Shown here: piece after piece, positions 1 through 64,000 of the stretch | How the letters are laid out: each line of letters starts with the position of its first letter | Position numbering within the stretch: the stretch's first letter is position 1 | Origin: Oscillatoria salina IIICB1 | Lineage (GTDB): Bacteria > Cyanobacteriota > Cyanobacteriia > Cyanobacteriales > SIO1D9 | NCBI RefSeq assembly: GCF_020144665.1 | Contig: NZ_JAAHBQ010000016.1 | Span: forward strand, 1-64,000 | Reading direction: 5' to 3' | DNA length: 64,000 nt | Position numbers and translations under genes: made by a program | The notes under the pieces: generated by a model | The model's input: the letters and a program-made list of their open reading frames with translations, nothing else | Told to the model about the DNA's origin: nothing | Databases searched by the model: none

Positions 1-167
1 TACTTCTAGGTTGCCCCGATCGCTGCGGAAAACTCAGCTTCAATTTGTCAATATTTGTGTAGACTTACAGTTAAGCTACTTAAGCCGATTGATAAAAAAA
101 TTAACTTAATTTTTTTGACGTAAATTTGCTTAGGCGATCCGATCGTCGTCAATTTTTTGAAGAATTA

Positions 168-1511
168 TCAAGTTCCCTGCTCTTCAATGCACGTTTCTAT
201 CAATTTGTCAATACCATTAACAGGAAAAATTGGCGTTTCTAACATCTCGCTGACTTCTGCAACAGTTAAATCGTCAAGAAAACAGGCTTCGTCATGCTTG
301 AGCATTAAATCAGGTAACAAAATCCCATTACCATTATCTCGTTGCTTTAATCCTGCTAGCAAATCTTGTCCGGTAAGTAAACCTGTAACAGTTATTTCCT
401 GTCCCCAATATTCACTACGCAATGCTGCTAAATTAACTTCTAAATTTTCTACCTGATTTAATTGCGTTACTAAAGGTTGAAAAGCTATTTCGACAGCGTT
501 ACCCACTACCCAGGTAAAGCGACGATAACTGTTAACTTTTGACGGTAATAATTTCGTTGCTGTTTGTTCAAACTGCTTAAGAAATTGACGAATTGAACCT
601 ACACCGTTGCCAATTTGAGGATAATCTTCATAATGATTTTCTGGTGGTAATTCTTGTTGAGCAATCAAAAACCATTCATCAGCCAACCAAGCAAAGTTTG
701 TCCCAAATTTACTTTTAAATTTTGCTTGTAATTTCTCAACTTGGGCGATTACTTCGGCGGCTTTTTCTTTACTTACAGGAACTAATTCATCTTCTGTCGG
801 GCGAAAGCGAGTTAAACCTACGGGAACCACTGCTGCGGAAGCAACAGCCGGAATTTCTCCTGCATGGAAATCAGCTAGATCGAGTAAAGTTCTTTCTAAA
901 TGAATACCATCATTAATCCCGGGACAAACAACAACTTGCGCGTGAATTTGTAAGCGTCTTTCTTGAAACCAACGTAATTGTGATTTTATTTGACCTGCGC
1001 GAGGATTTTTAAGTAAACGAATGCGGATTTCTGGTTCAGTTGCATGCACTGAAACATAAAGAGGAGATAAGCGCATTTGTTCGATACGCTGCCATTCTTT
1101 TGTGGTAAGATTAGTTAGGGTTAAATAACTACCATAAAGAAAGCTGAGGCGATAGTCATCATCTTTGAGATAAAGAGTTTTTCGCTTTCCTGGTGGTTGT
1201 TGTTCGATAAAGCAAAAAGGACAGCGATTATTACATTGAATTAAACCATCAAACAGAGCAGTTTCAAATTCTAAACCGAGGTCATCTTCATAATCTTTTT
1301 CAATTTCGAGATAGTGCTTTTTACCCTTGATATCGATAACTTCAAGTGCTAAAATTTCATCAGCACAAAGAAATTGATAATCGATTAAATCGCGGGGACG
1401 AGTACCATTAATAGAAACGATCGCGTCCCCAACTTCAAAACCAATTTCAGCAGCGATAGAGTCGGGTAAAACTTTAGTAATACGGGCGGGACGAAGAGAA
1501 AATTCGGTCAT
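168..1511 (-). CDS. PDZ/radical-SAM/DUF512 protein (TIGR03279-like)
   Basis: 447 residues. The N-terminal 60 residues look like a PDZ fold (hydrophobic core with a GFEVGDAIVSING stretch). A CX3CX2C iron-sulfur motif follows at C93, C97 and C100 (CNNRCPFC), in the position expected for a radical-SAM-type cluster, and the C-terminal half matches the DUF512 family. This architecture is a conserved cyanobacterial protein sometimes described as a NifB/MoaA-related Fe-S oxidoreductase; its reaction is unknown. It starts 6 bases after the stop of uppP on the same strand, so the two are probably cotranscribed. The family call is secure by recall of the architecture; no function is claimed. Confidence 0.85.
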   Translation of the reverse strand: MTEFSLRPARITKVLPDSIAAEIGFEVGDAIVSINGTRPRDLIDYQFLCADEILALEVIDIKGKKHYLEIEKDYEDDLGLEFETALFDGLIQCNNRCPFCFIEQQPPGKRKTLYLKDDDYRLSFLYGSYLTLTNLTTKEWQRIEQMRLSPLYVSVHATEPEIRIRLLKNPRAGQIKSQLRWFQERRLQIHAQVVVCPGINDGIHLERTLLDLADFHAGEIPAVASAAVVPVGLTRFRPTEDELVPVSKEKAAEVIAQVEKLQAKFKSKFGTNFAWLADEWFLIAQQELPPENHYEDYPQIGNGVGSIRQFLKQFEQTATKLLPSKVNSYRRFTWVVGNAVEIAFQPLVTQLNQVENLEVNLAALRSEYWGQEITVTGLLTGQDLLAGLKQRDNGNGILLPDLMLKHDEACFLDDLTVAEVSEMLETPIFPVNGIDKLIETCIEEQGT

Positions 1512-1517
1512 AATCGA

Positions 1518-2501
1518 TCAATCTAACAATCCTGTCGCGATCGCGGCTAAAATACCTATACCGAAAATTAAGCGATACCAGACAAAAACCCAGGTACTTT
1601 GTCTTTGTAAATAGCGGATTAACCACGCGATCGCTAAATAAGAAAATAAGGCTGAGGAAATAGTTCCTACTGCTAACGGCATGATTGAAGAACTACTGAC
1701 ATTTTGCTCGAAAACTCCTTTTAATTCCACTAAACCAGCGATAGTAATGGCGGGAATACCCAATAAAAAGGAAAAACGAGCCGCAGTTGCTCTTTCTAAA
1801 CCAATAAATAAACCAGCAGTAATCGTCGAACCAGAGCGAGATACGCCGGGAATTAAAGCCAATGCTTGGGCTAATCCCATCAAGATACCGTCTTTCGTCG
1901 AAAGATGCTCGAAGTCTCGCTGACGAGTGCCAATTTTTTCTGCTAATCCTAATAATAGCGCCATCACAATCGAAGCGATCGCGATCGCGCTCATACTTCG
2001 CAACGGTGAGTTGTCAAAGTCGGGGATCGAGAATTTAATTAATAAGCCGAAAAAGACAATCGGAATCGTCCCAATCCCAATACCGAGAGCAATTTTGAAT
2101 TCTAAAGCTTGATAATCTGATTTACGAATTGCTTGAATTGCTCCGACAGTTACTTGTACTAAGTCGCTCCAAAAATACCAAACTACTGCGGCAATACTAC
2201 CTAATTGAATTACAGCAGTATAAGCTACTCCCGGATCGCCCCAACCTAAGAATACTGGTACTGCTTTCAGATGGGCGGTACTACTAATCGGCAGAAATTC
2301 GGTCATTCCTTGCACAAAACCCAAAAAAGCTGCTTGAAACAGATTGTATTGCGAAGTTGATGCCGGAGTGTTTATTTCTGTCGGTGGTACTTGGGCTACT
2401 ACGCTAGATGCTTGGATTAATCCTGACCAAGTAAAAGCGAGTGTCATACCTATAGCGATCGCTACAGCTAATCTTAAACCTTTTTTTGCCAATCCTCTCA
2501 T
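1518..2501 (-). CDS. uppP: Undecaprenyl-diphosphatase UppP/BacA
   Basis: Integral membrane phosphatase that recycles undecaprenyl diphosphate to the carrier lipid for peptidoglycan and O-antigen synthesis. The two family signatures are present: QGMTEFLPISSTAHL at residues 64-78 and PGVSRSGST at 218-226, separated by several transmembrane segments. I place the start at 2501 (ATG), directly behind GGAGAGG. A longer frame opens at 2627, but its extra 42 residues are translated intergenic repeat DNA. With this start the protein has 327 residues, about 50 more than usual. The extra N-terminus contains a hydrophobic stretch (LAVAIAIGMTLAFTW) resembling a signal or extra membrane anchor. Confidence 0.93.
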   Translation of the reverse strand: MRGLAKKGLRLAVAIAIGMTLAFTWSGLIQASSVVAQVPPTEINTPASTSQYNLFQAAFLGFVQGMTEFLPISSTAHLKAVPVFLGWGDPGVAYTAVIQLGSIAAVVWYFWSDLVQVTVGAIQAIRKSDYQALEFKIALGIGIGTIPIVFFGLLIKFSIPDFDNSPLRSMSAIAIASIVMALLLGLAEKIGTRQRDFEHLSTKDGILMGLAQALALIPGVSRSGSTITAGLFIGLERATAARFSFLLGIPAITIAGLVELKGVFEQNVSSSSIMPLAVGTISSALFSYLAIAWLIRYLQRQSTWVFVWYRLIFGIGILAAIATGLLD

Positions 2502-2559
2502 CCTCTCCTCGCTTTGACCTGATTGTTTCGCTACGCAGTATAGCAGTGGTGATTGGGGA

Positions 2560-2700
2560 TTGGTGATTGGGGATTTCAGTGAACAGTTATCAGTTATCAG
2601 TAGAGAGTAGAGATTGGAGACAAGCAAGAGGGGGAAAAGGGAAAGGACAAAAAGGATAAACTGTTCACTGTTTACTGTTCACTGCTTACTGAACCCAGTC
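2560..2700. repeat. Intergenic low-complexity repeat (ACTGTTCACTG type)
   Basis: Degenerate tandem units such as CAGTTATCAGTTATCAGT and CTGTTCACTGTTTACTGTTC, interspersed with GATTGGGGATTGG. The same family recurs near 4796-4835 and 9915-10030. It is a typical non-coding filler repeat of cyanobacterial genomes and explains the spurious upstream extension of the uppP frame. Confidence 0.6.
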
Positions 2701-2813
2701 CCCGATCCCATATAATGCCCCCTAGGGGGATAAAAAAGTGCTAAATTTAAGATAAATAAAGATAAGTAAAGAATATTAACAATATTTTGTTTCACAATAG
2801 CTGGTTCACATTA

Positions 2814-3527
2814 ATGTCATCTTCATCAGTCTCTGACTACAAACTCAAGTCAGAGGAAAGTTTCTTTTGTCTCACTGAGTGGGGAAGCGAACAACGTCAG
2901 CGCTGGCTAGTTTTCTTAGCCGCAGGATTTTTAGTTTCCGTACCAGTATTTTTCCAAGCGCCGTTAGTGCGGCTGCTACCGTGGTTTAGCTTGCTTTTGA
3001 CCTGGGGATGGTTACAGCTAGCCTTGTGGCTCTCCAAGCGTCAAAAAACGGAACTGTGGGGCGATATTTTGCTAGGGTTTACCTGGAGTTGGTTGGCTGG
3101 TTCTATTTACTGGGGTTGGCTGCGTTGGGAACCTTTGATCCACTTACCTGTGGAATCGGTTGGTTTACCATTTGCCCTGTGGGGACTATGGCGAGGTTGG
3201 GCTAAGGTAGGAAATTTATTTTATCTTGGTTCTTTGTTAGGTACGGCATTGACAGATGGTTACTTTTATGTAACAGGTTTAATTCCTTACTGGCGCAAAG
3301 TCATGACAGTGGAACCAGAATTGGTAACGCCAATTTTCCAAAACGCGATCGCTCAAGTACAAACTGTTTGGGGAATCAGTTGGGCAGTAGTATTAGTAAA
3401 TATCCTCTTAGGTATCGGCTTGTGGTCATTGCAAAAACAGGAACTACATTGGTGGGCATTTTCAGGAGCAGTATTGAGTACCATTTTGGTAGATGGTTTA
3501 TTCTGGCTAGCAGCATCAATGGCATAA
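2814..3527 (+). CDS. DUF3120 conserved membrane protein
   Basis: About 237 residues from the ATG at 2814; an upstream in-frame TTG at 2787 would add 9 residues. About six hydrophobic segments are visible (for example residues near FLAAGFLVSVPVFF, LLLTWGWLQLALWL, VVLVNILLGIGLW), with many Trp residues. The sequence matches my memory of the DUF3120 family, which is restricted to cyanobacteria and plastids and has no established function. It stands alone: divergent from uppP and 84 bases before the cyclase gene. Confidence 0.75.
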   Translation: MSSSSVSDYKLKSEESFFCLTEWGSEQRQRWLVFLAAGFLVSVPVFFQAPLVRLLPWFSLLLTWGWLQLALWLSKRQKTELWGDILLGFTWSWLAGSIYWGWLRWEPLIHLPVESVGLPFALWGLWRGWAKVGNLFYLGSLLGTALTDGYFYVTGLIPYWRKVMTVEPELVTPIFQNAIAQVQTVWGISWAVVLVNILLGIGLWSLQKQELHWWAFSGAVLSTILVDGLFWLAASMA

Positions 3528-3611
3528 AGGCGATCGTCACAACATTGCGAAAGAATGTGTTTTAATGTAGCTGTTTTGGTGTGGAGAGGCATAAATTATC
3601 ATTGGGGTAGA

Positions 3612-4718
3612 ATGCACTCAAATCACAGTTTTTTCCGACACGAGATTTTAACTCCGGAAAAGTTAGGGCAGAAAAATGCTTCTTTACCACCAGCGATCGC
3701 TACTACATCAGGGGTAGCCTTGGGACGAACTCCTTACTTGCTTCTTCGTACTGCAACAGGTAATCGCTACTTACCCTTAGTAGGTAGCAGTTGCTGGACA
3801 TTGGGACGAAGTGACGAGAATAATTTTATGATTCCCGATCGCTGGATTTCCCGCACTCATGCGATGTTACAGTTTACTGAGACTGGAGAATTTTATCTTA
3901 TTGACTTAGGAAGTCGTAACGGTTCCTTTGTCAATGGTCGTCGGGTAAATATTCCGGTAACTTTAAAAAATGGCGATCGCCTTACCTTCGGTCAAACAGA
4001 AATTGAATTTCACTGTCCCCCTCACATTCGCCAAGACAATGAAAATGGTGAAGTCTCGGAAAAGGAAACTTTAACTTCGACTCTCCATGTTAGGCGACTA
4101 ATGTCAGTAATGGTAGTGGATATTCGTGATTTTACAGTTTTGACCAGACAGTTAGACGAAAAAATTCTTTCCATGTTGGTTGGTAGTTGGTTTCGTCAAG
4201 CGGGAGAAATTATCCGCTCTTCTGGTAGTTGGGTGGATAAATATATTGGTGATGCGGTAATGGCGATTTGGTTTCACGGACAAACAGAACTTACCAAAGA
4301 AGAAGTAGTGCAAATTTTCCAAGCAATCAGCGATTTGCGTAAAATGACTACAGATTTGAGCAACCAGTATCCTTTACCGTTTCCCTTAAGAATTGGAGCC
4401 GGAATCAACACAGGTTATGCGATGGTGGGAAATACTGGTAGTGGCGATCGCCCAGATTATACCGCGATCGGCGACACGGTTAATGCCGCCTTTCGCTTAG
4501 AATCTGCTACCAAAGAAATTCACTTGGATGTTGCTTTGGGAGAGGAAACTTATGAATATTTAAGTGAATTTCCCGAAGCTCAAAGACGCTTTCAGCAATA
4601 CCAGGTAAGTCTCAAAGGTTATGACAATCCGACGATTACTTATGCCACAACTTTTGAAGAGCTAGATAACTTTTTATTAGACAAAATTGTGCGGGATAGT
4701 CGCTCGAAGCAGTTATAA
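3612..4718 (+). CDS. FHA domain-class III adenylate/guanylate cyclase
   Basis: Signalling enzyme predicted to make cyclic nucleotide under control of a phosphothreonine-binding domain. From the ATG at 3612 (368 residues): an FHA domain at about 62-118 (LGRSDENNF, SRTH, SRNGSFVNG) and a class III cyclase domain at about 160-330. Metal-binding Asp candidates are D170 (VVDIRDF) and D214 (YIGDAVM). K210 sits where adenylyl cyclases carry the purine-selecting Lys. NAAFRLE at 291-297 holds the transition-state Asn/Arg pair. No transmembrane segment is seen, so it should be cytosolic. A frame opening at 3555 would add 19 unconvincing residues. The adenylate versus guanylate assignment is inference. 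Confidence 0.88.
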   Translation: MHSNHSFFRHEILTPEKLGQKNASLPPAIATTSGVALGRTPYLLLRTATGNRYLPLVGSSCWTLGRSDENNFMIPDRWISRTHAMLQFTETGEFYLIDLGSRNGSFVNGRRVNIPVTLKNGDRLTFGQTEIEFHCPPHIRQDNENGEVSEKETLTSTLHVRRLMSVMVVDIRDFTVLTRQLDEKILSMLVGSWFRQAGEIIRSSGSWVDKYIGDAVMAIWFHGQTELTKEEVVQIFQAISDLRKMTTDLSNQYPLPFPLRIGAGINTGYAMVGNTGSGDRPDYTAIGDTVNAAFRLESATKEIHLDVALGEETYEYLSEFPEAQRRFQQYQVSLKGYDNPTITYATTFEELDNFLLDKIVRDSRSKQL

Positions 4719-4795
4719 AAATTTAAATATTGTCGCGATCGTCGATCCGTGATAATTTTCTCGTTTAGTTTCAAATTATTCTTAAATTCAGCCTG

Positions 4796-4834
4796 ATAAC
4801 TGGTAACTGTTCGCTGTTAACTGAATCCAATCCC
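4796..4834. repeat. Intergenic ACTGTTCGCTGTTAACTG-type repeat
   Basis: Another short copy of the degenerate repeat seen at 2560-2700 and 9915-10030, lying between the convergent cyclase and lipB genes. Confidence 0.45.
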
Positions 4835-5695
4835 CTAGATTAACTTGACTTGAAATACTTCCGCAAATGTGGTAATCAAGGCTTGGCGTACTTGCTCGAT
4901 GTCGAGATCCGGAATAAACTGGGCGAGACTACCCACAGGTTTATCCTCGATCCCACAAGGAATAATGTGTTGAAAACCAGTAAGATCGCAGTTGACATTA
5001 AGGGCAAATCCGTGCATAGTAATCCAACGTCGGACTTTAATCCCGATCGCTGCAACTTTTCGTCCTTCTACCCAAACACCTGTCAATCCAGAAAGGCGAG
5101 ATCCTCTCAATCCGTAACCAGCTAATAACTGAATAATTACTTCTTCTAGCTGACGGAGATACCAATGTAAATCTGTTTGATAATAGCGCAAATTGAGGAT
5201 CGGATAGCCGACGATTTGCCCTGGACAATGATAGGTAACTTCTCCACCGCGTTCGATACGATGAACTTCCCAACCTGTAACAGTGGGGTCAAATTTGAGA
5301 AATTCCGTCTTGGCTCCAGTGCCAAGAGTATAGACTGGAGGATGTTCTAATAGTAGCAGAACGTCATCTAACTCAGGATTGCTGAGACGTTGAGCTACCA
5401 GGGAATGTTGTTTTTCCCAAGCTTCCATATAGGGGATTAGCCCGTTTTTGTCAACTTTACAATGACGGTTTTTTTTCGGCTCTGTGGCAATTTCAAGAAA
5501 TGTCAAGCTATGCAAAGGATAATGAAGAGAAATCAAAGGTATCTGTTTTGCACGATACAAGATGCTAGGGTTAAAGTATAAAGCAATTAAACGAGGTTGA
5601 CGAAGATAAATATCCCACGACTGAACCAATTCAGCGAAAGCTGATTGGAAACATAAAAACTGTTTTAACACATTTTGACAGTGGTGGTGAAGCAA
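4835..5695 (-). CDS. lipB: Octanoyltransferase LipB (start uncertain)
   Basis: Transfers octanoyl from acyl carrier protein to lipoyl domains, the first step of lipoate synthesis. Visible signatures: [34 protein letters not shown] with the catalytic Lys, and HIIPCGI with the catalytic Cys. The conserved enzyme begins around the GLIPYMEAW segment, so about 200-210 C-terminal residues are normal. The preceding 80 residues are not typical and open with TTG at 5695. No ATG occurs in frame before the conserved part, and a run of eight A residues lies just upstream of it. Either a rare start codon is used or the 5' end carries a frameshift. Identity is certain; the start is not. Confidence 0.9.
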
Positions 5696-5866
5696 AAAGA
5701 AAGAAAAAAGTAAACAATAAATGTTTGATGAATTTTGGTGAAGTTGTTCAGAAACTCCCCCTCAATCTCACTTAAATCCAGCAAGTAATTTGCTGAATAA
5801 AAAAGTACAGCAAGATCGCTGGGCAGTGCAAAAACGTCTCAAGTTTTAGAGAATGGAGTAATTAGT

Positions 5867-6526
5867 ATGAAGCTTTTGATCCAGGGCAACAATATTGTAG
5901 TCACAGATGCAATTCGCGATTACGTGCAGCAAAAGCTAGAAAAGGCAGTTCAGCATTTTCAAAATATCACCACGAAAGTAGACGTACATCTTTCTGTGGC
6001 ACGCAATCCCCGGATAAGCAATAATCAGGCGGCAGAAGTAACGGTTTATGCCAATGGACGAGTAATTCGGGCGCAGGTAAGCAGTGAAAACCTGTATGCG
6101 AGCATTGATATGGTTGCAGATAAAATTGCCCGTCAGCTAAGGAAGTACAAGGAGAAGCATTTATACAAGAAAACGCACACCCAGCCAAAAACTGGCGAAA
6201 TGCTGGAAGGGGAACCAGTGGCAGATGATATGATTGGCGATCGCGAACCTCAACTTCCCGATGAAGTTGTGCGTATGAAATATTTTGCGATGCCACCAAT
6301 GACGATTCGAGAAGCTCTCGAACACCTACAGCTAGTAGACCATGATTTCTATATGTTCCGCAATCAAGAGACTGGCGAGATTAATGTCATCTATCAACGG
6401 AATCACGGTGGTTATGGCGTAATTCAACCTCGTAACGGCAACGAAAATCACCTGAATGGTAAAAATGGTCAAGTAGAGATCGAGAATTTAGAAAACCTAG
6501 AATCGATCCCGGCAGCTCAAATTTGA
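5867..6526 (+). CDS. hpf: Long-form ribosome hibernation promoting factor (LrtA/HPF)
   Basis: 219 residues. The N-terminal 105 residues form the S30AE/YfiA domain that binds the 30S decoding region ([20 protein letters not shown], then [11 protein letters not shown]). The C-terminal part (about 150-205, containing [20 protein letters not shown] and [11 protein letters not shown]) is the dimerisation domain of long HPF, which joins ribosomes into 100S particles. The cyanobacterial member is LrtA, the light-repressed transcript product. The ATG at 5867 follows a weak GGAGTAATTAGT sequence. The 170-base upstream region is compatible with the long leader reported for lrtA, but I cannot define a promoter. 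Confidence 0.94.
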
Positions 6527-6793
6527 ATTTAATGTTTTGGTGTGGTGATTTAGTAGTGCGGTGAAAATGAGACGATCGCCAAATCGTCTGAAATGAGAAA
6601 ATTCTCCAGCAAAATGTCAGTTGTAATTTTTCCTTTGTGGAAAGTGGCAACTGGCTTTTTTCTCATAATTAGGAGCGGTGAGATCGCGCGAAAATTAGCG
6701 TTTGCGACAAAATAGGCAAAATTTCTGCCTTAATTCTTTAATTTTTCTTAAAATTCTGATAAAACTTAACCAGGAGTCGTCGGAGAATCAACG

Positions 6794-7471
6794 ATGGGTC
6801 TAGATTTAAATGCAATCGATCTGGCTGAGTATATTGATAGCGCCCTGCTTAATCCTACAGCTACACCCGAACAAGTAGTTCACTGTTGTAGCCAAGCAGA
6901 GCAATATAAATTTCCCGCAGTTTGTCTTTATCCTAGTGCAGTGCGACAAGCAGCAGAATTTCTGCATGGCAAAAAAACTAAGGTATGTACTGTCATCGGT
7001 TTTCCTACTGGGGCTACTACCTCAGCAACGAAGCTTTATGAAGCACAAGAAGCTGTAGAACATGGAGCAGTAGAGTTAGATGTAGTAATTAACTTAGGTT
7101 GGTTGAAAGCGGGACAAACAAACGCAGTTTATCGAGAAATAGCCGAAATTTGTGAAGAAACCGGGCAAACTGTCAAGGCAATTCTGGAAACTGCCCTCTT
7201 GACAGATGCGGAAAAACGGTTAGCTGCGGAAATATGTATGGATGCAGGCGCAGCTTATCTGAAAACCAGTACGGGTTGGTACGGCGGCGCGACAGTCGAG
7301 GATGTGCGACTGTTGAGAGAAATTACGAAAGGGCAAATTGGCATCAAAGCATCTGGAGGAATTCGGACTCTAGAGACTGCCCTCAATTTAATTGCCGCAG
7401 GTGCAACTAGGCTAGGGACTTCCCGAGGGCTTGAGTTGTTGAGCCAGCGCGATACCCTAGAAAAGGACTAA
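6794..7471 (+). CDS. deoC: Deoxyribose-phosphate aldolase DeoC
   Basis: Class I aldolase cleaving 2-deoxyribose 5-phosphate to glyceraldehyde 3-phosphate and acetaldehyde. 225 residues, normal length. The Schiff-base Lys is K157 in YLKTSTGW; K185 in GIKASGG and D96 in [10 protein letters not shown] complete the active site. The ATG is preceded by AGGAGTCGTCGGAG. recO follows 36 bases downstream on the same strand, so the pair may be cotranscribed. Confidence 0.95.
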
Positions 7472-7507
7472 TCTTACTGGCTTTGAGCAAGACGCGAAGA
7501 ATAACCA

Positions 7508-8392
7508 ATGAGTCGAACCTATAAAGTAACCGGAATTAATCTTAAGAGTATGCCACTAGGCGAAGCAGATCGTTTAGTGACAATCTTGACACCGGAATTT
7601 GGTTTGATTAAAGCAGTAGCACCGGGATCGCGCAAGCACAAATCAAAGCTTCGAGGTAGAAGCGAGTTGTTTGTGGTGAACGAGTTATTAATTGCTAAAG
7701 GGCGATCGCTGGATAAAATTACTCAAGCAGAAACTATTGAATCTTATCCAGGTTTAAGTAAAAATTTAGGCAAATTAGCTGTAGCTCAATATCTGGCAGA
7801 ATTAGTCATCTGCGTGAGTTTGAGCGAACAGCCACAAACAGAACTCTACCAACTGCTCAACGAACATCTGAGACGCTTAGACTGCATAACTACTGGTAGC
7901 AATCTAGACTCATCAGCATCAATAATACTCAGCCATTTATGTCAAGCGATATTTCACTTGCTAGCCATAGCAGGAATCGCCCCTGTGGTGGGTAACTGTT
8001 GTTTGACTCAGCAACCACTAACACCGGATTTTACTAATGCTGGATGGCGAGTAGGCTTTAGCTTTGAAGCTGGAGGAACGATCGCTTTACCAATTCAGGT
8101 AAGCTTAAGTCCCAGCAACAGTAGTGAAACAGAGGCTACAGAAAGGCGATTATTGCCTACACCACGAATCAATAGCAAACTTAATGCTGTTGAACTAACT
8201 GGATTACAACAACTTGGGACAGCAGAGTTACCTCAATTTGAGAAAATAATACCAAAGAGGTATCTGAATACCTCTGTGAATACAGCCTGGATAGAGATCG
8301 AAAGACTTTTACGGGATTACACGGAGTACCAACTAGGAAAGTCAATTCGCTCGGCTATTCTAGTTGATTCTCTGTATCCGTTACCTTTTTAG
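7508..8392 (+). CDS. recO: DNA repair protein RecO
   Basis: Recombination mediator that works with RecR and RecF to load RecA on SSB-coated DNA. 294 residues. The N-terminal OB fold (residues 1-80: [20 protein letters not shown], then [19 protein letters not shown]) is unmistakable, followed by the helical C-terminal domain. The four-Cys zinc site of many RecO proteins is not complete here; only the CC pair near [10 protein letters not shown] is present. It lies 36 bases after deoC. Confidence 0.92.
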
Positions 8393-8433
8393 GTAAAAAA
8401 ACTTATTTAATTGTTTGATGAAAACCTGATTAA

Positions 8434-9912
8434 GTGAAAATGCGAGTATCTGAACTTGAAAAAACAAAATTAGAATCAATAATTAACGATGTGACTAACG
8501 AAACTGAAATCTTAGAAGCAGAAACGAGTAACCAAATTTCCTGGGATGATGCGACTTCTTGGGATGAAAGTAATGAAAGTAAGCTAAATGTAGCAGCAAA
8601 GACGAAAGGTTTTTTGCCTGTCTTGCAAAATCGCCGCTTCTTAATTCTCTGGAGCGGTCAAGTATTTTCTCAACTAGCAGATAAAGTATATCTCGTGTTG
8701 ATGATTGCTTTGATTGCCAGTCATTTTCAGGCAGCCAATCAAACAATTAGCGGTTGGGTTTCAGCAATTATGATTGCTTTTACAATCCCAGCAGTGTTAT
8801 TTGGTTCTCTAGCAGGAGTTTATGTCGATCGCTGGTCGAAAAAAACGGTACTTGTAGCTACAAATCTCTTGCGCGGCGCGATAGTTTTAGCTGTGCCGTT
8901 CCTTTTGTGGCTATCTCAGGATCGAACGCCGATTTTTGGCTTACCCGCAGGGTTTTGGGTTTTATTGGGCGTAACTTTTTTAGTTTCAACCCTGACGCAG
9001 TTTTTTGCGCCCGCAGAACAGTCGGCGATTCCTTTAATTGTCAAACGTCGGCATTTATTACCAGCTAATTCTCTTTATACAACTACAATGATGGCATTGT
9101 TGATTATCGGTTTTGCTATCGGCGAGCCTTTGTTGGAACTGACAGATAAACTGTTAGCTGAATTAGGCATTAACTGGAGTTTTGGCAAAGAAATGATTGT
9201 CGGCGGTGCTTACGCGATCGCTGGATTAATTTTGTTACTCCTTAAAACAGGAGAAACCAAAGAAATTTTACCTAAAGAAGAAGAAACACACATTTTTGAA
9301 GATATTCGCGAAGGTATTCGCTACTTAGGAAAAAACCATCGAGTTCGCAATGCTTTGATTCAGTTAGTCATTCTCTTCTCGGTTTTTGCAGCGTTAGCAG
9401 TATTGGCTGTACGTCTGGCGGAAACTATTCCCGCAATGAAGCCAGAACAATTTGGTTTTTTACTGGCGGCTGGCGGTATAGGTATGGCTTTGGGTGCAGG
9501 CTTTTTAGGTAACTGGGGTCAAAGATTTTCTCATACCAATCTTAGTTTGACTGGTTCGTTTGGAGTAGCTGGTTCGTTGGTTGGTTTATCTTTGTTTACC
9601 CATCAGCTTTGGCTAGCTTTACTCATGACTACCTTTTTAGGCGCATTTGCTGCTTTAGTCGGCGTACCAATGCAAACGACTATTCAAGCCGAAACTCCCG
9701 AAAAAATGCGCGGAAAGGTCTTTGGCTTACAAAATAATGCGGTGAATATTGCTCTCTCTTTGCCTTTGGCGTTAGCAGGCGTAGCAGAAGCTTTTTTTGG
9801 TTTAAAGTCAGTTTTTCTCGGTTTGGCGATTTTAGCAGTTACAGGAGGACTCCTAACCTGGTATATTTCCCGTACAGGCTCAGTAATGTCAACTAAAGCA
9901 ACTAGGAATTAG
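8434..9912 (+). CDS. MFS transporter (12 TM, unknown substrate)
   Basis: 492 residues: a hydrophilic N-terminal stretch of about 65 residues rich in Glu/Asp/Ser, then about twelve membrane segments. The first begins at NRRFLILWSGQVFSQLADKVY, and the loop 2-3 motif GSLAGVYVDRWSKK is diagnostic of the major facilitator superfamily (MFS_3-like drug or metabolite exporters). Start is GTG at 8434 or the ATG two codons later at 8440. The substrate cannot be told from sequence. Confidence 0.85.
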   Translation: MKMRVSELEKTKLESIINDVTNETEILEAETSNQISWDDATSWDESNESKLNVAAKTKGFLPVLQNRRFLILWSGQVFSQLADKVYLVLMIALIASHFQAANQTISGWVSAIMIAFTIPAVLFGSLAGVYVDRWSKKTVLVATNLLRGAIVLAVPFLLWLSQDRTPIFGLPAGFWVLLGVTFLVSTLTQFFAPAEQSAIPLIVKRRHLLPANSLYTTTMMALLIIGFAIGEPLLELTDKLLAELGINWSFGKEMIVGGAYAIAGLILLLLKTGETKEILPKEEETHIFEDIREGIRYLGKNHRVRNALIQLVILFSVFAALAVLAVRLAETIPAMKPEQFGFLLAAGGIGMALGAGFLGNWGQRFSHTNLSLTGSFGVAGSLVGLSLFTHQLWLALLMTTFLGAFAALVGVPMQTTIQAETPEKMRGKVFGLQNNAVNIALSLPLALAGVAEAFFGLKSVFLGLAILAVTGGLLTWYISRTGSVMSTKATRN

Positions 9913-10030
9913 GGATTAGGGACTGGTGACTGGTAAGAGGGAGAAGACTTGGAGGATAAACTGCTAACTGTTCACTGATAACTGTTCACTGATAACTGAA
10001 CCTAATCTCTAATCACCAGTCCCCAATACC
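9913..10030. repeat. Intergenic ACTGTTCACTGATA repeat
   Basis: Tandem units CTGTTCACTGATAA repeated about twice, flanked by GGGATTAGGGACTGG and its approximate complement TCACCAGTCCCCAA. The spacer could therefore fold into a long imperfect hairpin and may act as a terminator for the MFS gene. Same repeat family as 2560-2700. Confidence 0.55.
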
Positions 10031-10106
10031 TATTTGCTTGATTGACTACACCTGTTTTTACTTTAGTTGTAGTCTTCTAATAATATATTTATTTCCGATA
10101 AACTGA

Positions 10107-11261
10107 ATGCACATCGCTTGGCTGGGAAAAAAATCACCTTTTTGTGGCAATGTAACTTATAGTCGAGAAATTACTAATTCCTTGTTAGATCGAGGAAATC
10201 GGGTCAGTTTTCTCCACTTTGCCCAAGAAGAGTCTATGCAAGAAAACTGGCCTGATTGCCCGGAAGTGTTTTTGCCTTTTATTTATAAATCTCAGGTTTA
10301 TACAATTCCTACTCCTAATTCGAGTAAAATTCTGACGCGATCGCTGGAACAACTACAACCGGATCTGGTTCATGCTTCTCTAACTTTATCTACTCTCGAT
10401 TTTCGCTTGCCGGAAATTTGTAGCGAACTTAATTTGCCCTTAGTGGCTACTTTTCATCCAGCTTTTGATAGTAAGTTACGCAATCTCAAATCTAGTACCC
10501 AGTTTCTCGCTTATCAATTATATGCACCATTTTTGGCTCATTACGATCGCGTAATTGTTTTTTCTAAGATGCAGCGCGATCTCCTTGTCAAATTGGGTGT
10601 CCCAGTGAAGAAGTTAGCGGTGATCCCAAACGGGGTTGATGTGCAAAAATATGCTCCCGGTTTTTCTCATTTTAAATCGGAAGTTAATGCCGAACGATTA
10701 TTTGTTTATCAAGGTCGCATTTCTACGGAAAAGAATGTCGAAGCTTTGCTCCGGGCTTGGAAGCATTCGGAAATGCACGGAAATAGTAAGTTGGTCATTG
10801 TTGGTGATGGACCTTTGACTGCTTCGTTAAAGCCTCTTTACGGAGAAGAATATAACATTATTTGGTTAGGATTTGTTGCTGATGAACGACGACGGATTGA
10901 AATTCTACAAGCTGCTGATGTTTTTATTCTACCTTCGTTGGTAGAAGGGCTTTCTCTGTCGTTGCTGGAGGCTATGTCTTGTGGGGTTGCTTGTTTGGCG
11001 ACTGATGCAGGGGCTGATGGGGAAGTTCTCGAAGATGGTGCAGGTGTAGTTCTTTCTACTCAGGGGGTAACGACGCAGTTGAAAACGCTTTTACCTTTAT
11101 TTCGGGATCATCCGGAGTTAACTTCGCTGTTGGGACAAAAAGCGCGATTGCGCGTTTTAGATCGTTATACTCTTAGTCGTAATATTACCCGTTTAGAAAA
11201 ATTGTATGTTGATGTGCTGCGATCGCGCCACGTTCAACTTAGTCGTGGTTATAGACACTGA
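10107..11261 (+). CDS. Group 1 (GT4) glycosyltransferase
   Basis: 384 residues with GT-B architecture. The N-terminal acceptor domain (MHIAWLGKKSPFCGNVTYS) is followed by a C-terminal nucleotide-sugar domain containing VYQGRISTEKNVEALLRAW, LVIVGDGPL and the EX7E-type motif EGLSLSLLEAMSCG. No signal or TM segment, so a cytosolic or peripheral enzyme. The lipid kinase gene follows 128 bases downstream on the same strand, suggesting a role in glycolipid or envelope synthesis, but donor and acceptor are not predictable. Confidence 0.88.
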   Translation: MHIAWLGKKSPFCGNVTYSREITNSLLDRGNRVSFLHFAQEESMQENWPDCPEVFLPFIYKSQVYTIPTPNSSKILTRSLEQLQPDLVHASLTLSTLDFRLPEICSELNLPLVATFHPAFDSKLRNLKSSTQFLAYQLYAPFLAHYDRVIVFSKMQRDLLVKLGVPVKKLAVIPNGVDVQKYAPGFSHFKSEVNAERLFVYQGRISTEKNVEALLRAWKHSEMHGNSKLVIVGDGPLTASLKPLYGEEYNIIWLGFVADERRRIEILQAADVFILPSLVEGLSLSLLEAMSCGVACLATDAGADGEVLEDGAGVVLSTQGVTTQLKTLLPLFRDHPELTSLLGQKARLRVLDRYTLSRNITRLEKLYVDVLRSRHVQLSRGYRH

Positions 11262-11389
11262 AATTATCGCTATTTCTATAGTGAAACAATTCTGTCGAAA
11301 GAAGCAGGAATTTAAGGCGAAAATTTGGGAAAATTGAGGAAAAATGGGTTTGGTAGTTTAACCAACCCCTACTTTTCCCATAATTTCTC

Positions 11390-12298
11390 ATGCGTGTAAG
11401 CCTGATTCACAATCCGACGGCTGGTGGAGGAAATGTTTCCCGCGATCGCTTAATCAAATTACTGCGTACTATGGGATACAATCCTCGTTACCAGTCTACA
11501 AAAGATCCTGAGTTCCCCTCTATCCTTGACGATCCGCTCGATCTGGCGATCGCCGCAGGTGGGGATGGTACAGTGACGAAAGTAGCTGTAAATTTGCCCG
11601 AATCAAATCCAGCGATCGCGATTATACCTTTGGGAACTGCTAACAATATTGCGACCGATTTGGGAATTATCGGGACTCCAGAAGAAATTATCCAATCTTG
11701 GGCTACCGCATCTCGTCAAAGTTTCGATCTTTGGACTGCATCAGGATCTTGGGGTCGTCGTCTTTTTCTCGAAGGATGTGGTTTAGGTATGCTCACCTTA
11801 GCTGCTTTGGATATGCACCATCGCGAGATTTCTGTTAGCGATCCCAGTGAAAAATTAGCGATCGCTCGCCATGTCTTGCGGAAAAAGGTCATGGAGTGCG
11901 AACCTATAGCCGTAAGTGCTTGTTTAGGCGATCGGGTTATCGAAGGTCATTTTCTCTTCCTGGAAATGCTTAATATTGGCTTTGTTGGTCCGAGGCTGTC
12001 AATTGCATCGAAAATCGATCCCACCGATCGCTGGCTCGATCTTGCTTATCTAGAAGAGGAAGGACGTTCGGCTTTACTGGAATGGCTCGATACGGAAACT
12101 ACTTCTACTGATATCATACCAATCACGTTCTCTCGCTGCCAACAACTAAATCTCTCCTGGCGAAAATCACCTATCCGTGTCGGAGACGACTTTTTCCCAG
12201 AAACCGACTTTGATAATTCTCAAGTCCCTCAACAAGCAGAAATCAGCCTTGCACCCCGCACCCTAACTATTTTGACACCAAAAAGCTATGATAATTAA
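11390..12298 (+). CDS. Diacylglycerol kinase-like lipid kinase (YegS/BmrU type)
   Basis: 302 residues with the DAGK catalytic domain: NPTAGGGN at 8-15, the nucleotide-binding GGDGT at 57-61 and PLGTANNIA. This family phosphorylates diacylglycerol, sphingosine or related lipids; the true substrate here is unknown. It follows a glycosyltransferase in the same direction, consistent with lipid metabolism. The C-terminal half is the beta-sandwich of the family. Confidence 0.85.
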   Translation: MRVSLIHNPTAGGGNVSRDRLIKLLRTMGYNPRYQSTKDPEFPSILDDPLDLAIAAGGDGTVTKVAVNLPESNPAIAIIPLGTANNIATDLGIIGTPEEIIQSWATASRQSFDLWTASGSWGRRLFLEGCGLGMLTLAALDMHHREISVSDPSEKLAIARHVLRKKVMECEPIAVSACLGDRVIEGHFLFLEMLNIGFVGPRLSIASKIDPTDRWLDLAYLEEEGRSALLEWLDTETTSTDIIPITFSRCQQLNLSWRKSPIRVGDDFFPETDFDNSQVPQQAEISLAPRTLTILTPKSYDN

Positions 12299-12499
12299 CT
12301 AATAACTATTAACTGGTAAATTTATCATCAATGCAGCTACTAAATCTTACTTAAAAGCAGCACTGTTTTCTTTTCTACTAAAAATTGAAGCTACCTATTA
12401 ATCAACTCATTAATTATTTGCGCCTCCTCCACTTCAAAAACCCCTCAGCAAATCCCCCTTTGCGTCTTGGCGTCTTGGCGCGAAAAAATTAATAATATT
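12299..12499. other. Intergenic spacer between convergent genes
   Basis: AT-rich spacer between the lipid kinase and the protease gene. It holds a short direct duplication (GCGTCTTGGCGTCTTGGCGCG near 12461-12481). No open frame or clear terminator was seen. Confidence 0.4.
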
Positions 12500-13303
12500 T
12501 TATCTACCCACCAACCAACCTAATCTAGTTGGCTGTTCATAAATCTTCTTCAAAGTATTAACATCTCGCGGAGAAATTGCAGGTGGATTTGCTACTTGAG
12601 AGTAATAAAGAGCATCGGTTTCTTGTTGGGAATGTCCCCAAATTCCTAAAGCGTGACCTATTTCATGACGCGCTGTAGCTAAAGTTTGTCTTTCGCTCAT
12701 TCCTGTACTTAATTCGATCGTCATTCGATGAGCTAAAATAAGTGAATTATCTTCTTTTACTCGCAGATAAAATTCATAGCTAGTGAGGGCGGTTCGAGCG
12801 CGTGGGGGCTTGGTTTCGCCTGTTTCCAAGTCAATTATTTCCCGTAAACTAGGACGCTTCCTTTTAATAATTAAATCGGCTTGTGCGACGTTTTCAACTT
12901 CTTGTAAAGGTAAATATTTGTCCCACTCTTCTATTGCTTTGGTAACTGCATTTACCCAATTTAAAAAGCGAATGTCACTAGCTACATTTTCATCGGGATT
13001 GAGTGGGCGATCGAGATAATATTTAATTGGAAAATTAGACCAAATTAAATAACCTAGAGGCGTAGATTTTACTTGGGAAAAATAGTCACCACTACGGTTT
13101 TTCCTCGACCATTGTGCTAGAGAAGGTGGTAAAGGATGAACTTTTAACTCTGGTAAAGAAGACCGGGAAGTTTCTGCGGCAATTTTCCCCGTACCTGCCA
13201 AAATAAAGAGTAAACTTGTGGCGATCGCGATTCCGAAAATACTCCAACGTCGCCACCATTTACACTTTCTCATACCATTAAAAGTATTCTTTGTCAACCA
13301 CAT
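12500..13303 (-). CDS. Secreted matrixin-like zinc metalloprotease
   Basis: 267 residues. A basic N-terminus and one hydrophobic stretch (about residues 21-40, IFGIAIATSLLFILAGTGK) form a signal peptide, so the enzyme should act outside the cytoplasm. The zinc motif is HEIGHALGIWGH at 213-224: HExxHxxG is intact, but the third His comes one residue later than in standard matrixins (HExxHxxGxxH). The usual Met-turn Met is Leu (DALYY). An alternative start at residue 11 (ATG at 13273) is equally possible. It is last in a gpmI-secG-protease run on the minus strand, 30 bases after secG. Substrate unknown. Confidence 0.78.
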   Translation of the reverse strand: MWLTKNTFNGMRKCKWWRRWSIFGIAIATSLLFILAGTGKIAAETSRSSLPELKVHPLPPSLAQWSRKNRSGDYFSQVKSTPLGYLIWSNFPIKYYLDRPLNPDENVASDIRFLNWVNAVTKAIEEWDKYLPLQEVENVAQADLIIKRKRPSLREIIDLETGETKPPRARTALTSYEFYLRVKEDNSLILAHRMTIELSTGMSERQTLATARHEIGHALGIWGHSQQETDALYYSQVANPPAISPRDVNTLKKIYEQPTRLGWLVGR

Positions 13304-13333
13304 AAAGCTGAATAATTCTTAAACTCTCAACTT

Positions 13334-13564
13334 TCAGCCAACCCAACCTGCACTCAAAACAATCGTTAAACCGATAAAAACGATACTCAGTATCCAAGTA
13401 ACGCGATTGAGAGTAGTTTCTGCACTCTTAGCGCTAGTAAACAATTGTGCTTGTCCACCAATACCACCAATTCCATCTCCTTTGGGAGAATGCAACAAAA
13501 CTAAAATAACCAGCAAAAAAGCTGAGACTACCCAGATAATTTGTAAAAGTTGGTAGACTGTCAT
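13334..13564 (-). CDS. secG: Preprotein translocase subunit SecG
   Basis: 76 residues with two membrane helices (LLQIIWVVSAFLLVILVLLH and TWILSIVFIGLTIVLSAGWV) joined by a Gly-rich loop (GIGGIGGQAQLF), the SecG hallmark. Auxiliary subunit of the SecYEG channel; SecY (26.2 kb) and SecE (60.8 kb) are also in this window. It lies 109 bases downstream of gpmI and 30 upstream of the protease gene, same strand. A GGAGATTTTTCCTCG sequence precedes the ATG. Confidence 0.93.
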   Translation of the reverse strand: MTVYQLLQIIWVVSAFLLVILVLLHSPKGDGIGGIGGQAQLFTSAKSAETTLNRVTWILSIVFIGLTIVLSAGWVG

Positions 13565-13609
13565 CGAGGAAAAATCTCCTTAGTAACCGAAAAATTTGTC
13601 CAAAGTTAA

Positions 13610-13634
13610 TAGCTAGTCATCAGAGGACTAGCTA
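13610..13634. terminator. Hairpin between gpmI and secG
   Basis: Nine-base inverted repeat TAGCTAGTC/GACTAGCTA around a 7-base loop. No T tract follows on either strand, so it may be an RNA-processing or attenuation structure rather than a full terminator. Confidence 0.4.
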
Positions 13635-13673
13635 TCACAAATTCAATCCTAACAGGTTGTCCCTGCTTTAAAC

Positions 13674-15275
13674 TCACAAAGAAATGCGCACTGGCGTACG
13701 ATTTGGTTTCACCTCAAACTCTACAGGAGTAATCATAGAACGACCAGTCATTTCCGTTGGTTGAGGTAATTGTAAGATTTCGAGAATAGTTGGGGCAATA
13801 TCTGATAAACGCCCATCAGATCGCAAAGCAACATCAGTTCCGTGTCCGGGAATTTTCCGACCTTCTCCTTCTACCAAGATAAACGGTACAGGATTAGTAG
13901 TATGTGCTGTCCAGGGATTTCCTTGTTCATCGCGCATATACTCAGCATTACCGTGATCGGCGATAATGATGGCAGTTCCGCCAACTTTGCTGATACTTTC
14001 CAGCAGTTGTCCCAAACATCGGTCTACAGTTTCAATTGCTTCAACTGTAGCTTCGATGTTACCAGTATGCCCGACCATATCAGGGTTAGCGTAATTAATC
14101 ACCACCAGAGAATATACTTGTTTCTCGATCGCCGTGCAAGCTATATCAGTAACAGGTTGAGCCGACATTTTCGGTTCGCGATCGTAGGTAGGAACCATTG
14201 GAGAGTTAATCAGTTCGCGATCTTCACCTGCAAACGGTTCCTCAATACCGCCATTAAAGAAATAGGTAACATGAGGATATTTTTCTGTTTCCGCAGTCCG
14301 AAACTGCCGCAAACCATTTCTAGCAATCACTTCACCCAAAATATTATTCAAATTTTGGGGTTCAAAAGCAACTGGAACAGGTAAACGGGAGTCGTACTGA
14401 GTGAAGGTAACAAAGCTGAGGGGTTCAATTTGTTCCCGTTCAAACCCTGAAAAGTCAGCTTGGACAAAAGCACTGGTTAATTGTCTCGCGCGATCGGGAC
14501 GGAAATTAAAGAAAATTATCCCATCCCCTGGTTTCACTGCGCCCGGAGCAACTCTAGTGGGAATGACAAACTCGTCAGTGACATCTTCAGCATAGCTATT
14601 TTTGAGAATTTGGACGGGAGAAATTCCTTCCCCCTCACCATCTCTCGTCATGAGATCGTATGCTTTTTTCGTTCGATCCCAGCGACGATCTCTATCCATT
14701 GCATAATAGCGACCACCGATCGTGACAATTTTGCCGATGCCGATTTTGTCTGTATAGTCTTGAATTTTTTGTATGACTTTGACTCCCTCCGTCGGATTTG
14801 TATCGCGACCGTCAGTAATAGCGTGGATACAGACATTCTCGATTTCTTGGGACTTAACTAAATCGAGAAGTCCCAGCAAATGATTCAAATGAGAATGTAC
14901 GCCTCCTTCAGAGCATAATCCGATGAGGTGAAGTTTTCCTTGGCGCGATCGCACTTCTTGGCAAATTTTTACCAGTGCTGGGTTACGCAACAGAGAACCG
15001 TCTTCGATTGCATCACTGATGCGTACTAATTCTTGCGGTACTACTCGTCCAGCCCCAATGTTCAGGTGTCCTACTTCCGAGTTACCCATTTGACCTTCTG
15101 GTAATCCTACATCCTTTCCAGAGGTACGAATTAAGGTATTCGGGTATGTTGCCCACAGACTATCCATTACTGGCGTAGACGCAGCAGCAATAGCATTTGC
15201 CTCCGTTGCTTCGCGATAACCCCAACCATCTAAAATAACTAGCACCACCGGAGATACAGGTGCTTGTTGTCTCAT
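13674..15275 (-). CDS. gpmI: Phosphoglycerate mutase, cofactor-independent
   Basis: 533 residues, interconverting 3- and 2-phosphoglycerate in glycolysis with Mn2+. The alkaline-phosphatase-fold metal site opens with D16 (LVILDGWGYR); the phospho-Ser nucleophile is S66 in MGNSEVGHLNIGAGR; IADHGNAEYM and HTTNPVPFI supply further ligands. Normal length for cyanobacteria. First gene of a minus-strand group with secG and the protease. Confidence 0.96.
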   Translation of the reverse strand: MRQQAPVSPVVLVILDGWGYREATEANAIAAASTPVMDSLWATYPNTLIRTSGKDVGLPEGQMGNSEVGHLNIGAGRVVPQELVRISDAIEDGSLLRNPALVKICQEVRSRQGKLHLIGLCSEGGVHSHLNHLLGLLDLVKSQEIENVCIHAITDGRDTNPTEGVKVIQKIQDYTDKIGIGKIVTIGGRYYAMDRDRRWDRTKKAYDLMTRDGEGEGISPVQILKNSYAEDVTDEFVIPTRVAPGAVKPGDGIIFFNFRPDRARQLTSAFVQADFSGFEREQIEPLSFVTFTQYDSRLPVPVAFEPQNLNNILGEVIARNGLRQFRTAETEKYPHVTYFFNGGIEEPFAGEDRELINSPMVPTYDREPKMSAQPVTDIACTAIEKQVYSLVVINYANPDMVGHTGNIEATVEAIETVDRCLGQLLESISKVGGTAIIIADHGNAEYMRDEQGNPWTAHTTNPVPFILVEGEGRKIPGHGTDVALRSDGRLSDIAPTILEILQLPQPTEMTGRSMITPVEFEVKPNRTPVRISL

Positions 15276-15604
15276 AATTGTTGCCCTATAGTGTCTATTT
15301 CACAGTCATGATAATAATAACAGGAGTTATCTGTTCGGACTGATTTTTACTTTTTTTTAGCTCTAGCAAAAATTTTTTGCCAAATTGAGCTTAATGTCAT
15401 CAATCTCTAACTTAAATTTCCTTTTCCGACTACATTTAACTGGTTTTACGCTTGTGAATATATGAGCGCAAGGGCTAGAAACAAGTATTTCTACTCCATT
15501 GCGCTGACAAATACAATTTTAGTTGGTAAACTGGACTTAGGTGAAATAAACTGGGAGAAACAGATAAATCTGGCATTATTTCACAAGGTTTTTAGTTAAT
15601 AGTT
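15276..15604. other. Intergenic region upstream of gpmI
   Basis: 329 bases between gpmI and the membrane-protein gene. AT-rich, with a CTCTAGC-containing stretch and long T/A runs. No convincing open frame, repeat or promoter could be fixed; it presumably carries the gpmI promoter. Confidence 0.35.
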
Positions 15605-16204
15605 TTAAACCCGAACATTAGGTTTTCTCGCTCCAGCGATCGCACCAATCATTGATGCTACTAAACCAAGGAGAGAACCAAAAATAAATGACCAAGCTAC
15701 TTTGGCTGCGTTAACCGTAGCTTGAGCAGTATTGAGATTGGGGACGTTATTTGGGATCTCTACGCCACCCGGTTCTTGCACTCGATCGATAATTTCTCCA
15801 GCATTGGAAACAACTACGCCGAAAGTACCGCTAACTCCACTAGCAAGTAGCCAGGAACTAATCGCTAAAGTAGTCGCCCACAGAATTGCTCCATTCAATA
15901 AAGCTGTTTTATTATTCATTGGTCCACAGGTACGAGCCATTACCCAAGCACCAATAAATAGGGAGATAAACAAACTAATAATTGACCAAATTCCTACTCC
16001 AAGTCCTACAGCACTAGCTTCATTTGTATCTGCTACGCTGAAGCCAATTGCTGCTCCTAATGCACTCAATACTAATTGAGTGCTAATGGCAATTACAATT
16101 CCTGCAAAAATTGGACCCCAGCGAACGCGATCGTGATAATCAACTACTGAATTAACGACTACAGGATCTCTAACATCTTCTCTGGTTTGCTCTGTGTATG
16201 ACAT
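15605..16204 (-). CDS. Hypothetical four-TM membrane protein
   Basis: 199 residues from the ATG at 16204, which follows GGGAGAGAGAAAGAG; a frame opening at 16249 adds 15 unlikely residues. A short hydrophilic N-terminus (SYTEQTREDV) is followed by four hydrophobic segments rich in small residues (for example AGIVIAISTQLVLSALGAAIG, IWSIISLFISLFIGAWVMA). A soluble loop lies between segments three and four, and the tail is basic (ARKPNVRV). It resembles YrzE/TIGR04086-type small membrane proteins, but I do not assign a function. Divergent from the PRC-barrel gene. Confidence 0.65.
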   Translation of the reverse strand: MSYTEQTREDVRDPVVVNSVVDYHDRVRWGPIFAGIVIAISTQLVLSALGAAIGFSVADTNEASAVGLGVGIWSIISLFISLFIGAWVMARTCGPMNNKTALLNGAILWATTLAISSWLLASGVSGTFGVVVSNAGEIIDRVQEPGGVEIPNNVPNLNTAQATVNAAKVAWSFIFGSLLGLVASMIGAIAGARKPNVRV

Positions 16205-16565
16205 TTTCTCTTTCTCTCTCCCGCTTCTTTTTTTGGCTAGTGATGACATTTAAAACTTTTAAAGTTAATTTTAAGAAAGATTTATTATTTTCATATCTGT
16301 CATGAGGTAGAAGGATAGATATTTGAATCTATTTAGTTGGTGAATTTTGATTTTTCTGCCTCGTCTTCAAAAACTGATTTTTTCAAGAAATATTCGCTCT
16401 AAAATCATCTATCGAAAGAGATAAATTATTTTCTGAATTATTAAAAATTATAATTAGGAGTGGGGATTAAATTAAACTAATCAGTCGCAGGAAGGAAGGA
16501 TTAAAATTTCGAGAAATATTAGAGTAAGAGCAGATCTAGAACTTAACCAAATTGGAATTTGTTAA
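16205..16565. other. Divergent intergenic region
   Basis: About 360 AT-rich bases between the divergent membrane-protein and PRC-barrel genes; it should hold both promoters. AATTAGGAGTGGGG at about 16452-16465 resembles a ribosome-binding site but no frame follows it. No unambiguous -35/-10 pair was found. Confidence 0.35.
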
Positions 16566-17549
16566 ATGGCTCTCCATAAAATAGAAGATTTTAATCCTCG
16601 ATACCGCGAAGAAGCTTTTGATGGTGAAGATTTCAAAGGTTTGAATGTTTATGCGGGTAGAACCGACGAAAAAATAGGTACAATTGATAACGTTCTCGTT
16701 GATGAAATGGGTCGTTTCCGCTATTTAGTAATTGATACTGGTTTCTGGATTTTTGGGAAAAAAGTTTTATTACCAGTTGGTCGCTGTCATGTTGATGCAG
16801 ATGCACAAAAAGTTTATGCGGTGGGACTTGCGACTAAAGATCAAGCGGAAAATTTACCTCCTTATGATGAAACTATCAACTTGGATTACAATTATGAAGA
16901 GCGAGTGCGGGATATTTACCGTAAGCCACCTGTAGGAAGGTCTTCCCGAGTAGAAATGACACCACCTGTGGAAGGTTCTGGAGTGGTAGGATCGAGAGCG
17001 AAAGTACCGCAACCGGAAAGCCCAAGGATCGAGAGCGAAGTTCACGAGTACAAGGAAAAACCTGTAACTGCGGAACGAGAACAAGTTCGCGACGATCGCG
17101 ATCGATACAGATACGATCTCGAACCGGAACTTTATCAAATGAGCGAGATCGATCATCAAAAGTTCAAGCTTTATGAAGAACGACTGGTTGCGAGTAAAAG
17201 TCGTCGTCAAGCGGGTGAAGTCGAAATTGGTAAACGGGTGGAAACAGACACCGCACGCGCATCGGTTCCAGTGGAAAAAGAACGAGTTATCATCGAACGC
17301 AATGCTCCCAAAAAGGGTAAGATTCCCGCTAAACCAGGTGAAGCTGACTTCCATTCAGGAAAAGTAGCGGAAATGGAAGTTTATGAAGAAAAAGCTGAGA
17401 TTGACAAGCAAGCATTCGTCCGCGAAGAAGTCGATATCCACAAAGAAGTCGATACAGAACAAGTAGAAGCTACCGAAAAACTTCGTCGCGAAGAATTAGA
17501 TATCGATACTGAAGGACGTTCAGTAGTCAACCGCGATCGCCGTTCCTAA
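16566..17549 (+). CDS. PRC-barrel and DUF2382 (YsnF/AvaK-like) protein
   Basis: 327 residues, strongly charged. An N-terminal PRC barrel (about 20-100: LNVYAGRTDEKIGTIDNVLV, FRYLVIDTGFWIFGKKVLLP) is followed by a linker of Glu/Arg/Pro residues and a C-terminal DUF2382 domain (about 200-310: LYEERLVASKSRRQAGEVEI, VPVEKERVIIER, then repeated Glu-Val-Asp-Ile-His units). Proteins of this plan include AvaK of Anabaena akinetes and general-stress proteins of other bacteria. No signal peptide. Function is unproven; a stress role is inference from family and from the adjacent envelope-type genes. Confidence 0.8.
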   Translation: MALHKIEDFNPRYREEAFDGEDFKGLNVYAGRTDEKIGTIDNVLVDEMGRFRYLVIDTGFWIFGKKVLLPVGRCHVDADAQKVYAVGLATKDQAENLPPYDETINLDYNYEERVRDIYRKPPVGRSSRVEMTPPVEGSGVVGSRAKVPQPESPRIESEVHEYKEKPVTAEREQVRDDRDRYRYDLEPELYQMSEIDHQKFKLYEERLVASKSRRQAGEVEIGKRVETDTARASVPVEKERVIIERNAPKKGKIPAKPGEADFHSGKVAEMEVYEEKAEIDKQAFVREEVDIHKEVDTEQVEATEKLRREELDIDTEGRSVVNRDRRS

Positions 17550-17615
17550 TTTGTTTAAACTGGCGCGATCGCCCATCTATCACCAAAGTTTAGCAAAATT
17601 AAATAGGGAGGAAAA

Positions 17616-18569
17616 ATGAATAATATTTTGCATTATCTCTCTGCAAGTGCAGTAATGCTAGCAATAGCAATGGGTTTTTGTACAATTGATATTAGCGAAA
17701 CCTCGGCTCAAGATTCACCTGAAGTTGGTTTTCCTGATGTAACTGCTGATTATTGGGCAAATCCATTTATTCAAGTTTTAGCTGAACAAGATATTATTGT
17801 TGGCTATCCTGATGGCACTTTTCGACCCACAGAAAATGTCGATCGCGATGAATTTGCCGCCATGATTCGCCAAGCTTTTAATCAAGAACAAATTAAAAAA
17901 ATTCCTAGCGGTAGTGTTTTTAATGATGTTCCTGCTGATTATTGGGCTGCACCTCCAATTGAAGAAGCTTATGAAACAGGCTTCCTGAAAGGTTATCCAG
18001 AACAGATGTTTCTTCCCAAACAAGAAATCACGAGAGTTGAAGCCTTAGTTTCTTTAACAAACGGTTTGGATATTAATTACGACCAACCCATTTCAACCGA
18101 AACTTTTGCAACTCCAGAACAAACAGCTTTAGAAATTGAAACTGCTCCTAAAAAACGTCGAGTCATCAAAAATCGTTTGGCGTTTCCCCTCGCATTTACA
18201 GCTTTAATGCAACCAATTTTAAGCATTCCCAAAGCAGTTGCTCAACCCGTACAAACTGAACCTGAAACTATCGCAGCCGCAGGACAAACTCGCACACCAG
18301 GGGCTACCGCAGCAGATATTATTCAGTTTTATGAAGACGCTGACCAAATTCCTGAATACGCTATTGATGATGTAGCCGCCGCAACTAAATCCAATATTGT
18401 TGTTAACTATCCCGAACCTCAATTTCTCAATCCGAATGAGTTTCTTAACCGAGGTGCAGCCGCAGCTTTAATTCATCAAGCAATGGTTTATCAAGGTAAA
18501 TTACAGCCTCTCGAAGCTAATGTTAATGCGGCGGAATACATTATTACCGATACATCTCAAACTGAATAA
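17616..18569 (+). CDS. Secreted S-layer-homology (SLH) domain protein
   Basis: 317 residues. The signal peptide covers about residues 1-33 (hydrophobic SASAVMLAIAMGF, cleavage near TSAQ). SLH repeat 1 starts at FPDVTADYWANPFI with GYPDGTFRP. Repeat 2 starts at FNDVPADYWAAPPI with GYPEQMFLP. A third, degenerate repeat near the C-terminus reads YEDADQIPEYAIDDV and NYPEPQFLN. SLH domains bind pyruvylated cell-wall polymer. No porin barrel or enzyme domain follows, so this is a small wall-anchored protein of unknown role. AGGGAGGAAAA precedes the ATG. It lies 66 bases after the PRC-barrel gene, same strand. Confidence 0.85.
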   Translation: MNNILHYLSASAVMLAIAMGFCTIDISETSAQDSPEVGFPDVTADYWANPFIQVLAEQDIIVGYPDGTFRPTENVDRDEFAAMIRQAFNQEQIKKIPSGSVFNDVPADYWAAPPIEEAYETGFLKGYPEQMFLPKQEITRVEALVSLTNGLDINYDQPISTETFATPEQTALEIETAPKKRRVIKNRLAFPLAFTALMQPILSIPKAVAQPVQTEPETIAAAGQTRTPGATAADIIQFYEDADQIPEYAIDDVAAATKSNIVVNYPEPQFLNPNEFLNRGAAAALIHQAMVYQGKLQPLEANVNAAEYIITDTSQTE

Positions 18570-18617
18570 AATATAGTTTGATTGGCACAATTTCAATTCC
18601 TAAAACTGGTAAAATTT

Positions 18618-18644
18618 TAGAGACGTAGCATTGCTACGTTTCTA
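18618..18644. repeat. GACGTAGCA inverted repeat
   Basis: TAGAGACGTAGCA pairs with TGCTACGTTTCTA (one G-T pair, one-base loop). This is a very common cyanobacterial intergenic palindrome. With the next hairpin it separates the convergent SLH and prfA genes and may terminate both. Confidence 0.5.
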
Positions 18645-18690
18645 CAACTAATTAAATGCTATCTCAAGACAATTATTAATAAAAATTTTC

Positions 18691-18714
18691 GGGGCGCTTA
18701 ATACTGTACGCCCC
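18691..18714. terminator. GGGGCG...CGCCCC hairpin between convergent genes
   Basis: Six-base GC stem around a 12-base loop, between the convergent SLH-protein and prfA genes. An AAAAATTTTC tract precedes it on the plus strand, which would give a U-rich tail to transcripts arriving from prfA's side. Widespread intergenic repeat type; the terminator role is inference. Confidence 0.4.
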
Positions 18715-18771
18715 TACTCAACTCAGGTTTCACTGACTAATAAAATTACTGACAAATTGCTTGACAAATGC

Positions 18772-19884
18772 CTAATTTAATGCTTCGGCAGTAGCAGGAG
18801 AAGCAGCCAATTCTTCCAACTTTTCTTGCTGATCTTGGGCAATACAAGCTTGAATGCAATTCTCGATATCACCTTCTAAAGCAGGTGCGAGAGTAAAGTT
18901 TTGACTCAGGCGATGGTCAGTAATGCGATTATCTTTGTAATTGTAAGTACGAATTTTCTCAGAACGAGAACCAGTACCCACTTGAGAACGCCTCATCGAA
19001 CTAACTTCTTGTTGTTGCTCTTGTAGCTTCATTTCATAAAGTTTAGCCCGCAAAATTTGCATCGCGCGTTCGCGGTTTTGCAGTTGCGATCGCTCCTCAG
19101 TACAAAAAATTCTAATTCCAGTCGGCTTGTGGAACAAGTCTACTGCGGTTTCTACTTTGTTAACGTTTTGTCCGCCAGCGCCACCCGAACGAGCAGTTTT
19201 CAGTTCAATCTCGCCGGGATCGATTTCGATTTCCACATCATCGACTTCTGGCATTACTGCTACTGTCGCCGTAGAAGTATGAACCCTTCCTCCAGCCTCG
19301 GTGACAGGTACTCGCTGAACGCGATGAACGCCAGCTTCGTATTTCAGTTTACTGTAAACTTGCTCCCCTTGAATTTCCAGGATTGCTTCTTTAAAGCCAC
19401 CCATATCAGCCGGAGACTCACTAACTAACTTCACCGTCCAATTTTGGGATTCAGCATAGCGAGAGTACATTCGCACCAGATCGCCTGCCCAGATACTCGC
19501 TTCATCGCCACCAGTACCAGCGCGAATCTCCAACATAATATTTTTGTCATCGTTGGGATCGCGGGGCAAGAGCAAAATTGTCAGGCGATTTTCTAATTCT
19601 TCTAACCGAGATTCCAATTCTTCAACTTCCAGAGTTGCCATTTCCCGCAACTCAGGTTCAGAATTAGATTCTTTGACAATCTCTCTTGCACCAACTAACT
19701 CTTCTTGGGTATCTTTCCAAGTTTGATAAGTATTAACCGTTTCTTCCAGAGAAGAACGGGCTTTTGCTACCTTTTGCAACTCATCAGGATTAGTAGCAAT
19801 ATCGGGATCTGCCAAACGTTTCGTCAACTCCTTAAAAGTTTGTTCGACAGATTGAAGTTTTTCTAAAAGGTATATTTCCGCCAC
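18772..19884 (-). CDS. prfA: Peptide chain release factor 1
   Basis: Terminates translation at UAA/UAG. 370 residues. The stop-codon recognition tripeptide of RF1 is P193-V194-T195 in [10 protein letters not shown], and the peptidyl-hydrolysis motif GGQ is at 237-239 ([14 protein letters not shown]). Last gene of the minus-strand ribosomal cluster, 113 bases after rpmE. Also acidic and Glu-rich in domain 1, as usual. Confidence 0.96.
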
Positions 19885-19997
19885 AATTATTACTCCTTGC
19901 GCTCGAATTAAAAAAATAGCTTGCTTTGTCTACCTCTCCTTAAACGACGCAAACCCAGCATGAAAAACTGCTGGGTGCGTCAAGCAAACAATTCAAG

Positions 19998-20225
19998 CTA
20001 TTTCTCTTTTTTGCTGGTATCGAGCATTCCGTATTTACGCAAGAAGCGATCAACCCGTCCTTCAGTATCGATAATCTTCTGCGTTCCTGTAAAGAAGGGA
20101 TGATTACCAGACCAGACATCGACGTGAATTTCTGGTTGAGTGGAACCAACAGTCATGACAACTTCGCCGTTGCAGATGACTTTCGCTTCTGGATACCATT
20201 CTGGATGAATATCAGGTTTGGGCAT
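19998..20225 (-). CDS. rpmE: 50S ribosomal protein L31
   Basis: 75 residues from the ATG at 20225, which follows AAGAGGATAACA; a frame opening at 20246 adds 7 residues without support. Signatures: MPKPDIHPEWYPEAKV and HPFFTGTQKIIDTEGRVDRF. Only one Cys remains (VICNG), so it is the zinc-free (C-minus) form common in cyanobacteria. Between rpsI and prfA in the ribosomal cluster. Confidence 0.94.
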   Translation of the reverse strand: MPKPDIHPEWYPEAKVICNGEVVMTVGSTQPEIHVDVWSGNHPFFTGTQKIIDTEGRVDRFLRKYGMLDTSKKEK

Positions 20226-20381
20226 TGTTATCCTCTTAGCTCGCAATAATCCTTGAAGATTTTTGATTTTTCTTTTTTTATCTTCGGTCGATCGCCCGCT
20301 AACTATTATTTTAACAAGTACAAATAGCGATCGCCGCTTGGGTTGCTAGCGCTACCGCACCAAGCGCAGCCAAATATTCGT

Positions 20382-20795
20382 TTATCGTTTTGAGTATTGG
20401 GGTGCTTTGCGAGCTTTGTGTAAGCCGTATTTTTTCCGCTCTTTTGCCCGTGGATCGCGTCTGAGATAGCCTTCAGTTTTCAGAGGCTGGCGATTTTCTG
20501 GGTCTAACTGACACAAAGCTCTAGCTACTCCTAGTTTAACGGCATCTGATTGACCAGTCAGCCCGCCACCATGAGCTTTGACTAAAATGTCGTACTCATT
20601 TTCGACACCCAAAGTCTCTAAAGGAGCTTTGACCGAGGAAATATAACTAGGATTGCGGTTAAAATAATCTACTCCTGGTTTGCCATTAACGACGATTTCA
20701 CCGCTACCGGGGACTAAACGGACTCGCGCGATCGAACTTTTACGGCGACCTGTACCCCAATAAACTACTTTATCTGTAGATTCTGTTGCTTGCAT
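20382..20795 (-). CDS. rpsI: 30S ribosomal protein S9
   Basis: 137 residues. Visible: [19 protein letters not shown] near the N-terminus and the basic C-terminal tail ending YSKR, whose last Arg contacts P-site tRNA. Its start overlaps the rplM stop by one base, so the two are translationally coupled as in most bacteria. Confidence 0.97.
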
Positions 20796-21250
20796 TAGCC
20801 TTCTCCCACGGGAATTGTTTTAATTTCTAATGTTTCAGGTTGTTGTGCTTGGTGAGGATGCTCCGAACCAGCATAAACTTTTAGTTTCGTAAACAGTTTG
20901 CGACCCAAAGAAGTTTTGGGTAACATTCCTTTGACCGCTTCTTCAATAATTCTTTCTGGCAAGCGCTTTTGTAAATGAGTAAAGCTTTCTGTCTTCATAC
21001 CACCCGGTCTTCCGGAATGGCGACGGTAAACTTTTTGACTTCTTTTTTTGCCTGTTACCGCGACTTTTTCGGCGTTAATAACGATTACAAAGTCACCTGT
21101 ATCCAGATGAGGGGTAAAAGTTGGTTTATTTTTCCCTCTGAGAATTCCAGCAATTTCGCTTGCTAGCCGACCCAATCTTTGGTCAGCAGCATCGACAACA
21201 TACCATTTTCGCTCTAAATTTTCCTGAGTAGGAAGGGGTGTTTTGTTCAT
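20795..21250 (-). CDS. rplM: 50S ribosomal protein L13
   Basis: 151 residues, normal length. Core motifs [33 protein letters not shown] and RHSGRPGG are present. Coupled to rpsI by a one-base overlap and 50 bases downstream of truA. Confidence 0.97.
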
Positions 21251-21300
21251 CTTAACTATTTAGTGATTACAAGTTATTTGTTAGCTACAAGCAGCGATAA

Positions 21301-22134
21301 CTAACTACCAAAGACAAATAAAGGTTGAGTATCAAACCAGACTTCTTTAGGAAAAGGAAATTCCGGATAGCCTACCCTTAACAAACATAAACCTTTGGCG
21401 GGGGCAGCATACTTAACTTCTTCGCGTCTTTGATTCCGCCAAATCTCGGTAAACTCCAAGAGCGATCGCTTCGAGGAACCTACTTCGACGAGCATTCCTA
21501 CTAGCAGTCTTACCATCCCGTACAAAAATCCATTTGCTTGAATTTCAATATTCAGAAATGCTCCTCGGCGATAGCATTCTGCGGCTTGGATTTCCACCCA
21601 AGAATGGCGGCGAGCCGAGCCAGCCCGATGAAATGCTGCGAGGTGGTGTTTTCCGAGCAAAGGAGTTAAAGCTGCTTGGATGGAAGACTCTTCCAGAGGC
21701 GCTAGATAATAATGCCAACTAAACGGCGTTACAAACAAATTCGATCGCCCTTCGGTGTAGATCGTATAACGATAGCGCCGCCAACTCGCACTAAAGCGAG
21801 CGTGCCAGTCTGGAGCGACAGCCGCCGAACCTCGGATTAAAATATCATCTGGCAACCAGGAGTTAAGGACTTTTTCCCAGCGTTCGGGGGGAATTGGACT
21901 CTGATGCTCAAAATGAGCTACCTGCGCGGCAGCGTGGACTCCAGAATCAGTTCGTCCGGCTCCATGTAAGGTTACGGGATGTCCGAGAATTTTCGCTAAA
22001 GCTGTTTCAATCTCTTCCTGGACTGTCCGATGGTTCGGTTGGCGTTGCCAACCATGAAAATTAGTGCCTAGGTATTGGATTACCAAGGCAATTCGCTGTC
22101 GCTCAGGCTGTGAGTGTAGATTATCGTTTTTCAT
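21301..22134 (-). CDS. truA: tRNA pseudouridine(38-40) synthase TruA
   Basis: 277 residues. Modifies uridines 38-40 of the anticodon stem-loop. The catalytic Asp is D63 in GAGRTDSGVHA; YLGTNFHGWQRQP and FLYGMVRLLVG are family blocks. It sits between rplQ and rplM, the standard cyanobacterial position in the ribosomal cluster. Confidence 0.95.
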   Translation of the reverse strand: MKNDNLHSQPERQRIALVIQYLGTNFHGWQRQPNHRTVQEEIETALAKILGHPVTLHGAGRTDSGVHAAAQVAHFEHQSPIPPERWEKVLNSWLPDDILIRGSAAVAPDWHARFSASWRRYRYTIYTEGRSNLFVTPFSWHYYLAPLEESSIQAALTPLLGKHHLAAFHRAGSARRHSWVEIQAAECYRRGAFLNIEIQANGFLYGMVRLLVGMLVEVGSSKRSLLEFTEIWRNQRREEVKYAAPAKGLCLLRVGYPEFPFPKEVWFDTQPLFVFGS

Positions 22135-22216
22135 CTATCAACCAAAAGCGCGATCGCTTTGTCCCAACGTTCTTAACCACGTCTGTACTAACTAGCCGAC
22201 CGCAAAATGGATAAAT

Positions 22217-22567
22217 TTAAATCAGTTCGATAATCGCCATTTCAGCATTGTCGCCGCGACGACGCTTAGTGCGGACAATTCGGGTATACCCTCCTTGACG
22301 ATTTCCATAGCGATCTTGAACGTTCGCAAACAGAGCATGAACTAAATCTTTATCGTAAAGATAGCCAATTGCCTGTCTTCTCGCTGCCAAAGAGCCATTT
22401 TTGGCAAGAGTAACCATTTTGTCCACTTCTTTGCGCACTGCTTTCGCGCGAATTAAAGTAGTTTTAATTTGACCGTGACGAATTAATTCTGTCGCCAGCG
22501 ATCGCAGTAAAGCCCGACGTTGGTCGGCTGGTCTTCCTAATTCTGGTACTTTACGCCGATGACGCAT
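22217..22567 (-). CDS. rplQ: 50S ribosomal protein L17
   Basis: 116 residues from the ATG at 22567, behind CGGGAGAAAAAA; a frame from 22597 would add ten non-conserved residues. [20 protein letters not shown] and the C-terminal [19 protein letters not shown] identify it. 55 bases after rpoA. Confidence 0.95.
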
Positions 22568-22622
22568 TTTTTTCTCCCGTTCTGTTTTACTCGACAAAAA
22601 ACTTTGCTTGTAGCTAATTTAC

Positions 22623-23564
22623 TTAACCAGCTTTTGATTTTTCTTGGGGAAGGGTAATTCCCATATGTCGCTGTAAAGCTTCGATTACTTCTTCAGCCGA
22701 CTTTTGACCAAAGTTTTTGATTTCCAAAAGGTCTTCTTGGCTGTAGTCAAGCAAATCTGCCACTGAGTTAATTTGCGCCCGTTTTAAACAGTTATAAGCA
22801 CGTACTGACAACTGTAGTTCTTCGATCGGAATTTGACGGGCTTCATTATCCTTATCATCGTCTTCTTCGTCAAGCTCTTGAATGTTGAGATCCTTAATCG
22901 GGTTAAACAAATCAACAACAATACCTGCTGCTTGCGAAAGAGCTTCATCTGGCTTTAAACTGCCATTAGTCCAGATCTCCAACGTTAGTCGATCTTTTGC
23001 TAAAGAACCATCGGCAAGTGTATCTTCGACGCTGTAATTAACCTTAGTAACAGGCATAAATACCGCATCAATTTGCAGGAAATCTAAAGATGTAGTTTCA
23101 TCCCTGCCTCGATCTATGGCTCGATATCCTTGACCTTTTTCAATGCGAAACTCCATTTCCAGTTTGGCATCTTCGGAAAGAGTCGCTACATACTGGTTCT
23201 GATCGACAACTTCTATTTCTGAGGGGAGATCGAACTGAGCCGCCGTTACTGTACCGGGTCCTGTTGCCACGAGCCGACCAATTTGAGGTGTCGAGCTATA
23301 ACTTTTGAAGACAATCTCTTTCATATTTAAAAGGATTTCTAAGACATCTTCTCGTACCCCTTTAATGGTCGCAAATTCGTGACTTACTCCCGCAATACGG
23401 ACGGCTGTCACTGCGGCACCGTCCAGATTAGATAATAAAACCCTTCTCAAGGCGTTCCCAACTGTCGTGCCTTGACCGCGATCTAGAGGTTCTAGGACAA
23501 ATTTGCTATATTGACTTTGATTCTTGTTAGTCTTGGACTCGACACACTCAATTTGAAACCCCAC
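22623..23564 (-). CDS. rpoA: RNA polymerase alpha subunit
   Basis: 313 residues from GTG at 23564. This start is decided by AAGGGAGGTCACTCT directly upstream, an almost perfect anti-16S match, and by homology (FQIECVES is the usual cyanobacterial N-terminus); an ATG at 23585 would place the Shine-Dalgarno inside the gene. The N-terminal dimerisation domain (GQGTTVGNALRRVLLSNL) is joined by an acidic linker (LDEEDDDKDNE) to the C-terminal domain with its helix-hairpin-helix (DLLEIKNFGQKSAEEV), which contacts UP elements and activators. Confidence 0.96.
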   Translation of the reverse strand: MGFQIECVESKTNKNQSQYSKFVLEPLDRGQGTTVGNALRRVLLSNLDGAAVTAVRIAGVSHEFATIKGVREDVLEILLNMKEIVFKSYSSTPQIGRLVATGPGTVTAAQFDLPSEIEVVDQNQYVATLSEDAKLEMEFRIEKGQGYRAIDRGRDETTSLDFLQIDAVFMPVTKVNYSVEDTLADGSLAKDRLTLEIWTNGSLKPDEALSQAAGIVVDLFNPIKDLNIQELDEEDDDKDNEARQIPIEELQLSVRAYNCLKRAQINSVADLLDYSQEDLLEIKNFGQKSAEEVIEALQRHMGITLPQEKSKAG

Positions 23565-23585
23565 AGAGTGACCTCCCTTGTTCAT

Positions 23586-23827
23586 AAAACCTCACCGTAA
23601 GTTGCAAGGGATTTTGCTGTTACCCTTGCCCAGTGAGAAGAATATTCGTGCTTTTGAGTTACGATCCTCGTTGCGCTGCGTTCGCTACGCGCTTTGCCCT
23701 TCGGCGCAGCCATCGCTACTTTCACAGAAAGAATTTTTGTTTACCTTCGCTGAACGAGCAGCTATAAGTTAATTCCAGCAAGGAGCTTGCCCTTGAATTC
23801 TTCCTGCTTCCTGCAACGATTGCTCAA
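23586..23827. repeat. Repeat-bearing spacer between rpsK and rpoA
   Basis: Unusually long gap (about 260 bases) inside the ribosomal cluster. It contains the stretch GCGTTCGCTACGCGCTTTGC followed by CCTTCGGCGCAGCC, a family of imperfect palindromes common in cyanobacterial spacers and related to the cores at 59600 and 59814. The rpoA Shine-Dalgarno lies at its left edge. No open frame is credible. Confidence 0.5.
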
Positions 23828-24220
23828 TTACACTCGACGCCGCTTCGGGGGGCGGCAACCGTTATGTGGTATCGGTGTTACATCGCGAATCAGGGTTATT
23901 TCTAATCCAGCAGCTTGTAAAGCTCGAATAGCGGTTTCTCTACCTGCTCCTGGACCGCTAACCATTACTTCTACTTGACGCATTCCTTGTTCAATTGCCC
24001 GACGTGCTGCACTGTCTGCTGCTGTCTGCGCGGCGAAGGGAGTACCTTTTTTTGCTCCTTTGAAGCCACTCGAACCAGAAGATGCCCAGGATATTACGTC
24101 ACCTCTGGTATCGGAAATTGTGACAATTGTGTTATTAAATGTGGAGGTAATATGAGCTACTCCGTTGGGAACATTGCGTTTTTGCTTTTTTGCACCACTT
24201 TTTTTTGTTGGTCGCGCCAT
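23828..24220 (-). CDS. rpsK: 30S ribosomal protein S11
   Basis: 130 residues. Contains [37 protein letters not shown] and the C-terminal [13 protein letters not shown]. Member of the alpha-operon part of the cluster, between rpsM and rpoA. Confidence 0.97.
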
Positions 24221-24382
24221 CTTGTTTTACTTTGAGATAGTTCAACTAATTTGAGTTACCTTAATCTGGTAGTTCTCTTTATTTATTTGCTGTCCGCTTT
24301 AAGCTATTTAGCGAAACGGAAAATTTTTCTGCTGGCTGCAATTGTGACTTGACAGATATTACTTCTGAAGTCTTTGCCTAAC

Positions 24383-24766
24383 CTATTTCTTGGCTGCAGC
24401 TTTTTTCTTGCCAGCTACTGTCAGTCGTCTACCCCTACGGGTTCGAGCATTAGTTCTGGTTCGCTGCCCCCGCACTGGTAAACCGGAACGGTGACGGCGA
24501 CCGCGATAGGTTCCTATATCAACTAAGCGCTTAATATTCATCGATTCCCAACGTCTCAAATCTCCTTCGACTTGATACTTACTCTCGATGTGCGATCGCA
24601 AAGTTGCTACTTCTTCGTCAGTTAAATCTCGTACTCTTGTATCTGGATTAATACTTGTGTTCTCCAAAATTTCTTGAGAACGAGATAAACCGATACCGTA
24701 TATATAAGTCAGACCTATTTCAACACGCTTGTCACGCGGCAGGTCTACTCCACTAATCCGTGCCAC
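24383..24766 (-). CDS. rpsM: 30S ribosomal protein S13
   Basis: 127 residues. [34 protein letters not shown] and the [16 protein letters not shown] block are diagnostic; the C-terminus is the usual Lys/Ala tail that reaches the tRNA sites. 78 bases after rpmJ. Confidence 0.97.
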
Positions 24767-24844
24767 TCTCTTTTCTCCCTAATCAGCGCTGTTTTCCTAC
24801 TAATTTTTCTCAGCTCATCAAACTAATCATTGATTCGCTGTTTA

Positions 24845-24958
24845 CTAGCCTTGGCGTTGCTTGTGCTTTGGGTTTTCGCAAATCACCATGACTCGACCGC
24901 GCCGTCTGATGACGCGGCATTTTTCACAAATTTTTTTTACTGAGGCTCGAACTTTCAT
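24845..24958 (-). CDS. rpmJ: 50S ribosomal protein L36 (37 codons)
   Basis: Short gene read directly from the complement: ATG at 24958, TAG at 24845-24847, 37 residues. It begins [14 protein letters not shown] and ends PKHKQRQG, with the zinc ligands C11, C14, C27 and H32 of the C-plus form. It lies between infA and rpsM, the conserved location, which supports the call. Confidence 0.96.
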
Positions 24959-25064
24959 GCTTTTTCTGGCGACGCTGCAAACATTGCATTATATCAGTTT
25001 TTGGGCGTTTATTTCTATAACTATAACTATTTACAAATTTTCAATAGCTACTCTTTAGTTATAC

Positions 25065-25289
25065 TTATTTCTTTCTCAAACGATAAGTAATTCTTCCTTT
25101 ACTCAAGTCGTAAGGAGTCAGTTCTACTTTCACTCGGTCTCCGGGCAAAATTTTGATGTAGTTGCGACGGATTTTACCAGAAATATGAGCGAGAACTTTA
25201 TGTTCGTTATCTAGCTCTACGCGAAACATAGCATTAGGCAGTGATTCTGTCACCGTGCCTTCCATTTCAATTAAATCTTGTTTAGCCAA
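25065..25289 (-). CDS. infA: Translation initiation factor IF-1
   Basis: 74 residues, a single S1/OB fold. [20 protein letters not shown] and [20 protein letters not shown] are characteristic. It lies between adk and rpmJ, with a 255-base AT-rich gap upstream that may carry an internal promoter. Confidence 0.97.
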
Positions 25290-25544
25290 GTTTGTTAACC
25301 CTCCATTGCGAATAAGACGCGAATTTAAGTTATCTGAGTTTAGTGACTATCATTCTCGTCTTGGATTTTGTTGAGTATTTGGTTTAATATATTTTATCAA
25401 AAATTTACTAAATTCAACTAGCTACACAAAAACCCTATTATAATGATACTCGAAAAAGAAATCCAGAAAAAGGCAAACTTATTAAGTAAGTCTCGATCTG
25501 GCTAAGTATTCCTGTCGCTTACAACTAACTTTTTTCAAGAGTTA

Positions 25545-26099
25545 TCAAGAAGCGATCGCCTCTAAGAGAGACTCAGTTACTTGTTCGGGATGGCGATCGC
25601 CGTCAATTGACTGCAACAATTGGCGCTGACGATAAAAATCGATCAAAGGTTCTGTTTGCTCGCGATAGACATCCAAACGCCGACGAATTGTTTCTTCAGT
25701 ATCATCGAGACGACCTCGTTTAAGCAGTCGTTCAACCAAAACTTCATCCGGTACTTCTAAATTCAACACCCAATCGTACTTTTGACCCAAGCCTGCCAAA
25801 AGTTGTAACAAAAACTCAGCTTGAGTTACATTCCGAGGAAAGCCATCAAGAATCCATCCTTCTCGAGCATCGGATTGACTCAAACGTTCTCGAATCAAAT
25901 CCAAAATCAATTCATCAGGTACAAGTTCCCCAGCATCAACATACTTTTGAGCCTTTTGTCCCAAGAGAGTATTTTCCTTAATCGCATTGCGTAGAATTTC
26001 CCCGGTTGAAATATGAGGAATTTCTAACGAACTCGCCAAACGTCCTGCCTGAGTACCCTTCCCTGCTCCCGGCGCTCCCAAAAAAATTAATCGCGTCAC
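25545..26099 (-). CDS. adk: Adenylate kinase
   Basis: Converts AMP and ATP to two ADP. 184 residues from GTG at 26099, matching the usual cyanobacterial N-terminus ([17 protein letters not shown] with the P-loop). A frame from the ATG at 26156 would prepend 19 hydrophobic residues that the family lacks. The weak point is that the GAAGGA element almost touches the [13 protein letters not shown] and the short LID region ([14 protein letters not shown]) mark the short-form bacterial enzyme. Next to secY, as in many bacteria. Confidence 0.92.
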
Positions 26100-26222
26100 T
26101 CCTTCTTTTACACAGCAACCAAAAGAAGCAAAAGTAAAAAGAGCTAAGGGAAACATCTTTTTACTTTCTACTTCCTTAATGCGTGTCCTCCAAATTAATT
26201 ATGTACAAAAAACATTTTTCAA

Positions 26223-27557
26223 TTACTGCTTGACCATTCCTTCATAGCGCTGGGAGATCACGTAAGTTTGAATTTGTTTAGCTGTATCGATCGCCACACC
26301 CACCAAAATCAGTAAAGAAGTAGCACCAAAGCCTCTAAAGGTAGCGACATTAGTAGCACTTTCTACTGCGGTAGGTACTGTTGCCACAATACCCAGAAAG
26401 ATTGCACCTAAAAAAGTCAAACGATTTAATACTCCCTCCAGATATTCGCTAGTAGCCTTACCAGGGCGAATTCCGGGAATACTAGACCCCATCTTTTTCA
26501 AATTTTGCGACATATCGACGGGGTTAACAATTAAAGAAGCGTAAAAGTAACTGAAGAACAGAATTAACAGCAAATAAGTCACCAAATAAGGCCAATCACC
26601 AGGTCTTAAAGCATTGGCTACTCCCACCAAAACTCGATTAACTCCTGCCAGAAAACCTGTACTTTCTTCAGGACTAATAAATCTAGCGAGAGATGAAGGT
26701 ATAATCAAGACTGCTGAGGCGAAAATAATCGGCATCACACCACCTTGATTAAGACGCAAGGGCAAATAAGCAGTCCTTTCGCGATAAAGACGACGCCCTA
26801 CTTGACGACGAGCAGAAATAATCGGGATGCGGCGAGTTCCTTCTTGGACGAAAACGATGCCGACAATCATCACTAAGAAAACCAAGAGCAAGATTACCAC
26901 TTGAGCTACGGTTTCTCTACCCCCTTGTTGAGCAAACTCAATGGTCTGACCTAGAGTTCTTGGTAAAACTGCGGCGATGTTGACGAAAATTAGTAACGAA
27001 GCACCGTTACCAATTCCTCGCTCAGTAATCAACTCTGATATCCACATCACGAACATCGAGCCAGCAGTTAGTGCTAAAACTGTTTCAATCACAAACCAGA
27101 GTCCGGGATTAACCGCAAAAGGTCTGAGTAAACCGACTGTAATCGCCGTACTTTGAATAATTGCCCAGCCTAGTGCAACATAGCGAGTAATCTGAGAAAT
27201 TTTTCTCCGTCCCGCTTCTCCTTCATTTTTCTGCAAATTTTCTAAGGCGGGAATTGCAGCAGTGAGAAGCTGCATGATGATTGAAGCATTAATGTAAGGT
27301 AAAATGCCCAGAGCAAAAATACCCAAGGCAGAAAGACCGCCTCCTGTAAAAATGTCCAATAATCCGGTAATCGGACTATTCTGAAGCTGTTCGGCAAACC
27401 TAGTGCGGTCAATTCCTGGTACGGGTATAAAAACGCCGAACCTGACTAAAATTATCAAACCAACGGTGACAAGCAGCCGACCTCGAAGCCCGGCAGCTTG
27501 TGCCATTTGCATAAAAGTTTCTTGAGCCGTTGGTGTTTTTTCTCGACTAACTACCAT
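26223..27557 (-). CDS. secY: Preprotein translocase subunit SecY
   Basis: 444 residues, ten membrane helices forming the protein-conducting channel of plasma and thylakoid membranes. GIDRTRFAEQL, LGILPYINASIIMQLL and GERGIGNGASLLIF-like segments (here ITERGIGNGASLLIF) are typical, with the cytoplasmic loop RRIPIISARRQVG. It lies 168 bases after rplO; that gap contains a CCTCAA/TTGAGG hairpin near 27626-27644. Confidence 0.97.
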   Translation of the reverse strand: MVVSREKTPTAQETFMQMAQAAGLRGRLLVTVGLIILVRFGVFIPVPGIDRTRFAEQLQNSPITGLLDIFTGGGLSALGIFALGILPYINASIIMQLLTAAIPALENLQKNEGEAGRRKISQITRYVALGWAIIQSTAITVGLLRPFAVNPGLWFVIETVLALTAGSMFVMWISELITERGIGNGASLLIFVNIAAVLPRTLGQTIEFAQQGGRETVAQVVILLLVFLVMIVGIVFVQEGTRRIPIISARRQVGRRLYRERTAYLPLRLNQGGVMPIIFASAVLIIPSSLARFISPEESTGFLAGVNRVLVGVANALRPGDWPYLVTYLLLILFFSYFYASLIVNPVDMSQNLKKMGSSIPGIRPGKATSEYLEGVLNRLTFLGAIFLGIVATVPTAVESATNVATFRGFGATSLLILVGVAIDTAKQIQTYVISQRYEGMVKQ

Positions 27558-27725
27558 AAAGGGCTACCTCTAGAAAGTTGGCAGGGAGCGTAAGTTGCGA
27601 GGTTTTCCCCATCAAACTGCAACTTCCTCAATTGGAACTTGAGGAGCGAATTGCACCGAACCTTGTCCGTACCTAATGGTTAGATAATTATCCATAGGTA
27701 AACCGAGGTTCGAGCCGATCGCGTC

Positions 27726-28172
27726 CTAAGCGATCGCTTCGCAACTGCCACCAGCAGCCTCTATTTTTTTGCGGGCGCCAGCAGTAAAAGCCGCAGCTTT
27801 TACCTGAAGGGGAACGTTTAATTCTCCATCGCCGAGAATTTTCAACGGTCCATCATTGCTGGTAACGATACCCCTTTCCATCAAAGAGGCGAGGGTTACT
27901 TCTGTGTTGGCAGGCAGCGATGCTAACTTACTTACATTAATCGTAGTGTAACGGCGTTTGTTAACTACAGTAAAGTGTTTTAATTTAGGAATCCGGCGAT
28001 ACAGAGGCATTTGTCCGCCTTCAAAGCCTGGTTTGGTTCCGGTACCTGAGCGAGATTTTTGTCCCCGCATACCTTTACCACAACTAGCGCCTTGTCCGGC
28101 AGAAATCCCGCGCCCAACGCGGCGAGGGCGCTGTTTTGAGCCTTCTTTTGGTCCAATATTATTAAGTCTCAT
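27726..28172 (-). CDS. rplO: 50S ribosomal protein L15
   Basis: 148 residues. [20 protein letters not shown] and [18 protein letters not shown] form the Gly/Lys-rich N-terminus; the C-terminal globular part ends [13 protein letters not shown]. rpmD (L30) is absent between rpsE and rplO, as is usual in cyanobacteria. Confidence 0.96.
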
Positions 28173-28218
28173 AATTTTCTTCCCATCTGCACAATATTTG
28201 CAGGCAAAAAAGTTTCTC

Positions 28219-28740
28219 CTAAGCGTAAAGCTTTTCGACCGAAACTCCTCTTTCTTCTGCTACTTCGGAAAAAGTACGGATACTTTCTAAAGCATCAATT
28301 GCTGCTCTAGCGTTATTTAAAGGATTATTAGAACCTAGTTGTTTGGCGAGAATGTTTTGCACTCCCGCAAGTTCTAAAACTGTCCTCACTGCACCCCCGG
28401 CAATTACACCTGTACCTGGGGCTGCGGGTCGCATCATTACCTTTGCTCCTCCGGAAACCCCACTTGTGGGATGAGAAATCGAGTTCGCTTTGGTGAGGGC
28501 AATATCGATCAGTTGTTTTTTGCCATCAGCAACACCTTTGCGGACAGCACCAATTACATCACTAGCTTTACCCACACCTACGCCTACTTGACCTTTTTCA
28601 TTGCCAACGACGACGATCGCGCGGAAGCTAAGTTTTTTACCGCCTTTAACAACTTTACTAACGCGGCGGATTTGAATCACCCGCTCTTGCCAATTAGTTT
28701 CTTTTTCTTTAGCGCGGCTACTTTTGCGACGTTTTGCCAT
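28219..28740 (-). CDS. rpsE: 30S ribosomal protein S5
   Basis: 173 residues. [20 protein letters not shown] and [19 protein letters not shown] are diagnostic. Located between rplR and rplO. Confidence 0.97.
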
Positions 28741-28792
28741 AATTAAATTCCTTTTTCTGACAATCCATAACTAAACTTAAAGTAAAGATAGA

Positions 28793-29155
28793 TTAAAAAT
28801 CTAATCCTGCTTCACGGGCAGCTTCAGCTAGAGCTTTAACCCGACCATGATAAATGTTACCGCCGCGATCGAAAACTACTTTTTTAATTCCTTGGGAGAG
28901 CGATCGCTCGGCGACTAATTTCCCCACTGCCGAAGATGCTTCACAAGTAGCGGCTGATTCCAATTGCGCTCTCAACTCTGTATCCAAAGTTGAGGCTGCT
29001 GCTAAGGTATGTTGCTTGGTATCGTCAATCACCTGAGCATAAATGTGCTGATTAGAGCGGAAAACAGATAATCTGGGGCGCTCTGACGTACCATTTACTT
29101 TTTTGCGTAACCGCCGATGACGGCGCTGAACTAATTCTTTGCGAGTTAACTTCAT
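28793..29155 (-). CDS. rplR: 50S ribosomal protein L18
   Basis: 120 residues. Basic N-terminus ([19 protein letters not shown]) and the [20 protein letters not shown] block that helps bind 5S rRNA. Only 2 bases separate it from rplF, so they are translationally coupled. Confidence 0.97.
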
Positions 29156-29157
29156 TT

Positions 29158-29697
29158 TTACTTCTTACCTGCCTTACCAGCTTTACGTCTCACCATTTCG
29201 CCTGCATAGCGAATACCTTTACCTTTATAGGGTTCTGGAGGACGAACGCCACGAATTTTCGCGGCGACGTTACCAACCACTTCTTTATTAAACCCAGTTA
29301 CAATTACTTCCGTATTTTTTTCTACTGCCACGGAAACGCCTTCGGGCATTTCTATTTCTACGGGATGACTATAACCCACAGTTAGGATCAGTTTTTTCCC
29401 CTGTGCCTGCGCCCGATAACCGACACCTTGGATTTGCAATCGTTTCTCAAATCCTTTGGAAACACCTTCAACCATGTTATTTACCAAGGTGCGGGATAAG
29501 CCGTGACGCTGGCGAGCAACTCTCGAATCATCCCGTCGCAAAACCCGCAGGGTTTTATCTTCTTGCTCTACTTTAACTTGAGGTGGCAGCACCCGCTCTA
29601 ATTGACCCTTCGGTCCTTTAACCGCGACTTTTTGCCCATCGATTTCCACGCTTACTTGATCGGGAATTTCAATCGGACGCTTGCCGATACGAGACAT
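29158..29697 (-). CDS. rplF: 50S ribosomal protein L6
   Basis: 179 residues: two repeated L6 folds. [20 protein letters not shown] opens the protein and [16 protein letters not shown] is the conserved C-terminal block. Confidence 0.97.
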
Positions 29698-29780
29698 AAT
29701 TAACTACTCCTTTGTTATTTGTTGTTTGCCATTAGTTCCTCTCAGTTACTGTTATTTTTTTAGTAACTAATGACTAATAA

Positions 29781-30182
29781 CTACCAGACATAGCAAAGTA
29801 CCTCGCCACCGATGCCCTTGCGTCTGGCTTCCCGGTCTGTCATGATGCCACTAGATGTAGAAATAATTGCAATCCCAATTCCACCTAAGACACGAGGCAA
29901 TTCTTTGCGGTTCGAGTAAACTCGCAATCCCGGTTTACTGATTCGCTTGAGTTTTTTGATAATTGGTTGGCGGTTATTTCCCTTATATTTTAGGTAAATA
30001 ACTAAATTCTTTTTAATTCCTTCGCCAACTTCTTCAAAATCACTAATAAAGCCTTCGTCTTTAAGAACTTGGGCAATGCTGCGCGTCATTTTTGTGGACG
30101 CTACTTCTGTAGTTAAGTGTCTCACCAAACAAGCATTGCGTATGCGGGTGAGCATATCGGAGATTGTGTCGTTCGACGCCAT
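29781..30182 (-). CDS. rpsH: 30S ribosomal protein S8
   Basis: 133 residues. [19 protein letters not shown] and the C-terminal [19 protein letters not shown] are diagnostic; S8 binds 16S helix 21 and, in some bacteria, its own spc mRNA. Confidence 0.97.
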
Positions 30183-30215
30183 TATTGCCTTTTTTCCTTC
30201 CTAAATAATCAATAA

Positions 30216-30761
30216 CTAACTACCTCGAAACGGCATTCCCATTTCTTTGAGTAACGCCCGACCTTCTTCATCAGTATTGGCAGTAGTAATAATGGAAACA
30301 TCCATACCGCGAATTTGATCGATACTGTCGTAATCTATTTCGGGAAAAATGAGTTGTTCTCTAATGCCAAGGCTATAGTTTCCATGTCCATCAAAGCTTT
30401 TCGGGCTAACGCCACGAAAGTCTCTAATTCGAGGCAAAGCTAAATTAATCAATCTATCGAGAAAAGCGTACATCCTGTCAGAGCGTAAAGTAACCATTAC
30501 ACCTACAGGCATCCCTTTACGAATTTTGAAACCAGCGATCGCTTTTTTAGCTCTGGTAACGACTGGTTTTTGTCCGGTAATTGTTGCTAGTTCGCTCAGT
30601 GATGATTCTAGAGCTTTAGCGTTTTGATGTGCTTCCCCTAAGCCTCGATTAACTGTGACTTTGACCACTTTAGGAACTTGGTGAATGTTCGTGTAACCAA
30701 ATTCTTCTTTCAGCTTGGGAACAATAATTTCTTGGTAAGTTTGTTTGAGTTTTTGTGTCAT
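30216..30761 (-). CDS. rplE: 50S ribosomal protein L5
   Basis: 181 residues. [36 protein letters not shown] and [19 protein letters not shown] identify it; binds 5S rRNA and the P-site tRNA. rpsN (S14) does not follow it, again the cyanobacterial pattern. Confidence 0.97.
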
Positions 30762-30836
30762 GATTCCTACTGCTTTTCCCTGGGCTTGGTCAGGGAACTA
30801 GGGTTGAGAATTATCCCCAGGTGAACTAATTGTATT

Positions 30837-31187
30837 TTAGTCAATTATTTCGCCTGTTTTTTTGAGCATTCTTACTTTCCGACCGTCTTCGGTAAAGGTA
30901 TAGCTAATGCGACTAGCAACACCTTCTTTGTCGGAATAAAGCATCACATTAGAACTGTGAATTGGTGCCTCAAAGGTAATAATTTGACCTGTTTCTCCTT
31001 CTTGACGAGGTTTCACGTGCTTAGTTTTGACGTTGACTCCTTCGACGACTACTTTGCTGGTTTTTGGTATTGCCCGCTTAATTATGCCGACTTTACCTTT
31101 ATCTCGACCAGCAATTACTTGCACTCGGTCGCCTGTTTTAACGTGCATTTTGTAGCGTTTGGGTTGTTGCTTTTTCTTGGTTGCCAT
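30837..31187 (-). CDS. rplX: 50S ribosomal protein L24
   Basis: 116 residues with a KOW motif ([20 protein letters not shown]). Its start overlaps the rplN stop by one base, indicating coupled translation. Confidence 0.96.
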
Positions 31188-31555
31188 TAGATGACCTCCG
31201 GTGCGAGGGAAACAATTTTAGTAAAATTTTTATCGCGCAGTTCCCGCGCTACAGGACCGAAAACCCGCGTTCCACGAGGATTGCCGTCGGCATTAATAAT
31301 CACCGCAGCATTGTCATCAAAGCGAATGCTCATACCACTTTCGCGGCGCAAACTTTGACGAGTACGGACGATGACTGCTCGCACCACATCTGATTTTTTT
31401 ACTCCCATATTGGGAATAGCGTCTTTGACGACGGCGATAATCACATCGCCAATACCGCCATAACGACGGTTGCTCGATCCTAAAACGCGCAGGCACATTA
31501 TTTTGCGAGCGCCACTGTTATCAGCAACGTTTAGGTAAGACTCTTGTTGAATCAT
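31187..31555 (-). CDS. rplN: 50S ribosomal protein L14
   Basis: 122 residues. [19 protein letters not shown] is the invariant L14 N-terminus; [20 protein letters not shown] closes it. Lies 75 bases after rpsQ. Confidence 0.97.
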
Positions 31556-31630
31556 TTCCGTAAGTAAGCTTTGTAGGGGTGATTTATTTTTTTGGTTCTC
31601 AGTAAATTACTGGCATCGCGATCGCCAATT

Positions 31631-31882
31631 TTAAGTTTGAGAACTACTACTAATAATTTCTGTAACTGTCCACCTTTTGGTGCGGCTCAAGGGTCGAGTT
31701 TCGCGAATGCGGACGCGATCGCCTTCTCGACATTTATTTTCTTCGTCGTGTGCTTTATATCTTTTGGTATTGACGACGATTTTGCCGTATTTTGGGTGAG
31801 GAGAGCGGTTTTCGATGGCAACAACGACGGTTTTATTCATTTTGTCGCTGACTACAAATCCCACTCGTTCTTTTGCTGGCAT
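31631..31882 (-). CDS. rpsQ: 30S ribosomal protein S17
   Basis: 83 residues. [20 protein letters not shown] and [18 protein letters not shown] are diagnostic of this OB-fold protein. 6 bases after rpmC. Confidence 0.96.
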
Positions 31883-31888
31883 TTGCTT

Positions 31889-32161
31889 TTACTCCTCTTC
31901 TGGTGCTGTGGATGCTGGGGACTCTTGAGTTGTCGTTGATTTTGCTGACGACTCTTGTTCGGCTGCTTTTTGCCGCTCGGTTTCTACAGTTAGTAGTTGA
32001 GCAAGGCGATGCCGTTTGTGCTTGAACTGGTGAGTTTTTTCTAATCTGCCAGTCCCCTTCAGCAGTCGCAGTTCAAACAATTCCCGTTTCACGGCAATAA
32101 TATTTTCCGCTAATTCGGTATCGCTTAATTGTCTGACTTCTTCTATCTTCGGCAGAGGCAT
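31889..32161 (-). CDS. rpmC: 50S ribosomal protein L29 with acidic tail
   Basis: 90 residues; the core (IEEVRQLSDTELAENIIAVK, then FELRLLKGTGRLEKTHQFK) is the usual coiled L29 hairpin of about 65 residues. The last 25 residues form a Ser/Thr/Glu/Pro-rich extension ending TAPEEE, a low-complexity tail not needed for the ribosomal fold. Confidence 0.93.
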   Translation of the reverse strand: MPLPKIEEVRQLSDTELAENIIAVKRELFELRLLKGTGRLEKTHQFKHKRHRLAQLLTVETERQKAAEQESSAKSTTTQESPASTAPEEE

Positions 32162-32218
32162 AATTTTTTCGACTCAGTAACTTTGAATTCTGGAACTGAA
32201 AACTGAGAATTCCTGGAT

Positions 32219-32638
32219 TTAAAGGTACTCGTCTTCACGAGTAATAAACTTAGTTTTAATTGGTAGCTTTTGCGCTGCTAAACGCATTGCTTCGCGGGCT
32301 ACTTCTTCAGGAACTCCAGCAATTTCAAACATAATTCGTCCGGGCTTTACTACGGCTACCCAATATTCGGGAGAACCTTTACCGGAACCCATCCGGGTTT
32401 CAGCAGGGCGCATAGTGACTGGTTTGTCTGGGAAAACGCGAATCCAAATTTTCCCACCGCGACGAATATAACGAGTCATGGCTCGACGTGCGGCTTCGAT
32501 TTGGCGAGAGGTAATCCAACTTGGTTCGGTAGCTTGTAAGGCGAAGTCACCAAAGTTGATTGTGCTACCTCGATGTGCTAGCCCTCTCATCCGTCCGCGT
32601 TGTTGTTTGCGGAATTTAGTTCTTCTGGGACTTAACAT
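32219..32638 (-). CDS. rplP: 50S ribosomal protein L16
   Basis: 139 residues. [20 protein letters not shown] and [20 protein letters not shown] are diagnostic. Binds near the A-site tRNA. Confidence 0.97.
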
Positions 32639-32740
32639 GATTTGTCGTTTGTTGTTTGTTGTACGAGAAGAAGCTGCTTGGCGTGCTTCTACATTGGTTG
32701 TGAAAGATTACCGCTTCACGAACAAATCATCAAAATATGA

Positions 32741-33460
32741 CTATTCAGAACGGTCTTCAAACTGCTGACGACGGCGTTGACGACGGGGAGTTGGTGTTTG
32801 GGGTGGAGGTGGTAATTCTTCTTGACCGGGAATAATTTCCCCTTTGAAAATCCAAACTTTCACTCCCAAGATTCCGTAAATGGTTCGGGCGGTGCGATAA
32901 GCGTAGTCAATATCGGCGCGTAAGGTGTGTAAAGGTACTCGACCTTCGCGAGTCCACTCTGTACGAGCAATTTCTGCTCCGTTTAAACGACCGCTAACTT
33001 GAACTTTGATTCCTTGTACTTCGGCTTTTTGAGCGCGTTGAATTGCTTGACGCACGACTCTCCGGAAGGAAACCCGCCTTTCTAGCTGTTGGGCGATATA
33101 TTCAGCAATTAAGGCTGCATCAGCATCTACTCTGGCTACTTCGATAACGTTGATTCGGATTTGGCGAGAACCTCCTAAAAGTTCTTGTAAGCCAGTCCGT
33201 AGAGATTCAATGCCGCTACCTCCACGCCCAACGACTACACCTGGTCGAGCGGTATAAATTTCTAGGTCAATTTGATCGGCTTTGCGTTCAATTCTGACTT
33301 GAGAAATTCCGGCGTTATTTAGGTTTCTATCGACGTACTGCCGAATTTGGTGGTCTTCTTGTAAGAGTTCCGGATAGCGTTTGGTGTCGGCATACCAACG
33401 AGATAAATGTTCTTTGGTGATGCCAAGCCGAAACCCGATTGGATGAATTTTCTGTCCCAT
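32741..33460 (-). CDS. rpsC: 30S ribosomal protein S3
   Basis: 239 residues with the N-terminal KH domain ([20 protein letters not shown]) and the S3 C-terminal domain ([20 protein letters not shown]). The tail is Pro- then Arg-rich ([15 protein letters not shown]). 8 bases after rplV. Confidence 0.97.
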
Positions 33461-33468
33461 AAACTTTT

Positions 33469-33831
33469 TTATTCTTCCTCTGCTTCGGGAGCAACTGCGA
33501 CGGTGATATGACAGGTGGGTTTGCGAATTTGATATGCCCGACCTTGCGCCCTAGCACGATAGCGTCTTAAACTGGGTCCTCGATCTGCAAAAGCTTTACT
33601 AACTACCAATGTAGTTGGCTCTAGCCCTTCGTTATGCTCGGCGTTTGCCACAGCAGAACGCAATACTTTCAGGATTGGTTCACAAGCTCGATAGGGCATG
33701 AATTCTAAGAGAATTAATGCTTCCCGATAGGAACGACCGCGAATTTGATCGAGAACTCGTCTGACTTTGTCTGGTGACATCCGCACGTAGCGGGCGATCG
33801 CTTTTACTTCTGCTGTAGTATCTATTACCAT
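33469..33831 (-). CDS. rplV: 50S ribosomal protein L22
   Basis: 120 residues. [20 protein letters not shown] and the long loop [18 protein letters not shown] that lines the exit tunnel are visible; short acidic C-terminus (EAEEE). Confidence 0.97.
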
Positions 33832-33906
33832 TGTTTTCTCCTGTTCGTGTCAGAGCGTCATTTGGGTTTGGTAATGAGCGCTTGACGAGCAAGCTGCGAT
33901 CGCCGC

Positions 33907-34188
33907 TTAGCGCCGACCTGCTTTTTTATCGCTTTTTGCGTGTCCGCGAAAGGTTCGCGTGGGGGCAAATTCCCCTAGTTTGTGTCCGACCATTTGTTCG
34001 CTGATGAAAATTGGTACGTGCTGGCGACCGTTGTGTACCGCGATCGTATGACCGATCATCTGGGGCAAAATGGTTGATGCTCTTGACCAAGTTTTAATTA
34101 CTTGTTTTTCACCTTTGGCGTTGAGCTTTTCAATTTTTGACAGCAAGCTGTCGGCAATAAACGGACCTTTTTTTAAGGAACGACTCAT
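33907..34188 (-). CDS. rpsS: 30S ribosomal protein S19
   Basis: 93 residues. [20 protein letters not shown] and the [20 protein letters not shown] block are diagnostic. Confidence 0.97.
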
Positions 34189-34330
34189 ATTTTCTACTCG
34201 AAATCAATACAATTAGCACGTAACTAAGCATGAAGTATTTTTGATTGAAAAACACTTTGTCTTTACTGCATATATTCTTTACTTTGTCAAGAATTAGCTA
34301 GTTTATTTTTTACTTCAAGCTTCAGTTTGC

Positions 34331-35176
34331 TTAACCTCTACCCTTACCTCTGCTGCGACGACGCTCGATTAAGGCATCGCTGCGTTTCTTCGACTTACGG
34401 GTTTTTGCACCCAAAGTCGGTTTACCCCAAGGTGTTACCGGACTACTTCTACCAATGGGAGCGCGTCCTTCACCACCACCATGAGGGTGATCGACTGGGT
34501 TCATCGCACTTCCCCTTACTTGAGGTCTGCGTCCCAAATGTCTTGTTTTACCTGCTTTTCCTAAACTGATGTTTCGGTCATCAACATTGCCTACTTGTCC
34601 AATCGTGGCGTAGCATTCTTTCCGAACTTTACGCACTTCTTTAGAAGGCAATTTGAGCGTGACGTAATCTCCTTCTTTGGCTACCACTTGAGCCGCAGTA
34701 CCAGCCGCACGCACAATCTGTCCGCCTCGTCCAGCAACTAGCTCGATATTGTGAACGTCAGTACCTAAAGGAATCTTACTCAAAGGCAAAGCATTGCCAA
34801 TTTCAAAAGGAGATTCTTCTCCAGCCACAACTGTTGCACCAACCTGCAATTTTGCCGGACAGATAATATATCTTTTTTCCCCATCTTCATAAAAGAGGAG
34901 AGCAATTCTTGCATTCCGGTTGGGATCGTACTCGATCGCGGCTACTTTTGCGGGAATATTATGCTTATCCCGACGAAAATCTATCTGACGATAGAGGCGC
35001 TTATGTCCGCCACCCCTACGTCTACTGGTAATTACACCCCGGTTATTGCGACCTTTTTTCCTATGCTTATACTTGGTTAGAGATTTTTCTGGTTCGCTTT
35101 TAGTAACTTCGGAAAAATCCGAGATAGTCGCTTGGCGGGTTCCCGGCGTGTACGGTCGAAAAGAACGTAAACCCAT
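34331..35176 (-). CDS. rplB: 50S ribosomal protein L2
   Basis: 281 residues. [20 protein letters not shown], then [20 protein letters not shown], and the peptidyl-transferase-proximal [18 protein letters not shown] with its conserved His. Basic tail ends [10 protein letters not shown]. 49 bases after rplW. Confidence 0.98.
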
Positions 35177-35225
35177 AACTTATACTCAAAAATTAACTAC
35201 ACAGAAGATTAGTTATTTTCTCTCC

Positions 35226-35537
35226 CTAAACTTCTGGGAATAGGGTAATTGAATCTCCTTCTGCCAAAGTAACGATCGCGCGTTTATATCGGGGCTTGTA
35301 ACCGATAAATCTACCGACGCGACGCTTTTTCGGAGGTCGATTCAAGGTATTGACTTTTGTTACTGTGACATCAAACAAGCTTTCAATCGCAGCTTTAATT
35401 TGCGGCTTACTCGCTTTTTTTGCCACATCAAAGACATATTTGTTCTGCTCTAACAAAATCGTTGCCTTTTCGGTAACAATCGGTCTAATAATTAAATCCG
35501 GTAATTCGCGGGGATCGCATTTATGTTTACTGGTCAC
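35226..35537 (-). CDS. rplW: 50S ribosomal protein L23
   Basis: 103 residues. [20 protein letters not shown] and [19 protein letters not shown] are diagnostic. L23 is the docking site for trigger factor and SRP at the tunnel exit. Its start overlaps the end of rplD by 11 bases. Confidence 0.96.
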
Positions 35538-36162
35538 TGTAAACCTCCTGAATTTTTGCCAGAGCCTCGCTAGTTATGACGATTTTGTCAGCTAAAAGCA
35601 AATCATAAATATTTAAACTCTCAGCTTTCATTAACTTTAAAGTGCTAATATTGCGGGCTGACAAATAAACATTGTCAGTAAATTCTCTCAGAATTAGTAA
35701 AACTTTTGCTCCAGGTTCTACTCCCCAGCGCTCGATTGCTTGTACCAATTCTTTAGTTTTCGGTCTTGGCAACTGCTCGGCAAAATTTTCGACGACGAGC
35801 AAATCTTCGGCGCGGCTATTTAAAGCTGTTCTCAGTGCCAGTCGCCGCTCTTTGCGGTTCATTTTGATATTGTAGTCTTTAGGTTTCGGACCGAAGATTA
35901 CACCGCCGCCTTTCCATAATGGCGAGCGAATTGAACCTGCACGAGCGCGCCCAGTGCCTTTTTGCCGCCAAGGTTTGCGTCCGCCACCTCTAACTTCTGC
36001 TCTGGTTTTAGTCGAAGCTGTGCCTCGACGAGCGTTAGTCATTTGCCTTACTAGGGCGCGGTGGACGATGTGAGCAGCGCTTTCTTCTCTGGCAACTCGT
36101 AATTCTAAGCTTGCCTGCCCGACTTCTTCTCCTTGCCAGTTTTTAACTACACAATCAACCAT
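35527..36162 (-). CDS. rplD: 50S ribosomal protein L4
   Basis: 211 residues. The extended tunnel loop [20 protein letters not shown], then [14 protein letters not shown], is unmistakable. Overlaps rplW by 11 bases. Whether it also autoregulates this operon, as L4 does in Escherichia coli, cannot be told. Confidence 0.97.
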
Positions 36163-36285
36163 CTCTTGTCCTTTGTCTTGTGCTTTGTTCTGTTCTTTGC
36201 TCTTGCCTTGGCTTTTGTCTGGTTCTTTTCTCCTTTTTCCAGAGTTGGCAAACTAGTAACAAAAACCAAGAACTACGAGCAATAA

Positions 36286-36927
36286 CTATTTGTTTCCTAC
36301 TTTGTTGGTGGGAACAATGTTTAATAACGCGCCCGGTTTCCCAGGAACAGACCCTTTAATTAGCAAGAGATTGCGTTCTGCGTCTACTTGGACGACAGTA
36401 AGTTTACGAATCGTCACTTGGGTTGCACCGAGTCGTCCTGCCATTTTCTTCCCTGGATAAATGCGACCAGGGGTGGTTCCAGGACCGATTGAACCTGGTT
36501 GTCGGTGGTTTTTGGAACCGTGAGACATTGGTCCGCGCCGAAAGTTATGTCTTTTCTGGTTTCCGGCAAATCCTTTACCAATACTCTTACTTTTAACGTC
36601 AACTATTTGACCGGGACTGAAAATATCAGCTTTGATTGCTTCTCCTAGTCCGAATTGAGCAATCTCTTCGAGACGATACTCTTTCAGATGACGCAAAGGA
36701 GGAGCATCTGATTTTGCTAAATGTCCCAATTCTGGCTTATTTAAAGCTTTCGGCTTAACTTCTTCATAGCCAACTTGGACGGCGTTGTAGCCATCAGTTT
36801 CTTTACTTTTAATTTGTGTTATGGTGCATGGTCCGGCTTGGATGACAGTAACAGGAATGGCAATTCCTGTTTCTTTGTCAAATATTTGGGTCATGCCGAG
36901 TTTTGTGCCGAGGATACCGACAGACAC
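36286..36927 (-). CDS. rplC: 50S ribosomal protein L3
   Basis: 213 residues from GTG at 36927, giving the usual (V/M)[16 protein letters not shown]-terminus and placing AAAAAGGGG about ten bases upstream; a TTG at 36957 would add ten residues. [20 protein letters not shown] is the tip that reaches the peptidyl-transferase centre. First gene of the ribosomal cluster; rpsJ (S10) is not next to it. Confidence 0.96.
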
Positions 36928-37554
36928 TCTTGAAAGCCCCTTTTTTCTAGACAACACTATATTTGATGGCGCGAGCGCATTTTTCTACGCAGAACTAACT
37001 ATTTCTGCTCAAACTGCTGGTCTGCCATCAGAACTTATCCTCCTTAAGGAGGGGTTTAAGCTAATTTGTTTTGGCGATCGCCACTCAACCTGAAACTAAA
37101 TTTATTTTTAGCTGAGGTCTCTTTGCGACCTAAAGATAATTGCACTCAACCGTTGCAAGTAACTTCTTACCTCGGTGATTGACTTTTTTAGTTATCTTTG
37201 ACCGCTTGGACTTAAGGAAAATCATCCTCAGTATCCAAACTTTGCGGATGCTCTCACTAAGAGCCACACGAGGCAGCATTACCAGTCAAGAAGTAAGTTA
37301 GCTAATTCCTTAACTTGGTTGCACGGGCTAGCTTTTTGTCTCGCGGGCAAAACTTTTTTTGTTCAGGTATACACCTGAAAGTCAGCTTTGCCTTTTTAAG
37401 TTCCGCAGAAGCTTTCCTAGCTCAAGTCTAGAACCCACCAGCTAGTCAGCATTCACCTCTGCGCAGACCCAATTTGATTGAGTTGCAGTTTGGTCGTGCG
37501 GTCACAATCGTCTATCTTAACTTTTGACAAGCGATTAGTCAAGTCAGGCGAAAG
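36928..37554. promoter_or_regulatory. Long leader/divergent promoter region of rplC and ndhN
   Basis: More than 600 bases without a credible gene. Structured elements: a perfect 14-base palindrome CCTCCTTAAGGAGG at 37039-37052 (about 110 bases before the rplC start, containing both an SD and an anti-SD core), an AGGTC/GACCT hairpin at about 37115-37131, and a CATCC/GGATG pair flanking AGTATCCAAACTTTGC near 37227-37254. It presumably contains the main promoter of the ribosomal cluster and a structured 5' leader. The regulator is unknown. Confidence 0.5.
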
Positions 37555-37584
37555 TTGATTCTAGCTTAAGCACTCACATATATT
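37555..37584 (+). promoter_or_regulatory. Putative sigma-70-type promoter for ndhN
   Basis: TTGATT at 37555-37560, an 18-base spacer, then TATATT at 37579-37584, 37 bases before the ndhN ATG. A good but not perfect match to the -35/-10 consensus. Confidence 0.4.
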
Positions 37585-37621
37585 AAAATACGAACAAAAT
37601 ATTCACAAAAATTCAAACGCG

Positions 37622-38098
37622 ATGGCACTGATTGCAAGCGGGAAATCATTTATTCGTGACTTAGAAAAGTCAGGCGCATTAGGAGTATACGCCCCTTTAG
37701 AAGGTGGGTTTGAAGGGCGCTACCAGCGAAGATTGCGGGCGGTGGGATATGCGACATTAAATTTAACGGCTAGAGGTTTAGGAGACTTATCAGCCTATTT
37801 GACTCAGGTTCACGGTGTACGTCCACCCCATTTAGGGAAAAAAACTATTGGTCAAGATGCAGCCGTCGGACCGATCTATTTTGCACAACCGATCGCTGGT
37901 TATCAACTAGAAACTTTACCACCAAATTCTCAAGGGTTGGTATTGTGGATTATTGAAGGATATGTGCTTTCCCAAAGCGAAAAAGAGTATTTAGCTGCTT
38001 TACCGAAACAAGAGCCACGAATTAAAGTGGTCTTAGAAGTAGGTGGCGATCGCTATTTTCGTTGGGAGCCTCTCAGTGAAACCTTAACTGCTGCCTGA
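37622..38098 (+). CDS. ndhN: NAD(P)H-quinone oxidoreductase subunit N
   Basis: 158 residues. Subunit of the cyanobacterial NDH-1 complex peripheral arm, which serves cyclic electron flow and respiration; the family occurs only in cyanobacteria and plastids. MALIASGKSFIRDLEKSGAL, LTARGLGDLSAYL and VVLEVGGDRYFRWEPL are characteristic. Divergent from the ribosomal cluster and followed by a VWA protein gene 45 bases downstream. Confidence 0.94.
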   Translation: MALIASGKSFIRDLEKSGALGVYAPLEGGFEGRYQRRLRAVGYATLNLTARGLGDLSAYLTQVHGVRPPHLGKKTIGQDAAVGPIYFAQPIAGYQLETLPPNSQGLVLWIIEGYVLSQSEKEYLAALPKQEPRIKVVLEVGGDRYFRWEPLSETLTAA

Positions 38099-38143
38099 GA
38101 TTTGATACTCTGGAAATAAAAGAGCTAACTAAGGGGGACTCCC

Positions 38144-38749
38144 ATGATTGAAGAACGCGATTATACACTGATTATTGACAAAAGTGGCAGTATGTCGATA
38201 AAAGATCAGTATGGTGGCAAAAGTCGCTGGAGCGTGATGCAGGAGTCTACCCTAGCTCTAGCTAGTAAGTGCGAAGAGTTAGACCCGGATGGAATTACGG
38301 TTTATACTTTTTCTGGTAAGTTTCGACGCTACGATAACGTTACTGCCAATAAAGTAGGACAAATTTTTCAGGAAAATGAACCTTCTGGGCGTACCGATTT
38401 AGCTAAAGTCCTAGAAGATGCGCTTAATGACTATTTTCAGCGTAAAACAGCAGGGCAAACGAAAGCAAATGGAGAAACTATTTTAGTTGTTACTGATGGT
38501 GAACCTGACGATCGCAAAGCGGTGATGCGGGTTATTGTGGAAGCATCTCGACGTATTGACAAAGATGAAGAGTTAGCGATCTCGTTTATTCAAGTTGGTA
38601 ACGATCCTGATGCGAAGAAGTTTCTCAAGATTTTAGACGATGAATTGCAATCGGCGGGTGCTAAATTTGACATTGTGGATACGGTGACGCTGGATGATAT
38701 GGAAGATATGACTCTCACCGAAGTGTTACTCAATGCGATTATTGATTAA
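38144..38749 (+). CDS. von Willebrand factor A domain protein (copy 1)
   Basis: 201 residues, almost entirely one VWA domain. The metal-ion-dependent adhesion site is complete: D12-K-S14-G-S16, T84 (GRTD) and D118 (VVTDGEPDD). No signal or TM segment, so cytosolic. Preceded by AAGGGGGACTCCC. A close paralogue lies at 50716-51336. Bacterial single-domain VWA proteins usually scaffold ATPases or stress complexes; here the partner is unknown. The motif-repeat gene 108 bases downstream on the same strand is a candidate. Confidence 0.85.
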   Translation: MIEERDYTLIIDKSGSMSIKDQYGGKSRWSVMQESTLALASKCEELDPDGITVYTFSGKFRRYDNVTANKVGQIFQENEPSGRTDLAKVLEDALNDYFQRKTAGQTKANGETILVVTDGEPDDRKAVMRVIVEASRRIDKDEELAISFIQVGNDPDAKKFLKILDDELQSAGAKFDIVDTVTLDDMEDMTLTEVLLNAIID

Positions 38750-38856
38750 AGCGATCGCCAAATCTAGACTAAATTGGTGAAAAGTCGATCTCACCAAGTA
38801 AGCATTTTGGGTGAAGCTTAGGCTGAGTCGTAGGTTATCGTAGAGGGGGTAGAGTA

Positions 38857-39627
38857 ATGGAATCAATCGACGATCTGTTAGCGGAAATTAAAGCTGAAGG
38901 CGATCGCCAAGATCGCCAATCTGAAAAACTCTCTCCCAAGCCGTCAGAGTCTCGAAATCAGTCATCTTCACCCATGAATAAACAAAATCGGGAATCTTCC
39001 CCCATCGACGATTTATTAAGTGAAGTAAAATCTGAATTAGATTCAGAAAAACCTAAATCTCAATCTCGAACTGACTCCCTCACCAACAATTTATTAAATC
39101 AAGTTAAAACTGAGGTTGAGCAAGGTAAACAGCAATCTTTTTCTCGCCCTTCTCATCTGAATAATACCTCATCTGAGTCATCTTCTTCCAGGTTAGATGA
39201 CTTATTAGCAGCAGTGGAGTCTGAGGTAAAAGAAAACAAACCAAAACCGCAAAATCAAGTTACCCCACCTCAACAAGTTAAACGTCCCTCCAAGCAACGA
39301 TATACTCAGCCTAGTAGTAATTTTCTCGGCGAATTAAAATCTGAGTTTGAAGAGAAACAGCGCGAAGAAGAAAAACGCCGACAAGAACAGCTTAAAGAAC
39401 AACAAAGACAAGAACAACTGCGACTGAAAGAACAACAAAGACAAGAACAACTGCGACAACAGCGACGTAGAAAAGCCTTAGAAAGTAAAGCGAAAGAGTG
39501 GCTGAAAAATTTAAACCCCAACTCCGAAGAAGGATTGTGGTTTGAAGAGTTTTCCTATTCTTACGAGTCTAAACTAGAAGCAGCGATCGATTACCTAGAA
39601 GCTTTACGAGAAACTCGCTCAATTTAA
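38857..39627 (+). CDS. Charged motif-repeat protein (resembles Slr1339 salt-stress family)
   Basis: 256 hydrophilic residues. Five copies of a short amphipathic motif are spaced through the first 170 residues: IDDLLAEIKAE, IDDLLSEVKSE, TNNLLNQVKTE, LDDLLAAVESE and NFLGELKSEFE. They are joined by Ser/Pro/Lys/Gln-rich linkers that look disordered. Residues about 165-205 are a Glu/Arg/Gln-rich coiled coil with a tandem KEQQRQEQLR repeat. A compact C-terminal block (AKEWLKNLNPNSEEGLWFEE) may fold. The plan resembles the cyanobacterial Slr1339 salt-stress family, from memory and not verified. The repeated motifs suggest a multivalent binding scaffold (inference). Confidence 0.7.
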   Translation: MESIDDLLAEIKAEGDRQDRQSEKLSPKPSESRNQSSSPMNKQNRESSPIDDLLSEVKSELDSEKPKSQSRTDSLTNNLLNQVKTEVEQGKQQSFSRPSHLNNTSSESSSSRLDDLLAAVESEVKENKPKPQNQVTPPQQVKRPSKQRYTQPSSNFLGELKSEFEEKQREEEKRRQEQLKEQQRQEQLRLKEQQRQEQLRQQRRRKALESKAKEWLKNLNPNSEEGLWFEEFSYSYESKLEAAIDYLEALRETRSI

Positions 39628-39724
39628 ACTCAGATTAGCTTTAATTTTACCGTTTTTCTGCTCAAAGAGTGTTGAAAAATGCTTGGTAGTTGATCGCAGG
39701 AAAGATATCCTTTTATTGCTGGAT

Positions 39725-39840
39725 CGAGTTAGTCGCAAAGAGCAACTAAAGCAAATTTTATCCCTGATGACCAACGCTCAACCAACTAGCATTAATATAG
39801 TTGTCAAACATCGCATTGGCAAATCTTCTTTATTAGATCG
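39725..39840 (+). pseudogene. Remnant of an AAA-like ATPase N-terminus
   Basis: A short plus-strand frame reads RKEQLKQILSLMTNAQPTSI followed by NIVVKHRIGKSSLL. This closely resembles the start of cyanobacterial AAA-like/TPR ATPases (pattern PTSINIVGxRRIGKSSLL). The Walker-A Gly is lost (VVKHRIGKSS) and nothing recognisable follows, so it is a decayed fragment between the Slr1339-like gene and the convergent nucleotidyltransferase gene. Family recall, not a search. Confidence 0.5.
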
Positions 39841-39901
39841 TAAATCCAAACGAGCAAACTCTCTACCCATCTTGGCTTCAACCCACTTGTCACCTCGTAA
39901 G

Positions 39902-40753
39902 TCATCGAGGATTGCTATACAAACCTTCAGCAATTAATAACTGTTCTAAATTATTGACTAATAAATTAATATTATTCAATAAAACTGACTGCGATTCTGA
40001 ATTCAAAGAATTAATAATATTATTAATTTGTTCTGCTAAGTTCTCAGGGACTTTATCGCAAAGTGTCAGAACTTTTTTAAGAATACGTTTTTCCCCTGGA
40101 TGAGGGATAGAATTAAGCGCAAAAATAATATCAAAATAACTGGCTAACAATGCAGTAGTTCGATGTAAAACACTGATGCGATCTTGGCGAGATACTGCTA
40201 ATTGTAACTGATGGGTATAAGAAGAAATATTTTGCTTCAGGATGGGATAATTTTTAGCAATAATTGCTTTTTTCAGCGATTCAGGATAAGGTTGTTTAGA
40301 CTTTTCTTGTAGTTTCTTAAACCAACCATTTCGGTCAAACAAACTCACAGAAGTTAAGACATTCCACCATAAACAAGTAGAATAACCTACCGATGCTTGA
40401 TGGTGAATCAAAGTGCGATCGATTTCGCCTTCGATCCACTGAGGATTACGATACATAATATCAACCCCTATTCCCAACTCTGTCACAATCCACTCATCAC
40501 CCGTTTCCCAAAATTGATTATTTATTTCTATTTTCTGGGCAAACTTTTTGGCGATCGCGGTTCTAATTTCGATAGGAATATCCTCTTCTATATAGACATA
40601 AAAATCATAGTCTGACTGTTCATCTGAGGCTTGATTCGTCCGCGAACCTGCCCAAGCGATTGCGACAACTTGAGGGAGAACCGCAAATTCAGCAGCTACC
40701 TGTTCCGCTAATGGGGGAATGCTAGGATTCCCCATAAAATATTGAGAAAACAT
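39902..40753 (-). CDS. Nucleotidyltransferase (DUF4037-like)
   Basis: 283 residues. N-terminal polymerase-beta-like nucleotidyltransferase fold: G36-S37 followed by D48-x-D50 (SDYDFYVY) and a third acidic residue D98 (GIGVDIMY). These are the metal-binding set of the aminoglycoside adenylyltransferase/MNT superfamily. The C-terminal part is helical. Its ATG abuts the glk stop (TAGATG), so it is translationally coupled and last in the five-gene operon. Possible roles are nucleotidylation of a small molecule (tailoring or self-protection) or of a protein. Substrate unknown. Confidence 0.78.
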   Translation of the reverse strand: MFSQYFMGNPSIPPLAEQVAAEFAVLPQVVAIAWAGSRTNQASDEQSDYDFYVYIEEDIPIEIRTAIAKKFAQKIEINNQFWETGDEWIVTELGIGVDIMYRNPQWIEGEIDRTLIHHQASVGYSTCLWWNVLTSVSLFDRNGWFKKLQEKSKQPYPESLKKAIIAKNYPILKQNISSYTHQLQLAVSRQDRISVLHRTTALLASYFDIIFALNSIPHPGEKRILKKVLTLCDKVPENLAEQINNIINSLNSESQSVLLNNINLLVNNLEQLLIAEGLYSNPR

Positions 40754-41776
40754 CTAATCTTTACCTGGATTCTTAGTTTCCAACGAACTGATCAAGGGAG
40801 AAGAAATGATTCTCTTCCCATACCAAGCAGCCCCCTGTAAAGCCGCTTTATCGTTAAGAATGACATAAATCGGAATCCCCTTTAAGAAATTGACCATCTT
40901 ATCTTTATTGAGGAAATTTTCCATAAATAGGGGTTCTTGTAGCTTATTGAGAATACGAGGAGGAATTCCGCCACCGATATAGACTCCTCCAGTAGCCAAA
41001 AACTTGACCGCAGCGTTGGCGGCTTCAGACCCTAAAATGGAAACAAACATATCCAGTGCTTGCACGCAAATAGGACATTTGTTATTTAAAGCTGCGTTAC
41101 TAATAGCCGCCGCTTTATCCCCTTGAGTCATTTCTTGAGCTAACCATTCAGGGGTGGTAGTATTAGAGCGATCGAGCAGAAAATCATACATCCAAACTAA
41201 ACCCGGACCCCCTAACATAATTTCATAACTCACCCGTCGGTATTTTTGCTGCACATATTTAACCAAATCCATCTGAAGCTCATTTAATGGGGCAAAATCA
41301 GCGTGTCCACCCTCAGAAGCGATCGCATGACTTCTACCTTCCACTTCAATAAGTGCTGCTTCTCCCAAACCTGTTCCCGGAGAAACGATCGCGCAATTTC
41401 CCCCTGGGATGGGATCGCCCTCATTTAACGTCACTAGCTCATCTTCTTGTAATGTCTTCAGTCCGTAAGCATTAGCCTCTACATCATTAAGTAACTTGAC
41501 GGGGAGTCCTCCACTGACTTCCACTAACTTAGTAGCATCAATTTCGGGCCAAGGTAAGTTAGTTAATTTACATTTACCTTGCTTAACTGGACCAGGTAAG
41601 CCAAAACAAGCAGCTTTTAGCGAATATTCACAGTTAGTAATAAAATGTTCGACGATCGCCTCAAAAGAATCGTAATCTCTACATTTATAAATTTTTTGTG
41701 TAACTACGGATAAATCCATGTCGAACACAGCTAATCTACAATTTGTTCCACCTAAATCACCTGCTAAAATCATCAA
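40754..41776 (-). CDS. glk: Glucokinase
   Basis: 340 residues of the bacterial Glk family (not ROK). ATP phosphate-binding loop DLGGTN at 7-12; SPGTGLGEA and SEGGHADFAP form the sugar site. Phosphorylates glucose to glucose 6-phosphate. GAGGAG lies upstream of the ATG. It lies 16 bases after the second dehydrogenase and is directly fused by start/stop contact to the nucleotidyltransferase gene. Cyanobacteria usually have a stand-alone glk; here it sits inside an operon of sugar-modifying enzymes, so a specialised role is possible. Confidence 0.92.
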   Translation of the reverse strand: MMILAGDLGGTNCRLAVFDMDLSVVTQKIYKCRDYDSFEAIVEHFITNCEYSLKAACFGLPGPVKQGKCKLTNLPWPEIDATKLVEVSGGLPVKLLNDVEANAYGLKTLQEDELVTLNEGDPIPGGNCAIVSPGTGLGEAALIEVEGRSHAIASEGGHADFAPLNELQMDLVKYVQQKYRRVSYEIMLGGPGLVWMYDFLLDRSNTTTPEWLAQEMTQGDKAAAISNAALNNKCPICVQALDMFVSILGSEAANAAVKFLATGGVYIGGGIPPRILNKLQEPLFMENFLNKDKMVNFLKGIPIYVILNDKAALQGAAWYGKRIISSPLISSLETKNPGKD

Positions 41777-41792
41777 TAAAACTCCTCACAAC

Positions 41793-42830
41793 TTAAAAAT
41801 TAATGACCAAAGATCGACAATTCTCTTGATTATGAATATCAACCCCATCTCTTGTCAAATTGGCGAAAGGAACTTCATGAGTAACAATGGGTTTAAGGTC
41901 GATCGCCTGAGTACAAATTAGGTCTAGAGCCTGACGAAAATGATGGGGAGCATAACGATAACTTCCATAAATCTTGAGAGAACGATAATGAATTAAATTC
42001 GGATCTCCTTGAAACTTAGTTCCTGGGGGCGTTCCACCAAACCCTACAGCCGTCCCGCCAGATCGTAAGAGCGTCAAGGATTCTTCATAGGTTTGTCCAG
42101 AACCGACGGCTTCAATCACTACATCAGCCCCATATTCTCCCGTTTCTGCCCTTACCACTTCCTGAAGAGACTCTTTGCTGATATTGACAGTTCGAGTCGC
42201 CCCCAATTCTGTTGCTTGTTGCAAAGATTCATCGTGTTTTCCAGCAACAATGATTTTGGTTGCCCCTCTCAACCGGACTAATTGGGTAAAAGCGAGTCCC
42301 ACACCCCCATCCCCGATAATCACCACACAGTCAGCCAGTTTAATGTGAGATAAGTCCATTCCCTGAAGGATGCAAGCAAGGGTTTCGGTAAAAGCAGCAA
42401 ATTCATAGGGAATTGAGGCAGGTAATTCAAAAATCCCCTGAACCAGCGTTGGGGGAATATAGACATATTCAGCCATCGCCCCGGATTGTAACTTAGTGGG
42501 AAACAGACAATGACCAAATTCTTCCCGTTGACAATAAAAACAGTCACCGCAGGGCTTTTCTGGGTTGACTGTAACTCGCATTCCTTCTCGAACATGAGTT
42601 ACCCCATCTCCCACTGCTACCACGTCTCCGGCAAACATCCGACCAAAGATGACAGGGGGAGTATGTTTAGCATGACCGACTAAAACAGCCCTAGCGTGCA
42701 TCGCACAAAAAAAGCATTTTTTAACTTGAATTAAGACTTCTCCTGGTTTTGGGGAGGGTCGTTCTCTAGTTTCTAAACGAAAGTTTTCACGACCTGCTCC
42801 ATACCAAACTGCAACTTGCATGGTTGTCAT
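41793..42830 (-). CDS. Medium-chain dehydrogenase with altered catalytic zinc site
   Basis: 345 residues from the ATG at 42830, behind GGAGGTGCTG; a TTG four codons upstream is less likely. Zinc-type alcohol/polyol dehydrogenase family. Structural zinc Cys set C94, C97, C100, C108 is intact and the Rossmann motif VVIIGDGGVGLAF is present. At the catalytic zinc the first Cys is C42, but the normal GHE is replaced by G63-R64-M65 (PVIFGRMFAG), so the zinc His and its Glu partner are missing. It may oxidise its substrate without catalytic zinc or have another role. Lies 16 bases upstream of glk and about 20 after the HAD gene. Confidence 0.85.
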   Translation of the reverse strand: MTTMQVAVWYGAGRENFRLETRERPSPKPGEVLIQVKKCFFCAMHARAVLVGHAKHTPPVIFGRMFAGDVVAVGDGVTHVREGMRVTVNPEKPCGDCFYCQREEFGHCLFPTKLQSGAMAEYVYIPPTLVQGIFELPASIPYEFAAFTETLACILQGMDLSHIKLADCVVIIGDGGVGLAFTQLVRLRGATKIIVAGKHDESLQQATELGATRTVNISKESLQEVVRAETGEYGADVVIEAVGSGQTYEESLTLLRSGGTAVGFGGTPPGTKFQGDPNLIHYRSLKIYGSYRYAPHHFRQALDLICTQAIDLKPIVTHEVPFANLTRDGVDIHNQENCRSLVINF

Positions 42831-42851
42831 CAGCACCTCCAATCAATAATC

Positions 42852-43523
42852 TTATAGTTTAAGAAATTCCTCAAGCTGAGATTGAGTAATTTGTTCGAGG
42901 GAACTGAGAGTGACATCGGCTAAGGCAAACTGTGGTTCTTCTCTACTTTCTGGGGAGGGAACGGCAATACATTTCATTCTGGCTGCTTTAGCACTGATAA
43001 CACCGTTAAGGGAGTCTTCAAAAGCAATACAGTTAGTGGCTGGTATGCCTAGGCGATCGCTGGCAGTAAGATAAACAGCAGGATGGGGTTTGCCGAAGGG
43101 TTCTTTTTCTGCTGAGGTAATGACCTCAAACACATTGGTTAATTCTAATCGTTGTAAAACACTAGTCACTAATGTCATCGAAGATGAGGTCGCTAAACCC
43201 AAAGGAACCTTCATTTTTTTACATAGTTGTACTGCCTCGATCGCACCAGGCATTGCTTGTCCAACGGTTATAATTAGTTCCTTCATGCGGTTGATAAGTC
43301 TCTCAACAATTTGAGGTTGGTTAAAAGAAATGTTAGGGAATTTATCCGCCCAATATTTAACCACTTCATCGGTTCGTAACCCCATTGTTTCAGAAGACAT
43401 TGTCTTAGTCAGAGAAATACCAATAGTTTCAAATACTTCTATTTCAGCTTGTTGCCACAAGGGTTCACTATCAATAAGTAACCCATCCATGTCAAAAATA
43501 AAGGCTTTTTGTCTTTTTTTCAT
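42852..43523 (-). CDS. HAD sugar-phosphatase (YniC/2-deoxyglucose-6-phosphatase-like)
   Basis: 223 residues from the ATG at 43523, which follows AAGGGATTTTTCC; a frame from 43583 would overlap the previous gene and adds unrelated residues. HAD motif I is D11-M-D13 (FIFDMDGLLIDSEPLW), motif II TSSS, motif III GKPHPAVY with Lys, motif IV FEDSLNG. Subfamily resembles hexitol phosphatase B/2-deoxyglucose-6-phosphatase and beta-phosphoglucomutase. Likely dephosphorylates a hexose or hexitol phosphate (inference). Second gene of the tight operon, 11 bases after the first dehydrogenase. Confidence 0.88.
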   Translation of the reverse strand: MKKRQKAFIFDMDGLLIDSEPLWQQAEIEVFETIGISLTKTMSSETMGLRTDEVVKYWADKFPNISFNQPQIVERLINRMKELIITVGQAMPGAIEAVQLCKKMKVPLGLATSSSMTLVTSVLQRLELTNVFEVITSAEKEPFGKPHPAVYLTASDRLGIPATNCIAFEDSLNGVISAKAARMKCIAVPSPESREEPQFALADVTLSSLEQITQSQLEEFLKL

Positions 43524-43534
43524 GGAAAAATCCC

Positions 43535-44521
43535 TTAAGCCTCTAAATCTACCACCGTTCTTGTTCCTGGTTGAGGACTCCAATAGGTTAACTCCTGGGA
43601 CAGTTGTTCCAGGGGAATAAATTTTCCTAACAGTTTCTCAAAAAAGGCTTCATCTTGTTTGATATAGTCGATAGCGGCTGTAATGGTTGCGTCTGTTGCA
43701 CCCGCAAAAGAGGTTAAAACTGTCACCTCTTGCATAAATAATTCCTGGGGAGACATGGGTAAGGTAATATCGGGTTTGGGAACCCCATAAATAAACACCA
43801 AACCACCTTTACGCACTAAAGCGAAAGCCATCTTTAATCCACCAGGTGAACCGGAACATTCGATCGCTAAATGAAAGCGATCTGGCTCTGGTTTTTCTAC
43901 TCTTTCTATTCCTAATTTATCTAGCCAAGGTAGTTGATTTGGCGTAATATCGTAAAGGGATATTTGTCCTTGAAACTCAGGTGAGCGATCGAGTAAATAG
44001 GTCATTAATGTGCCGGAAATTCCCCCACCAATCACTAGGGTTTTGGGTTGAGAAACCGGGAGTAATTTAAGGGTAGCTAAAATGCGGTTGAATCCATGAA
44101 CGGCACAACTTAACGGCTCAATTAAAACCCCTAAAGCGGGATTAGAAAATTGAAACGGGTGTAAGGCATTTTTAGGTACGCAAATTTTCTCAGTATACCC
44201 GCCATCTTCATTAACTCCCAATTCTTTAAGGTTAAGACAATGACTGGTTAATCCTTCAACACAATAACTACATTTACCACAAGAAAGCTCGTTATTTAAA
44301 GCAAAATGACCGCTCCGTTCGGGTAAACTACAAACGACTTCATGACCTAAAATACAGTCTTTTTCTATCCCCGTCTGCATCAATTGTTGGTCAGTTTTAC
44401 ATACTCCCACAAATTTAACATCAGCCACTAATTCGTCTGGTTGAGAAGTTTGTGGTGTGGGAACTTGACGGATTTCTATTTGTTTAGATTGAGATAAAAT
44501 TGCTGCTTTCATTGCTTTCAT
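43535..44521 (-). CDS. Zinc-dependent medium-chain (polyol-type) dehydrogenase
   Basis: 328 residues. Catalytic zinc residues C41 (GVCKTD), H60-E61 (CILGHEVVC) and the EPLSCA segment typical of sorbitol/threonine dehydrogenases are present; the structural zinc Cys set is C81, C84, C87, C95. The Rossmann loop is VIGGGISGTL. It is the first gene of the five-gene operon and lies 207 bases downstream of the methyltransferase gene, separated by an inverted-repeat element. Likely oxidises a polyol or amino-polyol (inference from family and neighbours). Confidence 0.85.
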   Translation of the reverse strand: MKAMKAAILSQSKQIEIRQVPTPQTSQPDELVADVKFVGVCKTDQQLMQTGIEKDCILGHEVVCSLPERSGHFALNNELSCGKCSYCVEGLTSHCLNLKELGVNEDGGYTEKICVPKNALHPFQFSNPALGVLIEPLSCAVHGFNRILATLKLLPVSQPKTLVIGGGISGTLMTYLLDRSPEFQGQISLYDITPNQLPWLDKLGIERVEKPEPDRFHLAIECSGSPGGLKMAFALVRKGGLVFIYGVPKPDITLPMSPQELFMQEVTVLTSFAGATDATITAAIDYIKQDEAFFEKLLGKFIPLEQLSQELTYWSPQPGTRTVVDLEA

Positions 44522-44604
44522 TAAATTATTAATTTAACACAAAAATATTATTTGATTACCTTACTTTTAAACTGTTGTAAATTTCAACTTTGTAGTTGAG
44601 CTTT

Positions 44605-44695
44605 TATAGCAGCGACAAGTAAACAACGAGCGAAGCATATGTTAGCAAATTTTGCCAACAATGAGGATATCCTTACCAACTTGTTTGCTGCTATA
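44605..44695. repeat. MITE-like inverted-repeat element
   Basis: About 91 bases bounded by TATAGCAGCGACAAGT (44605-44620) and ACTTGTTTGCTGCTATA (44679-44695), which are imperfect inverted repeats starting with TA. In the middle, GTTAGCAAATTTTGCCAAC is a near-perfect palindrome. No coding capacity. It looks like a miniature transposable element or a strong cruciform/terminator between the methyltransferase gene and the dehydrogenase operon. Only one copy is in this window. Confidence 0.55.
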
Positions 44696-44728
44696 GTACA
44701 AAACCTCAAACTCTTTCTTCTTACTTAG

Positions 44729-46063
44729 TTAGGGAACTTTTTCTAAAACATAAATAGCTCTGTCCGAGGAAGGAAGTAACTTTTCTCGTTGATAGTTTCC
44801 ATATGTCTCTACCAGTTTTAATCCTGTTAAATGAGCTTGTAAGCGAATTTCATCAGTTAGAATAATTCCATGTTTTAGAGAATGACTCCCTTGAAAAAAT
44901 GTTTCTTCGGATGATATGGAATATTGTTCAATTCCCATTTGATACATTCCTACAGGATCGTAAGCTCGATCTTCCGTGATTCTGAGGATACTTCCATCAG
45001 ATAATTGACGCTGACGAGTACGAGTTCGACGATATCCTCTGTGCATATAGATAGCAGGATTGTCTAGAATAATTAACAGACGTGCTTTCTCTCGCAAATG
45101 TGCTGAGACACATTGAAAAAATTGGTGACGTTTTTCGACCTCTGGGAGATAGCTTAAAATTTCTCCTGATAAAAAAGCAAAATCAAATTGCCGTTTTAAG
45201 TCAAAAAGGGAAATATCTCCATGAATCAGTTCAAGCTTTTCTTTTTTTAACCATTGACTAAGATTTATTTTGGCTTCATTTAGCAATCTTTCCTCAATTT
45301 CTATCCCGGTAACTTTTGCTCCTTTTTCTAGCAAGGGTAAACTAAATCGCCCTGTCCCGGAACCTAATTCTAAAACTTCCATTCCAGGAGTAATATAAGA
45401 GAGGACAAATTCTTTATATGCTTCTGGGAGAGTAACCAGTAGATTATAAAGCTGTCCGTTAGAATAGGGAGAATGCAATTCCTTACGGGCGATAAATCGC
45501 TGTAAACCTAGAGATGGATAATTATTTACCTTTGTGAGGGGTTCTTCCTCTATAGTTAAGTTGGCAGTCGCAAAACTTAGTAGAAGTTCTGAGCGAGTAA
45601 TAATCGCGGTTGTTCCTTCAGACTCGCAATGACGAATGCCCTTAATCCAATTTACTTCTGCTAATTGAGTTCTGCTTTCTCTGGTCTCGATACTATCATC
45701 CCAACGTCTCTCCATCAATCCTAAATTGCCTGGATCGACGACCAAAATAACAATTCGTCCATCGCGACGTAATTTTTGAGCTAAAGCAACAATTTTTTGA
45801 TACCGTTCTTCTATTTGATAGATTTGTGCTAAAATATCGGGAAGCAGAATGATAAGGTTATATTCGGTTTTTTCCCCTTCCGAAGAGGTAATGGCTTCGA
45901 GATCTTTGTCGATATATTGTGTTATCTTTTTTGAGGAAAGTCCCCATTTTTTAGCTAAAATATCAAAAATTTTGCCTGCCTTGGTGCCAATGATTGCCAT
46001 TGGACTATCTAACCGTAGAGCTGCTAAGTTATTGACTAAGTCATCAACGCTAATACAATTCAT
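44729..46063 (-). CDS. SAM-dependent methyltransferase with N-terminal extra domain
   Basis: 444 residues. A class I methyltransferase domain occupies about 210-440: motif I VLELGSGTGRF at 230-240, the acidic motif TGIEIEERLL, and FDFAFLSGEILSYL as motif IV region. The first 180-190 residues are a separate alpha/beta domain I do not recognise (VDDLVNNLAALRLDSPMAII, IVILVVDPGN), perhaps a degenerate Rossmann fold. Start is ATG at 46063, one base after the aminotransferase stop, with AAGGAG in the end of that gene: translational coupling. Substrate unknown; N- or O-methylation of the cluster product is an inference. Confidence 0.8.
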   Translation of the reverse strand: MNCISVDDLVNNLAALRLDSPMAIIGTKAGKIFDILAKKWGLSSKKITQYIDKDLEAITSSEGEKTEYNLIILLPDILAQIYQIEERYQKIVALAQKLRRDGRIVILVVDPGNLGLMERRWDDSIETRESRTQLAEVNWIKGIRHCESEGTTAIITRSELLLSFATANLTIEEEPLTKVNNYPSLGLQRFIARKELHSPYSNGQLYNLLVTLPEAYKEFVLSYITPGMEVLELGSGTGRFSLPLLEKGAKVTGIEIEERLLNEAKINLSQWLKKEKLELIHGDISLFDLKRQFDFAFLSGEILSYLPEVEKRHQFFQCVSAHLREKARLLIILDNPAIYMHRGYRRTRTRQRQLSDGSILRITEDRAYDPVGMYQMGIEQYSISSEETFFQGSHSLKHGIILTDEIRLQAHLTGLKLVETYGNYQREKLLPSSDRAIYVLEKVP

Positions 46064-46064
46064 T

Positions 46065-47525
46065 TCATCTTAACTCCTTGCCCAATTTTTGTAGAACTTG
46101 ATTTAATACCCCAATCATCCGATCGATTTCTTCGTAAGTGATATCAAGATGAGGGGCTAATTTAATAACATTCAAATTATAACCGCCAGTTTGCAGAATC
46201 ATCCGCCAAGTTTGATTATCCCAAATAAAGTCATTATCTTGGGCGATCGCGGCAGCTAAATTGGCTGAATTGTTGTAGGGTTGCCCTTTCTCATCAGCAA
46301 ATACCATGTTGAGCAATAATCCTAACCCATCCACACTATACACAAAGGGATAACGAGCTTGAAGTGTTTGTAATTGCTCAAGAAAATATTGACTTTTTTG
46401 GGGGATTGATGTTTCATAGTTCTGTGCTAACATATAACGCCATGAAGCCAAGGCAGAAGCAGTTCCTAGAGGATGATTAGCAAAGTTACTATGAGCATGA
46501 CCAGGGGTGAATTTTTCCGGATGTACTAAGTCTTCTCTCGCCCAAACTAAACTTACTGGACTTAATCCATTGGTAAAGGATTTACTGAGGGTAATTATAT
46601 CGGGTACAAAGCCAAAGTGTTCAAAAGCAAATAGTTTTCCCGTGCGATACATACCGACTTGAATCTCATCATCAATTACGAGAATATTTCGCTGTTTTAA
46701 GTCTTCAACAAAGTTGCGGTAAAAGTCTTTAGGGGGAATGGTATAACCTCGACCTTGACAGGGTTCGATGACAACAGCACCTACTTCTGAACTGTTAACA
46801 CTAGCAATGCCATAATACTCATTAGAAAATGCTTTCCGAATCATTTTGGCACAGTAGAGATCGCAGCTTTCTCGCTCTTTTTCGTAAAAGCATTGCTGAC
46901 AGTTAGCAAAGGGAAACATAATCGACTTTTCTGGAAATTCGTTATAATATTCCCGATAGCGATGGCTGCTCGAAAGATTAAGGGTTCCTAAAGAACGCCC
47001 GTGATAGGCTCCCATCATTACCGCTACTTTATTTTTTCCTGTATTTTTGCGGACGATTTTTAGGGCATCTTCAACAACTAAAGCTCCACCAACATTGAAA
47101 GAAACTCGACCTTTTACTCCCGTTCTTTCATAAATCGCATTAACAACTTCTTTGGCAATTAATAATTTTTCTTGGTGTAAAAAATCTCCATTTGCTTGAG
47201 GTAAAATCCCCATTTGTTTGACAACTGCTGTTTCAATTTCAGGATTTCGATAACCAAAGTTACAGCTAGAATGCCACATTCCTGTGTCTATGTAGGAGTG
47301 TCCTTCATCATCAAAAATGAGTCCGCCTTGACAGCCATTAACAATAATCGGTCTTTTCTGATAATGTACTGTATCTCCCCAGGAAAGATATTCTCGATCG
47401 ATTTCCCGAAGCTCATTACTATTAACTTTAGTTTTGTCAGTAACTATTTGTTTTATTTCTGTTACTTGATGTAGTCTATCATTGGAAATTATCTCCTTCA
47501 ACTCAAAATCAATAAAGTCAGTCAT
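46065..47525 (-). CDS. Class III (PLP) aminotransferase, GABA/lysine-transaminase-like
   Basis: 486 residues. The PLP lysine is K315 (ITLSKSFTNG), the ring-nitrogen Asp is in IDDEIQVGMYRTG (D286), and GAYHGRSLG is the family block. Two oddities: the phosphate loop reads GGALVVEDALK (as in lysine 6-aminotransferases) instead of the common GSEAxExALK, and an insertion carries four Cys, C209-x2-C212-x8-C221-x3-C225, like the Cys set of archaeal and some Bacillus GABA-transaminase homologues. First gene of an aminotransferase-methyltransferase pair. A GAGGT sequence precedes the ATG by about 13 bases. Substrate not predictable. Confidence 0.87.
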   Translation of the reverse strand: MTDFIDFELKEIISNDRLHQVTEIKQIVTDKTKVNSNELREIDREYLSWGDTVHYQKRPIIVNGCQGGLIFDDEGHSYIDTGMWHSSCNFGYRNPEIETAVVKQMGILPQANGDFLHQEKLLIAKEVVNAIYERTGVKGRVSFNVGGALVVEDALKIVRKNTGKNKVAVMMGAYHGRSLGTLNLSSSHRYREYYNEFPEKSIMFPFANCQQCFYEKERESCDLYCAKMIRKAFSNEYYGIASVNSSEVGAVVIEPCQGRGYTIPPKDFYRNFVEDLKQRNILVIDDEIQVGMYRTGKLFAFEHFGFVPDIITLSKSFTNGLSPVSLVWAREDLVHPEKFTPGHAHSNFANHPLGTASALASWRYMLAQNYETSIPQKSQYFLEQLQTLQARYPFVYSVDGLGLLLNMVFADEKGQPYNNSANLAAAIAQDNDFIWDNQTWRMILQTGGYNLNVIKLAPHLDITYEEIDRMIGVLNQVLQKLGKELR

Positions 47526-47903
47526 TTTTCAGTATATAACCTCAAAGTTTAGTTGATTTAACCTTCAGTTAACCCAATTATGGCTCACTCGATCTGCGAA
47601 TGTCAATATATAAATATATATGAAAAAAATCTCTGTCATTTTCTCTTTTTCGATCGATTCTCATGTTGATTATTTCTTGATTTCGGAGAGTGACAGAAGC
47701 ATTTCACGAGTAGCGATCGCTCGTTATCTATCTCAAGAAAGATTTTTATTTTTTAGCAGGAGTTAATAACTAAATGACTTTGTAGTTGTACAAGCGATCG
47801 CGCCCATTTCTAGTTATATTATTCAACGATCGGATGGGGTTTAATGGTAAGCTTTTGGGCATTTTTACTTACTATATCGCCTTTTTTTTACCTCTAACTC
47901 AGG
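47526..47903. other. Intergenic region upstream of the aminotransferase
   Basis: 378 AT-rich bases, including alternating AT (ATATATAAATATATATG near 47609). It should carry the promoter of the aminotransferase-methyltransferase pair. One HIP1 octamer at about 47714 and one at about 47796. No gene or clear hairpin is seen. Confidence 0.4.
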
Positions 47904-48926
47904 TTACTTACTATTGAAGATCAATTTCCAATCATTTTTCATACTGACAACTTGCCAGTTATTTTTTCGTGCTGCATTCAAAGAAACATCACCTGGTTCT
48001 GAGTAAGCGAATTCTCGCTGTTTGTCATCATGATCGATCAGTAATTGAAAAGAGGGGTTTTCTTGTATCTGAGAATAAGTTAACATTCCAATATCTCCCT
48101 CTGAGCGAACATTTCCAGCTACAAAAATAGGTTGCTTACCAATGAAGAGATCGATGGAAACTGGTTTCGCTAGCTGGTCGTTATATAAATTAAGTTCATC
48201 TTTTCGCCAAAGTACCAATTTACCATCTTTTGCAGTTAATTCTTTGATGGTAGAACTGCCAATTACTTGTTGAGGTGGAATCCCATACATTTTTAAAGAA
48301 ATTGCCCGAATAAAATCCAATGCACCTGCCGAACAAATCCAAGTTTGAAAGTCATTATTCCGTAAATATTCCATTAATTCTACCATCGGTTGATAAGCAA
48401 CCTCAGTATAAAGAATATTTAGGGTAGGATGATTAGCTTTAGCAAAAAAAGCTTTTACTTCTGCTTGATATTCCTTTTCGGGCATATTAGCAAAAGCGGC
48501 AGCAAATACTATCATTCCTGTTTCTCTTTTATGAGTATCAAAGTAGTCGTTATCATCTTCTAATGCGGCTTTAAACGGTTGTTTGTCTTGTAAACTCGGA
48601 AAGGTTTTTACCATTAATTTTAACCGTTCCTTAACAAACATCATTTGAATAAAAGGTTCTTCGGGCCAAAGGGTACCATCATTATCAAAAACGGCAATGC
48701 GATCTTCTAGAGGAACAAAATCAGGACTGTCTTCTGTGGTAACCCGGTTTACAAATTCAATTATTGACGTTTTGGCAATTCCTTGATTCCAACTGGGGAG
48801 AGGATCGATTGTTTGGGCTTGGGCAACTAAATTTTGCGAAAGTAAATAACTAATAAAGGCGATCGTCAGAACGAATAAGGTAGTTATTTGGTAAAAATGC
48901 TTTTTCTTCTCGTCAGATATTTTCAT
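47904..48926 (-). CDS. Exported HAD-superfamily phosphatase
   Basis: 340 residues. The N-terminal hydrophobic segment at about 15-33 (TTLFVLTIAFISYLLSQNLV, then AQAQ) is a signal peptide or anchor, so the enzyme is periplasmic. HAD motif I is D81-N-D83 (IAVFDNDGTLWPEEPF); a helical cap and the motif region DIGMLTYSQ follow. Related to secreted phosphoserine-phosphatase-like HAD proteins. Upstream of the aminotransferase on the same strand but 378 bases away, so membership in the cluster is uncertain. Confidence 0.78.
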   Translation of the reverse strand: MKISDEKKKHFYQITTLFVLTIAFISYLLSQNLVAQAQTIDPLPSWNQGIAKTSIIEFVNRVTTEDSPDFVPLEDRIAVFDNDGTLWPEEPFIQMMFVKERLKLMVKTFPSLQDKQPFKAALEDDNDYFDTHKRETGMIVFAAAFANMPEKEYQAEVKAFFAKANHPTLNILYTEVAYQPMVELMEYLRNNDFQTWICSAGALDFIRAISLKMYGIPPQQVIGSSTIKELTAKDGKLVLWRKDELNLYNDQLAKPVSIDLFIGKQPIFVAGNVRSEGDIGMLTYSQIQENPSFQLLIDHDDKQREFAYSEPGDVSLNAARKNNWQVVSMKNDWKLIFNSK

Positions 48927-49013
48927 CTTAAATAAATACTTGCTGGAGACTCACACTGTAAGGGGCTGTGGGGAGAAAAGCAACTACTAACTAAACTGCT
49001 TTCTCCCGTAGAT

Positions 49014-50069
49014 TTAGAACAAACTTAATTGTTCACCTTCGTTTATCGGTTCTAGCTCTTCTGTTGTCTGGCTGGCTAGATCTTCTGTTGTATCGTTTGA
49101 TTTATCAGCACCTTGACCAGTTTTGGCTAGATAGATTCCTTGCATTATTATTGCAAAACCCACTACGTTAAAAACACTTAAGTGTTCGGCAAAAATTATC
49201 CAAGCTAAAATACCAGCAACTATGGGGTCGAGAAGTAAAACTAAAGAAACAAAGCTTGAAGAAAAGTGCTTGAGACTATAGACTACTAAACCATGTCCCA
49301 CTACTTCACAGATCAATGCCAAACAAACAATAGCTAACCATCCCGTCCAACCAATTGGAAAATATTGCTCTTCCCAGATTAGGACGACTGGAAGCATAAA
49401 AATTGCGCCTAAACAACAACGCCAAAATAGGATGATTTCTACGTTAAACTTAACTCGCAGTTTTTCGAGAATGAGAAAGTTAACTGCATAAAATAAGGAA
49501 GACGATAAAGCAATCGAATCTCCGATAAAACTACTGCTTGATTTGAAGAAATCTTCATACGCTAAAACTGTCGTTCCTACTATAGCAAGTAATAGACCAA
49601 GCAAGAAACGAGAATCAAAACGCTGCTTTAAGAATAACCATGCTCCTAGGGTAACAAATAATGGTGTTAAGGAGCCTAAGACATTAGCATTAGCTATGCT
49701 GGTTTGACCTATGGATATAGTCCAAAGTAATCTGCCTGATAAATGAAAGATTGCAACCCCTACAAAAAGTAAAATATCTCCTATTTTATAGGACGATTCT
49801 GATTCAGAGGATTGATTTGGTAATTCGGAGGACTGATTTGATTTTGGCGTGCGGAATTGACTAATTCCATTCAATACACCAAAACATAAACTAGCCATCC
49901 AAAGACGGTTGAAAACAATTGTATTAGCACTATTTTCTTGAAGACAAATTCTGATCAATATTGCTGTTATAGAAAGTGCTATTAGTGCAATAATCAATCC
50001 CATTAGGGCGATCGCGTTACTATCCGAGTTTTCCTTGTCTTCTCTTAATACCAGTTTCTTAACGATCAT
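49014..50069 (-). CDS. EamA/DMT-family transporter
   Basis: 351 residues with about ten hydrophobic helices in two EamA halves (ALMGLIIALIALSITAILIR; LLLAIVGTTVLAYE; GWLAIVCLALICEVVGHGLV). Hydrophilic Glu/Thr-rich tail. Drug/metabolite exporter superfamily; substrate unknown. Separated from the exported HAD gene by 87 bases, same strand, so the two may be cotranscribed. Confidence 0.85.
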   Translation of the reverse strand: MIVKKLVLREDKENSDSNAIALMGLIIALIALSITAILIRICLQENSANTIVFNRLWMASLCFGVLNGISQFRTPKSNQSSELPNQSSESESSYKIGDILLFVGVAIFHLSGRLLWTISIGQTSIANANVLGSLTPLFVTLGAWLFLKQRFDSRFLLGLLLAIVGTTVLAYEDFFKSSSSFIGDSIALSSSLFYAVNFLILEKLRVKFNVEIILFWRCCLGAIFMLPVVLIWEEQYFPIGWTGWLAIVCLALICEVVGHGLVVYSLKHFSSSFVSLVLLLDPIVAGILAWIIFAEHLSVFNVVGFAIIMQGIYLAKTGQGADKSNDTTEDLASQTTEELEPINEGEQLSLF

Positions 50070-50341
50070 TGGTTTTTATTGAGTATATGGCTAAGAATTT
50101 AAGTCGTTATTAAATTAATACTTGAAGATAGACTGAACCAGCCCTGCTTATAGGGATAGTAACCTCTATAGTTAATTGGGATGTGCTTTTTATCGAAAGA
50201 ATAACGACTCTTACTTCTCCTCGATAATTTAGCCATTTTGAAGACTAAGGTAGCTGCTTTTAATTACTTAAACGGAATAAGTGTCCATCACATTAATACA
50301 TATTATTCAAACATATGTCAATATTCAACATTATCCGGTAA
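50070..50341. other. Intergenic spacer
   Basis: About 270 AT-rich bases upstream of the EamA gene. No repeat, RNA or supported gene was seen; it presumably holds the promoter of the transporter gene. Confidence 0.35.
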
Positions 50342-50606
50342 TTAACCGATCGCCTGAATCAAATTCGCCAGCAACAACGAGAAAGTTTGCTAGCGATCGC
50401 AGATGTGGAAGCGGTAGTGCCGCAAGTGTTAAATGGAAGCAAATTCACAGGGAAGAGAATTTGTCAAGAAATTAATTCCCAATTCGGGTTGAAATTTAGC
50501 CGAGCAAGCCGATCGGCTAGTATTGGCGAAGTTACGACAAAAAGAGGCGATCGAGGCGTTTTCAGGTTCCTTCGAGCGAAAATATTGCCAACAAATGCTA
50601 GTTTAG
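50342..50606 (+). pseudogene. Frameshifted remnant of an unrecognised gene
   Basis: Two plus-strand frames join into one sensible protein-like sequence. The first reads LNQIRQQQRESLLAIADVEA and continues VVPQVLNGSKFTGKRICQEI. Around 50495 the coherent frame shifts and continues NLAEQADRLVLAKLRQKEAI then EAFSGSFERKYCQQM, ending TAG at 50604-50606. There is no start codon after the upstream TAA. I read it as a broken gene with a single-base frameshift and a missing 5' end. Family not recognised. Confidence 0.45.
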
Positions 50607-50715
50607 TCACTATATGAGTGATTAGGCAAAAAAAATATAGAGATTCTTCTGGATATGCAGAAACGTCAGATAACCTAGATGGGGAAATAACTAAGATTAG
50701 GAGGTTATATCCAAG

Positions 50716-51336
50716 ATGGAAGGAGGTTCTTTGGTGGAAGATCGCGATTATACCCTAATTATTGACAAAAGTGGCAGTATGTCCACTCAAGACCAGCCAG
50801 GAGGTAAAAGTCGCTGGCAGGCTGTACAAGAGTCTACGCTGGCGTTAGCGAGAAAGTGCGAACAGTTTGACCCGGATGGGATTACAGTTTATTTGTTTTC
50901 TGGGCGGTTCAGACGTTACGATAATGTGACTTCGGATAAGGTTTCTCAAGTTTTTGCGGAAAACGATCCGATGGGGCGTACCGATCTGGCTTCGGTGTTA
51001 CAAGATGCTTTGAATAATTATTTTCAGCGTAAGGCAGCAGGACAAACGAAGCCGAATGGAGAAACAATTTTAGTGATTACTGATGGGGAACCTGACGATC
51101 GCAAAGCGGTGATGCGGACGATTATTGAGGCTTCGCGTCAAATCGATCGCGATGAGGAGTTGGGTATTTCTCTGATTCAGGTTGGTACAGATAAAATGGC
51201 AACTGAGTTTCTCAAGGCTTTGGATGACCAGTTACAAAGTGCGGGGGCGGCTTTCGATATTGTCGATACGATTACGATGGATGATATGGAAGAGGTGACT
51301 CTGGCTGAGGTTTTGCTGAATGCTGTTATTGATTAA
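50716..51336 (+). CDS. von Willebrand factor A domain protein (copy 2)
   Basis: Paralogue of the VWA gene at 38144, with most residues identical along its length, including the MIDAS site DKSGSMS, GRTD and VITDGEPDD. 206 residues from ATG at 50716 (AGGAGG upstream). An internal GTG at 50734, or TTG at 50731, behind GAAGGAGG would give an N-terminus (EDRDYTLI) that aligns exactly with copy 1. Both starts have a good ribosome-binding site. Cytosolic; partner unknown. Unlike copy 1 it has no motif-repeat gene downstream. Confidence 0.84.
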   Translation: MEGGSLVEDRDYTLIIDKSGSMSTQDQPGGKSRWQAVQESTLALARKCEQFDPDGITVYLFSGRFRRYDNVTSDKVSQVFAENDPMGRTDLASVLQDALNNYFQRKAAGQTKPNGETILVITDGEPDDRKAVMRTIIEASRQIDRDEELGISLIQVGTDKMATEFLKALDDQLQSAGAAFDIVDTITMDDMEEVTLAEVLLNAVID

Positions 51337-51371
51337 TTGGATTAAGAGATAGTAGCCCGCTAGATGCACAA

Positions 51372-51389
51372 AGCCCGCCTACGCGGGCT
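51372..51389. terminator. AGCCCGC-loop-GCGGGCT hairpin
   Basis: AGCCCGCCTACGCGGGCT: a 7-base stem with a 4-base loop, 36 bases after the VWA stop. The same stem with loop GAAG recurs at 59989-60006. Probable transcription terminator or widespread repeat; no T tract follows. Confidence 0.5.
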
Positions 51390-51413
51390 AATTCGATCTC
51401 TAGACAATGATTT

Positions 51414-51450
51414 ACTTTGTAGTATAATATTACAAGTAATACTACAAAGT
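51414..51450. promoter_or_regulatory. Operator-like palindrome ACTTTGTAGTAT...ATACTACAAAGT
   Basis: Perfect 12-base inverted repeat arms around a 13-base centre that itself pairs (TATTAC/GTAATA), so the whole site can form an almost complete hairpin. It resembles the autoregulatory operators of toxin-antitoxin systems, yet only tiny frames follow (for example MKSQSLDVEE behind GGAGGAG at about 51505). Possibly the leftover operator of a deleted gene pair. Confidence 0.4.
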
Positions 51451-51675
51451 TGGTTTCAGATGATTTACTTAAATTTTTGGTTCAAAGATTAGAGTTGCGA
51501 GCAAGGAGGAGATGAAGAGTCAGTCGCTAGATGTAGAGGAATGAGTGTTGATTACCACACATTTAGTGTTGATGGCAACCCAAGATAGTAAAATTTAACC
51601 AAAATTTACTTTCCGGCTGGAAAATCATGCCTAAGAGAGCATCATTTTTGTGGTCAGGAATATTAGGATATAAGG

Positions 51676-52872
51676 GTGAGCGAACTGTACTATCCCTTAC
51701 ATTCTCTAAAGTTAGGTCACTGGTTCAAACTAATTTGCGGAGCCAGTTTCCAACACCTCCCTGCGGTGCGTAGTCTCACCTTAGCTTATACCTTAGCGGG
51801 TGCTGACTGTATTGATGTAGCGGCAGATCCTGCGGCGATCGCGGCGGCGAAGGAGGCGCTAGCGGTTGCTGAGAAGTTTGCCGAAGCTGCTACTGCAAGG
51901 GGGTTTGGCTATCGTAGCTTGCCTTGGCTGATGGTCAGTTTAAACGATGGGGAAGATCCTCATTTTCGCAAAGCAGAATTTGACTCAACTCAATGTCCGC
52001 CAGAATGTTCGCGTCCCTGTCAGCAAATTTGTCCGGCAGAGGCGATTAGCGATTTGGATCGGGCTAAATTTGGAGTCATTGACGAACGCTGTTACGGTTG
52101 CGGTAGGTGTATTCCTGTCTGTCCAGAGGGGTTGATTTTTGCACGCTCTTATGTATATACGCCAGAGGCGATCGCGCCATTAATTCTGGAGTCGGGAATT
52201 GATGCGATTGAAATTCATACCCAAGTAGGACACGAACAAGATTTCCAGAGAATTTGGCAAGCGATCGCACCTTGGGTAGATCGACTTAAGTTGCTAGCAA
52301 TTAGCTGTCCCGATGGTGCAAATTTAGAGGATTATTTACACTTTCTCTATGCAGTAATTTCGCCTTTACCTTGTCCGTTAATTTGGCAAACCGATGGTCG
52401 TCCGATGAGTGGCGACATTGGCAAAGGTACGACTAGCGCCTCAATTAAATTAGCGCAAAAAGTCCTCCAAACCAAATTACCAGGATACATTCAGCTTGCG
52501 GGCGGAACGAACAATCATACCGTTACCAAGTTAGCCAAAGCTGGGCTTTTAAACAGCAGAGAAAGACTTAACTTTGAGGGGGAAACTACTCAGAGTTTCC
52601 AGTCGAATTGGGGAGTAAATTTACAAGCAAAACTTGATTTTTCTTCTCATCAGATAGCAGGAGTTGCTTATGGAAGTTACGCACGATCGCGGCTTGCACC
52701 AATTCTCGATCGTTTAGAAAAAGGCGATCGGCAAACCAACGAGGCTAATTCAGCTTATCCTCTACCTAAATTAGAAAATGACCCTAATTTGCTTTGGCAA
52801 GCTGTGATGTTAGCACATTCTCTCGTGTCTCAAGTTAAATCTTTTTCCGCAAACCCTTTACCCATTCACTAA
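51676..52872 (+). CDS. ldpA: Circadian-input iron-sulfur protein LdpA
   Basis: 398 residues starting at GTG 51676 (AAGG a few bases upstream). Two 4Fe-4S Cys sets: C107-x3-C111-x3-C115-x3-C119, and the classical C139-x2-C142-x2-C145-x3-C149-P. The N-terminus ([20 protein letters not shown]) and the C-terminal barrel-like region match LdpA (light-dependent period), the redox-sensing protein that feeds light information to the Kai clock in Synechococcus. Cytosolic. The family recognition is from memory of the cyanobacterial protein. Confidence 0.85.
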
Positions 52873-52972
52873 AAACATGATCGACATTACTTACTGCACT
52901 ATTTTCCCTTAACTAAGGCTCAATTCTCACAACTGATAACTAACCCCTAAAAATTGACTAATCCAATTTGTA

Positions 52973-54811
52973 ATGGTGAACCCCAAGAAGATCGATTTTC
53001 GAGAACAACAGGTGTTAGCTTCTGAAACATCCTCAACTGTGCAGAAAAACAATCAGACAACCAGAAGAACGGAAGTAACTGATAATCTCGACCAATTACT
53101 AGCAATTCTGCCAGCAAAAATTCGTACGGTATTAGAAAAACATCCTAAACGAGATAACTTAATCGAAGTAGTCATGGATTTAGGAAGACTACCCGAAGCT
53201 CGTTTTCCCGATCGCGCGGAGTACCTGACTCAAACACCTATTTCTCACGAAGATTTGCAATATTCCATCGAGAGAGTCGGCATCTTTAGTGGTGATAATC
53301 GGGCTGGTATCGAACGTACTTTGCACCGCATTAGCGCGATGCGAAACCGCACTGGAGAGATTATTGGTTTAACCTGTCGCATAGGTCGAGCGGTTTTTGG
53401 CACAATTGGCATGATTCGGGATTTGGTAGAAACCGGACAGTCAATTTTACTTTTAGGTCGTCCCGGTGTCGGCAAAACTACAGCTTTGCGGGAAATTGCC
53501 AGAGTTTTAGCCGACGATCTCGAAAAAAGAGTCGTAATTATCGACACTTCCAACGAAATTGCTGGTGATGGTGATATTCCTCATCCAGCGATCGGTCGTG
53601 CAAGAAGAATGCAAGTTGCTCGTCCGGAATTACAACATCAAGTGATGATCGAGGCAGTGGAAAATCATATGCCGGAAGTAATCGTCATTGATGAGATCGG
53701 TACAGAATTAGAAGCTCTTGCTGCCAGAACCATAGCCGAACGAGGCGTACAATTAGTGGGTACGGCTCACGGCAATCAAATCGAAAATTTAATCAAGAAT
53801 CCTACTTTATCAGATCTAGTAGGCGGGATTCAAGCTGTTACCCTCGGAGACGACGAAGCCAGACGGCGGGGTTCTCAAAAGACTGTTTTAGAACGTAAAG
53901 CACCGCCAACATTTGAAATTGCCATTGAAATGCAAGAGCGACAAACTTGGATTGTGCATCCTGATGTGTCGCAAACCGTCGATCTCTTGTTGCGGGGAAA
54001 AGAGCCACAACCCCAATTGAGAACGGTTAACGATCGAGGTGAGATAGAAGTTAAAGAGTTAGAGAGATTTTCCGGTTCTCGACAAGAGCGATCGCTTCCT
54101 GCAACTGCACCACTGGGTACGCGTATTTCCGCACCCGAACAACCAGTCGGCTGGCGAGCATCAGGACGAATGCAGCCTGTACCCAGTTCGACGAAAACGC
54201 GCTATGCTGCACCTAGTAACGATTTTGAGCGGATGCTCGATAAATCTTGGCATCAGCAAGAAGCACTGGGCGAGAAAATCCGGACTCCCGGACCCAACGG
54301 CGAAGATTTGCCCGTGTATATCTATCCTTACGGCATCAGCCGCAATCTCCTCGACCAAGTAATCGAGATTTTAAATTTGCCTGTAGTCTTGACAAAAGAC
54401 CTAGAAAATGCTGATGCAATTTTAGCTTTGCGATCGCACATCAAACATCACTCGAAACTCAAGCAAATGGCGAAACACCGCCAACTGCCAATTCATGCAG
54501 TCAAATCAGGCAATACCGCTCAGATTACTCGTGCTTTGCGGCGTTTACTGAATATGGACGACCCCCGCACGCCTGAAGCCGTCGATTTACGCTTATTTAC
54601 CCAAAGTGGTAACGACGACGAAATCGAAGCCTTAGAAGAAGCCAGACTAGCCGTAGAGCAAATTGTCATTCCCAACGGACAGCCAGTAGAATTATTACCG
54701 CGATCGGCAAAAGTCCGCAAGATGCAGCACGAGCTAGTCGAACATTATCGCCTGAAATCTGATAGTTTCGGCGAAGAACCTAATCGACGACTGCGAATTT
54801 ATCCAGCTTGA
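52973..54811 (+). CDS. Ycf45-like AAA ATPase with R3H domain
   Basis: 612 residues. An N-terminal helical region is followed by a SpoIIIAA/Ycf45-type AAA core with Walker A GRPGVGKT at 162-169 and Walker B EVIVIDEIGTE. After a linker, the C-terminal part carries an R3H nucleic-acid-binding segment (RKMQHELVEHYRLKSDSFG). The family is conserved in cyanobacteria and some plastids; it probably binds single-stranded nucleic acid, but no process is established. Follows ldpA by 100 bases. Confidence 0.88.
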   Translation: MVNPKKIDFREQQVLASETSSTVQKNNQTTRRTEVTDNLDQLLAILPAKIRTVLEKHPKRDNLIEVVMDLGRLPEARFPDRAEYLTQTPISHEDLQYSIERVGIFSGDNRAGIERTLHRISAMRNRTGEIIGLTCRIGRAVFGTIGMIRDLVETGQSILLLGRPGVGKTTALREIARVLADDLEKRVVIIDTSNEIAGDGDIPHPAIGRARRMQVARPELQHQVMIEAVENHMPEVIVIDEIGTELEALAARTIAERGVQLVGTAHGNQIENLIKNPTLSDLVGGIQAVTLGDDEARRRGSQKTVLERKAPPTFEIAIEMQERQTWIVHPDVSQTVDLLLRGKEPQPQLRTVNDRGEIEVKELERFSGSRQERSLPATAPLGTRISAPEQPVGWRASGRMQPVPSSTKTRYAAPSNDFERMLDKSWHQQEALGEKIRTPGPNGEDLPVYIYPYGISRNLLDQVIEILNLPVVLTKDLENADAILALRSHIKHHSKLKQMAKHRQLPIHAVKSGNTAQITRALRRLLNMDDPRTPEAVDLRLFTQSGNDDEIEALEEARLAVEQIVIPNGQPVELLPRSAKVRKMQHELVEHYRLKSDSFGEEPNRRLRIYPA

Positions 54812-54822
54812 TTGATTAATCA

Positions 54823-54873
54823 TAATTGAGGAAGGAGCATAAACAAAGAAAAAATGTTCTCCTTCCTCAATTA
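54823..54873 (+). terminator. Strong hairpin after the R3H gene
   Basis: Perfect 15-base inverted repeat TAATTGAGGAAGGAG/CTCCTTCCTCAATTA around a 21-base A-rich loop, 12 bases after the stop codon. Likely terminator, though no long T run follows. The left arm mimics a ribosome-binding site, but no frame starts behind it. Confidence 0.55.
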
Positions 54874-54998
54874 CTGTTAATTGGTGTAAAACTTTACTGA
54901 TTTTATTGCCAATTATCAACTCGATTTAAGTTGGGATTAGCCAAGAGCAACAAAAATTTGGTAGCCTATCTGAATAAGTTTGGGAACGGTGAACAAGC

Positions 54999-56162
54999 GT
55001 GGATATTATAATCGGTAGGGGTAAAAAGGCTCGGAGAGCCTACGGAATAGATGAAATTGCTTTAGTTCCGGGACAGCGAACCTTAGACCCTAGTTTGGCA
55101 GATACACGCTGGCAAATAGGGGGCATTGAGCGCGACATTCCCATTATTGCTAGTGCAATGGATAGTGTGGTTGACGCACGCATGGCAGTTTTGCTGTCAG
55201 AGTTGGGAGCATTGGGCGTTTTGAATTTAGAAGGAATTCAAACTCGCTATCCCAATCCAAAACCAATTTTAGACCGCATTGCCTCGGTTGGGAAGGATGA
55301 GTTTGTGGGTTTGATGCAGGAACTTTATAGCGAACCCATTAAACCAGAATTAATTCAACAGCGCGTTAAGGAAATTAAGGATAAAGGTGGTATCGCTGCG
55401 GTTAGTGCGACACCTGCGGGCGCGTCAAAGTTTGGCGAAACTGTAGCTGAAGCAGGGGCGGATTTATTTTTTGTCCAAGCTACAGTAGTTTCGACAGCGC
55501 ATTTATCGCCGGAGTCGATAACACCGCTAGACTTAGCTCAATTTTGCCAGGAAATGCCGATACCTGTGGTTTTGGGTAACTGCGTTACTTATGAAGTCGC
55601 TTTGAATTTGATGAAAGCAGGCGCGGCTGCTATCTTAGTCGGTATTGGTCCGGGGGCTGCTTGTACTTCTCGCGGCGTTTTGGGTGTAGGAGTACCACAA
55701 CCGACAGCGATCGCTGATTGTGCTGCAGCACGAGACGACTATAATGCAGAAACAGGTAATTATGTCCCGGTTATTGCTGATGGCGGGATTGTCACTGGTG
55801 GCGATATTTGTAAGTGTATCGCTTGTGGTGCAGATGCGGTCATGATTGGTTCTCCCATCGCTCGTGCGAAAGAAGCCCCAGGCAGAGATTATCATTGGGG
55901 TATGGCGACACCTAGCCCAGTTTTACCTCGCGGTACTCGCATCAAGGTTGGTTCCACTGGTACTCTTAAAGAAATTCTGCGCGGTCCAGCTAAATTGGAC
56001 GATGGTACGCACAATCTTTTAGGTGCTTTACAAACCAGTATGGGAACTTTAGGCGCGAAAAATCTCCAAGAAATGCAACAAGTTGAAGTTGTAATTGCTC
56101 CTTCTTTACTAACAGAAGGTAAGGTTTATCAAAAGGCGCAACAATTAGGTATGGGTAAGTAA
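54999..56162 (+). CDS. guaB3: GuaB3 family IMP dehydrogenase-related protein
   Basis: 387 residues from GTG at 54999. TIM-barrel IMPDH fold lacking the CBS pair. [20 protein letters not shown] matches the IMPDH N-terminal block, and the catalytic Cys loop is [13 protein letters not shown]. The later part has [20 protein letters not shown]. This is the GuaB3 subtype found in cyanobacteria and actinobacteria. GuaB3 may catalyse IMP oxidation or a related step; activity for this copy is not shown by sequence alone. Confidence 0.9.
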
Positions 56163-56168
56163 TTTTTT

Positions 56169-56187
56169 AGGTGGGTATTGCCCACCT
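56169..56187. repeat. GGTGGGTATTGCCCACC palindrome (left flank of cassette)
   Basis: AGGTGGGTATTGCCCACCT, 7 bases after the guaB3 stop, followed by ATTTGCTTTTTTTG on the plus strand: a good rho-independent terminator for guaB3. It overlaps the stop codon of the convergent nuclease-like gene. A near-identical palindrome lies at 58241-58257 on the other side of the two-gene cassette. Confidence 0.65.
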
Positions 56188-56737
56188 ATTTGCTTTTTTT
56201 GCGTTTACCTTTTTTATATTCACGTGGTATACCTCCTGTACCTCTTAAAAAGTTACCAAAATCTGTACTTCTCCCGTTATGATCGTAATTATTTTTCCCA
56301 AAAGCATTATCTAACTTATCTTTATATTCTTGATATTCTTTTGGCACAGAACCTTCTAAAATAATAAAAGCTTTGCTCAAATAATTAGATTGATTAAGAT
56401 ATTTGTTTTTATTCAAAAATTGCTGAAAATATTTACTTGTATTAATTACTTGCTCAACAGCATCTCCTAGCTTACCACTACGTTTTAATTCTACAAAGCA
56501 AATTATTCTCCGATCTTCTTTAGCATAAAAAACAAGCAAATCGCAAATTCTTGTCTTCTCTTTGTTCATTCCTAATAATTGTCGCAATTTACACTGAGTA
56601 TTTACTTGGTCATCTATCGAGAAAAAAAGAATTGTTTCTCCACTTTCTGGCTGAATGTTAATTGAAACACCTTCTTCTTTGAAACTTGTTTTACCAGGAA
56701 GCAAACATCCACTTAACATTAAAATATCAAAACACAC
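56186..56737 (-). CDS. Putative PD-(D/E)xK-type nuclease partner of the AAA ATPase
   Basis: 183 residues, GTG start at 56737, 32 bases after the ATPase stop. No family is recognised outright. A motif pattern typical of restriction-like nucleases is visible: D66 at the end of a beta strand (ICDLLVF), then E83-L-K85 in the next strand (RIICFVELKRSG), then Q96 in a following helix (DAVEQVINTSKYF). The C-terminus is very basic (EYKKGKRKKSK) and could bind nucleic acid. AT-rich, Lys/Asn-rich composition unlike the neighbours. Together with the ATPase it forms a likely two-gene defence module (inference). Confidence 0.6.
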   Translation of the reverse strand: MCFDILMLSGCLLPGKTSFKEEGVSINIQPESGETILFFSIDDQVNTQCKLRQLLGMNKEKTRICDLLVFYAKEDRRIICFVELKRSGKLGDAVEQVINTSKYFQQFLNKNKYLNQSNYLSKAFIILEGSVPKEYQEYKDKLDNAFGKNNYDHNGRSTDFGNFLRGTGGIPREYKKGKRKKSK

Positions 56738-56769
56738 AGTTTCTTCAACAACTTTAAAGTATTAACAAT

Positions 56770-58173
56770 CTAAGAGAAAATGTGGGAAATATCATCAGAA
56801 ACATCAGCAAAACTACCCCAATCTATTCTTCCTTTTTCGCCTAAAATGTTTTTGGCTGTCCCGTCTTCAAATAAGTAAACCGATACCTTTTCTTGTGGAA
56901 TGAAAGCTTCTGTACGTTCTAAATAAAAACGTTCTTTGATACTTTCTTTATCTTCACATCTAGCAGCTTGCATTAAATTGGATAAATGATCGACAATATA
57001 AGGACTATGAGTAGTTATTAATACATTTAGTCCAGCCTCTACTAACGTGGCTAAAAATTCAATTATTTCAACTTGAGCCGCCGGATGTAAGTTCATTTCC
57101 GGCTCATCAATAATTATTAATTCATTGGGTTCAGCTAGATAACGTAAGCAAAGAACTAAGGGAGCAAGTTCCTTTACCATTGAGGAAACAATTGGCATTT
57201 CTAACTTATAATTTTCTGATACTTCAAAAAGCAATTCTTTCTGTAATCCTGAGCTATCAAAATCTACTTTTCCTTGTAAAATTTCCTTTTCTAATAGTTG
57301 AGAAAGTTGTATGTATTTATAAATTATTTGATGGTTTTTCCCTAACTTTTCTCGTTCTAGCTTATTTCCGTTTAAAATTCGATGAATAATTCTTAAAAAA
57401 TATCTTACTGGTTGATAAACTAAATATTTTGTATTTTGCCGCTTTTGTTCTTCAATTGCTGCTTGAGCAGTGGTCGCATTAAAGTTTTGAAAAGGTAAGG
57501 TAATAAATGTAGTTCTTTCTGTCGGAAATATATACAGTTGTTTAAACAAAGAATTATGAATCGCTTGAAATATCACATTGTATATAAAGCTAATAAGAAT
57601 TTGTTTGGGAAGCTTTTGGAGAATTTCTCGATCCGAATTAGTAGAAATCCTATAAAAATAAAGAGTATAATCGTCGGATTCTTTTAAACTATTTAGTAAA
57701 GAAAAATTTTCTTTTGAGTCAGGAGAAATTTTTGAATCTATACTTAAATTATAAACTGCTTGTTTTAACTTTTGTTTGGTATCCTGTAAATCAAAACTAA
57801 CCTTTAATTTTTGAAAATTTGCTCGTTCGGTAGCCAAAAAATTATTCATCCAATTAGGTGTCAACTTGGCTAATTCGTTGAAGTATATTTCTGCGTATTT
57901 ATCTACAAAATCAACTAAATTAATTTGAGCATTACCTTCATTTATTATTTGTTCAATAGCAGTATCAATAGGTGGGTAAAGTTGCTGAGTTATATTTTTA
58001 TTTTCAAGATATGTTGTTAAATACTGTTCATATCCGTAAGAACTAAAAATGGATGCTAAAGTGTAAGCTGTCCAAGTTTTTCCAGTGCCATTATGACCAA
58101 TAAACACTGTAAGAGGCTTTAAATCTATCTCAGCTTTTTCGATAACGCCTAAGTTACAAATTTTTATTTTCAT
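56770..58173 (-). CDS. ABC-type AAA ATPase (AAA_15/21, OLD/AriA-like)
   Basis: 467 residues. Walker A GHNGTGKT at 26-33 directly after the N-terminal strand (KICNLGVIEKAEIDLKPL). The long middle insertion is helical. The ABC signature-like region is SSMVKELAPLVL, Walker B is LIIIDEPEMNLHP at 352-364 and the switch His is H389 (LITTHSPYIV). No TOPRIM domain follows, so the nuclease activity of OLD proteins is not in this chain. The gene downstream supplies a D...ExK candidate instead. No HIP1 octamer was seen in either gene, suggesting recent acquisition. Such ATPases act as sensors or motors in several phage-defence systems. Confidence 0.85.
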   Translation of the reverse strand: MKIKICNLGVIEKAEIDLKPLTVFIGHNGTGKTWTAYTLASIFSSYGYEQYLTTYLENKNITQQLYPPIDTAIEQIINEGNAQINLVDFVDKYAEIYFNELAKLTPNWMNNFLATERANFQKLKVSFDLQDTKQKLKQAVYNLSIDSKISPDSKENFSLLNSLKESDDYTLYFYRISTNSDREILQKLPKQILISFIYNVIFQAIHNSLFKQLYIFPTERTTFITLPFQNFNATTAQAAIEEQKRQNTKYLVYQPVRYFLRIIHRILNGNKLEREKLGKNHQIIYKYIQLSQLLEKEILQGKVDFDSSGLQKELLFEVSENYKLEMPIVSSMVKELAPLVLCLRYLAEPNELIIIDEPEMNLHPAAQVEIIEFLATLVEAGLNVLITTHSPYIVDHLSNLMQAARCEDKESIKERFYLERTEAFIPQEKVSVYLFEDGTAKNILGEKGRIDWGSFADVSDDISHIFS

Positions 58174-58240
58174 GGCAATTTTTTAACTTAGCTGAGTGAA
58201 AAATAAATAATTTACTGTTTTCAGTTTACCAGTTTTGATG

Positions 58241-58257
58241 GGTGGGCAATGCCCACC
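58241..58257. repeat. GGTGGGCAATGCCCACC palindrome (right flank of cassette)
   Basis: Perfect 8-base arms GGTGGGCA/TGCCCACC around one base, 68 bases upstream of the ATPase start and 14 bases beyond the ubiH-like stop. Differs at only two positions from the palindrome at 56169-56187. May be the terminator of the hydroxylase gene and a repeat used in insertion of the cassette. Confidence 0.6.
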
Positions 58258-58270
58258 TTGAATTCATTTT

Positions 58271-59515
58271 TTAACGTTGGGCTAATTGCGGGGTTTTTCC
58301 CAATAATCCTGTCATCAATCTTAGGGAATAGATTTTGAGAGGATGAATGTGATTCATTAGCCACAAACCGAAGCGACGGAGGGTGACAATAGGAAAAAGG
58401 TTATTAGAAAAAATTCGGTCTAAAAAGTCAGTAAAGCCGAGAATAGTAAGATTTTCTAGTTTGCGCCAGCGTTCGTAGCGTTTGAGGATGCGAATATCAC
58501 CAATATCCTCACCTCGATTGTAAGCTTCGCGCAAGATTTGAGCAAGGGCGGCTGCGTCGCGAATACCGAGGTTTAAACCTTGTCCCCCGACGGGATGACA
58601 ACAGTGGGCTGCGTCGCCAATTAAGGCTAATCTAGGTTTAATGTAGCGATCGCTCTGCATCAATTGTACGGGAAACAAATAGCGATCGCTGCTCAATTCA
58701 ATTTCTCCAAGTAAACCAGCCAGACGCTGTTCTAATTTTGCCAGAAATTCGTCTGCGGGTAGTTCTTGTAAAATTTTCGCTTCTGCGTGGGGAGATGTCC
58801 AGACTATCTGACAACGGTTTCCTGGTAAAGGTAAGACTCCCATTGGACCGCTATACCAAAAGCGCTCGAAAGCAGTATCATTAGTTGGGGCTGAATGTTT
58901 AATCGTAAATGTGACGCAAGATTGCCAATACTTCCAGCCGTGAGTTTGGATACCAGCTTGAGTACGAATTTGCGATCGCTTCCCATCAGCACCCACCAGT
59001 AAACGCGATCGCAGTTTGCGGATCTCTCCGTTTAATTTTACTTCAATTTCGACATCTGATTCGTGATAATCAACTTTGATTACTTCTGCCGGAGATAACC
59101 AAGTAATATTGTCGCATTCCGCCGTAAACTGTTGCAGAGAAGACAAAACTGTGCCATGTTCAGCAACATAACCCAGTGCATTTGTCTTTAAATCGGACAA
59201 CTGGAACTTGACAATTTCCGGATAATCTGCATCCGACAAGCGAATATTGCGAAACTGGGCAATTTTGGGTAAGATATCATCCCAAACACCAATCCCAGTC
59301 AAAATTCTCCCCGAAAGTAACGAAAGAGCATAAGCTTGCTTACGTGCAGTGGCTACTTCTTGGGGTAACGCTTCAATAATAACTACTTTTAAGCCAGAAT
59401 CCTGCAACGCAGCCGCAAAAGTAGTTCCCACAATCGAGCCACCAGCGATCGCCACATCATAATCTAAGTTTACGGTCGTCGTTTCTCTTTCGGGAGTTAA
59501 CTGATTTAAAATCAT
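58271..59515 (-). CDS. UbiH/VisC-family FAD-dependent hydroxylase
   Basis: 414 residues. FAD-binding Rossmann motif IAGGSIVGTTFAAALQDSG near the N-terminus, LLVGADGKRSQIR in the middle and GDAAHCCHPVGGQGLNLGIR binding the flavin further on: the class A flavin monooxygenase set. In bacteria the family hydroxylates ubiquinone precursors; in cyanobacteria, which make plastoquinone, the orthologue's substrate is not settled. It stands alone on the minus strand. Confidence 0.88.
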   Translation of the reverse strand: MILNQLTPERETTTVNLDYDVAIAGGSIVGTTFAAALQDSGLKVVIIEALPQEVATARKQAYALSLLSGRILTGIGVWDDILPKIAQFRNIRLSDADYPEIVKFQLSDLKTNALGYVAEHGTVLSSLQQFTAECDNITWLSPAEVIKVDYHESDVEIEVKLNGEIRKLRSRLLVGADGKRSQIRTQAGIQTHGWKYWQSCVTFTIKHSAPTNDTAFERFWYSGPMGVLPLPGNRCQIVWTSPHAEAKILQELPADEFLAKLEQRLAGLLGEIELSSDRYLFPVQLMQSDRYIKPRLALIGDAAHCCHPVGGQGLNLGIRDAAALAQILREAYNRGEDIGDIRILKRYERWRKLENLTILGFTDFLDRIFSNNLFPIVTLRRFGLWLMNHIHPLKIYSLRLMTGLLGKTPQLAQR

Positions 59516-59599
59516 TTTTGGCTAAATAGCAAGTAAATGTTAGGAATATTTACTTTATTTTATCGCCCGATGGGATGGGCATTTTACTTCTGTATCTGA

Positions 59600-59741
59600 T
59601 TATGTCATGCTGAGTGAAATTCTCAACGCAGTGAAGAATTGAGTGTTCGCGTAGCGTTCTCGTTGGCGTAGCCTTCCCGAAGGGTAGAGTAGCATCTCCA
59701 ACATACTGGATGGAGAAGATTCTTCGCTTTAAAAGAATGAC
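59600..59741. repeat. Long intergenic repeat, copy 1
   Basis: Begins TTATGTCATGCTGAG and ends CTTTAAAAGAATGAC. Its core of about 68 bases (GAAGAATTGAGTGTTCGCGT onward to AGAGTAGCATCTCCA) is identical to that of copy 2 at 59814-59979, and the outer ends also match. Contains the GGCGTAGCCTTCCCGAAGGG palindrome. Non-coding. Confidence 0.8.
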
Positions 59742-59813
59742 ACTACTTTTCGCTCAGAATGACAATGTAAACTGACAATTGGGAAGCGATCGCCAAAAGG
59801 TTCTCAGTCTAAA

Positions 59814-59979
59814 TTATGTCATGCTGAGGGAAATGGGTGAACGTAGTGAAGAATTGAGTGTTCGCGTAGCGTTCTCGTTGGCGTAGCCTTCCCGAAGGGT
59901 AGAGTAGCATCTCCAGCGCAATGTAGATTGTCCCTTCGTCTCAGGTGTGCTTGAGATTCTTCGCTTTAAAAGAATGACA
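59814..59979. repeat. Long intergenic repeat, copy 2
   Basis: Direct repeat of 59600-59741, with the same TTATGTCATGCTGAG start, the same 68-base core and the same AAAAGAATGAC end. The distance between core and end is longer (extra CGCAATGTAGATTGTCCCTT segment). Two tandem copies separated by about 72 bases. Confidence 0.8.
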
Positions 59980-59988
59980 GCATTTACT

Positions 59989-60039
59989 AGCCCGCGAAGG
60001 CGGGCTTCGTTCGTGTAGCCGCCCGTTTACGGGTGCGGC
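59989..60039. terminator. Two GC-rich hairpins before rplS
   Basis: AGCCCGCGAAGGCGGGCT (59989-60006) has the same stem as 51372-51389. It is followed by GCCGCCCGT/ACGGGTGCGGC (60018-60039) with one bulged T. Both lie upstream of the rplS promoter and probably insulate it. Confidence 0.5.
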
Positions 60040-60057
60040 GAAGATTCTTAACAAATC

Positions 60058-60087
60058 TAGACAAAAATCCTCTCAATGAGGTATAGT
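60058..60087 (+). promoter_or_regulatory. Putative rplS promoter
   Basis: TAGACA at 60058-60063, 18-base spacer, TATAGT at 60082-60087, about 27 bases before the rplS ATG. Good match to the housekeeping consensus; the short leader would leave little room for regulation. Confidence 0.5.
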
Positions 60088-60114
60088 AGAAAATTGTGAG
60101 TTTTTACAAAAGCC

Positions 60115-60477
60115 ATGAAAGCCGAACAAGTCATTCGCTCAATAGAAGCAGAATACATCAAATCTGACTTACCCTCAATTAACGTGGGGGATACAGTACG
60201 CGTCGGAGTAAGAATTATTGAAGGGGGAAAGGAACGCGTACAGCCATTTGAAGGTACAGTAATCGCCATGCGTAATGGCGGAATTAATGAAACAATTACC
60301 GTTCGACGGATTTTCCAAGGTGTGGGAGTAGAAAGAGTCTTTCTGCTACATTCACCGAGAATTCAATCAGTAAAAGTAGTTCGTAGAGGTAAAGTACGTC
60401 GAGCCAAATTATATTATTTACGCGATCGCATTGGTAAAGCAACCCGCATTAAACAACGTTTCGACCGCCCAATTTAA
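60115..60477 (+). CDS. rplS: 50S ribosomal protein L19
   Basis: 120 residues. [40 protein letters not shown] and the terminal [19 protein letters not shown] are diagnostic. It precedes tRNA-Trp and the secE-nusG-rplKAJL operon, the usual cyanobacterial order. Confidence 0.97.
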
Positions 60478-60570
60478 ACTAGAGAGCGGCGGAGTCTCCT
60501 GCAAAAGTTACCCTTTTGCGTTAAACTGGATCGAAGAAAAGCTCCGCCTCACGTTATAATAAAAAAGTAT

Positions 60571-60643
60571 GCGCTCTTAGTTCAGTTGGTAGAACGCAGG
60601 TCTCCAAAACCTGATGTCGGGGGTTCAAGTCCTCCAGGGCGCG
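60571..60643 (+). tRNA. trnW: tRNA-Trp (anticodon CCA)
   Basis: 73 bases folding as a cloverleaf: acceptor GCGCTCT/AGGGCGC with one G-T pair, D-arm containing TAGTTCAGTTGGTAGA, anticodon loop CTCCAAA giving CCA for UGG, T-arm GGGGGTTCAAGTCCTCC, discriminator G. CCA is not encoded. A TATAAT box lies at 60555-60560, 11 bases upstream. Confidence 0.96.
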
Positions 60644-60831
60644 TTCTCATCTCAACCAAAAGGCTGTACCCGAAAAGAGCAAACCAGTGACGCGAAACCC
60701 AAGCGTACCAAACTACGCTTTTCCTAGCCAAATCAAGATTCGGGTAAGCTGTTGAGTGTGAGTAAAAATAAAACTTAAAGGTAGAAAATTACTTCGCCTT
60801 TAAATGAACTTTTTGGGGGAGGGTAGTAACA

Positions 60832-61068
60832 GTGGCAAAGAAAAATGCAACTAAAAAAGAAAATACAGAAACCAAAGACAGCAAAGAGGGCTTAGGCAAT
60901 ATGAGTTTCGTCAAAGAAACTCAAGAAGAACTTGCCAAAGTCGTTTGGCCTAGCCGACAACAATTGATTGGGGAATCGGCGGCAGTAATGCTAATGGTAA
61001 CACTAGTGGCAACAATTATTTATTTAGTCGATAACTTCTTCGCATGGGCAGCAGGGAAGGTGTTTTAA
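60832..61068 (+). CDS. secE: Preprotein translocase subunit SecE
   Basis: 78 residues starting at GTG behind GGGGGAGGG. A Lys-rich hydrophilic N-terminus is followed by the SecE core (FVKETQEELAKVVWPSRQQL) and a single TM helix (AAVMLMVTLVATIIYLV). One base separates it from nusG. Confidence 0.95.
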   Translation: MAKKNATKKENTETKDSKEGLGNMSFVKETQEELAKVVWPSRQQLIGESAAVMLMVTLVATIIYLVDNFFAWAAGKVF

Positions 61069-61069
61069 A

Positions 61070-61690
61070 ATGAGTTTTGCAGCAGAATATCCAGACGAAG
61101 AAAATCTTGAGCAACAAGAAAAACGACAGAAAGCTCGTTGGTATGCAGTGCAGGTAGCTTCAGGCTGTGAAAAGCGCGTGAAGGCAAACCTAGAAATGCG
61201 TATTCGCACGCTGGATGTAGCTGACAGAGTTCTCCAAGTACAAATTCCCCAAATGCCAACCGTGAAAATCCGGAAAGATGGCAGTCGCCAACATAGCGAA
61301 GAAAAAGTCTTTCCCGGTTACGTCCTAGTCAGAATGGTAATGGACGATGAAAGTTGGCAGGTTGTCAAAAACACCCCAAATGTGATTAACTTTGTAGGTG
61401 CTGAACAAAAACGTCGCTACGGACGAGGGCGCGGTCACGTAAAACCTGTTCCTCTCAGTCCGGGAGAAGTCGAGCGCATTTTCAGACAAACTACCGAGCG
61501 AGAACCAATCGTCAAAATCGATATGGCAGTGGGAGACAAAATTTCCGTACTCTCTGGACCCTTTAAAGATTTTCAAGGTGAGGTCATTGAAGTTAGTCCG
61601 GAAAGAAGTAAACTGAAAGCTCTGCTGTCTATCTTTGGGCGCGATACGCCAGTAGAATTAGAGTTTAACCAAGTTGAGAAACAAAGCTAG
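61070..61690 (+). CDS. nusG: Transcription termination/antitermination factor NusG
   Basis: 206 residues. NGN domain ([39 protein letters not shown]) followed by a C-terminal KOW domain ([20 protein letters not shown]). Binds RNA polymerase and couples it to the ribosome. Two bases before rplK. Confidence 0.97.
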
Positions 61691-61692
61691 CA

Positions 61693-62118
61693 ATGGCAAA
61701 GAAAGTAGTTGCCCTGATTAAATTGGCTCTTCCGGCAGGAAAAGCCAATCCAGCGCCGCCTGTGGGACCTGCCCTAGGTCAACATGGCGTAAATATCATG
61801 GCTTTTTGTAAAGAATACAACGCGAAGACTGCTGACCAAGCAGGAATGGTGATTCCGGTAGAAATTTCGGTTTTTGAAGACCGCAGTTTTACCTTTATCC
61901 TAAAAACGCCACCAGCGTCAGTATTGATTCGCAAAGCTGCCGGAGTAGAAAAAGGCGCTAGTGAACCGAATAAGCAGAACGTGGGTAAGATAACTCGCGA
62001 CCAATTGAGGGAAATAGCGCAAACTAAAATGCCCGATTTGAATGCTAACGATATCGAAGCAGCAATGAAGATTGTGGCAGGAACGGCGAAAAACATGGGC
62101 GTGAAAATCGAAGACTAA
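61693..62118 (+). CDS. rplK: 50S ribosomal protein L11
   Basis: 141 residues. [20 protein letters not shown] and the C-terminal rRNA-binding part ([19 protein letters not shown]) are diagnostic of the GTPase-centre protein. Confidence 0.98.
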
Positions 62119-62173
62119 AATAATTTAACTAGGGGAGAGGCTGCGGCTTCGTTATTTACCCAAGGAGAAAAAA

Positions 62174-62893
62174 ATGGCAAAAAAAATCTCGCGTCGAATG
62201 CAAGCGGCGCTGGAAAAAGTAGAACCACGAGCTTACGAACCACTACAAGCTCTCAATCTTTTAAAAGAAACAGCTACGGCTAAATTCGACGAAACAGCCG
62301 AAGCTCATATTCGTTTGGGAATTGACCCCAAATACACCGACCAACAGTTACGGACAACGGTTAGCTTCCCGAAAGGTACAGGTCAAGCTGTGCGGGTTGC
62401 CGTCATCGCTAGAGGCGAACAAGTACAGGAAGCAACTAACGCTGGTGCTGATGTGGTTGGTTCTGAAGAATTAATCGACGAAATCCAACAAGGACGAATG
62501 GATTTCGATATTGTGATCGCGACTCCAGACATGATGCCGAAAGTAGCTAAATTGGGGCGGCTTTTGGGTCCGAGAGGGATGATGCCTTCTCCGAAGGGAG
62601 GAACAGTTACTACTGACATTACTGATGCGATTGGCGCATTTAAAGCAGGTAAACAAGAATTCCGGGCTGACAGAACTGGGATCGTTCATGTTATGTTTGG
62701 AAAGGCATCATTCCCAGCAGAAGATTTGTTAGTCAATTTGAAGGCATTGCAGGAAGTTATCGATCGCAATCGTCCTTCTGGAGCTAAAGGTCGTTATTGG
62801 CGCAGTGTATATGTCTCGGCATCAATGGGACCTGCGATTGAAGTTGATATTAGCTCGCTGCGGGATCTAAAAACAACTGAAATTGCTGCTTAA
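62174..62893 (+). CDS. rplA: 50S ribosomal protein L1
   Basis: 239 residues. [40 protein letters not shown] and [17 protein letters not shown] identify it. L1 forms the mobile stalk and in many bacteria represses its own operon; the 55-base gap before it could hold a site, which I cannot show. CAAGGAG lies upstream of the ATG. Confidence 0.98.
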
Positions 62894-63177
62894 GTGCTCA
62901 TAACTCATAACTGAATAGGTTTAAGCCGAAGACAGCAGGAGCGAATAGCTTAATACCCTGCCGAGGTTGATACTCACAATTTCCCTTTCTGCTACAGCCG
63001 TAGTTTAGCTGTGGCAGAGTTAAGAAAGTGTGTTGCGTCAAGCACAACCCCGGCAAAAATGTCGGGGTTTTGTGTTGGGAAAACGAGTTGTTTAGCAACG
63101 AAGTAAAGACCTCCTGAGTAGTTATCAGCGAGCAGTTACCAACCCATTACCAAATAAACACAGGAGGTGAGTCAGAG
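62894..63177 (+). promoter_or_regulatory. L10 (rplJ) leader RNA
   Basis: 284 non-coding bases between rplA and rplJ with several strong stems. One is CTGCTACAGC/GCTGTGGCAG at 62989-63017 (10 pairs, 9-base loop). Another is AACCCCGGC/GTCGGGGTT at 63046-63069 followed by a U-rich stretch, attenuator-like. An ACCTCC element (about 63108-63114) can pair with the AGGAGGT Shine-Dalgarno of rplJ (about 63162-63168). This fits the known L10 leader, where the L10-L7/L12 complex binds its mRNA to repress translation. The exact kink-turn site is not located. Confidence 0.6.
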
Positions 63178-63750
63178 TTGGGAAGAACGCGAGAAAACAA
63201 GGAAGCGGTAGTTGAGGATCTCAAGCAACTCTTGAGTGAATCGCAGCTAGCAGTAGTCATTGACTACCAAGGGCTGTCGGTAGCCGAAATTACCGATTTG
63301 CGAGATCGTCTGCGCCCCGCAGGTGCAATTTGTAAAATCACCAAAAATACGCTGATGCGGCGTGCGGTGGAAGGTGATGAAACCTGGCAGCCAATGAATG
63401 AATTTTTGGCTGGTAGTTCTGCCTTCTTACTGGTGAAAGACGATGTAGGTAGTGCGATTCGCGCTTACCAGGATTTTCAGAAAGCTACTAAGAAAACTGA
63501 GTTTCGCGGTGGCGTGATGCAGGGTCAAGCCCTGAATCAAGATCAGGTAAAAGCGATCGCGGATCTGCCTTCTAAGGAAGAACTGATTGGTCAAGTGGCT
63601 GGGGCGATTAATTCGATCGCTACTAAGCTGGCTGTCGGGATCAATGAAGTTCCTGCTTCTTTGGGACGGGGAATCAACGAGGTTCCTGGTTCTTTGGGCA
63701 GAGTTTTTGGGGCTTTGGCTCAAAAACAAGAACAAGACAAGGCTGCTTAA
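63178..63750 (+). CDS. rplJ: 50S ribosomal protein L10
   Basis: 190 residues. The start is TTG at 63178, decided by AGGAGGTGAGTCAGAG just upstream; no ATG is better placed. SQLAVVIDYQGLSVAEITDL, then CKITKNTLMRRAVEG, is diagnostic. The C-terminus contains a small tandem duplication (INEVPASLGRG, INEVPGSLGRV) in the region that carries L7/L12 dimers. Confidence 0.96.
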   Translation: MGRTRENKEAVVEDLKQLLSESQLAVVIDYQGLSVAEITDLRDRLRPAGAICKITKNTLMRRAVEGDETWQPMNEFLAGSSAFLLVKDDVGSAIRAYQDFQKATKKTEFRGGVMQGQALNQDQVKAIADLPSKEELIGQVAGAINSIATKLAVGINEVPASLGRGINEVPGSLGRVFGALAQKQEQDKAA

Positions 63751-63818
63751 GCAGTTGATTGCCAATTGGCGCTTGAGCGTCGTTAAAGTTAACTAATTAC
63801 CATCAAGGAGTTTAATTC

Positions 63819-64000
63819 ATGTCTGCTACAACTGACGAAATTTTGGAAAAATTGAAATCTCTGACTTTGCTGGAAGCTTCTGAGCTTGTTAAGCAAATCG
63901 AGGACACATTCGGTGTAAGTGCTGCTGCTCCCTCTGGTGGGATGATGATGATGGCTCCCTCTGGGGGTGGTGGTGCTGCGGCTGCCGAAGAAGTCGAAGA
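63819..64000 (+). CDS. rplL: 50S ribosomal protein L7/L12 (5' part; runs off window)
   Basis: First 60 codons, from ATG at 63819 behind AAGGAG. The N-terminal dimerisation domain ([20 protein letters not shown]) and the flexible Ala/Gly/Met hinge ([17 protein letters not shown]) are present; the C-terminal factor-binding domain lies beyond the window. 68 bases after rplJ. Confidence 0.96.

Follow-up and report, generated by a model that had tools for sequence, protein, structure and literature searches.

The window analyzed here is a stretch of 64,000 nucleotides from Oscillatoria salina IIICB1 (contig NZ_JAAHBQ010000016.1, positions 1 to 64,000). A two-gene cassette on the minus strand is located toward its end, with guaB on one side and a ubiH-like gene on the other. 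The gene for an ABC ATPase comes first, and the gene for a small predicted nuclease follows 32 bases downstream. The features of the cassette and its edges are as follows.

56770..58173, minus strand: OLD-type ABC ATPase, 467 aa, ATG start (PADLOC, Pfam, alignment and tree).
56773..56970, minus strand: C-terminal tail of the ATPase (residues ~402–467), KVSVYLFEDG...GRIDWGSFADVSDDI (tail profile comparison).
56186..56737, minus strand: predicted PD-(D/E)xK nuclease, 183 aa, GTG start, the putative effector (invariant residues, homology, AlphaFold2 model and structural matches).
56738..56769, minus strand: intergenic gap of 32 bases in a probable operon (order and adjacency kept in 9/9 intact relatives).
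56168..56188, no strand assigned: palindrome TAGGTGGGTATTGCCCACCTA at the 3' boundary of the cassette; a run of T follows it on the plus strand, resembling a terminator of guaB.
58241..58257, no strand assigned: the palindrome again, as GGTGGGCAATGCCCACC, at the 5' boundary of the cassette.

These gene boundaries agree with the first-pass annotation, which had described a two-gene cassette with a 183-residue protein encoded 32 bases 3' of the ATPase. The GTG start of the nuclease aligns with residue M1 in all nine relatives. The cassette is bracketed by the two palindrome copies, which follow the pattern GGTGGG[C/T]A[A/T]TGCCCACC, with 7 sites in the 5.96 Mb genome. The palindromes were considered as cassette-specific insertion ends, and this idea was dropped. 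The copies inspected outside the window are located at the 3' ends of unrelated genes, and none of the relatives' cassettes carries the palindromes.

The ATPase contains a Walker A motif, GHNGTGKT (with K32), a Walker B motif, LIIIDEPEMNLHP (with E357), and an H-loop histidine, H389. Further features are a conserved arginine, R220, in the sequence PTERT, and a signature region at S330-S331. The motifs are intact in all the relatives in the alignment, and the ATPases of the nine intact relatives have 47–57% identity. The Pfam domains of the protein are all of AAA type (AAA_15 with an E value of 7.7e-25, plus AAA_21), with no TOPRIM domain, in agreement with its earlier description as an AAA_15/21-type ABC ATPase with Walker A, Walker B and His-switch but without TOPRIM. 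Among the PADLOC models, the ATPase matches PD-T4-4_A (1.2e-56), PDC-M47A (2.6e-47) and PDC-M29A (1.4e-15), with weaker matches to OLD, PARIS (AriA), Gabija (GajA) and Septu (PtuA). The ATPase is probably the sensor or regulator of the pair.

The 183-residue partner gives no Pfam domain, and the NCBIfam matches are weak and all below the cut-off. A PADLOC search of the pair had been proposed as a check; it gave the strong PD-T4-4_A match for the ATPase, but for the nuclease the matches are weak, the best being PDC-M29B (5e-6), followed by PDC-M47B (0.0055) and PD-T4-4_B (0.006). Residues D66, E83, K85 and Q96 are invariant among ten aligned homologues, with identities down to 44%, as are E34, D42, R52 and C65. 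The D66, E83-x-K85 and Q96 positions and their PD-(D/E)xK spacing had been read correctly from the window, and their invariance across the ten homologues indicates that the motif is not due to chance. A profile of the nuclease family matches that of a family of ~150-aa nucleases with a probability of 97% and an E value of 1.2e-10 (0.74 for the reversed control). The corresponding E values for PDC-M47B and PD-T4-4_B are 0.004 and 0.0095, respectively.

A structure model of the nuclease was calculated with AlphaFold2 from a five-sequence alignment, with a pLDDT of 71.3 and a pTM of 0.74 (an earlier model from two sequences, with a pLDDT of 47, was set aside). The predicted strands cover residues 34–40, 67–73 (directly after D66), 76–85 (with E83 and K85 at its end) and 120–127, and the predicted helices cover residues 90–110 (with Q96) and 135–146. 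The order of these elements is that of the PD-(D/E)xK core. In the model D66 immediately precedes one strand and the ExK motif is at the end of the next, and both are conserved in the alignment, as is characteristic of this superfamily. A search with Foldseek against the PDB and viral models gives nothing with an E value below 0.001. With VIA-align, the first 38 matches are all PD-(D/E)xK-type nucleases or close families, with Z scores between 4.7 and 7.0, all below 8. They include Can2/Card1/Cdn1-type nucleases, VC1899, Cfr10I, Bse634I, BsoBI, FokI, BsmI, Nt.BspD6I, EndoMS, PaqCI, XisH-type proteins and BamHI. Structure prediction for a restriction-endonuclease fold, suggested earlier as a check, thus recovers almost only PD-(D/E)xK nucleases. 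Each of these Z scores is weak on its own. Since the pure list of matches points the same way as the motif and the homology in sequence, we read the 183-residue protein as a PD-(D/E)xK nuclease, with its fold taken from a predicted model.

The set of homologues comprises nine pairs; the sources are eight genomes of cyanobacteria and a metagenome bin of Desulfobacterales. The ATPase gene is followed by the nuclease gene, adjacent and on the same strand, in all nine intact relatives, and a remnant of the nuclease alone is found in a tenth genome. The pair is present in 2/60 relatives and in 10/386 cyanobacterial genomes (~2.6%, with the window's own counted). The guaB gene is found in all 30 genomes searched; the cassette follows it only in the genome of the window and is absent from this position in 29/29 relatives. 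No clean empty site was obtained, with guaB universal and ubiH not adjoining it in the relatives checked. The pair is accessory. Searches of phages, plasmids and viral contigs with the nuclease gave no match.

Both genes are under purifying selection, with dN/dS values (NG86) of 0.20–0.34 for the nuclease and 0.20–0.42 for the ATPase, the comparison of the window with the relative L032 being near synonymous saturation. The GC content of the cassette is 30%, compared to 42% for the window, and is in the lowest 0.2% of stretches of equal length. Its GC3 is 0.20, compared to 0.36–0.39 in the flanking genes. These low values suggest that the cassette was horizontally acquired, as judged from base composition. 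The HIP1 octamer, GCGATCGC, is absent from the cassette, as had been noted before. However, only 2.1 copies are expected and 7% of stretches of equal length likewise have none, so the gap carries little weight, and HIP1 depletion was rejected as a sign of foreign origin.

The copy in the window is surrounded by housekeeping genes (R3H ATPase, guaB, ubiH and ribosomal protein genes) and is not in a defence island. The surroundings differ among the relatives. In five genomes of one family (L033–L037), the pair occupies a common slot by a calcineurin-like phosphoesterase gene and nadA, while the genes on the opposite side differ; this may be an insertion slot or may reflect vertical inheritance. 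In another relative (L039, positions 12558–18141 and beyond), the pair is ~2.6 kb from a CRISPR array with 16 repeats, and the array is followed by a HmaB/DUF1156-type methylase and then a PbeA-like gene. The Desulfobacterales copy is followed by a gene for a CHAT/NB-ARC/TPR protein, and PIN-domain toxin genes are near the pairs of several relatives. Co-occurrence with defence genes, another check put forward by the first-pass annotation, is therefore partial: the association with defence islands is real in some genomes, but it is not general and does not extend to the copy in the window.

Anti-phage activity has been demonstrated for two systems of related architecture, PD-T4-4 and WonAB (PMC9519451, PMC12137116). 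WonAB is a WASA OLD-ABC ATPase nuclease system, with K34, R182, E300 and H333 as the key residues of WonA and Lys71 as the catalytic lysine of WonB (PMC12137116). Neither gene is dispensable for its defence, which also depends on ATP binding, on ATP hydrolysis and on the lysine of the nuclease. Infected cells are arrested without lysis, and phage DNA replication continues but no capsids are produced. Overproduction of WonB blocks translation without loss of DNA, and only together with active WonA, and the authors suggested rRNA or tRNA as the target (PMC12137116). In a structural model, WonB is seated on the dimerized C-terminal extensions of WonA.

Among the relatives, one group of ATPases (the L016 group) is paired with nucleases of ~140–157 aa, similar in size to WonB. 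The key residues of the L016 ATPase are K34, R181, E303 and H338, and the nuclease lysine of the group is at positions 69–84. Because this spacing matches the published positions in WonA and WonB, the L016 group was taken as a stand-in of the WonAB class, an assignment from residue spacing and not from sequence comparison. A complete WonAB-like pair, with an ATPase of 432 aa and a nuclease of 140 aa, is also found in a viral contig (L124:1664-3384, IMGVR_UViG_3300048924_000317).

The best explanation, to which we assign a probability of about 0.64, mechanism included, is that the pair entered by horizontal transfer and serves as a two-gene anti-phage system, belonging to the 'OLD-ABC ATPase plus PD-(D/E)xK nuclease' class and, within it, to a branch of its own next to PD-T4-4 and WonAB. 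The ATPase would form an ATP-dependent head-to-tail dimer, with the small nuclease carried on the C-terminal tails of the dimer. The tail may be the dock of the nuclease, as read from the structural model of WonAB. A cue from infection, probably a DNA structure or state that arises from the phage takeover, would alter the state of the ATPase and license the nuclease. The nuclease would bind metal through D66, E83 and K85 and cut a nucleic acid required for growth, and the cell would stop before phage production. An RNA target and an abortive outcome are carried over by analogy from WonAB, whose ATPase core belongs to another clade, judging from its stand-ins.

The analysis supports the pairing, the conserved catalytic residues, the fold prediction, the homology, the sporadic distribution and the purifying selection. 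The ATPase-sensor/nuclease-effector defence module proposed earlier stands as a candidate on the pairing, the invariant motif, the PADLOC matches, the fold and the homology, but its association with defence islands is only partial. Counted against the best explanation are the housekeeping context of the window copy, the slot common to five relatives, the VIA-align Z scores below 8 and the model from five sequences.

The main rival is direct restriction, as most of the structural matches are DNA nucleases. Here a complex of the ATPase and the nuclease would recognize the DNA of phages or plasmids and cut it, leaving the host alive with no arrest of the cell. The closest solved folds are mostly those of DNA nucleases (Cfr10I, Bse634I, FokI, EndoMS), and OLD, Gabija and Septu, which are kin of the window ATPase, act on DNA. 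However, the growth arrest by WonAB, which is a close functional model, involves no DNA degradation, its nuclease blocks translation when overproduced, and there is no methylase or other self/non-self mark encoded beside the window pair. We regard direct restriction as unlikely.

An ATPase-gated nuclease could also process damaged DNA ends in a module for repair or stress, with no role in defence. Repair is the role of ABC ATPase-nuclease pairs like Rad50-Mre11, and the slot by the phosphoesterase gene and nadA in five relatives has ordinary genes around it. This explanation is quite improbable for a pair that is present in only ~2.6% of the sampled cyanobacterial genomes, is not beside guaB in any of the 29 relatives checked, has a low GC content and has defence models as its nearest families. 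Even less credible is a toxin-antitoxin system, with the ATPase serving merely to neutralize the nuclease and with phage defence as a side effect, though the two-gene operon and the PIN-type toxin genes near several relatives would suit it. The toxicity of WonB needs the ATPase of WonA, which argues against simple sequestration, and the ATPase motifs, intact in all relatives, suggest active gating.

Within the anti-phage reading, the ATPase core and its tail show different affinities. The core of the window family can be aligned over its full length with both PDC-M47A (E value of 1e-37 over 353 columns) and PD-T4-4_A (1e-32), compared to 9e-22 over only 108 columns for the L016 group. In a tree of the ATPase core, which is unrooted and has long branches, the window family joins PD-T4-4 and PDC-M47 with support values of 100/99, beside and not inside their clade, and is apart from the L016 group and from PDC-M29A. 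In comparison, the profile of the tail (after the H-loop) is closest to that of the L016 group (1e-8), followed by PD-T4-4 (3e-5) and PDC-M47 (0.007). Over six classes, tail similarity is correlated with nuclease similarity with a rho of 0.71 (Mantel p 0.006), and core similarity with a rho of 0.59 (p 0.018), so that the tail tracks the nuclease somewhat better. Given the small sample and a split point picked by the analyst, joint travel of the tail and the nuclease is supported by these sequence comparisons but not proven. It fits the model of WonB on the C-terminal extensions of WonA, and suggests that the short tail of the ATPase decides which nuclease is used.

A more tentative proposal, which we regard as somewhat doubtful, is that the window pair represents a natural chimaera and the class is modular, with a core (the sensor) of the PD-T4-4/PDC-M47 lineage, and a tail and nuclease (the effector) co-inherited as a unit of a WonAB-like lineage. 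If so, effectors would be exchanged jointly with their docking tails. A phage-type viral contig (L046:1671-2582, IMGVR_UViG_3300019122_000810) encodes a shortened ATPase of 303 aa with its middle region missing and GPNNSNKT as its Walker A motif. Over its final 158 residues in the alignment, a stretch that takes in the tail, it is 40% identical to the window ATPase. There is no adjoining nuclease gene, and a tape-measure gene is located downstream. This protein is possibly a decoy for the effector, or a relic.

Compared to known systems, the pair represents a branch that had no name so far, within a class of immune systems described only recently, and is a candidate immune system in cyanobacteria. 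The first-pass annotation could match the effector to no named partner. This has been superseded, as PD-T4-4 and WonAB share the architecture and the nuclease has homology to those that accompany such ATPases. Pairs of this kind are readily overlooked, because none of the models applied (Pfam, NCBIfam, PADLOC) recognizes the nuclease of the branch confidently. Another unnamed type of ATPase/nuclease pair (L105, L106, L110 and L115) has a nuclease of ~196 aa with the sequence CFVEFK, which is likewise related to this nuclease superfamily.

OLD, PARIS, Gabija and Septu, named earlier as kin, share the OLD-type ABC ATPase motifs and are relatives of the ATPase, but PD-T4-4 and WonAB are nearer. 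The window pair has no TOPRIM, AriB, GajB or HNH partner: Pfam finds no TOPRIM in the ATPase (where OLD and GajA have it), and the partner, which in PARIS is the TOPRIM protein AriB, is modeled here as a PD-(D/E)xK nuclease. PDC-M29 provides the best PADLOC match of the nuclease, and genuine PDC-M29 pairs are found in related cyanobacteria. However, these score ~1e-70, compared to 5e-6 and 1.4e-15 for the window nuclease and ATPase, and their ATPases form a separate clade.

PD-T4-4 and PDC-M47 also have two genes, for an OLD-type ABC ATPase and then a PD-(D/E)xK nuclease. Genuine pairs from related cyanobacteria score far higher on their own models, with 1e-158/1e-100 for PD-T4-4 and 8e-232/3e-76 for PDC-M47, compared to 1e-56/0.006 and 3e-47/0.0055 for the window pair, which therefore belongs to neither. 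For the nuclease this corresponds to 0.006 against 1e-100 on PD-T4-4_B, and 0.0055 against 3.5e-76 on PDC-M47B. One relative genome has a genuine PD-T4-4 system alongside a pair of the window type. The nuclease and ATPase tail of the window family are closer to another family than to PD-T4-4.

WonAB and other 'OLD-ABC ATPase + novel REase' operons have the same layout as the window pair, with the gene for an OLD-type ABC ATPase followed by that for a small PD-(D/E)xK nuclease. The nuclease is homologous to those of the L016-group stand-in (E value of 1.2e-10), with which the ATPase also has its C-terminal tail in common (1e-8). In contrast, the ATPase core is outside the WonA-like clade (100/99, with WonA represented by the stand-in), and the window nuclease is longer, with 183 aa compared to the 16.1 kDa of WonB, carries an insert ahead of D66 and ends in a basic tail. 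As the tested features fit neither fully, the pair is filed as neither PD-T4-4 nor WonAB, and these two separately described systems are linked by one intermediate branch.
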